Program-made: the position numbers and the translations under genes
DNA from: a virus
IMG/VR virus record: IMGVR_UViG_3300045284_000255
Coordinates: 1-28,275 of that record
Direction: 5' to 3' (one strand)
Length of the DNA: 28,275 nt
Notes under the pieces: model-generated
Database searches by the model: none
Told to the model about the DNA's origin: nothing
The model's input: the letters and a program-made list of their open reading frames with translations, nothing else
Part shown: piece after piece, positions 1-28,275 of the stretch
Numbering within the stretch: position 1 is the first letter of the stretch
How the letters are laid out: every line of letters begins with the position of its first letter

Positions 1-1
1 A

Positions 2-193
2 ATGCTGATCCAGGCGGCGCGGGGGCAGGCACGCATGACGAGCGGTCTGCGGTCGGTCATGCATGGCGACACCCGCGTGCAGTATTTCGATCCGGTGCAG
101 ATGTTCGGCAAGGCCGGCCTCGCCGCGCCGTTGCAGACGGCGACCGATACCGTCGACGACCTGCTCTACAAATACATGCGTATCTATGTTTGA
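2..193 (+). CDS. Phage head-tail connector, C-terminal part (gp6-like), 5' truncated
   Basis: This is the end of a gene that starts before the window; the ATG at base 2 is probably an internal methionine. The visible 63 residues read R-M-T-S-G-L-R-S-V, then G-D, then a short beta-like stretch, and end in L-L-Y-K-Y-M-R-I-Y. This is the usual tail of gp6-like head-tail connectors, which form the ring below the portal. It lies directly upstream of head closure and tail completion genes, which agrees with that role. The fragment is too short to exclude another neck protein. Confidence 0.5.
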   Translation: MLIQAARGQARMTSGLRSVMHGDTRVQYFDPVQMFGKAGLAAPLQTATDTVDDLLYKYMRIYV

Positions 194-202
194 GATGCCG
201 CC

Positions 203-448
203 ATGTCGCTGACCGGACTGGTGCTCGGCGTGATCAATGCCGCAATCGTGGCCGCCATCTTCGTGTTGATCGGCGCGATCATCGTCATGGTCGCGAAGTG
301 GTTCAGCTACAGCATCGACTGGAACGTGCAGCGGCTGTACTTGCTCGTGGTGCTGCTGATCGTCCTATACATGATCGTGGCCATGCTGCTGGGACTGCCG
401 ACGTGGCGCATCGTCCACGCTGATTTGGCGCTGCGGCTCATCGCCTGA
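203..448 (+). CDS. Small membrane protein with two TM helices in the head-tail cluster
   Basis: An 81-residue protein dominated by two hydrophobic helices, about residues 5-31 and 44-65, joined by a short loop (WFSYSIDWNVQR). I do not recognise the family. It starts 9 bases after the connector stop, and its TGA overlaps the ATG of the next gene by one base, so it is co-translated with virion neck genes. A membrane protein here is unusual, because neck proteins are soluble. It might serve superinfection exclusion, DNA entry or lysis, but nothing in the sequence decides this. Inner-membrane location is inferred from hydrophobicity only. Confidence 0.65.
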   Translation: MSLTGLVLGVINAAIVAAIFVLIGAIIVMVAKWFSYSIDWNVQRLYLLVVLLIVLYMIVAMLLGLPTWRIVHADLALRLIA

Positions 449-819
449 TGACCATCGACTACAGCGCACTGCTGTACGATCCGGTCTATGCCGAACTCGG
501 CGTGCCGGCGACATTCACCGCGGGCGTCGCGGCTGCCGTCGACATCACGGTCATCGACGACACCAAGCCGAAGGTTCTGCCGATGGCGGTGACAGGCTCC
601 GCGGGGCCGGCCGAGGCGCGCAGCGTCGGGCCAGGCGCCTTCGCCCGAATCTATGAGCTCACCGGTAAGGGCATCGCGCGCGCCGACTACGCCGATGCCG
701 CCCTTTCCTTCAATGGCCGCGCCTGGCTCGTGCGCTCGTGGGAATTGCGCGGCAGCCCAGTGGGCGAGGATTGGGGCGAGGTGCGGTTCCTGCTGAAAGA
801 GGCGGCGGTGGCGCCGTGA
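448..819 (+). CDS. Putative head closure / neck protein
   Basis: A 123-residue protein, Ala/Val-rich and without membrane segments. The C-terminal half contains short beta-prone stretches (ALSFNGRAWLVRSWELRG, then WGEVRFLLKE), as in small beta-barrel head-completion proteins (lambda FII, SPP1 gp16 type). The assignment rests mainly on position: after the connector and directly before the tail completion and tail tube genes. Its ATG overlaps the previous stop by one base, and its TGA overlaps the GTG start of the next gene (GTGA at 816-819), so the cluster is translationally coupled. The exact neck role is uncertain. Confidence 0.55.
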   Translation: MTIDYSALLYDPVYAELGVPATFTAGVAAAVDITVIDDTKPKVLPMAVTGSAGPAEARSVGPGAFARIYELTGKGIARADYADAALSFNGRAWLVRSWELRGSPVGEDWGEVRFLLKEAAVAP

Positions 820-1256
820 AAGATGTTCGCGAGGAAATTCTGGCGCGGCTGCTCGAGGTGATCGCCAGCATTCCGAATATCAAAACGGCATATCGCAATA
901 ACGTCGATATCCCGGAAGAGGCGTTGCCGGCGGCGATCGTGTTCGACGGCGACGAGGAAACCAGTGGTGCAGACGACCGCTCGGCGCGACCGGCCAATCG
1001 GCCCTATGTCGTGCGGATGACGCCGGAAATCCTTGTCGCACAACAGGCCGACCAGGTCGGGCCTGAGTTGACTGTCCTGCGGCGCGAGCTGATCCGGCGG
1101 GTGCTCACCGACACGCAACTGATCGCGCTGGTCGGCGGCAACGGTGCCATTCGCTACCTCGGCTGCCAGACCGACGTCGGCTGGATGCGCTCGCTGCACG
1201 GCGTGCTGATGGCGCTGTTCATGTTCCAGTATTCCATGAAAATAGAGGAGCTATAA
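816..1256 (+). CDS. Putative tail completion/terminator protein
   Basis: The GTG at 816 overlaps the preceding TGA and gives a 146-residue protein; longer ATG readings would run deep into the upstream gene. It begins with an amphipathic helix (DVREEILARLLEVIASIP), then strands (AAIVFDG, YVVRMTPEILV), a helix (LRRELIRRVLTD) and a closing hydrophobic segment. This alternating layout and size fit the lambda gpU/HK97 gp10/SPP1 gp17 tail-terminator group, which caps the tail tube and joins it to the head. It sits just before the major tail protein, as in most siphoviruses. Family assignment is by pattern and synteny. Confidence 0.55.
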   Translation: MKDVREEILARLLEVIASIPNIKTAYRNNVDIPEEALPAAIVFDGDEETSGADDRSARPANRPYVVRMTPEILVAQQADQVGPELTVLRRELIRRVLTDTQLIALVGGNGAIRYLGCQTDVGWMRSLHGVLMALFMFQYSMKIEEL

Positions 1257-1259
1257 GCC

Positions 1260-1793
1260 ATGCCCGTGAGCCCGAGCGTCCAAAATTATCACATAGGTAA
1301 GGGGGTTGTTACTTTCAAAGAGGATGGCGGTAGTACATTCGTCGACCTCGGCAACGCGCCCTCGTTTGTGTGGACTCCCAAGGTTGAAAAAAAAGAGCAC
1401 TTCAGCAGCCGCGAAGGCGTGAAGGTAAAAGATTTCACGGCCATCACCCAAGTCGGCGCAACCATCAAGATGACGCTCGACGAGATCACCCCGGCAAACC
1501 TTGCCATCTTTACTTTGGGCGAGGCCGGGGCTCCCGACGTTGACGGCAGCGTTCAGGTATCGGCATTCAAAAAACTGGAGATCTCCGGCATCATCCAGGT
1601 CGATGGCACCAACGACATCGGTCAGCACGTCGACTTCACCGGCCGCATCTCGATCAACCCGACCGGCGACTTCAACTTCATCACCGACGCCGACGACTTC
1701 TCAAAACTGGAGATCGAGGCCGAGGTGCAGAAGGACGACGTGGACGGCACGTTCGGCGTGTTCACCGTCCATGAAGCAGTGGTGGTGCCATAA
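1260..1793 (+). CDS. Major tail (tube) protein
   Basis: A 177-residue protein of alternating beta strands. The N-terminal part has G-K-G-V-V-T-F and D-L-G-N-A-P-S-F-V-W-T-P with charged hairpin residues; the C-terminal part has F-T-G-R-I-S-I-N-P-T-G-D-F-N-F and K-L-E-I-E-A-E-V. This matches tail tube proteins of siphoviruses and gene transfer agents, which stack as hexameric rings. An AGGAG-type ribosome site lies upstream of the ATG. It sits between tail terminator and chaperone genes, the canonical place. The stop and the next ATG share one base (TAATG at 1791-1795). Length fits the family. Confidence 0.85.
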   Translation: MPVSPSVQNYHIGKGVVTFKEDGGSTFVDLGNAPSFVWTPKVEKKEHFSSREGVKVKDFTAITQVGATIKMTLDEITPANLAIFTLGEAGAPDVDGSVQVSAFKKLEISGIIQVDGTNDIGQHVDFTGRISINPTGDFNFITDADDFSKLEIEAEVQKDDVDGTFGVFTVHEAVVVP

Positions 1794-2263
1794 TGGCCGA
1801 TCTCCTCGACATAGCAACACTGACGGCGTCCGAGGTCGTGCGGATCAACGGCGAGCGGATCGTTGTGCGCGGGTTACATGGCAATGCGGTTGCATCCATC
1901 GTGTCGCGGTTCCCGGATCTCAAACGGCTCGCGAGCGGAGACTTCGGCAACAACATCGTGCCAGTCCTGATCGAACTGTTCGGCGCCTCGATCGGCTCGA
2001 TCATTGCCGCAGGATGCGGCCATCTCGGGGAGGATAAATACGAGCAGCACGCCAACGTGAATTTGTTGATGGAAGACCAATTAAAACTGCTGGACGCAAT
2101 TATGAGGCTCACATTCCCAAACGGTTTTGGCTCTTTCGTCAATCGGCTGACGACCCTCGGCGCGCCGGGCGAAGGAGCAAAACCCGTCAAAGTGCGCTTG
2201 AAGAAATTGCCCTCGGTATCACCGCCCTCATCAGACGAGGCTTCCCGCCCGACTATGCAATGA
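1793..2263 (+). CDS. Tail assembly chaperone, G-like reading frame
   Basis: A 156-residue helical, soluble protein directly after the tail tube gene, where the gpG-type chaperone is encoded. Chaperones of this kind coat the tape measure protein during tail assembly and are absent from virions. The body (about 1-128) contains amphipathic helices around V-S-R-F-P-D-L-K-R-L-A and L-L-D-A-I-M-R-L-T-F-P. The last 25 residues are low-complexity and look like read-through beyond a frameshift point near 2179-2185. From there the -1 frame encodes a protein-like continuation into the next ORF, so this may be the unshifted product of a G/GT pair. Its TGA overlaps the downstream ATG. Confidence 0.75.
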   Translation: MADLLDIATLTASEVVRINGERIVVRGLHGNAVASIVSRFPDLKRLASGDFGNNIVPVLIELFGASIGSIIAAGCGHLGEDKYEQHANVNLLMEDQLKLLDAIMRLTFPNGFGSFVNRLTTLGAPGEGAKPVKVRLKKLPSVSPPSSDEASRPTMQ

Positions 2264-2415
2264 CGCTGACCTGGCGCCAGATCGATGCCTACCGCGAGCT
2301 CAACGAAAGGCTCGACCGCATGGAGCGGGCGGACGATCTCGCAATCACCGCCATCGGCGCGCAGGGCGACGGCAAGACCATCGAGAAAACCATCAAGGAA
2401 CTGGGGACGCCTTAG
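2260..2415 (+). CDS. Tail assembly chaperone, T-like small ORF (possibly reached by -1 frameshift)
   Basis: A 51-codon ORF whose ATG overlaps the upstream stop (ATGA at 2260-2263). The product starts M-T-L-T-W-R-Q-I-D-A-Y-R-E-L-N-E-R-L and is charged and helical, as in the small second chaperone of GTA-like tails. The frame is -1 to the upstream gene and stays open back to 2038. Just before the ATG it reads A-L-E-E-I-A-L-G-I-T-A-L-I-R-R-G-F-P-P-D-Y-A, which looks like real protein and not shadow. It can therefore be made either by re-initiation as a 51-residue protein or fused by frameshift to the upstream product. The next gene is a minor tail protein, then the tape measure. Confidence 0.65.
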   Translation: MTLTWRQIDAYRELNERLDRMERADDLAITAIGAQGDGKTIEKTIKELGTP

Positions 2416-2417
2416 CC

Positions 2418-2960
2418 GTGGCCGTCCGCGTCCGCCTCAAATCACAGTCAATAAAGCCGCAACTGGATGAAACCGTTGCAAAGCTGAAGCAGCGCATCCA
2501 GGCGGCGGCGACGTCGTCCACCCAGCAACTCGCCGATAACGTCCTTCGCGAGGGCCGCGCTGACATCGCTGCCGCCGGCAGGTTTACCGGCAAGTGGATA
2601 TCCGGCTTTACCTATGACATCACGGGTGAGGGCGGCAAGAGCAGGTCGATCGTCTTTCGTCATTCAAACCCGTTGTGGCGAGTCTTTCAGAGCGGGGCCA
2701 CCATCAAAGGCAAACCATTGTTGTGGATTCCGGTGGAGCCGGGCGGGCCGCCTGCGCGCGAATTCTCTGGCCGCCTGTTCCAGGTCAAGCGCAGCAGGAA
2801 GCGCGACACACCGTTGCTGATGTCGGCCGACGACAAGCAGGTGAAATACATCGGGGTCAAAAAGGTCATCATTCGCCGGAAATTCCACCTGCTGCGGATC
2901 ATCCGTGACGAGGCAAAGAAGCAACGTGATCTGTTCATGGACGAGATGAAAAAGGCTTAG
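2418..2960 (+). CDS. Phage minor tail/head protein (DUF6441-like)
   Basis: A 180-residue basic protein starting at GTG 2418, two bases after the upstream stop. An N-terminal helix with a heptad-like pattern (QLDETVAKLKQRIQ) is followed by G-K-W-I-S-G-F and a conserved-looking beta region: V-F-R-H-S-N-P-L-W-R-V-F-Q-S-G-A-T-I, then P-L-L-W-I-P, then K-Y-I-G-V-K-K-V-I-I-R-R-K-F. The G-A-x-I...W-I-P arrangement resembles the DUF6441 family found beside tape measure genes; this is from memory and unverified. The position between chaperone and tape measure supports a role in tail assembly. Confidence 0.55.
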   Translation: MAVRVRLKSQSIKPQLDETVAKLKQRIQAAATSSTQQLADNVLREGRADIAAAGRFTGKWISGFTYDITGEGGKSRSIVFRHSNPLWRVFQSGATIKGKPLLWIPVEPGGPPAREFSGRLFQVKRSRKRDTPLLMSADDKQVKYIGVKKVIIRRKFHLLRIIRDEAKKQRDLFMDEMKKA

Positions 2961-2965
2961 GGCAC

Positions 2966-4561
2966 ATGGCGGATGACATAGTTCAGACCATCAAGATCGA
3001 AGTCGACGGCGCCGACCAGGCCGCCGCCGAGATCAAGAAGGTTGGCCAGGCGACCGAGGAAGTCCAGGCTACGGCTGCAAGCACGGCTGGCGGCACGCAG
3101 GCATTCGGCAAGGGGCTGGACGAGGTTTCGCAGAAGTCCGGCGTCTCGTCGCGCGAGCTGCGCTCGCTCGGCAAGATCATGAAGGAGATGGGCGCCGGTG
3201 AGATCGCCGGCACCGCGGTCGGGATTGCAAGAATTGGGATGACACTGGGGGCGCTTGGCGCCACCGTGTTCGCGGTGGCCGCAGCCTTCTCCTTCTTCAA
3301 GGGCAAGATGAAGGAGGCGGAAGAGCAGTTGAAGGCCACGACCGCGGGGATGGCCGCGCTGGGCAAGGTCGCCGCGGAAATGCACCCGGAATTGGCTGGT
3401 GGGAAAGAGGCATCAAACAATGTGGCACTTATCACCGACCAGCTTGAGAGCATGGGAAAGGCGGCAAGGACCAGCTTCAGCGCCATCACCGCGCTGACTA
3501 CGTCGGAGACGATGGGGAAGGCGTTCGCTGCCTCCATGGAAAACGCCGGTAAATCGATTACCGACATGTCGCTCGACGCGAAGACGCTGGAAGCGAATTT
3601 ACAGTTTGCCTCCCTCAGAGCCGCGAAGATGATGGAGGGGATGGCGCCGCTCGTGAAGCTCAAATTTGGGATCGGTATTAAGGACTTTTTCCCACCGTCC
3701 ATGCTGGCGGACATCGAGAAGGGGACGGCGGCACTCGAGAAAAGTCGGGCGGCGGCCGAGCGGCAGAAGCAGGCGGTGGACGAGCTTGCAAAAGCCAACG
3801 AGCGGCTCAACGCAACATTCAAGGCCACCAGCTTCACACCGCCGCCTGTCGAAGATTGGAGCAACCTTGCAAGTCTCCTAAACAGCATTGCCAACATAGC
3901 CGATTCGGTCGTCGCATTTTTTGCAAGGATTCCACCCGCGGTTGATCAGTCCATAGCGATGGTTCGGGCTGCCATCCAGGCCCTCAGTGCCACCATTCAG
4001 GCCTGGGTCACGACGCCCATCGGCAACGCCTGGCAGTGGCTCAAGGATAGTTTCCAGAGCGTGCTTGATTGGATCGCCGCGAAGTGGGCGGAGTTCAAAA
4101 AGTCGCTCGGCTTCGGCGGCGGCGCTCCAGTAGGCGCCGGTGCGGCGGGAGGTCAGGTTGGCGGCAGTGCAGGCTTTGCCGGCGGCGGTCTGCTCGGTGG
4201 GCGCGGCAGCGGGACGAGCGACTCAAACCTCGCCTGGGTCTCGCGTGGTGAACACATTATGCCGGCGCGCGCTGTAAGCCAGCCAGGCGTGCTGGCATTG
4301 CTCGAAGCGCTGCGCTTCTCGGGCGGCAACCTGCGCGCCGTGCTAGCCGGCATGGGCCACTTTGCGCTCGGCGGATTGGTCATGCCCAGGCTGTCGATCC
4401 CGGCCCTCGGCGGCGGGATGCATAACGTCACCATCGCGTTCCCCGGCCTGCCCGACATCACCGGCCTGCGCGCGTCGTCTGCCGTGGTCGACGAACTGCG
4501 CAACGCCGCCGCCATGGCGCAGGTGCGCTCGGGCGGTCGCAAGCCGAGCCGGTATTCCTGA
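2966..4561 (+). CDS. Tail tape measure protein
   Basis: A 531-residue protein. The N-terminus has coiled-coil and Ala/Gly-rich helices (AAAEIKKVGQATEEVQ), then a hydrophobic segment at about residues 88-112 (IGMTLGALGATVFAVAAAFSFF), long helices (EKSRAAAERQKQAVDELAKA) and a Gly-rich C-terminus. The segment F-A-G-G-G-L-L-G-G-R-G-S-G-T-S-D-S-N-L-A-W-V is followed by S-R-G-E-H-I-M-P-A-R-A, which is characteristic of tape measure tails. This protein sets tail length and is ejected during infection. At 531 residues it is short, suggesting a tail of roughly 80 nm by the usual 1.5 Angstrom per residue rule. The TGA overlaps the next ATG by one base. Confidence 0.9.
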   Translation: MADDIVQTIKIEVDGADQAAAEIKKVGQATEEVQATAASTAGGTQAFGKGLDEVSQKSGVSSRELRSLGKIMKEMGAGEIAGTAVGIARIGMTLGALGATVFAVAAAFSFFKGKMKEAEEQLKATTAGMAALGKVAAEMHPELAGGKEASNNVALITDQLESMGKAARTSFSAITALTTSETMGKAFAASMENAGKSITDMSLDAKTLEANLQFASLRAAKMMEGMAPLVKLKFGIGIKDFFPPSMLADIEKGTAALEKSRAAAERQKQAVDELAKANERLNATFKATSFTPPPVEDWSNLASLLNSIANIADSVVAFFARIPPAVDQSIAMVRAAIQALSATIQAWVTTPIGNAWQWLKDSFQSVLDWIAAKWAEFKKSLGFGGGAPVGAGAAGGQVGGSAGFAGGGLLGGRGSGTSDSNLAWVSRGEHIMPARAVSQPGVLALLEALRFSGGNLRAVLAGMGHFALGGLVMPRLSIPALGGGMHNVTIAFPGLPDITGLRASSAVVDELRNAAAMAQVRSGGRKPSRYS

Positions 4562-4962
4562 TGCTTACGCATGTTCCGGCCTATACCCTGCTCGCGATCG
4601 ATGACATTGACTTCAGCGATTACGCCGTGCGCGGAATCACGATGACGCTGGCGCCGATCGATCAGGCGGCAGCATTGGCGCGCGACTGCCGCGGGGCGCT
4701 CGCCGACATCTCGCTGGCGCAATTCCGGCAGCACAAGGTGACGATCACTTGCACGGACCACGAGGCGCCGACGTTCACCGACGTGTGGCCTGGGACGGAC
4801 ATCACCATCACCTGCATCCCCGGCCTCGGCAGCGGCGGCACCGATGGCGCAGGCGAGGTGCTGACTATCCTGGCCAAGGTCACGACCTGGAACACCTCGC
4901 GCGACGAGTGGGCGGCCGAGGTGGCGTGGTCCCTGGAAGCTGAGCAGCGAGTGATCGCATGA
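4561..4962 (+). CDS. Tail protein downstream of tape measure
   Basis: A 133-residue beta-rich protein (A-V-R-G-I-T-M-T-L-A-P, then H-K-V-T-I-T-C-T-D-H, then D-I-T-I-T-C-I-P-G-L-G). It corresponds in position to distal tail proteins that follow the tape measure and join the tube to the tail tip, but I cannot name a family. It contains no membrane segment or enzymatic motif. The gene overlaps its neighbours at both ends: one base with the tape measure stop, and ATGA at 4959-4962 with the large tail-tip gene. Confidence 0.6.
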   Translation: MLTHVPAYTLLAIDDIDFSDYAVRGITMTLAPIDQAAALARDCRGALADISLAQFRQHKVTITCTDHEAPTFTDVWPGTDITITCIPGLGSGGTDGAGEVLTILAKVTTWNTSRDEWAAEVAWSLEAEQRVIA

Positions 4963-7097
4963 TCCTCGGCCACTTCCCGGTTTCGGCTACTCGGGCATCG
5001 GAGCCGGCACCGAGTGCCATGCTTGGCAATCCTGGGATGCCGTACTTCGCCTGGATCGATCCCACCGAGACGACGTTCGGTTCCGAGCATCTGCGCTGGG
5101 ACGAGAACATCTTCAGCTTCACGCTGCATCAGGACGAGGGCGACCCGGCGAGCCTGACGCTGGTCGTCCGCCGGCCGCGCAATGTCGCCGGCGACCCGAT
5201 CGGGCTGCTCGGTCCTGGCCGCAAGATCTGGTGCTGGTTTGCGATGGACTGCGGGCCGGACCTGATCCGGTTCCGTGGCCGGCTCGTCGGCGTGCCGACC
5301 AGCATTTTCGAGGAACTCGCGACCTTGGAATTCGTCGCGCGGCCGGTCGACCTCGTGGCGCAGAAGGAAGCTCTCGCCGAGACGCTGCGGGTGCTGCCAT
5401 ATTATGACGAGGTCGTCATTGACCCGGCGCGGCGCACCGACCCGGAAGTCGTGCTCGAGGGCTACAGCGCGATCTGGCACTACGACCGCGAGACGCTCGA
5501 GCTCACGGTTTCGGACGAGATCACCGGCGAGGACGGCCTGGTCGAGTTCGACGGCGCCAGCGAGGACGGCAAGGTGCTCTACGACGGGCTCGGCCTCAAC
5601 CTTACCAGCGGGCCGCTGGCGCGCGTCGACGTCAATGCCGAGTTCACCTGGACCCAGCAGGCGCGCGGCAATGTCGACCTGACGAATTACCTGATGCGCA
5701 ACTGGCCGGAAGTGGAGGATGGCTGCATCACATCGCTGACAATGAAGGCCGATAGCTGGCCGAAGGCTGGGGCCGGAATTGGCGACGGCTGGGTCGTCAC
5801 CGGGGCAACCGCCAGCACCCCGTATAGCGACGCGGTCACTAGCGTGACCAGCGGCAGCACGATGAAGGTCGTGTTCCCGGACACGAGCTGGTTTGGTGCC
5901 TCAACCACGACCACGACTTATACGGAAACGAAGAGCCACACCGCTATCCCGGCAGCCTTGGCCTTCCCAGGAATGGTTACCGACAACATAAGTGTGACGC
6001 ACTCTCCGGGAGATACGACGGACGTCGGAACCGGCGTCGGGACAGGCACATACACATCGGGTTACAGCCGCAACTACTCGGAGGTGAGGGCCATCCTTCC
6101 GATCAACTTCATGTCGGTCACCCTGCTGGCAGGCTACACCGCCAACCGGCAATGCAGCGAGCTGGTGTCGTTCTCGCTCTACGCCGACGTGCAGCATGTC
6201 CTGACCGATCCCGAGGACGGCGAGGCGCTGCGGGTCGACGACGTCAAGTCGGTCAATCTGAGCGAGGTTATCGGCGAGGGGACGGATGCCTATGTGCCGA
6301 TTGGCGACCCGCGGCGGCGGTCGTACATCGCAACCGGGCGCGGCAACCAGAGCATCGAGCACCTGATTGCGCTGGCGCGCGCGCACCTGATGAAGCGGGC
6401 GCGGGTGGTGGAGATCACGTTTGCGCCCAAACTGTCGCGGATGCCGGAAATCACGCTGCGCAAGAATGCCTTCCTGGTCGAGCCTCGGATCGGCGAGGCG
6501 CTCGGCAAGGTCATCGGATACTCATTGGCGCTGGACGGCTCGGATGGTCGCGTCAAGTGCGAGGTGCGCATGGGCTGCACCATCGGTCGCGGCGGGTCGG
6601 CGGTGGCGGCCGGCGGAAACCCGACCTATTGCGCGATCGGCTATACCGGCGCCGATTATCAGCAGTTCACCGGGCGCACGGTTTTGTTCGACACGTCGGT
6701 CGGTTATCAGCCACCAAACGCGGACCCGAACGACGATGGGCTCAACTTCCTGTCCCCTCTCACGACAGCAGATGTGATCGAGATAGGGCTCGTCGTCGAG
6801 AACCCGACGTCGGTGCAGACAGACTACGTGGCGATGCATGTCGGTGACTGGGATACGGCGGCGCCACTCGACAGCTCCTTCGATCCCACGGTCAGCAGCA
6901 GGTGGATCGTCGCCACCGACGCGCAAAAGCAGGCATCGATTGACGCGCGGAACCAGTCGGTCATCAACGCCTTGAAGAATGTTCCGACCAAAGCGACGTT
7001 TAAGCTCAAGAGCATGTCTCGCGAGTTTTCCAGCGATTACGAGATTGCGGTTAGCGATTTGAAGGTTCCGACCGGCTACGATCTGGAAGCTGTGTGA
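4959..7097 (+). CDS. Large tail-tip / baseplate hub protein
   Basis: A 712-residue protein, the second largest structural gene of the window. The first 180 residues have a hub-like beta pattern: F-S-F-T-L-H-Q-D-E-G-D-P-A-S-L-T-L-V-V, then L-I-R-F-R-G-R-L-V-G-V-P, then A-T-L-E-F-V-A-R-P-V-D. This resembles gp27-like hub domains, where the ring is built from strands with a short 'RFRGRL' hairpin. A Ser/Thr/Gly-rich middle (about 270-370) looks like an inserted exposed beta domain. It probably forms the tail-tip ring and carries the fibres encoded next. No peptidase motif was seen. The ATG overlaps the upstream TGA; the TGA and next ATG form TGATG. Confidence 0.65.
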   Translation: MILGHFPVSATRASEPAPSAMLGNPGMPYFAWIDPTETTFGSEHLRWDENIFSFTLHQDEGDPASLTLVVRRPRNVAGDPIGLLGPGRKIWCWFAMDCGPDLIRFRGRLVGVPTSIFEELATLEFVARPVDLVAQKEALAETLRVLPYYDEVVIDPARRTDPEVVLEGYSAIWHYDRETLELTVSDEITGEDGLVEFDGASEDGKVLYDGLGLNLTSGPLARVDVNAEFTWTQQARGNVDLTNYLMRNWPEVEDGCITSLTMKADSWPKAGAGIGDGWVVTGATASTPYSDAVTSVTSGSTMKVVFPDTSWFGASTTTTTYTETKSHTAIPAALAFPGMVTDNISVTHSPGDTTDVGTGVGTGTYTSGYSRNYSEVRAILPINFMSVTLLAGYTANRQCSELVSFSLYADVQHVLTDPEDGEALRVDDVKSVNLSEVIGEGTDAYVPIGDPRRRSYIATGRGNQSIEHLIALARAHLMKRARVVEITFAPKLSRMPEITLRKNAFLVEPRIGEALGKVIGYSLALDGSDGRVKCEVRMGCTIGRGGSAVAAGGNPTYCAIGYTGADYQQFTGRTVLFDTSVGYQPPNADPNDDGLNFLSPLTTADVIEIGLVVENPTSVQTDYVAMHVGDWDTAAPLDSSFDPTVSSRWIVATDAQKQASIDARNQSVINALKNVPTKATFKLKSMSREFSSDYEIAVSDLKVPTGYDLEAV

Positions 7098-7489
7098 TGG
7101 CAGGCTTCGAAGTCGTCGTTCGCCCGGCCGTCCTCCCTAACATCCGGCCGGCACCGCCGCGCGTGCTGCCGCCCGTAAACGATCCCGCGCAGGGCATGGC
7201 TGTGATCACCGGGTCGGGCGGCAACCTGATCGACTTGCCGCACTCATTTAGTGTCAGCCTTTCGCGTTCGTTGCCTCAGGAGGAAGCTACCAGGGTGGTT
7301 AACAAGGAGAGGGTCTATCAGAAGGACAAGAACGGCAAAATCAACAAGAGCAATTTCATCGATGTCGAGCGTCTGAAGAAGGTCAGGTTCAACAATGCGG
7401 ACGGGGCTACTAAAGTGCTTTATGCCGATCCGCCAAAACTCGACAATGTTGAGACGCTGCAGACAGACGTGACGCGGACACCAGCATGA
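7097..7489 (+). CDS. Small tail-associated protein of unknown function
   Basis: The ATG at 7097 (one base overlap with the upstream TGA) gives 130 residues; a GTG three bases earlier is possible but less likely. The N-terminus is Pro/Arg-rich (VVRPAVLPNIRPAPPRVLPP), followed by short beta-like segments and a Lys-rich part (NKERVYQKDKNGKINKSN). No family recognised. It lies between the tail-tip hub and the fibre-like genes, so it is probably an adaptor or minor virion component; this is inferred from context. The stop overlaps the next ATG (ATGA at 7486-7489). Confidence 0.55.
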   Translation: MAGFEVVVRPAVLPNIRPAPPRVLPPVNDPAQGMAVITGSGGNLIDLPHSFSVSLSRSLPQEEATRVVNKERVYQKDKNGKINKSNFIDVERLKKVRFNNADGATKVLYADPPKLDNVETLQTDVTRTPA

Positions 7490-8277
7490 CAATCGTCTAT
7501 GTCACGACCGGCGCTTGGGGCACTGGCAGCGGCACTCCCAACAGCGCCGGCCAGGTCGACGGCAATTTCTACGATCTCGATCAGCGCATCGTCGCGCTGA
7601 ACGCCGACCTGGCCGAAGGCAAGAGCATCGAGAGTATCAGTTCGACGCCCAATTCGATGACGATCCACTTCACCGATGGAACGACGCAGGTCATTCCGCT
7701 CCCGATCGCCGTCGTCACTTATGTCGGGCAGTGGACCAACGGCACACCATACACCACCGGCCAGATGATCTCGGTGCCCGGCCTCGGCATGTTCCAGGTG
7801 CTGGTCGCCCATACGACGCCGGCGCTGCCGGCGGTCTTCGATCCGAACGCGGTCGATGGTTCCGGCAACCCGCTCTATTCGTTTTGGCTGCCGTTATATG
7901 ACGCGAACTATGATGCGGCGATCTTCGTGCCGGGCAGCGTTCAGCGCACGGCGGGCGAGGTCTTGTTCCAGGCGGTCGCCGGCAGGACGATGCAGATCGT
8001 GAGCGGCGATGCTCATGCCTACGCCTATCTCGACGTCGGCATCGCTACGGGCACCGACATCATCCTGTCGATCCAAAAGAACCGCGTCGAGATCGGTACC
8101 ATCACGTTTGCGGTCGGCGGCCTCGATGCCGGCGGCGGCAAAGCCGGCACGTTCAACATCCCGGCCACCGTGCAGTTTGCCGAGGGCGACACCTACGCCG
8201 TCAAGGTCACGCAATCCAACAACGCGGCGCCGGCGGGTCTGTCGGTGACGCTGCCGTTCCTGCGCACAGATATCTGA
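7486..8277 (+). CDS. Putative tail fibre / tail-tip protein
   Basis: A 263-residue protein. The N-terminal 45 residues (G-A-W-G-T-G-S-G-T-P-N-S-A-G-Q-V-D-G-N-F-Y-D-L-D-Q-R) resemble the attachment stretch of many alphaproteobacterial phage tail proteins. A segment at about 85-110 (YVGQWTNGTPYTTGQMISVPG) is the carbohydrate-binding-like motif often seen in fibre proteins. The C-terminal half is a beta-sandwich-like domain (YAYLDVGIATGTDIILSIQKN, later GTFNIPATVQFAEGDTYAVKV). A host-binding or fibre-connecting role is likely from domain style and position. The stop overlaps the next ATG by one base. Confidence 0.6.
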   Translation: MTIVYVTTGAWGTGSGTPNSAGQVDGNFYDLDQRIVALNADLAEGKSIESISSTPNSMTIHFTDGTTQVIPLPIAVVTYVGQWTNGTPYTTGQMISVPGLGMFQVLVAHTTPALPAVFDPNAVDGSGNPLYSFWLPLYDANYDAAIFVPGSVQRTAGEVLFQAVAGRTMQIVSGDAHAYAYLDVGIATGTDIILSIQKNRVEIGTITFAVGGLDAGGGKAGTFNIPATVQFAEGDTYAVKVTQSNNAAPAGLSVTLPFLRTDI

Positions 8278-9179
8278 TGGCAGATAATGCCGGGTCGTAC
8301 TCTCAGGATGTGCTGACGCGCATCTACAATGTGCAGTGGGGGGGTGGCGAAGGAGTGTTTGTCAGCGGGGACGGTGCTGGGTATGCCCGTTATTCAAAAG
8401 ATGGACAAATTTGGACAGGGCTTGGCAACCTGGATTTCTTCGATGCGTCTCCCCACGGCGGCTCCGGTCAAATTATTGCCAGTTCGTATGCTCTTGCCGG
8501 CACTGAAGAGACGCCCGTATTTTTGTTAGGCGGGAATGCCGCGCCGGAACCGGAGGTCGAGATTTATCCCTCCGCAGTAATCATGGCTTCGCGCAACGGC
8601 TCGAACTGGACGAATGTTTTTAATCTCAAATCCGACCATAGCCACGCTACCGTCGTGACGGGTCTCGTCCGGGATGAAACCGACAAGTCGTTCTATGCCA
8701 ACATCAATTTTTTTGACAGCGAGGGGCACCTCTTGAAGAAGTGTTACCGCTCCAGCGACGGATTCGGTTGGGCGGAGGGTGGCGGTACTTTCGAGAGCCA
8801 CTGCAAGGGCAAACTCCCTGGAAAACCAGATGGCTATTATGGATACGACGAAGCAAAGGACATATTGATCCGGCCGAGCGACGACGGAAGCGGCGTCATT
8901 GTGAAGAAGCGAGTCGGGGTTTCCGATCCGCCGGTCTATGAGACAACGCTGGTCACCTCCGGGGCGATGGTCGATATGACGCCCGCCGCTGTGGCTTATG
9001 CTGCAGGCACCTGGGTGGCGGTAGGAGGTGGTGATCCAACAGTGGCCCGTGCTTGCACGGCCTCGTCGATAGACGACGGCACGACCTGGATCATGGTAAG
9101 CAAGGGCAATCTCGGGATGAAGCAGGATGCAGATATCCGCACCGTAATAGGCGGCGCGCCTCTGGTCGATGCCTCATAA
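8277..9179 (+). CDS. Tail fibre-like protein with BNR/propeller-like repeats
   Basis: A 300-residue beta protein with recurring Asp-box-like turns: Y-S-K-D-G-Q-I-W-T, S-R-N-G-S-N-W-T, S-S-D-G-F-G-W-A and S-I-D-D-G-T-T-W-I. These S-x-D/N-G-x-x-W motifs mark the blades of sialidase/BNR-type beta-propellers, and four are visible, so a propeller is plausible. Phage proteins of this type usually bind or trim surface glycans; no catalytic triad was identified, so binding is the safer guess. Parts of the gene (around 8390-8730) look more AT-rich than the flanking tail genes, as expected for a swapped receptor-binding module. It begins within the overlap of the previous stop. Confidence 0.6.
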   Translation: MADNAGSYSQDVLTRIYNVQWGGGEGVFVSGDGAGYARYSKDGQIWTGLGNLDFFDASPHGGSGQIIASSYALAGTEETPVFLLGGNAAPEPEVEIYPSAVIMASRNGSNWTNVFNLKSDHSHATVVTGLVRDETDKSFYANINFFDSEGHLLKKCYRSSDGFGWAEGGGTFESHCKGKLPGKPDGYYGYDEAKDILIRPSDDGSGVIVKKRVGVSDPPVYETTLVTSGAMVDMTPAAVAYAAGTWVAVGGGDPTVARACTASSIDDGTTWIMVSKGNLGMKQDADIRTVIGGAPLVDAS

Positions 9180-10036
9180 TGCTCGTCTGTAACGTCAGCC
9201 AACTGCAGCGGCGGGCGGGCATCGCGGCCGATCTCGCCGAGGTTGCTGCGGCACTGGACGCGCCTGGGACCGGCAACGTCGTATTCGCCACGTTGGTCGA
9301 CGACCCGGCCTCGGTGAACGATCGCGTCGATGCGTTCCTCGGGCAGATCATGCGCGAGGCGGCGAGTGCTACGGACAGCGTCAGCCAGGGGTTTGTCTAT
9401 GTCGCGGCGATCGGCGAGGCGGCGACCGCGCTCGATAGTGCCAGTGCCTCGGCGACCTCGCCGATTGTGCCGACAACATTAAACCCGGCTGACAAGGACA
9501 GCCATATCACGCTGTCGGGGGGCAACCTGACGGCGGCCGGGACGGCAGGATGGACTGGGTTAGTGCGTACTGTGGCTGCGAAGTCGGCGGGCAAGTATTA
9601 TTGGGAAGCTACATTCACCGTTGGTGCTCAAAGTCAGAGTGGCGTCGGATTCACTATCGGATCGCTTTCGGTATCAACGCAGACGTTCGGCAATGCGGGG
9701 ACCGGCAAAAGCGGAACGACAATAGGTACCGGCACTTTGGTGGATGGCGCCAATGTCGGTGTTGGCATTGGTACTATTACCAGCGGCTCAGTGGTTTGTC
9801 TTGCCGTCGATCTCACCGCGAAGCTGATCTGGTTCCGTCTCGGGGCGGGCGGAAATTGGAATGGCAGCGGCACTGCCAACCCGGCAACGGGTGTTGGTGG
9901 CATCAGCATCTCAAATGCAGGGACGGCTTACCCGACGATTTGCATGGGTGGGGCAGACACGATCACCGCCAATTTTGGCGCAACGGCGTTCACCGGCGCG
10001 GTGCCGTCCGGCTTCACGGCGGGCGTGCCATCCTGA
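9179..10036 (+). CDS. Tail fibre-like protein with SPRY-like domain
   Basis: The ATG at 9179 shares a base with the upstream TAA and gives 285 residues. Residues 1-95 are helical and Ala-rich. From about residue 100 there is a SPRY-type beta-sandwich pattern: G-K-Y-Y-W-E-A-T-F-T-V, then G-V-G-F-T-I-G, then D-L-T-A-K-L-I-W-F-R-L-G-A-G-G-N-W-N, then Y-P-T-I-C-M-G-G-A and N-F-G-A-T-A-F. SPRY domains occur in many phage tail or surface proteins and are thought to mediate binding. A virion receptor-binding accessory is inferred. The helical N-terminus may be the trimer or docking part. Confidence 0.65.
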   Translation: MLVCNVSQLQRRAGIAADLAEVAAALDAPGTGNVVFATLVDDPASVNDRVDAFLGQIMREAASATDSVSQGFVYVAAIGEAATALDSASASATSPIVPTTLNPADKDSHITLSGGNLTAAGTAGWTGLVRTVAAKSAGKYYWEATFTVGAQSQSGVGFTIGSLSVSTQTFGNAGTGKSGTTIGTGTLVDGANVGVGIGTITSGSVVCLAVDLTAKLIWFRLGAGGNWNGSGTANPATGVGGISISNAGTAYPTICMGGADTITANFGATAFTGAVPSGFTAGVPS

Positions 10037-10053
10037 AATAACCAAGGAGAATA

Positions 10054-10641
10054 ATGATGACCGAGGAACGCGCGCAGGCGCGCGAATGCAATGACGCATC
10101 CGTAATCCGCGGTGGCGGCCTCGGCGAGCATGCCGAGGCGCATGGACGCTATGAGATCGAATGCATCGGCGCGGACGGCAAGCTCAAATGGCGCGAGGGG
10201 ATCGACAACGTCGTCGCCACCGTCGGCAAGAACCTGATGCTCGACTCGTCGCTCGCGGGGGCGGCCTACACCGTGGTCGGGCCGTTCATGGGGCTGATCT
10301 CGTCGGTGTCCTACACGGCGGTCGCGGCCGGGGACACCATGGCGTCGCATTCAGGATGGCTCGAGGCCGGCGGCGCCAACGCACCTACCTACACCGGCAA
10401 CCGCAAGACCGCGGTGTGGTCGGCCGCCACGGCGGGCGGCAAGGCGCTGAGCGCGGCGCTGTCGTATGCGATCACCAGCACGGGCACGGTCAAGGGCGCG
10501 TTCCTGGTGTTCGGCACCGGCGCGGTCGCCACCAAGGACGACACCAACGGCGTGCTGTGGTCGGCCGGCACGTTCAGCACGGGGGACAAGGCCGTGGTGA
10601 ACGGGGACACGCTCAATGTGAATTATTCGACTTCACTCTAA
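10054..10641 (+). CDS. Phage structural protein of unknown role (tail/decoration-like)
   Basis: A 195-residue protein with a strong AAGGAG ribosome site at 10044-10049; ATG codons at 10054 and 10057 are both possible, and the second has better spacing (7 bases). The core contains L-K-W-R-E-G-I-D-N-V-V, V-G-K-N-L-M-L-D, M-G-L-I-S-S-V-S-Y-T-A-V-A-A-G-D-T-M and G-W-L-E-A-G, a pattern I associate with small structural proteins encoded after tail fibres in proteobacterial phages. The function is not established. It is Gly/Thr/Ala-rich, without membrane segments. It lies between fibre and lysis genes. Confidence 0.6.
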   Translation: MMTEERAQARECNDASVIRGGGLGEHAEAHGRYEIECIGADGKLKWREGIDNVVATVGKNLMLDSSLAGAAYTVVGPFMGLISSVSYTAVAAGDTMASHSGWLEAGGANAPTYTGNRKTAVWSAATAGGKALSAALSYAITSTGTVKGAFLVFGTGAVATKDDTNGVLWSAGTFSTGDKAVVNGDTLNVNYSTSL

Positions 10642-10677
10642 GTATCGTCCACAGCAAAATCTTCATTGAGGCATAGC

Positions 10678-11619
10678 ATGCGCGTCGCCCTGTCCTCCGG
10701 TCACGGTCTCTACGTTCGCGGCGCCTGCGGCATCCTCGATGAGGTCGACGAGGCCCGCAGGGTCGTCAACCGCGTCGCGGAGGAGCTGCAAAGCCGAGGC
10801 GCCGACGTGTGGGTGTTCCACGACAACACCAGCAAGAGCCAGAATGAAAATTTGAATGCCATCGTTGACTGGCATAACAAACAAGATCGCGATTTGGATG
10901 TCGCCACGCACTTCAACGCCTTTGAGCAGCGCGAGGGGCCGGTCGGCACCGAGGTGTGGTACGTGACGCAAGAGGCGCTCGCCGCCGAGATGTCGGCCGC
11001 CATTGCGTCCTGCGGCTTCATCAATCGTGGCGCGAAGCGGACCACCGACCTGTTCTTTCTTAACAACACCGAGAAGCCGGCAATCCTCATTGAGGTCTGC
11101 TTCGTCGACAGCGAGGCCGACGCCAAACTCTACGAGGCGAAGGTCTATGATATCTGCAGGGCCATTGCCGACGAGCTCGGCGGCGAGCCGTTGGACGGCA
11201 TCGCCGAGGCGCCGGCGCCGTTGTTCAAGGCCAGCGGCAAGTGCTCGAGCTTCGGCGGGCCGGACGACACCGGCGTCTCGCCGAGCGAAGGGCTGGCATT
11301 CATTTCCGAGGTCGAGCAGGCGCCGCATCTGTTCCTGCCTTACCAGCCAGAGGGGACGACCGGCCTGGCGCGGCGGCTCAATCCGTACATCCACTACGTC
11401 GCCTGCCGGTGGGACTACAACGTGACGCCGAAGGAGATGATGCGCCAGGAGATTGCGCTGGTGCGCGCGGGCGGCATCGAGCTGACGGCATTCCCGGCTG
11501 ACTGGGGACCGAACGAGGCCACGGGGCGGGTGGCCGATCTCAGCCCTGGCCTGCTGGCCGACCTAGGCCTCAAGACCGATGACGAGGTCGAGGTTATCTT
11601 TCCGTATCGTCGGCCATGA
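10678..11619 (+). CDS. Endolysin: N-acetylmuramoyl-L-alanine amidase (Amidase_3) with C-terminal DPBB-like domain
   Basis: The ATG at 10678 has GAGG at 10667-10671 as ribosome site; a TTG four codons earlier is less likely. The 313-residue protein starts with an Amidase_3 fold: S-S-G-H9-G, acidic D-E-x-D-E at 21-25, T-H78-F-N-A-F and I-L-I-E139-V-C-F-V-D. These fit the zinc ligands His/Glu/His and the catalytic Glu of amidases that cleave the MurNAc-L-Ala bond. From about residue 185 a second domain follows; its end (D-L-S-P-G-L-L-A-D-L-G-L-K-T-D-D-E-V-E-V-I-F-P) resembles a double-psi beta-barrel of the RlpA/expansin type. There is no signal peptide, so release needs a holin, probably the next gene. 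Confidence 0.85.
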   Translation: MRVALSSGHGLYVRGACGILDEVDEARRVVNRVAEELQSRGADVWVFHDNTSKSQNENLNAIVDWHNKQDRDLDVATHFNAFEQREGPVGTEVWYVTQEALAAEMSAAIASCGFINRGAKRTTDLFFLNNTEKPAILIEVCFVDSEADAKLYEAKVYDICRAIADELGGEPLDGIAEAPAPLFKASGKCSSFGGPDDTGVSPSEGLAFISEVEQAPHLFLPYQPEGTTGLARRLNPYIHYVACRWDYNVTPKEMMRQEIALVRAGGIELTAFPADWGPNEATGRVADLSPGLLADLGLKTDDEVEVIFPYRRP

Positions 11620-11897
11620 TGACCTCGGTCAGGTCATGGTTCTCCGAGAACCAGACACTGGTTTATTTTCTGGTGGCGCAGGCCATCGCGATCGGCGCGG
11701 CGGTCATCTCGATGACGGCGTACATGGTCCGGCTCGAAACGCGTGTCGTCACGCTGGAGGTGCGCGGCTCGCCGCATCTGGCCGAGATCAACAATCGGCT
11801 CACGGTCTTGGAGAAGCAGACCGAGGCGAACAAGCAGAGCATTGATCGGATCGTCGACGTGATGACAAAAAATTTATCGGTGAACCCTGCTAAATAA
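11616..11897 (+). CDS. Holin- or spanin-like membrane protein
   Basis: A 93-residue protein whose ATG overlaps the endolysin stop (ATGA at 11616-11619). One hydrophobic helix spans about residues 15-38 (TLVYFLVAQAIAIGAAVISMTA), followed by a charged coiled-coil-like tail (RLTVLEKQTEANKQSIDRIVDVM). This one-TM plus coiled-coil layout fits a class III type holin or an inner-membrane spanin (Rz-like); no embedded Rz1-like lipoprotein frame was noticed. Position after the endolysin supports a lysis role. It is the last gene of the long plus-strand late cluster; converging minus-strand genes follow. Confidence 0.65.
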   Translation: MMTSVRSWFSENQTLVYFLVAQAIAIGAAVISMTAYMVRLETRVVTLEVRGSPHLAEINNRLTVLEKQTEANKQSIDRIVDVMTKNLSVNPAK

Positions 11898-12096
11898 TTT
11901 CAACGAGCGCGCTCAAGCTACGCAAGTACCGCGGTGGCCGTGGCGGATTGCAGTGCTGGCCGTCAGCCAAAAATCGATAACAAGCGGCCGTCCTGACGGC
12001 TAGCCTCCAGGGCTGCTTGCCGGCTCCGTGTTTCTTGCGGCGAGCTTTCCTCAACCCTTCCCACCAGCATTTCCAACCGTACAGATATCGTTGCAC
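11890..12096 (-). CDS. Small protein with NPPRxPRYLR motif (GTG start)
   Basis: A 68-residue ORF starting at GTG 12096, preceded by GGAG with 6 bases of spacing. It is rich in Trp/Arg at the N-terminus (YGWKCWWEGLRKARRKK). Near the C-terminus it carries H-C-N-P-P-R-P-P-R-Y-L-R, closely matching H-R-N-P-P-R-F-P-R-Y-L-R in the product of the minus-strand gene at 12601-13059. Five of the seven codons that differ across this segment are synonymous, which supports coding in this frame. A competing frame (80 codons, 11963-12205) also has a good ribosome site. The 3' end overlaps the end of the plus-strand lysis gene by 8 bases. Function unknown. Confidence 0.45.
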   Translation of the reverse strand: MQRYLYGWKCWWEGLRKARRKKHGAGKQPWRLAVRTAACYRFLADGQHCNPPRPPRYLRSLSALVEII

Positions 12097-12138
12097 TCAT
12101 CTCTCCGAGGTTTGTTTTTCGTGCATCTCCCAGCACAT
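12097..12138 (-). CDS. Micro-ORF (13 codons) between two small genes
   Basis: ATG at 12138 preceded by GGAG at ideal spacing (6 bases), reading M-C-W-E-M-H-E-K-Q-T-S-E-R and stopping at TGA 12097-12099, directly adjacent to the GTG start of the next gene. It could be a leader peptide that couples translation, or chance. Nothing else supports it. Confidence 0.2.
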   Translation of the reverse strand: MCWEMHEKQTSER

Positions 12139-12149
12139 AGCTGCCTCCA

Positions 12150-12317
12150 TTAGAGTGCGACATTTTCGAACATGATCGCTTGTCTCGCCATTTTGTTTTC
12201 TTCATGTGCGTCCTCTTTCAGATGCTCGTTCTCAGTGCGTAACCGCTCGACCTCGGCCTCTAATTCTTCCATCCGGTCGTTGGCGCGGTCGATTGCGACC
12301 TCTTGATCGATGTCCAT
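12150..12317 (-). CDS. 55-residue coiled-coil protein
   Basis: A short gene with GAGG placed 6 bases upstream of the ATG at 12317, inside the end of the preceding gene, from which it is separated by one base. The product reads M-D-I-D-Q-E-V-A-I-D-R and then M-E-E-L-E-A-E-V-E-R-L-R-T-E-N-E-H-L-K-E. Leucines and branched residues at heptad spacing with acidic/basic flanks give a clear dimeric coiled coil over about residues 14-40. No family is recognised; a small regulator or assembly adaptor is possible. It is a member of the leftward small-gene train. Confidence 0.55.
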   Translation of the reverse strand: MDIDQEVAIDRANDRMEELEAEVERLRTENEHLKEDAHEENKMARQAIMFENVAL

Positions 12318-12318
12318 T

Positions 12319-12567
12319 TTAGACCTCATGATTCTTCACCCCGATTCGAACGGTTGTCAGTAAGGTGCAATTCCAACTATTCGAGGCTTGCAGGTAGAAG
12401 TCTATCGCCTCGTTTTCGTTGTCGAAGTGAGCCTCGCCGCGGTTTGCATCCTCGAATTTAACGATCCATATCGGCTTCCGCTCTTGCGGCGGCCCAAACG
12501 TGCAAAGTTCGTCGTGGTACTGCTCCCTAAACTGCTCCCTAATCCATGCCTCAAAACTGCCGCTCAT
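12319..12567 (-). CDS. Small hypothetical phage protein
   Basis: An 82-residue protein with AAGGTG four bases upstream of the ATG at 12567. It begins M-S-G-S-F-E-A-W-I-R-E-Q-F and contains a strand-like middle (KPIWIVKFEDANRGEAHFDNENEAIDFYL, interrupted by a helix), suggesting a compact alpha/beta domain. I do not recognise it. The last codons contain the ribosome site of the next gene, so the two are co-transcribed leftward. There are no membrane segments or metal-binding motifs. Confidence 0.6.
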   Translation of the reverse strand: MSGSFEAWIREQFREQYHDELCTFGPPQERKPIWIVKFEDANRGEAHFDNENEAIDFYLQASNSWNCTLLTTVRIGVKNHEV

Positions 12568-12600
12568 CTTTCACCTTTGCTATTGCGGAGGATTGCGCGC

Positions 12601-13059
12601 CTAGTGTGCGGACTTCATGAAAGTCCTCCCCGCTACTTGGGCCGCCCGCCAATGGGCGGTCTTTTTCATGCGGCGCAGGTATCGCGGAAACCTTGGTGGA
12701 TTTCGATGCTGGCTTTCCTCGTCAATCTGCTTCAGAAGCTCTGCGGAGTTCCTCTGCGTTTCCGCGTCTTCATCATTGCCTGCATCGGACACGTACTGAC
12801 GAGCCTCTTTCAGAAGAGCGATCAGGACGCGCTTCTGGCAATCATCAATCTTGCAGTTAAAGATCATTCTCATGTCCCAATCTCTGTCCCTTGAGGAAGA
12901 GGGGCGGCATGCAGGTGCCTCTGCGTACCCACCGCCCCCAGATGCAGAGGCTTCCTCGTTGGGCAACTCTCCGCGATGCTCTGGACAGTGCCCGTGATTA
13001 TCCATCATGCAGTCAATTCCATGCCTGCCACAAAGGCAGTAGCTTTCCATGTCGCTCAT
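12601..13059 (-). CDS. Hypothetical protein with Cys/His-rich N-terminus and NPPRxPRYLR motif
   Basis: A 152-residue ORF; its ATG overlaps the stop of the upstream gene (ATGA at 13056-13059). Residues 1-29 hold C-L-C-x2-H-x3-C and H-x-H-C-x2-H spacing that could bind zinc. Residues 30-62 are low-complexity (Gly/Ser/Pro-rich). From about 64 a helical part follows (KIDDCQKRVLIALLKEARQYV), then H-R-N-P-P-R-F-P-R-Y-L-R. An internal start at M-I-F-N-C (about residue 65) would give a shorter protein, so the N-terminus is uncertain. The last 20 codons also contain a plus-strand terminator-like hairpin. Function unknown. Confidence 0.5.
   Translation of the reverse strand: MSDMESYCLCGRHGIDCMMDNHGHCPEHRGELPNEEASASGGGGYAEAPACRPSSSRDRDWDMRMIFNCKIDDCQKRVLIALLKEARQYVSDAGNDEDAETQRNSAELLKQIDEESQHRNPPRFPRYLRRMKKTAHWRAAQVAGRTFMKSAH
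12642..12667 (+). terminator. Candidate Rho-independent terminator for the late (plus-strand) transcript
   Basis: On the plus strand, CCGCCC (12642-12647) pairs with GGGCGG (12654-12659) around a six-base loop, followed by TCTTTTTC. No other terminator is visible after the lysis genes that end at 11897. It lies inside the 3' end of a minus-strand gene, so it could limit readthrough into antisense RNA. Confidence 0.45.
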
Positions 13060-13256
13060 GTCCGTCGGCCATTATCCATCGCCTCCGCGGCGTCCTGTTC
13101 GTCGGCCATCCAGCCAAGCGACTTCGCTAGGGCGACGCATTCGGCCGCCTTGATGGAAAAGAAAAGGGCGTGAACGTCATCGCCATTAGCCTTGGCCTTG
13201 GCCGCAGCGTTGGCTAGGTCAACCGCAAGCGTTCCGATTTTCTCCGCGCCTGTCAT
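13056..13256 (-). CDS. Small helical hypothetical protein
   Basis: Start chosen at ATG 13256 because GGAG lies 6 bases upstream; longer starts at 13268 (ATG) and 13277 (TTG) lack a ribosome site. The 66-residue product is Ala-rich and helical (TLAVDLANAAAKAKANGDDVHALFF, then KAAECVALAKSLGWMADEQDAAEAMD). The family is not recognised. The stop overlaps the next ATG (13056-13059). It belongs to the leftward train of small genes and carries no domain from which to infer function. Confidence 0.55.
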   Translation of the reverse strand: MTGAEKIGTLAVDLANAAAKAKANGDDVHALFFSIKAAECVALAKSLGWMADEQDAAEAMDNGRRT

Positions 13257-13279
13257 GGGTATCTCCATCAGTGCCAAGA

Positions 13280-13567
13280 TCAGATCGACGGCATGCCGGG
13301 TTGATTGAGCCTAAGCGACTGACGCATGATCTTGATCCGCCGCCACGCCTCGTCCTTCGTGCATTCCTGCACGAGATACATATAGCTTTCGAGCACGCCA
13401 GCCGCGAGCATGCGGTCATCACAGATGTTCGGACCTCGGTCAGGCTCGGGCCGCACATAGCGTAATTCCCAGAGCCATTGCCCGATAGGTACTGACATGA
13501 TCGCTCCGTCTCCGACCTCGATGGAGCCGACCCGATCCGTGCCGTGCATCGTTCCGATTCGCGTCAT
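13280..13567 (-). CDS. Hypothetical phage protein
   Basis: The ATG at 13567 overlaps the upstream stop (ATGA at 13564-13567) and has GAGG five bases upstream, giving 95 residues; an upstream in-frame start at 13597 is less likely. The product begins M-T-R-I-G-T-M-H-G-T-D-R and contains W-L-W-E-L-R-Y-V-R-P-E-P-D-R-G-P and a helical C-terminus (ECTKDEAWRRIKIMRQSLR). It looks like a soluble alpha/beta protein. No known family. The upstream partner is the ABA-sandwich-like gene, with which it is translationally coupled. Confidence 0.55.
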   Translation of the reverse strand: MTRIGTMHGTDRVGSIEVGDGAIMSVPIGQWLWELRYVRPEPDRGPNICDDRMLAAGVLESYMYLVQECTKDEAWRRIKIMRQSLRLNQPGMPSI

Positions 13568-13929
13568 TTCATCCTCGCTCGTAAGCAGGCGATGCACAGG
13601 GCAATGGCTGGGGTGGCACCCTTGGCCTGGGCTCTGATGCCGATGCCGGGGCCATACTTTGTCATTATTGTCTCTGCGATTTCGGCGCGCGGGATACGGT
13701 CGAGATTAAAAACGCCAACTTGCCAATTCAGATTCCCGAATAGCGTCAACGCGGCGTCGATGGATGAGGTGTACCACTCAGCATGAAACTGTTCCCCGCC
13801 GCCAGACCATCCCGCCTCCCATCCTCTTTCCATGCCACGCGGGACAAGCATGAGGGCGAGAGCTATATCCCCATCAAGCACGCGATCCGGCCCCGTCGCA
13901 TTCTCCAGCCGTTCAATAAGGTCTTTCAT
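13564..13929 (-). CDS. Phage ABA sandwich domain-like protein
   Basis: A 121-residue protein with the pattern I associate with the 'phage ABA sandwich' family: an N-terminal helix L-I-E-R-L-E-N-A-T-G-P-D-R-V-L-D-G-D-I-A, then Y-T-S-S-I-D-A-A-L-T-L-F, then a strand with W-Q-V, and the closing helix T-P-A-I-A-L-C-I-A-C-L-R-A-R. These proteins are common in Rhizobiales phages and plasmids; their role is unknown. The ATG overlaps the stop of the 53-codon HTH-like gene (ATGA at 13926-13929), and its own stop overlaps the next start. Confidence 0.7.
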   Translation of the reverse strand: MKDLIERLENATGPDRVLDGDIALALMLVPRGMERGWEAGWSGGGEQFHAEWYTSSIDAALTLFGNLNWQVGVFNLDRIPRAEIAETIMTKYGPGIGIRAQAKGATPAIALCIACLRARMK

Positions 13930-14087
13930 CGCGGTAGTGGCCGGCGCCCTTGTGGGGTGCGAACGTCGTTGCGGTTTTGCCTATGAAATGCGGGTCGGGA
14001 AACGTTCGCACTTTCGGCTAAGGCTTTGACACCGCCCGCTTTCCGCAGTCCCTCCACTCCTGCCAGGTGGTCACTTTTGTTCCGCAT
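13926..14087 (-). CDS. 53-residue HTH-like protein
   Basis: A short ORF from ATG 14087 (AAGG about 9 bases upstream) to a TGA that overlaps the next start. The product runs M-R-N-K-S-D-H-L-A-G-V-E-G-L-R, then K-A-G-G-V-K-A-L-A-E-S-A-N-V-S-R-P-A-F-H-R. The segment A-G-G-V-K-A-L-A-E-x2-N-V-S-R-P-A resembles the first two helices of Cro/YdaS-type helix-turn-helix domains (G-x2-A-L-A-x2-x-G-V-S). Two copies of a GTGCGAACGT motif lie inside it and three lie upstream, suggesting autoregulation. The C-terminus is Arg/Pro-rich and short, so the domain may be incomplete. Confidence is moderate because the ORF is small. Confidence 0.45.
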   Translation of the reverse strand: MRNKSDHLAGVEGLRKAGGVKALAESANVSRPAFHRQNRNDVRTPQGRRPLPR

Positions 14088-14159
14088 TTTCAATACCTTG
14101 GCAAAAGTGCGAACGTCAGGTGCGAACGTCGGACTCTAGTACCGAGCCAAAACGTTCGC
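13957..14159. repeat. Five copies of a GTGCGAACGT motif (operator-like cluster)
   Basis: Exact 10-mers: direct at 13957-13966, 14107-14116 and 14120-14129; inverted (ACGTTCGCAC) at 14002-14011; and an 8-base inverted match ACGTTCGC at 14152-14159. The two at 14107 and 14120 are 13 bp apart. The copies at 14002 and 14107 also share flanking AAA, making 13-base inverted matches. The cluster covers the start region of the 53-codon HTH-like gene and the end of the gene upstream. Protein-binding sites or integrase arm-type sites are both possible. Confidence 0.5.
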
Positions 14160-14475
14160 TGATTTTCGGCGCGGTGGTCTCGCCGAGGATGTGCTGGACA
14201 TCGACGACGTCGCCATCCTTGAGTGACTGCCAGTTCGTGCGGATGAACTCGTGCGCCGTGCGCTTGGTCCTCGTGTCTTTAACCCAGTCGTAGGGATCGT
14301 AGGCAACGCCGCGACACTGCGCGTCGATCATAATGATGCAGGGTTCGCTGTCGTCGGCGCGATAGCCGTCACGGCGCAGCAGATAACGTTGGGCTTCGTT
14401 GTCGGCGACCGGCCGGATGCAGATCACCGGGATGAATGTCCCGCTGTCGCGGAGTTCAAGGCACTTGATTTCCAT
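14116..14475 (-). CDS. Conserved-looking hypothetical protein next to integrase
   Basis: A 119-residue protein with AGGGTG upstream of ATG 14475, starting 4 bases after the integrase stop. The sequence M-E-I-K-C-L-E-L-R-D-S-G-T-F-I-P-V-I-C-I-R and Y-L-L-R-R-D-G-Y is alpha/beta in style, followed by a charged helical C-terminus. I have seen similar small proteins in Rhizobiales prophages but cannot name a family or function. The last codons and the stop lie within copies of the GTGCGAACGT motif, so the 3' end is constrained by that element. A single leftward transcript with integrase is likely. Confidence 0.6.
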   Translation of the reverse strand: MEIKCLELRDSGTFIPVICIRPVADNEAQRYLLRRDGYRADDSEPCIIMIDAQCRGVAYDPYDWVKDTRTKRTAHEFIRTNWQSLKDGDVVDVQHILGETTAPKISERFGSVLESDVRT

Positions 14476-14478
14476 GGT

Positions 14479-15555
14479 TCACCCTCGCTGAGCCAGGAAC
14501 GGCATCGCCGCCGCCGCCCCGCGACCGCGCTCGGCAAGGTTGATGTACGCCTGCGCCTGCGCCGGGGTCGACCAGTCGTACACCGCCATGAGCTGGTAGT
14601 GGCTGGCCCCGGCCATCGCCGCCCGCATGGCGCCGAGCTTGCGTAGGCCGTGAGCGGTGCAGTCGTCGAGGCCGACCTTGCGACATTGGTCGGCGAACCA
14701 ACTACCGAACCCGGCCACGCTGAACGGCTTCCCGTAGTCGGTCACCAGGAACGTGTCGCGCCCCTGCAGCTTGGTCGCCGCAACGATGCGGGCCAGCTCG
14801 GGCAGGAACGGCTTCGGGGTGGCTTGGTTGCGAATGCGCCTCGTCTTGCGCGGGACGAACCGGATCATGCCGTCGCGCACGCAGGCGGGGCCGAGGCCGA
14901 CGACATCGGATCGCCGCGCGCCGGTGAATAGCAACAATCCCAACGCCAGCCGCTGCTTGGTGCCGACCGGATAGGCGTCCTCGAATTTTGTTAGGTCGGT
15001 CTCGGTCCACGGCCGGAATCCGTGCGACTCGTATTTCAGCTTCTGGACATCGCGCACCGGGTTCGAGGCGACCGCGTTAGGCAGGTTTTCGAGACCCCAT
15101 CCGAACATCGCCGACAGATATTTCATCCGGTTGTTGGCGGCCCCCGGCTGCGCCGCCCGGCGATCGCGTAGCAGCCTGACCTGGTTCGGGCCGAACAGCG
15201 TCAGCGGGCACTCGGCCATACGCCGCGAGCTACCGGCGATGGCAATCTCGCGCAGGCAACTCTCGATCGTCGACATGCGCAGGCCCTGCGACTTGATGTC
15301 GAGATTGCGGAACACCGGCGAGGCAAAATACTGGCCGGCGAGCCAGCGCAGCGTGCCCTTGCGCTCCGCGGATTCTTTGCCGAGCGGCTGCCCGAGCTCG
15401 GCGACGGCGGCCTCGTAGGCTGCCATGAAGCCGGGGGTGCCGAACGGCTCTCGGATTCGGATGCGGCGGCGCTTGCGGGCCCCGGCGATGACATAGACCA
15501 CCTCGCGCCCGTGGCGGTTGCGCTCGACGCTCAGATACTTCAGCCGCACCTTCAT
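14479..15555 (-). CDS. int: Tyrosine recombinase / phage integrase
   Basis: A 358-residue protein with a full catalytic set: T-G-A-R214-R-S-D, K237 in the beta hairpin, H302-G-L-R305, W328 in place of the second His, and the nucleophile Y337 in A-Q-A-Y-I. An N-terminal arm-type domain (about 1-60) and a core-binding helical domain (about 65-170) precede the catalytic domain. It would integrate and excise the phage at attP/attB. The ATG overlaps the upstream TGA (ATGA at 15552-15555). It lies within a leftward operon and is flanked on both sides by phage genes, so this copy is not at a prophage boundary. attP was not identified; intergenic or 14087-14475 DNA nearby is a candidate. Confidence 0.93.
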   Translation of the reverse strand: MKVRLKYLSVERNRHGREVVYVIAGARKRRRIRIREPFGTPGFMAAYEAAVAELGQPLGKESAERKGTLRWLAGQYFASPVFRNLDIKSQGLRMSTIESCLREIAIAGSSRRMAECPLTLFGPNQVRLLRDRRAAQPGAANNRMKYLSAMFGWGLENLPNAVASNPVRDVQKLKYESHGFRPWTETDLTKFEDAYPVGTKQRLALGLLLFTGARRSDVVGLGPACVRDGMIRFVPRKTRRIRNQATPKPFLPELARIVAATKLQGRDTFLVTDYGKPFSVAGFGSWFADQCRKVGLDDCTAHGLRKLGAMRAAMAGASHYQLMAVYDWSTPAQAQAYINLAERGRGAAAAMPFLAQRG

Positions 15556-15782
15556 TTTACCTTCTCCCAGAATTCGCGCTCGGCTTCGTCCTCGGTCTGC
15601 GGCACGCTGGGCACAAGTTCATTGACCGGAATGGGGCTCTCGCCCGTGAGGATCGTTCCATCCGGTCGAACACCCAACACATGCAATCCCTCTTTTCGAG
15701 CGGCTCGGATCGCCCGCTGGATGCTTGTTTGGGTCGCTGGTGCTTTTACCGTCACAGGAGCAGATTCCGCCTTACTCGACAT
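15552..15782 (-). CDS. Small hypothetical protein upstream of integrase (excisionase position)
   Basis: 76 residues from ATG 15782; a TTG at 15821 that overlaps the upstream stop (TTGA) would add 13 residues, and neither start has a clear ribosome site. The N-terminal 25 residues are low-complexity, then a basic helix (TSIQRAIRAARKEGLHVLGV) and a strand pair R-P-D-G-T-I-L. The basic helix followed by 'G-V-R-P-D-G-T' resembles the DNA-contacting part of small phage proteins encoded before int, such as excisionase-like proteins. An Xis role is possible but unsupported beyond position. The stop overlaps the integrase ATG. Confidence 0.5.
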   Translation of the reverse strand: MSSKAESAPVTVKAPATQTSIQRAIRAARKEGLHVLGVRPDGTILTGESPIPVNELVPSVPQTEDEAEREFWEKVK

Positions 15783-15817
15783 CGCCGGGACTGGGAACCG
15801 GGGTCTGGGGACAACTG

Positions 15818-16021
15818 TCAATGCGTGCGGGTGTTTTCGGCGGCCTTCTCGGCCGCCTGGATTGCCATGATTTGCCGCATCACCGCCTCGTGCAGCCAGA
15901 CCGCGGCGTCGTCGGCATCTTCTTTCTTATTGAGCCCGACCACCGTGAGAAGGACTCGATAGTCGGAGCCTTCCAGCTTCTCGACCTGGATGGCGAACGT
16001 CGCGATGGCGTTGGACTTCAT
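15818..16021 (-). CDS. Small hypothetical protein
   Basis: Start set at ATG 16021, which has GAGGAG seven bases upstream; the longer in-frame reading to 16168 would overlap a separate membrane-peptide gene. The 67-residue product is M-K-S-N-A-I-A-T-F-A-I-Q-V-E-K-L-E, a strand (YRVLLTVVGLNKK) and a long helix (DDAAVWLHEAVMRQIMAIQAAEKAAE). No known family. Its stop at 15818-15820 touches the possible TTG start of the next gene. Part of the leftward operon that ends with integrase. Confidence 0.6.
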   Translation of the reverse strand: MKSNAIATFAIQVEKLEGSDYRVLLTVVGLNKKEDADDAAVWLHEAVMRQIMAIQAAEKAAENTRTH

Positions 16022-16032
16022 GGGGTTGCTCC

Positions 16033-16137
16033 TCAGGGGAAGATCAGCACCAGCAGCACGGCGATCGTTGACATCGCCACGACAGCAGCGACGGTCAGGC
16101 TCATGATCTGGGCGGCAGACAGGTCGTAGATGTTCAT
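16033..16137 (-). CDS. 34-residue single-span membrane peptide
   Basis: ATG at 16137 with GGAGG six bases upstream, among the best ribosome sites in the window. The peptide is M-N-I-Y-D-L-S-A-A-Q-I-M then a hydrophobic helix (SLTVAAVVAMSTIAVLLVLIF) and ends in Pro. It would be a tiny inner-membrane protein with the N-terminus outside the bilayer. The TGA lies inside the ribosome-site region of the following gene. Function unknown: holin-like, superinfection exclusion or regulator of a membrane enzyme are options that the sequence does not separate. Confidence 0.6.
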   Translation of the reverse strand: MNIYDLSAAQIMSLTVAAVVAMSTIAVLLVLIFP

Positions 16138-16149
16138 TGGCAACCTCCG

Positions 16150-16500
16150 TCACCGATTGCAGCGCCACGAGCGGCCATTGTTGTAGTAGCTCCGGCCTTT
16201 GCCACGGCAGATATCGTTCTCTCGTTTCGCAGGCTTAGGAACAGCAGCGGCGGCGACCACCGGCTTTTTTTGTTCCTCAACCCGCATCGCCTGGACCGGC
16301 AGTGTGAAGGCCGGCTCCGATGGGAACGCCTGATAGCTCTCGGTGATCACACGCGCGGGTGTCGGCAGAGGCATCGTGAACGGCTTGAGCGCGGCGGCTC
16401 TGTCGGCCTTGACCGGCGCAGGCGTTGGCTTTGGCACGACTGGCGTCGGCGATAGCACCAGGGCCAGCAGCATCAGCATGAGTAGGATTGCCTGGCGCAC
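16150..16500 (-). CDS. Exported or membrane-anchored protein with C-terminal Cys/Arg motif
   Basis: Two starts are possible: ATG 16527 with a weak ribosome site, or GTG 16500 with GGAGG six bases upstream, which I prefer (116 residues). The N-terminal helix (RQAILLMLMLLALVLSPTP) is a signal peptide or anchor, followed by a Pro/Ala-rich linker to about residue 90. The end, C-R-G-K-G-R-S-Y-Y-N-N-G-R-S-W-R-C, has two cysteines 16 residues apart that may form a disulfide in the periplasm. I have seen the G-R-S-W-R-C ending in Bradyrhizobium proteins, but the role is unknown. It may act on the envelope during lysogeny. Confidence 0.6.
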   Translation of the reverse strand: MRQAILLMLMLLALVLSPTPVVPKPTPAPVKADRAAALKPFTMPLPTPARVITESYQAFPSEPAFTLPVQAMRVEEQKKPVVAAAAVPKPAKRENDICRGKGRSYYNNGRSWRCNR

Positions 16501-16531
16501 GATGAACCTCCGCAGCGCAGCGCCCATATTT

Positions 16532-16774
16532 CTACCGCCGCAGGAACAACGCCAGCATCGACATGGCGACGAACATCACCGCCCCCTGCACCGCGCCCTG
16601 CCACCCGTACAGCCATCCGTAGGCGGCGGTGCAGCCGACGAAGTTGCCGGCCATGAGCAGGTCGATTCGACGCAGGTCGAGGTCGCGGCTGGCGTGCTGC
16701 CAGTACACGACGTTGCACCAGTCGGCCCAGCAGTGGCAGGCCCGCACCAGGGTCATGGGGACTTTGATCTGCAT
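16532..16774 (-). CDS. Small membrane protein
   Basis: An 80-residue protein. The first half has His/Cys/Trp residues (RACHCWADWCNVVYWQHASRD); the second has one or two hydrophobic helices (LLMAGNFVGCTAAYGWLYGW and GAVQGAVMFVAMSMLALFL), ending in R-R. Probably an inner-membrane protein. No family recognised. It lies three bases after the upstream stop and overlaps the ribosome site region of the next gene, consistent with one transcript. The ribosome site is weak. Confidence 0.55.
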   Translation of the reverse strand: MQIKVPMTLVRACHCWADWCNVVYWQHASRDLDLRRIDLLMAGNFVGCTAAYGWLYGWQGAVQGAVMFVAMSMLALFLRR

Positions 16775-16777
16775 GGT

Positions 16778-16954
16778 TCATTTCAGCTCTCGGATCTTGG
16801 CGCGTTCTTTCCGCACCCAATCCCGCGCGGCCTCGAGCCGCGGGTCTGGCCGTTGGCGTTTCTGCCAATGCCTGATCACGCCGGCCCGAATCTTCTCCCG
16901 CATCTCGGGCGCGGGGCGCTCGCCTTTGGTGAACAGTCCATCATGACGCGGCAT
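16778..16954 (-). CDS. Small basic hypothetical protein
   Basis: The start at ATG 16954 is chosen because AGAGGAG lies eight bases upstream; longer in-frame readings run into the hairpin and the gene upstream. The 58-residue product is M-P-R-H-D-G-L-F-T-K-G, then a helix (PEMREKIRAGVIRHWQKRQ), and a highly basic helix (RLEAARDWVRKERAKIREL). Two basic helices could bind nucleic acid, but no motif proves it. It is first in the downstream part of the operon after the hairpin at 16980-17017. Confidence 0.55.
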   Translation of the reverse strand: MPRHDGLFTKGERPAPEMREKIRAGVIRHWQKRQRPDPRLEAARDWVRKERAKIRELK

Positions 16955-16979
16955 GTCTGGTGCTCCTCTGGAGCGGGAA

Positions 16980-17017
16980 GCGCGTGCGGACGCGAGGCCA
17001 TTCGAACCCGCACGCGC
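16980..17017 (-). terminator. Strong inverted repeat downstream of the exported-protein gene
   Basis: GCGCGTGCGG (16980-16989) and CCGCACGCGC (17008-17017) form a perfect 10-bp stem with an 18-base loop. It lies in the 98-bp gap (16955-17052) between the PEP-CTERM-like gene and the next gene on the minus strand. No U-tract follows, so it may be an attenuator, RNA-stabilising 3' structure or Rho-dependent site instead of a classical terminator. The rest of the gap holds only the ribosome site of the next gene. Confidence 0.4.
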
Positions 17018-17052
17018 CCTCATGCTGACGGAAGGGCAGAGGGAACGTCCCG

Positions 17053-17700
17053 TCAGGCGTGAGCTTGGTTGCGGCGACGGCGCTTCATGGCGAGGCCCCA
17101 CATCCCGATGCAGGCCGCGACGATGCCGGGGAAGCCGGCACCGACGACCGGGCTAGGCACGGCCTGAGGTGCAGCAATGTCGATCCGATAGTGCTCGAAG
17201 TCCGTGAGGGTGCCGGTCGTGACGACCCGAAACGAGTTGATCGTCTCACCGTTGATGGCGGTCAAGGTGAAGCCGGATTGGGACGACAAGCTAAGCGCGC
17301 CGAGACTGAACGTGAACAGCGCAGTGCCACCGCCAATTTCATTGGCGATCACGATCGCGGATGCGTCTCCGGTGCCCTTCAGGGAGAACACATCGGTGGC
17401 GGTGGGCAGCACGGTGACGGCGTCGGGAGCAAAAACCTGAACTTTCAGGTCGTTGGTGTTGGCGATCTTGATGTCGTTGCCGTTAGCCGCCCCGGTGAAG
17501 CCGACGCAGCCGCCCAGGCAACTGAAGTCGACGAGACCAGTGTGCTGGCCGTTGAAGCTGCCGACGGCAACGTTGCCAAACAGCCCCTGGAATATGACGT
17601 TGTCGCCGGTGCCGCTTAAGTGGTTGTCGATGATGACGTCGGCCGCGGCCGGTGCCGATAGTGCCAGTACGGCGGCGGTGGCAAGTAGGTATTTGCGCAT
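17053..17700 (-). CDS. Secreted protein with PEP-CTERM-like C-terminal sorting signal
   Basis: A 215-residue protein with a clear Sec signal peptide (MRKYLLATAAVLALSAPAAA, cleavage after about residue 20). A beta-rich, Gly/Asn/Thr-rich body holds a Cys pair (FSCLGGCVGF) at about 60-69. The end has V-P-S-P-V-V-G-A-G-F-P-G-I-V-A-A-C-I-G, then a hydrophobic stretch and M-K-R-R-R-R-N. This tripartite tail (V-P-x-P motif, TM helix, Arg cluster) matches the PEP-CTERM type recognised by exosortases, in a variant common in Bradyrhizobium. It is very unlike virion proteins and lies between recombination and integration genes, so a lysogen-expressed cell-surface 'moron' is likely. A GAGGGG site lies upstream; a promoter of its own was not clear. 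Confidence 0.75.
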   Translation of the reverse strand: MRKYLLATAAVLALSAPAAADVIIDNHLSGTGDNVIFQGLFGNVAVGSFNGQHTGLVDFSCLGGCVGFTGAANGNDIKIANTNDLKVQVFAPDAVTVLPTATDVFSLKGTGDASAIVIANEIGGGTALFTFSLGALSLSSQSGFTLTAINGETINSFRVVTTGTLTDFEHYRIDIAAPQAVPSPVVGAGFPGIVAACIGMWGLAMKRRRRNQAHA

Positions 17701-17715
17701 TGGGATATAACCCCT

Positions 17716-17922
17716 CTAAGGTTTCAGGTTAAGGTTTGTGTCGTTCGTATTCCGTTGACGGTCGTTGCCCTCCTTTGCTTTGAGCAGTGCCTCTTCCTCC
17801 CATTCGACGAGTTCCATGATGGCGGCGTGATAGTCGTCCTCGGACATATCGCCGTTGAGCAGCAGGCGCTCCAGGTGATCCAGCATCCGGTCCACGCGCT
17901 GATCGATCTCTTGCTCGGTCAC
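17716..17922 (-). CDS. Small acidic helical protein
   Basis: Starts at GTG 17922, which overlaps the stop of the annealing-protein gene (GTGA at 17919-17922). The 68-residue product is very acidic and helical: E-I-D-Q-R-V-D-R-M-L-D-H-L-E-R-L-L-L-N-G, then M-S-E-D-D-Y-H-A-A-I-M-E-L-V-E-W-E-E-E. The pattern of two helices around 'GDMSEDDY' resembles short helical-hairpin proteins with a 'G-x-I-s-e-e-e-y' turn, but no specific family is identified. Coupling to the recombination gene suggests a possible accessory to it. This is the last gene of the left operon before the exported-protein gene. Confidence 0.6.
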   Translation of the reverse strand: MTEQEIDQRVDRMLDHLERLLLNGDMSEDDYHAAIMELVEWEEEALLKAKEGNDRQRNTNDTNLNLKP

Positions 17923-18668
17923 GTCATCAGCCCTCGCAATTCGTCGCCCATCTCGTTGAGCCGCTCGCGTTCCTTGGCGTTGCGGCTCTTGTAGAAAGTC
18001 TTGAACACGGCCTCGCCGCGCATGGCGGCCTCGCGCGCCATGTCCTCGAACGACAGAGCCGCCCCGCCCGCGTCGGTTTCGGTGTCGGGCGAGGCGGCCT
18101 GTTCCGCCATCGCGTTGTTCGGCGCGGGTGGCGGTACTTCTCCAGTCTCGGGATCGTGCTGCAGCATCGCGTTTGGTGCTGGCGGCGGCGGGCGACGGTG
18201 CGCCATCACCGGGATGTCGTCGATCTCAAGTTCGTCGAGCCAACCGAGCCCGCAGATCGACAGCGTCACACGGCGCTTGCCCTTGGTGACCGCCTTGAGC
18301 TCGGCGTTGGCGCGGGCCTCGCCCTTGAGCGTCTCAGGGTAATAAACGGACCCGAGATCCTCGTCGGCGCGGCCATCCGGCAGCTTGGCGCGGACGTGGA
18401 CGGTGAGGATGTCGTTGGCAATCTCACGGGAGACGATCTCCAACGTGACGTTGTTGATCTTGCGTAACTGGTCGGTGGCGCCGCGCAGCGCGTACAGCGT
18501 TAGCCTGTTATTCAGCGTGACGTACTCGAAAGGTTTTGTCAGTGGGTTTAAGCCGAGCGAGTTGCACACTTGGCCATAGTATTGCACCCGTTCGTCAGGC
18601 GTCAGCTTGGCGAGGTCGCCCTTGACCAGGACGGATTCCATTATGTCGGTCTTGACGGGGATGTTCAT
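17919..18668 (-). CDS. Putative single-strand annealing / recombination protein
   Basis: ATG 18668 overlaps the exonuclease stop (ATGA at 18665-18668) and has GAGGG upstream; the longer in-frame N-terminus lies inside the exonuclease gene. The 249-residue protein has L-T-P-D-E-R-V-Q-Y-Y-G-Q-V-C-N-S-L-G-L-N then P-L-T-K-P-F-E-Y-V (23-50), T-D-Q-L-R-K-I (65-71) and A-E-L-K-A-V-T-K-G-K-R-R-V-T-L-S-I-C-G-L-G (122-142). The last block resembles the Rad52-type 'K-A..T-K-A-K-R-R...G-L-G' core. Being coupled to a YqaJ-type exonuclease strongly suggests a Red-beta-like role. The C-terminus is a Pro-rich linker plus a short acidic helix, as in other annealing proteins. The fold assignment is inferred, not proven. 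Confidence 0.6.
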   Translation of the reverse strand: MNIPVKTDIMESVLVKGDLAKLTPDERVQYYGQVCNSLGLNPLTKPFEYVTLNNRLTLYALRGATDQLRKINNVTLEIVSREIANDILTVHVRAKLPDGRADEDLGSVYYPETLKGEARANAELKAVTKGKRRVTLSICGLGWLDELEIDDIPVMAHRRPPPPAPNAMLQHDPETGEVPPPAPNNAMAEQAASPDTETDAGGAALSFEDMAREAAMRGEAVFKTFYKSRNAKERERLNEMGDELRGLMT

Positions 18669-19456
18669 GTGATTTCCCTCAACGACAAGCGACCGGCGCG
18701 ATCGCGGGTTATGCTCACGCCGTAGCCGGTGCATTTTTTGGCGTCCGGCGGCACAAGGCTTTTGAGATACTTCTCGGCATCAGCGCAGTCGCGGGCGGCA
18801 GCTTTGGTCGTGAGCCATGTCACAGCGGCGCTGGCCCATTCATTTGAGCCGTCCATCGAATAAATCTTGCTCGCCTCGACCGGCGGCGGAACGGCGGGCA
18901 GCGTCACCGGCTCGATTCGCCGCGCCACGCAGTCCATGAACTGCCGGCCGCGCACGACCATCTCGGCGGCGTAGTCGGCATCGCGTTCGATGAACTCGAC
19001 GATCGGCTCGCTGGCACCCATGATGACAGAGAGCGCGCATTGCTTGGCGCCGGTGACTTCCATCAGCCAGCCCATCTGGGGCCAGTAGCGATCGACGATG
19101 ACTTCAAGCGGTTCACGGCCCCCGACGTGCTTGCCCTCGAACGGACACCCAAGCGCGTCGATCCACCCATCCAGCGTGCAAGCGGCCCAGTCGTAATAGC
19201 GGTGAACGACGACCTCGCCGCGGCGCGTGACCGGCGTGCGATTCTTGCGCTCAAACCAATCGCAATTGAGCTGTTCGGTTGCGACGCCGAGCTGCACTGC
19301 CCACACGTCGGACAGGTCTTCCGGCACGAACGCCGGGTCGTCGGTCATCTCGAGATAGAGGTTCATGATCTTGGCGGCGTCGCCGGTCATCAAGGCGGCC
19401 ACGCGCGATCCCGTCAGCCGGCCCCTGCGCGCCGCGATCTGGGCGGGGCTCAGCAT
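18665..19456 (-). CDS. YqaJ-like viral recombinase (exonuclease)
   Basis: A 263-residue protein with the PD-(D/E)XK exonuclease layout of YqaJ proteins: R-x-G-R-L-T-G-S-R-V-A-A-L-M (10-23), Q55-x-G57-x3-E61, T-L-D96-G, F-E107-G-K109 and Y124-W-P-Q127-M. D96 and E107-x-K109 are the likely metal-binding and catalytic residues. It would resect double-stranded ends to leave single strands for the annealing protein encoded next, as lambda Exo does for Bet. The ATG immediately follows the TAG of the repeat-protein gene. The C-terminal 80 residues look like an extra helical domain (EWASAAVTWLTTKAAARDCADAEKYL), which is unusual. Confidence 0.85.
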   Translation of the reverse strand: MLSPAQIAARRGRLTGSRVAALMTGDAAKIMNLYLEMTDDPAFVPEDLSDVWAVQLGVATEQLNCDWFERKNRTPVTRRGEVVVHRYYDWAACTLDGWIDALGCPFEGKHVGGREPLEVIVDRYWPQMGWLMEVTGAKQCALSVIMGASEPIVEFIERDADYAAEMVVRGRQFMDCVARRIEPVTLPAVPPPVEASKIYSMDGSNEWASAAVTWLTTKAAARDCADAEKYLKSLVPPDAKKCTGYGVSITRDRAGRLSLREIT

Positions 19457-20272
19457 CTACGCGCCCACCGTGACGGTGTTGTCATGCTGGGCTTCGATCA
19501 TGCGCTCGATCAGTTTGACGGCCGACTGCTGCAATTCGGCCTTGACCGGCGCGAGTTTCTTGCCCGCTGCGTCCCACGCTGCGGCCCTCGCTGCGGCCCA
19601 CGCTGCGTCCCACGCTGCGGCCCTCGCTGCGGCCCACGCTGCGTCCCACGCTGCGGCCCTCGCTGCGGCCCACGCTGTGGCCCACGCTGCGTCCCACGCT
19701 GCGGCCCACGCTGTGGCCCACGCTGCGTCCCTCGCTGCGGCCCTCGCTGCGGCCCACGCTGCGGCCCACGCTGTGGCCCACGCTGCGTCCCTCGCTGCGG
19801 CCCTCGCTGCGGCCCTCGCTGCGGCCCACGCTGCGGCCGCATCTACACGCGCGGCTTCGATCGGACCTGTGATTGACGGGACTTGTTTGAGCGAGGTGAT
19901 CTCCGGAAGAGCCGCGAGCGCGTCGGCGTGAACGGTGAGCCCGGCCAACCGTAGCCATGCCGGTGTATTGACACGCACCAGCCAATCGGCGGCCAACAGC
20001 GAGCGTCGCTTCTCAAGCGCCTTGCTGCCGCGCGTGCCGACCAGTCGCGGGATCAGTGGCAAAAGAAGAGTGGTCCGCTCATCGTCGGGCAGCCCGTCGT
20101 TCCATGAGCGCATGAAGGCGCCAATGACCGGGCACGCGCACTCGGGATGGTCGGACCACGGTTCGCGCGCGACATAGGCGACCGCTTCCATCGCGCACAT
20201 GTGGCTGTTCGGGTCGTGCGATCCGCTGTAGAGCGTCGTGATGGTGGCGAGACGTTCCGTGTCGACGATCAT
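19457..20272 (-). CDS. Conserved N-domain protein with Ala/Trp/Arg tetrapeptide repeats
   Basis: A 271-residue protein. Residues about 15-112 form a recognisable but uncharacterised domain ([44 protein letters not shown]). Similar proteins occur in phages and actinobacteria. Residues about 144-235 are 23 tetrapeptides of the form A-A-(W/R)-(A/D or T), encoded by 12-bp tandem repeats, predicting one long helix of roughly 14 nm. A charged helix ends the protein. The ATG overlaps the upstream HTH gene's stop (ATGA at 20269-20272). Position among recombination genes may hint at a DNA or scaffold role, but no function is known. Confidence 0.75.
19566..19841. repeat. Tandem repeat: 23 units of 12 bp, in-frame coding minisatellite
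   Basis: Exactly 276 bp of contiguous 12-mers of the form GCTGYGKCCCWC, the last ending in CGCA. Differences sit at three positions and switch W/R, A/D or A/T in the encoded tetrapeptide. Calling GCTGCGTCCCAC=A, GCTGCGGCCCTC=B, GCTGCGGCCCAC=C, GCTGTGGCCCAC=D and GCTGCGTCCCTC=E, the order is ABC ABC ABC D A C D E B C C D E B B C plus a last variant. This shows recent expansion of a 36-bp superunit. All six frames are open across it. Confidence 0.97.
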
Positions 20273-20523
20273 GTCGGCAAACTCCAGAAGTAGAAACTGT
20301 GCGGGCTGCCGCAGGTACGGCAGGACGCGGTTCGCATCTCCTTGCCGAGCCGGCCATAGCTGGCGAGCTTCGAGCAGACTGACGTGACGGTGCTCAGCTT
20401 GGCGTCGAGCCGGTCGGCCAGTTGGCGCGACGTGAGCGGGGTGCCGGCGCGCGTGAGCTCGTTCACCACGAGCAGGCGCATCGAGAAGCCGTCGCGATAT
20501 GGCTTGGCGGCGGCGGCAGGCAT
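20269..20523 (-). CDS. Small winged-helix-like DNA-binding protein with CxxC
   Basis: An 84-residue protein, first gene of the leftward operon, with GGGAG about nine bases upstream of ATG 20523. The middle is a winged-helix pattern: L-L-V-V-N-E-L-T-R-A-G-T-P-L-T-S-R-Q-L-A-D-R-L, then K-L-S-T-V-T-S-V-C-S-K-L-A-S-Y-G-R-L. A short tail C-R-T-C-G-S-P-H may bind a metal or shape the wing. It is a likely regulator of early genes or a replication/recombination accessory. It lies directly downstream of the pL-like promoter and two operators, so it should be under repressor control. The stop overlaps the repeat-protein start. Confidence 0.65.
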   Translation of the reverse strand: MPAAAAKPYRDGFSMRLLVVNELTRAGTPLTSRQLADRLDAKLSTVTSVCSKLASYGRLGKEMRTASCRTCGSPHSFYFWSLPT

Positions 20524-20554
20524 GGGCGGCGGCTCCCGGCGAAACAGGGGAGCA

Positions 20555-20582
20555 CTCTTACCAGGACCCTGGTAATCGTCAA
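20555..20582 (-). promoter_or_regulatory. Leftward early promoter (pL-like)
   Basis: On the minus strand, TTGACG (20582-20577) is separated by 16 bases from TAAGAG (20560-20555), with a predicted start near 20549 and a leader of about 25 bases to ATG 20523. One operator fills the spacer and -10, and another overlaps the -35 (20580-20597), so repressor binding would block it. Confidence 0.6.
20558..20575. promoter_or_regulatory. Operator OL1: 18-bp palindrome
   Basis: TTACCAGGACCCTGGTAA: perfect 8-bp arms with a two-base centre, the most symmetric of four copies. It covers the spacer and -10 of the leftward promoter. Confidence 0.75.
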
Positions 20583-20597
20583 CTAGTATTCTGGTTA
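20580..20597. promoter_or_regulatory. Operator OL2: diverged 18-bp palindrome
   Basis: CAACTAGTATTCTGGTTA keeps the A-C-x-A-G and C-T-G-G-T core of the other sites in the same 8-2-8 layout. It overlaps the leftward -35 and the last codon of the repressor gene; its centre is 22 bp from the neighbouring site. Confidence 0.5.
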
Positions 20598-20918
20598 TTT
20601 GTCGCGCTTGGCTCTCTTGGCAAATTCAATATCGTTTTCCAGGCGCTCCAGAAGATAGGTTGCGTCTTCCTCGCCAAGCTCGGTCAACTCTTGCTGTATT
20701 TTTGCCAAGCGGCTTTCGACTGCGGGAATGCCAGGATCGAGAAGGCTTGCGGTTGTGCCCAGGGCATGGGCAAATTTGTAGATTGCCTTGGTGCTGCGCA
20801 CACCGCCCCTTTCGATTTCGCCGACCAATTGCTGGCTCACACCGACGATTTTCGCCAATTCACCTTGGGAAAACTTCTTGTCACTTCGGAGCCGAACAAA
20901 AAGCTCGATATCAATCAT
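20595..20918 (-). CDS. Phage repressor (CI-like, HTH_3, no protease domain)
   Basis: A 107-residue protein. Residues 17-38 (S-Q-G-E-L-A-K-I-V-G-V-S-Q-Q-L-V-G-E-I-E-R-G) are a Cro/C1-type helix-turn-helix with typical A, G and V core positions. The C-terminal half (70-105) is a helical, charged dimerisation-like segment. There is no S24 peptidase domain, so induction cannot follow the LexA/RecA autocleavage of lambda CI; another antirepressor is expected. The gene is bracketed by four copies of one operator, two on each side, with promoters facing away. No ribosome site precedes ATG 20918; a TAAATA at 20931-20926 would place the mRNA start at or next to the ATG (leaderless). Confidence 0.85.
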   Translation of the reverse strand: MIDIELFVRLRSDKKFSQGELAKIVGVSQQLVGEIERGGVRSTKAIYKFAHALGTTASLLDPGIPAVESRLAKIQQELTELGEEDATYLLERLENDIEFAKRAKRDK

Positions 20919-20928
20919 AGGCAGTTAT

Positions 20929-20946
20929 TTACCAGTGTACTGGTTG
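20929..20946. promoter_or_regulatory. Operator OR2 overlapping the repressor promoter
   Basis: TTACCAGTGTACTGGTTG in the same 8-2-8 layout; the inner 6-bp arms ACCAGT/ACTGGT are perfect. It overlaps a possible repressor promoter (minus-strand TTGAGA at 20957-20952 and TGGTAA or TAAATA near 20934-20926), suggesting autoregulation. Confidence 0.65.
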
Positions 20947-20978
20947 TGTCGTCTCAACAAGACATCTGGTGGTAGTCG

Positions 20979-21007
20979 TTGCGACGCAACCAGAACCCTG
21001 GTAATAG
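20979..21007 (+). promoter_or_regulatory. Rightward early promoter (pR-like)
   Basis: TTGCGA (20979-20984), a 17-base spacer and TAATAG (21002-21007). The predicted start is at or very near 21014, the A of the next ATG, so the message may be leaderless. An operator at 20987-21004 covers the spacer. Confidence 0.6.
20987..21004. promoter_or_regulatory. Operator OR1 in the rightward promoter
   Basis: CAACCAGAACCCTGGTAA; the right half CCCTGGTAA is identical to the site at 20558-20575. It lies between -35 and -10 of the rightward promoter, where bound repressor would exclude RNA polymerase. Confidence 0.7.
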
Positions 21008-21013
21008 GAAGGC

Positions 21014-21232
21014 ATGCAGACCTTCCGGGACCACATTCGTCGCGCAGTCGACCTAGCTGGTTCGCAGCGCGCGCTTGCCGATCAGATCGGGCTCTCTCAG
21101 CAGGGCATTTCCTACCTTCTCAATGACGCTCCTCAAGTCTCTGCCGAGATAGCGATCGCGATCCACCGGGCGACCAGCGGCAAGGTGCGCAAAGAGGAAT
21201 TGCGGCCAGATATCTTCGATGAGGTGCCATGA
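21014..21232 (+). CDS. Cro/YdaS-like transcriptional regulator
   Basis: A 72-residue protein: A-G-S-Q-R-A-L-A-D-Q-I-G-L-S-Q-Q-G-I-S-Y-L-L (15-36) is a clear helix-turn-helix. The following P-Q-V-S-A-E-I-A-I-A-I-H-R-A-T-S-G-K-V and E-L-R-P-D-I-F are the hallmark of YdaS/Cro-like phage regulators. It is divergent from the repressor and first in the rightward operon, so it should act as the lytic switch partner. GGAAGG ends one base before the ATG, too close for normal initiation, and the -10 is seven bases upstream, which points to leaderless translation. The stop overlaps the next ATG. Confidence 0.85.
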   Translation: MQTFRDHIRRAVDLAGSQRALADQIGLSQQGISYLLNDAPQVSAEIAIAIHRATSGKVRKEELRPDIFDEVP

Positions 21233-21750
21233 GCACCATCAGCATCGGCGGGCGCCGGGGTGCAAATTCCGCTGCCGTCCAATTGGTCGGTAATGACCGA
21301 CCAAAAAGCCGGTCGATTTCGCCAGTCATGCTCACCGCGCGCAGCTTGTGGCCGCGCAAGACGGCGGCTGAATTGGCAGAGCTTACGGGCGCTTCGCTCC
21401 GCACCGCCGAACGATGGCTGGCGGGCGAGCGCGCGCTATCGACGGGCGCCCTTGCCGCACTGATTCGCTCCGAGCGTGGGCTCGATTTCCTGGTCGCACT
21501 GATGGCTGACGCCGAGCCTGTGTGGTGGCGCCGGGTCAAGGCCTATTTTGCCACGATCGATGCGCAGCGCCTGCAACGCGCGGCACGCCACAAGCTCAGG
21601 GAGGCGATCGATGCTGACACCGCGCTTTCCGCCGCCATCGGCCGTGCGGATTCCCTTGTTGTTCAGGACGAGGAATTTTATCGCGAGCAGGCTGATGCGC
21701 TGCGCGCGGCGGCTCGCGGTCCTCATCGCCCCATGGCTCGAAAACGATGA
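21229..21750 (+). CDS. HTH-domain phage regulatory/early protein
   Basis: A 173-residue protein starting in the overlap with the Cro-like gene (ATGA at 21229-21232). Residues 1-30 are variable. Residues 36-75 (A-R-S-L-W-P-R-K-T-A-A-E-L-A-E-L-T-G-A-S-L-R-T-A-E-R-W-L-A-G-E) form a helix-turn-helix, followed by A-L-I-R-S-E-R-G-L-D-F-L-V-A-L-M. A charged helical C-terminus follows. Such 'R-T-A-E-R-W-L' proteins are common in Bradyrhizobiaceae phages beside the immunity region; a CII-like activator or replication regulator role is plausible but not shown. The stop overlaps the HNH start. Confidence 0.7.
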   Translation: MSTISIGGRRGANSAAVQLVGNDRPKSRSISPVMLTARSLWPRKTAAELAELTGASLRTAERWLAGERALSTGALAALIRSERGLDFLVALMADAEPVWWRRVKAYFATIDAQRLQRAARHKLREAIDADTALSAAIGRADSLVVQDEEFYREQADALRAAARGPHRPMARKR

Positions 21751-21971
21751 CGGTGCGGTTCTTCACCCGCCGGCAGAAGAGACATCTCTACATCAGCGCT
21801 GATGGGAGATGCAGTCGATGCGGTTTGCCACTCCGAGAAGGATGGCATGCGCATCATGAGACTCGGTTCGCCGATGGCGGTGTGACCGAGATCACCAACG
21901 CGGTAGCGCTGTGTGAGCGTTGCCACATCAAGGAACACTCTCATGCACAAACCACGAGGATGGCAGATTGA
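21747..21971 (+). CDS. Small HNH endonuclease-like protein
   Basis: A 74-residue HNH domain standing alone: C22-x2-C25, H36-H37-E (A-H-H-E-T-R-F-A-D-G-G), N51, C56-x2-C59-H60 and H64. The two Cys pairs would bind structural zinc, and H36/H37, N51 and H60 form the beta-beta-alpha-metal active site. It starts in the overlap with the HTH gene (ATGA at 21747-21750) and its end overlaps the helicase start by 29 bases. A nicking or junction-cutting role in replication, or a homing-like nuclease, are options. Co-translation with an SF2 helicase suggests the two proteins work together. Confidence 0.75.
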   Translation: MTVRFFTRRQKRHLYISADGRCSRCGLPLREGWHAHHETRFADGGVTEITNAVALCERCHIKEHSHAQTTRMAD

Positions 21972-23622
21972 AGCACTTCGTAAATTTCAGATAGCGAGGG
22001 AGAAGCATTTTTTGTTGGATGCAACACCTGGGAGCGGCAAAACAATGTTTGCGGGGTTTGCCGCCGCTGACCTGCTTAATCGCAAGCAAGTGGATTTTGG
22101 GTTAATCGTTGTGCCCAACACCACAATAAAGGGAGACAAGGATGCTGGGTTTCTTGGCGACTGGAGCAGGCTCGATGTTCAAATCACGAGGGTTTTGAAG
22201 GATAAACAGCCTATTCCAAAAGAGTATCGCGGGGCCGTTATTACTTACCAGCAACTACCAAACATTGTCGGAACAATCGGCACCTGGGTTCGCAATGGCA
22301 CGCGAATTTTTGCGGTGTTTGACGAGCTTCACCATGCGAGCGAGGATAATACGTGGGGGACCGCCACCGAAGACCTCGGCCGCTTGGCAATTCGCATATT
22401 GGGCATGACTGGGACATGCTTTCGAGGCGATGAACGGCCCATCTCATTTGTGAGGTATGATGCCGACAACAAAGCTATAGCTGATCATCAGTACAAGTAT
22501 CGTGACGCCGTATCGGATCATGTTTGCAGGCCGGTTGATTTCATAACTGACGACAGCATGACGCAATTCATGCTCGACCAAAACAATCACGAAGTCCGGG
22601 TTTCAGAAGCAAACACTCAAGAACAACTGCGCGGGGCCACGTCTACCGTTTATCGCACTGACCACGGGTTTCTGCCGCGCGTTATTGAGAAAGCCGATGA
22701 TGTATTAGATCAATACCGCACTTGGGACCGAGATGCCGGAGGTCTGATTATTTGCCGCTCTGGCAAGGATGATTCAGATAACAGACACCTCTTTCATGTT
22801 GCGGAACTGGTCTACAAGACGCTTGGCGAGCGCCCTGAAGTCATCTCTTATGACGACAAGGATGCAAATGCTAAGATAGAACGCTTTCGTAAAAGCGACC
22901 AACGTTGGATTTGTTCTGTCCGCAAAATCAGCGAAGGCGTCGATATCAAGCGGTTGCGCGTGGTCGTCATGGCAACGCGACCAACGACTGAATTATTGTT
23001 TCGCCAGATAGTCGGGCGCGCCGTTCGAGTTGATGACGAAAATCGCCCAGGAGATGCCACCGTACTTATTGCCAAGTTTCCGCAACTTGTCGAATGGGCT
23101 TCGGTAATTGCAGAGGAGGCAAAAGCTGGCTTAAAGAACCCCACTAAAAAACCAGCGGGGAAAGGTGGGGAAGCGCCGGAATCGCGTCCATTCATGTCAT
23201 TTGGAGCCACACACGAAGCCGGCGGGGCTGTTTCAGATTACGGCGATGAGTTCTCCGCGGATGAAGTGAATGCAGCGGAGCGATTGCGGGGGGATGATCC
23301 TCAACTCGCAGATATTTCGATTACGGCGCTTGCTCACTTACAGCGCAAGCTCGGCATTGTGCCGGAGCCGATGACGGCACCAGAGCCGCCGTTGCAAATA
23401 CGAAAACAGGAGGTGCGGGACGGGATCGTGAAAAAACAGCGCCGGCTCGCAATTCAGCGGAACCCACAAAGCCCGGATTATGGCCGCGTGTGGAAAGAAA
23501 TAGGCGGCACCTTTGGTCCTCATACAGTTGATGATCTTGTTAATAACTACAGCATCGAGGTGATGCGGCAGGTCGACGCTTGGTTGCTTGCAACAATCGC
23601 GCGTGAAACGCATGTCAAATAA
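21943..23622 (+). CDS. SF2 DEAD/DEAH-type helicase
   Basis: Start set at ATG 21943 (AAGGA about eight bases upstream), giving 559 residues. Motif I A-T-P-G-S-G-K-T (27-34), a Q-like W-Q at 7-8, motif II D-E-L-H-H (127-131), motif III-like M-T-G-T (155-158), motif V E-G-V-D-I-K (331-336) and motif VI Q-I-V-G-R-A-V-R-V (355-363) define an ATP-dependent translocase of the restriction/DNA-repair type. The C-terminal 160 residues are a linker and a helical domain. Codons are visibly more AT-rich in third positions than in neighbouring genes, suggesting more recent acquisition. It probably unwinds DNA or RNA in phage replication or acts with the HNH protein. Confidence 0.9.
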   Translation: MHKPRGWQIEALRKFQIAREKHFLLDATPGSGKTMFAGFAAADLLNRKQVDFGLIVVPNTTIKGDKDAGFLGDWSRLDVQITRVLKDKQPIPKEYRGAVITYQQLPNIVGTIGTWVRNGTRIFAVFDELHHASEDNTWGTATEDLGRLAIRILGMTGTCFRGDERPISFVRYDADNKAIADHQYKYRDAVSDHVCRPVDFITDDSMTQFMLDQNNHEVRVSEANTQEQLRGATSTVYRTDHGFLPRVIEKADDVLDQYRTWDRDAGGLIICRSGKDDSDNRHLFHVAELVYKTLGERPEVISYDDKDANAKIERFRKSDQRWICSVRKISEGVDIKRLRVVVMATRPTTELLFRQIVGRAVRVDDENRPGDATVLIAKFPQLVEWASVIAEEAKAGLKNPTKKPAGKGGEAPESRPFMSFGATHEAGGAVSDYGDEFSADEVNAAERLRGDDPQLADISITALAHLQRKLGIVPEPMTAPEPPLQIRKQEVRDGIVKKQRRLAIQRNPQSPDYGRVWKEIGGTFGPHTVDDLVNNYSIEVMRQVDAWLLATIARETHVK

Positions 23623-24202
23623 TGATGATGTAGGGCTACTGCAGCAATTGATTCAGCACGGGGGAACGCAAGCGTTTTCCCTGGTTCCCGCGGCTCTGAA
23701 AAACGTTCTCAAGGAAAAGCAATGGGTGGGGCGGCTCGACAAGCACGGTAAGCCGTTCACTTCGTTTGAGGCGTTTGCGTCCCACCGACTCTGGCAGGGG
23801 CTCGAAACATCGTTGGATGACTTGCGGGTTCATTGCCGCAAGCATCCCGAGGTCTACAAGCTCCTGCTCGCCGAGATTGAGCCAGGGGCAACGCATGCTG
23901 ACGCTGGGGCTAAAGGCGGAAGGGGAAATAAAGCCGCTGATAATATCAAAGGCTTTAAGCATGGAGGCACCTCCGCCATCTATACCCTCAAACGCCTGAA
24001 GCGCGACCGGCCGGACCTGTTCCAGGTCGTGCTCGGCGGGGGCATGTCGCCGAACGCCGCGGCTATCGAGGCCGGGTTCCGGAACAAGCCCACACCGATC
24101 GAGCATGCCGGCAAGGCGCTGGCGAAGCTATCAGACATCGAATGGCAAACGCTCAAGCGTGATGAGGATGCGCGCCGTCGCCTGCAAACCAAGGCGTCGT
24201 GA
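23612..24202 (+). CDS. Conserved phage protein of unknown function
   Basis: Starts at ATG 23612 inside the helicase 3' end (11-base overlap); 196 residues. It is helical and basic, with R-L-D-K-H-G-K-P-F-T-S-F-E-A-F-A-S-H-R-L-W-Q-G-L at about 40-63, a Gly-rich linker A-G-A-K-G-G-R-G-N-K, then Y-T-L-K-R-L-K-R-D-R-P-D-L and G-M-S-P-N-A-A-A-I-E-A-G-F-R. The last segment looks like the helix-turn-helix seen in phage replication-associated proteins ('S-P-x-A-A-A-x-E-A-G-F-R'). This architecture recurs in Rhizobiales phages; it is probably DNA-binding. The function is not established. Confidence 0.7.
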   Translation: MSNNDDVGLLQQLIQHGGTQAFSLVPAALKNVLKEKQWVGRLDKHGKPFTSFEAFASHRLWQGLETSLDDLRVHCRKHPEVYKLLLAEIEPGATHADAGAKGGRGNKAADNIKGFKHGGTSAIYTLKRLKRDRPDLFQVVLGGGMSPNAAAIEAGFRNKPTPIEHAGKALAKLSDIEWQTLKRDEDARRRLQTKAS

Positions 24203-24220
24203 CATAATGAGGGGCGGCCC

Positions 24221-24508
24221 ATGGTGGACCTATGCCAGTCGTGCGGCCAGCCCGTCCGCTTCCTGCGTTGCGGAATCCGGCTGCCGGCGCTCAAGGCCGC
24301 GATATTCGATCTGATCAAGCGCGCCGGTGACCTCGGCATCTCGAGCGCGGAGATCACGCGCGAGCTCTACGGCGAGCGGCGGCCGGTGAGCAAGTACACC
24401 ATCAAAGCGCATGTCTGGCAGATCAACGAGCTGCTGGCCGACACCGGCTATTGCATCGTGTCCGACCGGCGCAATTGGTTTCTGCGGAAACATCGGGGCG
24501 CACGATGA
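24221..24508 (+). CDS. Winged-helix DNA-binding protein with N-terminal CxxC
   Basis: A 95-residue protein; GAGGGG lies six bases upstream of ATG 24221. An N-terminal C-Q-S-C-G and a later Cys suggest a small zinc knuckle. From about residue 22, L-P-A-L-K-A-A-I-F-D-L-I-K-R-A-G and S-S-A-E-I-T-R-E-L-Y-G-E-R-R-P-V-S-K-Y-T-I-K-A-H-V-W form a winged helix close to the OmpR/PhoB C-terminal type, ending D-R-R-N-W-F-L-R-K. It may regulate the early operon or serve replication. The stop overlaps the methyltransferase ATG, so the two are coupled. Confidence 0.7.
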   Translation: MVDLCQSCGQPVRFLRCGIRLPALKAAIFDLIKRAGDLGISSAEITRELYGERRPVSKYTIKAHVWQINELLADTGYCIVSDRRNWFLRKHRGAR

Positions 24509-25266
24509 GCCGCACCGAACATCTGGCCGAAGGCGTCACCTGCATCCTGGGAGATTGCCGCGAGGTGTTGCCGACGCTGGGCAAGGTCGATGCCGTGGTA
24601 ACTGACCCGCCTTATGGGGTGAATTTCGACGGCAAGGCTGGCCATTACCGAAACGAGCCAAGCTCAAAGCGTGACGATAGCTATGTCTCATACGAGGACA
24701 CGCCCGAGAACTTCGATATGATCGTGCTGCCAACCCTTGTCACCGCGATAGCGATCAGTTTGCGAGCGTTGGTGTTCATGGCCAGTCGGAATGTGCAAAA
24801 GCTCCCGCCTGGTGATTTGGGTGGCATCTATTTGCCCAACGGATGTGGACTTTCGACATGGGGATTTCAAAACTTTATGTTTGCCGTTTTCTATGGGCAG
24901 TGCCCCTACACTGCCAATGGCCTCGGTAGCCGCCCCAACGGTCACTATGGACTCTACGGCAACGATTCAAATCAAATAGACCATCCGTGCGCGAAGCCGC
25001 TCGCCGCAATGCGGTGGGCGGTAGCCCGCGCGTCGCTGGAATGTGAAACCATCCTCGACCCCTTCATGGGTTCCGGCACCACTGGCGTTGCCGCCGTGAA
25101 GCTCGGCCGCCGCTTCATCGGCATCGAGATCGAGCCGAAATACTTCGACATCGCCTGCCGCCGCATCTCTGAAGCCTTGAGGCAGCCCGACCTATTCATC
25201 AAGCGACAACAGCCTGCCAAGCAATGGTTGCTGCCCTTTGCCACGCACAGGGTAGGCTCGCCATGA
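24505..25266 (+). CDS. DNA adenine-N6/cytosine-N4 methyltransferase
   Basis: A 253-residue enzyme starting in the overlap ATGA (24505-24508). Motif IV is D34-P-P-Y37, motif I is D-P-F-M-G-S-G-T-T-G (185-194), and H-P-C-A-K-P (160-165) is the usual motif before it. The order DPPY first, then FxGxG, defines the beta class of N6-adenine/N4-cytosine enzymes using S-adenosylmethionine. The target domain lies between (about 50-150). No partner restriction enzyme of the usual kind is adjacent, so it is probably an orphan enzyme protecting phage DNA from host restriction or regulating expression. The target sequence cannot be read from the gene. Confidence 0.9.
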   Translation: MSRTEHLAEGVTCILGDCREVLPTLGKVDAVVTDPPYGVNFDGKAGHYRNEPSSKRDDSYVSYEDTPENFDMIVLPTLVTAIAISLRALVFMASRNVQKLPPGDLGGIYLPNGCGLSTWGFQNFMFAVFYGQCPYTANGLGSRPNGHYGLYGNDSNQIDHPCAKPLAAMRWAVARASLECETILDPFMGSGTTGVAAVKLGRRFIGIEIEPKYFDIACRRISEALRQPDLFIKRQQPAKQWLLPFATHRVGSP

Positions 25267-25694
25267 GCGGGCGGCAACTGCACCTATTCCGTGCGCGCAA
25301 CCAGCGGGGCGTGGCAGCGCCACCGCCGCTCGAATTCGAGCTGCATTGCGCCGTGGCCGACACGCTTCGCCGCTGGGGCACACCGGGATGGATCTTCAGC
25401 CATATCCCGCTCGGCGAGGAACGGACGACCGCGGCAGGCGCACGCCTCAAACGCATGGGCACCGCGCCCGGATGGGCCGACCTGATCATGCTGGCCCCGC
25501 GTGGTCATCCGATTCAGCGCCCGCATTTCCTCGAGCTCAAGCGCCGTGGCGGCAAGCTGACCGAGCACCAGGCTGGCTTTGCGCTGTGGTGCAAGCTCAA
25601 CGATTGCCCGCACGAAGTTGCCGACAGCTACGAGGCCGCGGTCAAGACCCTGCGGGCATGGGGTGCGCTGATGCACAGGGTGAAGGTGCAATGA
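25263..25694 (+). CDS. VRR-NUC domain nuclease
   Basis: A 143-residue protein starting in the overlap with the methyltransferase stop (ATGA at 25263-25266). The C-terminal half has the VRR-NUC pattern: G-T-A-P-G-W-A-D-L-I-M-L, H-F-L-E-L-K-R-R-G-G-K-L-T and E-H-Q-A-G-F-A-L-W-C. The D of W-A-D-L and E-L-K give the PD-(D/E)XK metal site. These small nucleases act as structure-specific or Holliday junction nucleases in phage replication and recombination. The N-terminal 50 residues include E-F-E-L-H-C-A-V-A-D-T-L-R-R-W. The stop overlaps the DUF1376 gene start. Confidence 0.8.
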   Translation: MSGRQLHLFRARNQRGVAAPPPLEFELHCAVADTLRRWGTPGWIFSHIPLGEERTTAAGARLKRMGTAPGWADLIMLAPRGHPIQRPHFLELKRRGGKLTEHQAGFALWCKLNDCPHEVADSYEAAVKTLRAWGALMHRVKVQ

Positions 25695-26470
25695 GATCGC
25701 TGCCTTTCATGCCGCTGTATGCCAGCGATTATCTCGGCGACACCAAGCATCTGAACGCGGCCCAGCACGGCGCCTACCTGCTTCTGCTCATGCACTATTG
25801 GTTGCATGGCGAGCTGCCAAAGGGCGATCGCGCGCTGGCCCGCATCGCCTGCATGACATCGGCACAGTGGGCACGCGAACGTCCTGTAATCAAAGCGTTT
25901 TTTACCGATGAATGGAAAAATAAACGGGCCGAGATCGAGCTGAAAAGGGCAGTTTTGTTGAAATCATTGAAGAATTCGCGAGGTAACCCCCCTAAAAACG
26001 TAACGGTTACCTCGGAAATTTCCCAATCATTTCAAAGCTCCAATTTCACACCTCCACAACCACAAAGAAAGAAAGAAGGAAGAAAGCAAACACACACGCG
26101 CGCGAACGCGCGTGTGGCGTGTGATTGCGCGCCGCGCGCTGCTGTCGAATTTGGATTGAAACAAAACTGGGAACGAAGCCGCGTCACCGAGGAGTGGCAA
26201 CGGTTCCGCGATTATCACCTCGCCCACGGCAAACAGCCAAAGAACGTCATGGCCGCCTGGCGCAACTGGTGCCGCTCGCCATTCCGCAATTCCAACGGCC
26301 ACCCACCGCAGCAAGCACCGCGACCGGGTTCGCGTGAGGACAGGAAGGAGAAAACCCAACATGCTCTCAAACAAGTCGATGCCTACCTCGACCAATGCGA
26401 TGACAAGGGACCAGGCAGTCAGGCTAACAAGACGAATGCTCGGCTCATACCCTTCCGTAAGCCTCGCTGA
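25691..26470 (+). CDS. DUF1376-type replication protein
   Basis: 259 residues from ATG 25691, overlapping the nuclease stop. The N-terminal domain is a DUF1376 signature: F-M-P-L-Y-A-S-D-Y-L-G-D-T-K-H-L-N, then G-A-Y-L-L-L-L-M-H-Y-W and A-R-I-A-C-M-T-S-A-Q-W. A low-complexity linker follows (about 95-150, rich in S, P, Q, K). The C-terminal part has W-E-R-S-R-V-T-E-E-W-Q-R-F-R-D-Y-H and K-N-V-M-A-A-W-R-N-W-C. Such proteins act as phage replication initiators or primosome parts, followed by a loader gene as here. The DNA of the linker is AT-rich and carries perfect inverted repeats, like the lambda origin within gene O. Confidence 0.8.
   Translation: MRSLPFMPLYASDYLGDTKHLNAAQHGAYLLLLMHYWLHGELPKGDRALARIACMTSAQWARERPVIKAFFTDEWKNKRAEIELKRAVLLKSLKNSRGNPPKNVTVTSEISQSFQSSNFTPPQPQRKKEGRKQTHTRANARVACDCAPRAAVEFGLKQNWERSRVTEEWQRFRDYHLAHGKQPKNVMAAWRNWCRSPFRNSNGHPPQQAPRPGSREDRKEKTQHALKQVDAYLDQCDDKGPGSQANKTNARLIPFRKPR
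25979..26116. other. Candidate phage replication origin within the DUF1376 gene
   Basis: A perfect 10-bp inverted repeat CGAGGTAACC (25979-25988)/GGTTACCTCG (26005-26014) encloses GTAACGGTTAC (26000-26010), itself palindromic, so the GGTTAC unit recurs. About 50 bases later comes an A-rich purine tract (about 26060-26090) and then a perfect 10-bp hairpin CACACGCGCG-CGAA-CGCGCGTGTG (26093-26116). The region lies in an AT-rich stretch of the linker-coding part of a replication gene. Origin function is inferred from this layout only. Confidence 0.35.
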
Positions 26471-26906
26471 TCCGCAAACCTACATTGCGACAATGGCCAC
26501 GGCTCTGTGCCGTTATCCGCTCGACATCGGCGAACACGCCGTCGACGAAGTCATCACATCGTTGAAATTCATTCCGACCGTGGCCGAAATTGTCGAGGCA
26601 TGTAAGCGGCACATGCCGGCGCCCGCATGGACCGATGAATGGGAGGAACGCTCGCGTTTCCAACTTGCTGAACGCGCGCGATTGGAGGCAGCAGTCAGCA
26701 CAACCGAGCGTGAGCGCATCGCCGAAGGGTTTAAGCAACTGCTTGCGCGCCTACAGCCAGACAAAGCCGACAACAAGGCCAATCAATACACGCCGGAAGC
26801 CGTCAAAGCCAAACTTGGCCTCACTGACGAACAATGGGCGGCAATCCCCGATACACCGCCAGATTCCACATGGCGCAAAGCCACAACGCGCGAGGCCGGC
26901 CCATGA
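26361..26906 (+). CDS. Replicative helicase loader-like protein (lambda P/G39P type)
   Basis: ATG 26361 with AAGGAG about ten bases upstream gives 181 residues; a second methionine at 26400 is possible. Its start lies within the end of the DUF1376 gene, in another frame. The helical domain (15-75) has Y-P-S-V-S-L-A-D-P-Q-T-Y-I-A-T-M-A-T-A-L and A-V-D-E-V-I-T-S-L-K-F-I-P-T-V-A-E-I-V-E-A-C. This resembles G39P-type loader/inhibitor domains and their 'F-P-P-T-x-A-E-I' end. A charged helical C-terminus follows. The order initiator then loader matches lambda O-P. It probably loads the host DnaB helicase. Confidence 0.65.
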   Translation: MLSNKSMPTSTNAMTRDQAVRLTRRMLGSYPSVSLADPQTYIATMATALCRYPLDIGEHAVDEVITSLKFIPTVAEIVEACKRHMPAPAWTDEWEERSRFQLAERARLEAAVSTTERERIAEGFKQLLARLQPDKADNKANQYTPEAVKAKLGLTDEQWAAIPDTPPDSTWRKATTREAGP

Positions 26907-26908
26907 AT

Positions 26909-26946
26909 TCGGGACCGGGTAAGGCCCCATCTCGGCCCGGTCCCGA
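26909..26946. other. Strong hairpin 1 in the leader before the 27011 gene
   Basis: TCGGGACCGGG (26909-26919) and CCCGGTCCCGA (26936-26946) form a perfect 11-bp stem with a 16-base loop, starting three bases after the loader gene stop. No T-tract follows, so it is not a classical terminator. It lies in a 104-base gap between genes. Confidence 0.6.
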
Positions 26947-26948
26947 TA

Positions 26949-26982
26949 GGGGTGCGCCGCTTGTCAGGAGTCGGCGCACCCC
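26949..26982. other. Strong hairpin 2 in the leader before the 27011 gene
   Basis: GGGGTGCGCCG (26949-26959) and CGGCGCACCCC (26972-26982) form a perfect 11-bp stem with a 12-base loop, only two bases after hairpin 1. GGAG of the next gene's ribosome site follows at about 26998. The pair could be a regulatory RNA leader, a protein-binding site or an RNA processing site. Confidence 0.6.
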
Positions 26983-27010
26983 GACCACAAATCGAACGGA
27001 GAAAATTAAC

Positions 27011-27283
27011 ATGGTCACCTGGCACCGCTTCGTCCTGCACGATCGCGCCGGCGACTACCTGCGGCTCGGCTGGTGCCCGAGTCTTTGCGACCGGAGCCCT
27101 GCGCTCGACGGTACACCGCACGGCCAGTATTCCGTGCTGATGTCGTGGATTTGCCAATGCTTGCCAGTCGAACCAAAAGCGGCTGAACAACACAGCCGCC
27201 AGGAGCCCGGCCATCCACTGGCTGATGCCCACAATGCCAATGCCGGGCTCCACCCATCCGAAAGCGCCAGCCCATGCGCTTGA
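27011..27283 (+). CDS. Small conserved phage protein (HFVLHD-like)
   Basis: Start chosen at ATG 27011 (GGAG nine bases upstream), giving 90 residues; an ATG at 26903 overlapping the loader stop would add a Pro/Arg-rich stretch translated from the hairpins and is less likely. The first half, W-H-R-F-V-L-H-D-R-A-G-D-Y-L-R-L-G-W-C, then L-M-S-W-I-C-Q-C-L-P-V-E-P, resembles a small family I recall from Rhizobiales phages ('H-x-V-L-H-D...L-G-W...W-L-C-x-C'). The C-terminal third is low-complexity. Function unknown. It overlaps the next gene. Confidence 0.6.
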   Translation: MVTWHRFVLHDRAGDYLRLGWCPSLCDRSPALDGTPHGQYSVLMSWICQCLPVEPKAAEQHSRQEPGHPLADAHNANAGLHPSESASPCA

Positions 27284-27756
27284 GCACGATCGCGGCCGAT
27301 AGCCAGGGCCTGGCGCCGCCGCAGTGGTCCGCCAGTTGGGTGCAACGGCGGCTGATCGAGGCCTATTCCGTGGAACGCCGGTTGCCGCAAGCGCGCCGGC
27401 GGTTGTTGGTTGCCTCTGCCTGGCCGAGCATGGCGGTCGAATTCTCGGATATTGTCGGGCGCGCCGACGACGACCGCAAAGACCGTTTTCACAGTTGGGA
27501 ATTCACTCGGCTCGGCGTTCCGGCTGCGGATATCTCGCGGATGGAACAAGCGCACGATTGGCTAATCATGCTGGCGCCATATCCCGAGGAACGGCTTTGC
27601 CTGGCCCAATGGGCGGCCGCCGTTGCCTATCGGCGGTCAGTGCGGAAAATGCTGGCAAAACGGGGTTGGTCGCGGACTACCTTCTACCGATATGCCAGCG
27701 GTGGCGCCCATGTCATTGCGCTGGAACTCAATCGGCAAAGCCTACCTGTGGTGTAG
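27274..27756 (+). CDS. DUF6362-like phage protein
   Basis: A 160-residue protein whose ATG lies 10 bases inside the previous gene. It has the W-V-Q-R-R-L-I-E-A-Y-S-V-E-R-R-L-P start (22-38), W-P-S-M-A-V-E-F in the middle, and A-D-I-S-R-M-E-Q-A-H-D-W-L. It ends with an HTH-like R-S-V-R-K-M-L-A-K-R-G-W-S-R-T-T-F-Y-R-Y and A-L-E-L-N. I recall this layout from DUF6362 proteins of alphaproteobacterial phages, which sit near the packaging genes and may be transcription or packaging regulators; unverified. It is the last gene of the rightward operon before an intergenic gap. Confidence 0.7.
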   Translation: MRLSTIAADSQGLAPPQWSASWVQRRLIEAYSVERRLPQARRRLLVASAWPSMAVEFSDIVGRADDDRKDRFHSWEFTRLGVPAADISRMEQAHDWLIMLAPYPEERLCLAQWAAAVAYRRSVRKMLAKRGWSRTTFYRYASGGAHVIALELNRQSLPVV

Positions 27757-27893
27757 GGATTGATTTACGCACCACGCACTGGTACCAGATTTGCGCCCTG
27801 GTAGGGTTGAGTGGGATAGACCGCCCCCACCCTAGGGCAACCCCTTAAAACGCACCCACGGCCTTCCCTGCTCGATTGTTGGCCTATCCAGCG
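27757..27893. other. Intergenic gap with inverted repeats before the HNH gene
   Basis: 137 bp without a gene. It contains TACCAG (27783-27788)/CTGGTA (27798-27803), and a longer imperfect stem: GGGTTG (27804-27809) with CAACCC (27838-27843), enclosing GTGGG (27811-27815) with CCCAC (27826-27830). No T-tract follows. It could hold a late-gene promoter or termination structure upstream of packaging genes; no promoter boxes were convincing. Confidence 0.35.
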
Positions 27894-28226
27894 ATGACCA
27901 AGGTCCGGTCCCTACCCCCGTTGTTCCGTACCCTGGACGGACGTACCACCCCGCTGCTGAAGGACGACGACCGAGCCTACCGCACCCCTGCTTACCGAGA
28001 GTGGCGTGCTGCGGTGGTGGGCAGGGCTGGCGGTCAGTGCGAGGCCAACGACGACGATGGGTTCCGATGCACCAGGGCAGCACCCGAGCATCGGATGTTC
28101 GCCGACCACATCCATGAGTTGCGTGATGGTGGGTCGGTGCTCGACCTCAACAATGGTCAATGCCTCTGCGCTTCACACCACCGGCGCAAGACAATCGAGG
28201 CGCAGGTTCGTAGAATAAAATGCTAA
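27894..28226 (+). CDS. HNH endonuclease, packaging-associated type
   Basis: 110 residues from ATG 27894. The HNH core has C49 and C59 as the first zinc pair, A-D71-H72-I-H-E-L-R-D-G-G-S (70-81), N86-N87-G-Q-C90, and C92-x2-H95-H96-R-R-K-T. HNH proteins of this kind are encoded next to cos and terminase in HK97-like phages, where they stimulate cos cleavage by terminase. No terminase follows within the window, but only 49 bases remain. It starts after a 137-bp gap, so it may begin the packaging/late unit. Confidence 0.85.
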   Translation: MTKVRSLPPLFRTLDGRTTPLLKDDDRAYRTPAYREWRAAVVGRAGGQCEANDDDGFRCTRAAPEHRMFADHIHELRDGGSVLDLNNGQCLCASHHRRKTIEAQVRRIKC

Positions 28227-28232
28227 GCGCAC

Positions 28233-28266
28233 GGGGGGGCGTATCCAAAAATATGAAACCCCCCCC
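28233..28266. other. G7/C8 inverted tracts after the HNH gene (cos or hairpin candidate)
   Basis: Seven G (28233-28239) and eight C (28259-28266) flank a 19-base AT-rich spacer. It is the last DNA before the window edge and directly follows the HNH gene, where cos often lies in HK97-like phages. It could equally be a hairpin; the sequence alone does not decide. Confidence 0.3.
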
Positions 28267-28275
28267 AGCGTAGAG

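Follow-up and report, generated by a model that had tools for sequence, protein, structure and literature searches.

A soil phage gene for a predicted exported protein whose PEP-CTERM-like putative sorting tail is exchanged among viral relatives

The stretch of DNA analysed here (the window) is a 28,275-b IMG/VR virus record of 61% GC, a fragment of a tailed temperate soil phage in which integrase and repressor-like genes are present. Tail and lysis genes (major tail protein, tape measure and endolysin) run rightward in its left part; a leftward block encodes a YqaJ/RecE-like exonuclease, a putative annealing protein and a tyrosine integrase; and after this block, repressor- and Cro-like genes, a helicase and a DNA methyltransferase run rightward. 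No terminase, portal or capsid genes were seen among the ORFs of the window, and its ends, positions 1 and 28275, appear to flank this missing block, which gives the record the look of a fragment. The gene under study, which encodes a protein with a distinctive C-terminal tail, is flanked by the exonuclease block and the integrase, on the same strand as both (Table 1). The original prediction had delimited this ORF exactly without stating that it lies on the minus strand, and its description of the surroundings as non-virion genes is borne out by the nearby integrase and exonuclease.

Table 1 Features at the tailed-protein locus, in window coordinates
Feature	Position	Strand	Basis or remark
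Tyrosine integrase	14479-15555	-	Downstream; phrog_1, E 5.8e-26; PF00589 over cut-off
Hairpin, 12-bp stem	16978-17019	-	Between tailed-protein gene and next gene; no U-tract
Gene for 215-aa predicted exported protein with PEP-CTERM-like tail	17053-17700	-	ATG start; stop codon included
Putative sorting tail, residues 181-215	17056-17160	-	VPSPVVGAGFPG motif, hydrophobic helix, KRRRR cluster
All-beta body, residues 21-180	17161-17640	-	Conservation and AlphaFold2 model
Predicted Sec-type signal peptide, residues 1-20, MRKYLLATAAVLALSAPAAA	17641-17700	-	A-x-A cleavage before D21
Shine-Dalgarno-like AGAGGGG	17711-17717	-	Read from sequence; ~10 nt upstream of start
Small ORF, 68 aa	17716-17922	-	15 nt upstream of tailed-protein gene start; no PHROG match
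Putative ssDNA-annealing (RecT/Erf-like) protein	17919-18734	-	By eye and position; adjoins exonuclease
YqaJ/RecE-like recombination exonuclease	18665-19456	-	phrog_434, E 2.8e-31; PF09588, E 1.5e-10

The 68-aa upstream ORF and the tailed-protein gene probably share one operon, and the scan showed nothing promoter-like immediately ahead of the latter. The product assigned as an annealing protein matched neither PHROG nor Pfam and may represent a divergent annealing family. The same gene order is found in the nearest relative (L002, 89% identical), where an annealing protein of the same cluster lies just upstream and an integrase of the same cluster five ORFs downstream. A strong hairpin had been noted after the gene, and the 111-nt hairpin region indeed folds at -51.9 kcal/mol (z = -2.9), and none of 200 shuffled sequences was equally stable; the T-run typical of intrinsic terminators is missing, however, and the scan did not call the hairpin as one.

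Hydropathy analysis revealed just two hydrophobic spans in the protein, residues 5-24 and residues 180-204, the latter followed by KRRRR. Around the predicted signal peptide cleavage site, A18, A20 and D21 are invariant or nearly so across 53 relatives. The AlphaFold2 model, built from 53 aligned members (mean pLDDT 90.8), comprises a signal helix at residues 3-13, a 155-residue all-beta body (residues 21-175) and a C-terminal helix at residues 190-214. The body, which belongs to a phage-specific family, contains the motifs SGTGDNVIF, NGNDIKI, FSLKGTG, AINGE and DFEHYRID; it has few K+R residues (3.1%) and many Thr/Asn, a composition reported for PEP-CTERM proteins (Haft et al. 2006, PMC1569441). 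The complete tail is VPSPVVGAGFPGIVAACIGMWGLAMKRRRRNQAHA; the protein ends 6 residues after the KRRRR cluster, and the order of motif, TM helix and basic cluster is thus present. Hydropathy, conservation and the model together confirmed the Sec signal peptide, motif, hydrophobic span and Arg cluster that had been predicted. The protein fitted no PHROG or Pfam family. Foldseek returned weak beta-sandwich matches (FlaA1 sheath protein, E 3.6e-5 at TM ~0.3; CBM29, E ~2e-3), which were not taken as a guide to function.

At least 131 IMG/VR stretches encode relatives of the window protein. The 53 aligned relatives are 41-89% identical with 25 invariant positions, and dN/dS between the window gene and seven relatives is 0.12-0.24; the ORF is a real gene. 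Its neighbours in the carriers include RecT, RecE, DNA polymerase, primase and helicase families. Of 47 distinct loci, 14 have recombination genes on the strand of the tailed gene within eight ORFs of it and two have them on the other strand, while replication genes near relatives are mixed (12 same strand, 8 opposite). Two scans of ~85,000 GTDB bacterial and archaeal species genomes returned no relative except one 31-residue remnant. This remnant (L081:1262-1354; LALAFAAPTKADVIIDPHLSGTGDNVVFDSFNGINA, then a stop) lies near an autotransporter ORF in a Rhizobium-labelled MAG and is possibly a decayed prophage gene. Among named phages and plasmids, no match was found to the window protein, to the other cargo bodies described below, or to a synthetic consensus tail, a very short query that makes for a weak test.

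We compared the tail of the window protein with curated sorting models. The Glu of PEP is absent from the tail, VPSPVVGAGFPG, and neither TIGR02595 nor PEPxxWA-CTERM (NF035944, cut-off 35) matched the protein. The best of the curated models, PTPA-CTERM (NF033465), reached 12 bits against a cut-off of 29, a very weak match that covers the hydrophobic/Arg part and leaves the motif part unaligned. Since it matches no curated model, the window tail is not a PEP-CTERM tail in the strict sense; its own type is VPGPxxGAGLPG (the GAGLPG type). Curated tails do occur on the same body. Relatives L026 and L030 score 35.5 and 36.8 bits with PEPxxWA-CTERM, above the curated NCBI cut-off, and TIGR02595 (cut-off 16) is passed by L026 (20.9), L030 (21.7), L066 (23.5) and L022 (16.4). 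Two further same-body relatives, L014 and L038, carry VPLPA-like tails, both below the TIGR03370 cut-off (L014, 23.1 versus 25.35).

On a maximum-likelihood tree of the bodies, built without the tail columns, there are at least 10 changes of tail type; the well-supported branches alone force at least six changes for the GAGLPG type. By body clustering, the GAGLPG tail is found in six clusters and seven singletons; tail types are mixed in another three clusters. The tree changes and the spread across body clusters show the tail to be modular, with no dependence on the body that carries it. Nine of its positions never vary from one unrelated body to another, a figure partly by construction, as the 24 tails compared were picked by the VP-x-P-xx-GAG-x-PG motif. 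In all 16 distinct phage loci that encode two tailed proteins with unrelated bodies (14-28% global identity), the two tails are of concordant type (8 GAGLPG, 3 PEPxxW and 5 PLPA-like). When labels were shuffled, the mean concordance was 5.8 and never exceeded 14 in 200,000 shuffles. Recent copying of 3' ends was considered as the source of this concordance and rejected: tails within a phage are on average 54% alike versus 46% for same-type tails of different phages, and so slight a difference means that recent copying does not account for most cases.

Sorting tails of this kind had been expected to be uncommon in phages. Two scans of viral contigs showed otherwise, listing many that are nearly all true C-terminal tails. 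With the GAGLPG DNA pattern, all 88 in-frame motifs listed lie within 60 aa of the stop codon, 22 of them on the body family of the window protein and the others on many different bodies. With the PEPxxW pattern, 125 of the 128 motifs listed are at the C-terminus, and no GAGLPG motif was found in the PEPxxW-scan loci listed. Other curated tails on the same body, repeated swaps, within-phage matching and a motif confined to the C-terminus all point to a sorting tail. Most simply read, the tail is an address matched to the host, and the bodies are cargo. These data uphold the PEP-CTERM-like part of the original prediction, which the lack of a curated match otherwise limits; by analogy with known substrates, a PEP-CTERM-like reading of the window tail is strongly supported. 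The tail class VPGPxxGAGLPG is without a curated model and has been seen so far in viral sequence alone.

Many short, predicted exported proteins with GAGLPG or PEPxxWA tails were observed at viral loci L113-L191 and L232-L311. Their diverse bodies extend beyond the family of the window protein and include NDGPDSFF, FxDxF-like and LTDAVNAPNQALGFA. Some of this viral cargo resembles the known PEP-CTERM family FxDxF (E 2.8e-10), below the cut-off of that family. Some records from the PEPxxW scan carry IMG ids resembling those of isolate genomes.

We also searched for the enzyme and the host. No exosortase (EpsH, PF09721) was found in 50 phage carrier records, so the enzyme would be that of the host. 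In the order of the Rhizobium-labelled MAG, 21 of 397 genomes carry an exosortase. A strict DNA pattern for the GAGLPG tail found no real tail in ~930 cellular genomes from the order, class and phylum of that one MAG, a set reached through that lineage only; the two raw hits were out-of-frame. A tail profile likewise matched none of 55 cellular genomes, 21 of them with exosortase, while three phage controls matched. The cellular genomes searched thus yielded neither a host with GAGLPG tails nor an exosortase cognate to them. The window integrase has 26 plasmid-borne relatives, and among the matches listed all are from Alphaproteobacteria (Azospirillum, Bradyrhizobium, Rhizobium, Paracoccus, Mesorhizobium and others).

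In our view, the best full explanation, with a probability of about 0.65, is that the phage encodes an exported protein that is sorted by a host exosortase and changes the cell surface. The host Sec pathway would export the protein, and the tail would hold it in the inner membrane. A host exosortase (XrtA/EpsH-like) would then recognise the VP-x-P-xx-GAG-x-PG motif, the hydrophobic helix and the Arg cluster and, by analogy with PEP-CTERM processing, cleave the tail, and the beta-sandwich body would end up on the outer surface or in the exopolysaccharide. The cargo would thus come from the phage and the sorting enzyme from the host. The tail type would be matched to the host, and recombination would exchange the tail whenever a phage lineage took up a host whose exosortase is of a different class.

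The tail might alternatively be a mere C-terminal anchor in the inner membrane, with a periplasmic body that blocks phage DNA entry or aids lysis. The helix and Arg cluster would suffice for stop-transfer under the positive-inside rule, and the failure to find a host exosortase or the exact tail in the cellular genomes searched fits such an anchor. However, a plain anchor could do without a conserved VP-x-P-xx-GAG-x-PG motif, yet the tail has its invariant positions, albeit in part by construction, and neither replacement by curated PEPxxWA-CTERM tails nor within-phage matching is expected of a generic one; we therefore regard this explanation as unlikely. The same interchange of PEPxxWA and VPLPA-like tails on the same bodies favours the exosortase class over a phage-specific signal read by another host pathway (rhomboid-, rhombosortase- or archaeosortase-like, or undescribed). 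The abundance of GAGLPG tails in viral contigs, set against their absence from the tested cellular genomes (the 21 with exosortases included), would suit such a pathway; yet the true host lineage may be unsampled, and we consider another pathway improbable.

It is very improbable that the protein is a structural or lysis component of the virion (a minor capsid, tail decoration or spanin-like protein) whose signal peptide and hydrophobic tail are incidental. Its weak fold likeness to phage beta-sandwich and carbohydrate-binding domains, known also in tail fibres, is what speaks for such a protein. However, the gene lies among recombination and integration genes, away from the tail and lysis genes; in 12 loci of relatives the late genes nearby (endolysin/virion clusters) run opposite to it, against two loci in which they share its strand; and there is no PHROG match. 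A virion or lysis identity was rejected on gene position and strand.

If a host exosortase does sort the protein, its purpose would most likely be to remodel the surface of the cell, whether infected or lysogenic, for instance by blocking the adsorption of competing phages. In Zoogloea, PEP-CTERM proteins are required for exopolysaccharide retention and floc formation (PMC9012009), and a phage copy could therefore alter the surface seen by other phages. We hold superinfection exclusion as the main purpose only tentatively and think it rather doubtful. A lysogenic-conversion cassette, as proposed, is possible in the window, where the gene sits in a block running from recombination genes to the integrase, but a tyrosine integrase was found in just 11 of 50 carrier records, a count that leaves fragments and serine integrases out of account. 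With so few carriers encoding one, prophage conversion does not by itself describe the gene, which may act during lytic infection. There is a functional precedent for a phage that exploits host sorting: Llp of phage T5, a lipoprotein for superinfection exclusion. Llp (PMC9586334 for T5) and other phage exclusion lipoproteins modify the surface through the envelope-sorting route of the host; the likeness is a functional analogy, as Llp has a lipoprotein sorting signal and another fold, and an exclusion role for the protein described here would be by that analogy only.

The closest known systems are the substrates of PEP-CTERM/EpsH (TIGR02595, PMC1569441). These share with the window protein a signal peptide, a fast-evolving body without known homology that is Thr/Asn-rich and K/R-poor, and an extreme C-terminal motif with a TM helix and a basic cluster. 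They differ in that they are encoded as one-gene operons preceded by long intergenic regions rather than in a phage early/recombination block, and in that the window tail has VPSP...GAGFPG in place of PEP, with no cognate exosortase found. PEPxxWA-CTERM (NF035944) and VPLPA-CTERM (TIGR03370) tails, or close forms of them, occur on same-body relatives, whereas the window tail fits neither model. The sorting logic is thus already known; its use by phages is unreported in the open-access full-text literature searched, where no description of phage-encoded PEP-CTERM proteins was found.

These results suggest that phages borrow the surface-sorting machinery of the host to alter infected cells, which, if true, would link the function of exosortase cargo with phage remodelling of soil-bacterial envelopes and could constitute a new superinfection-exclusion route. 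There is about an even chance that soil phages hold a large undescribed pool of host-sorted proteins with swappable cargo and exosortase-matched tails, including the VPGPxxGAGLPG class. One could then read the host exosortase type off the tail, the tail class might help to predict the hosts of uncultivated phages, and the proteins would offer a virus-borne, swappable system for testing tail/enzyme specificity.

Beyond the exonuclease, 22.8 copies of a 12-bp repeat were observed at 19565-19838 of the window, on the minus strand, inside the ORF at 19457-20272. The repeat array encodes an Ala/Arg/Trp-rich run, and the ORF that contains it is a phage early gene with a weak phrog_3416 match.
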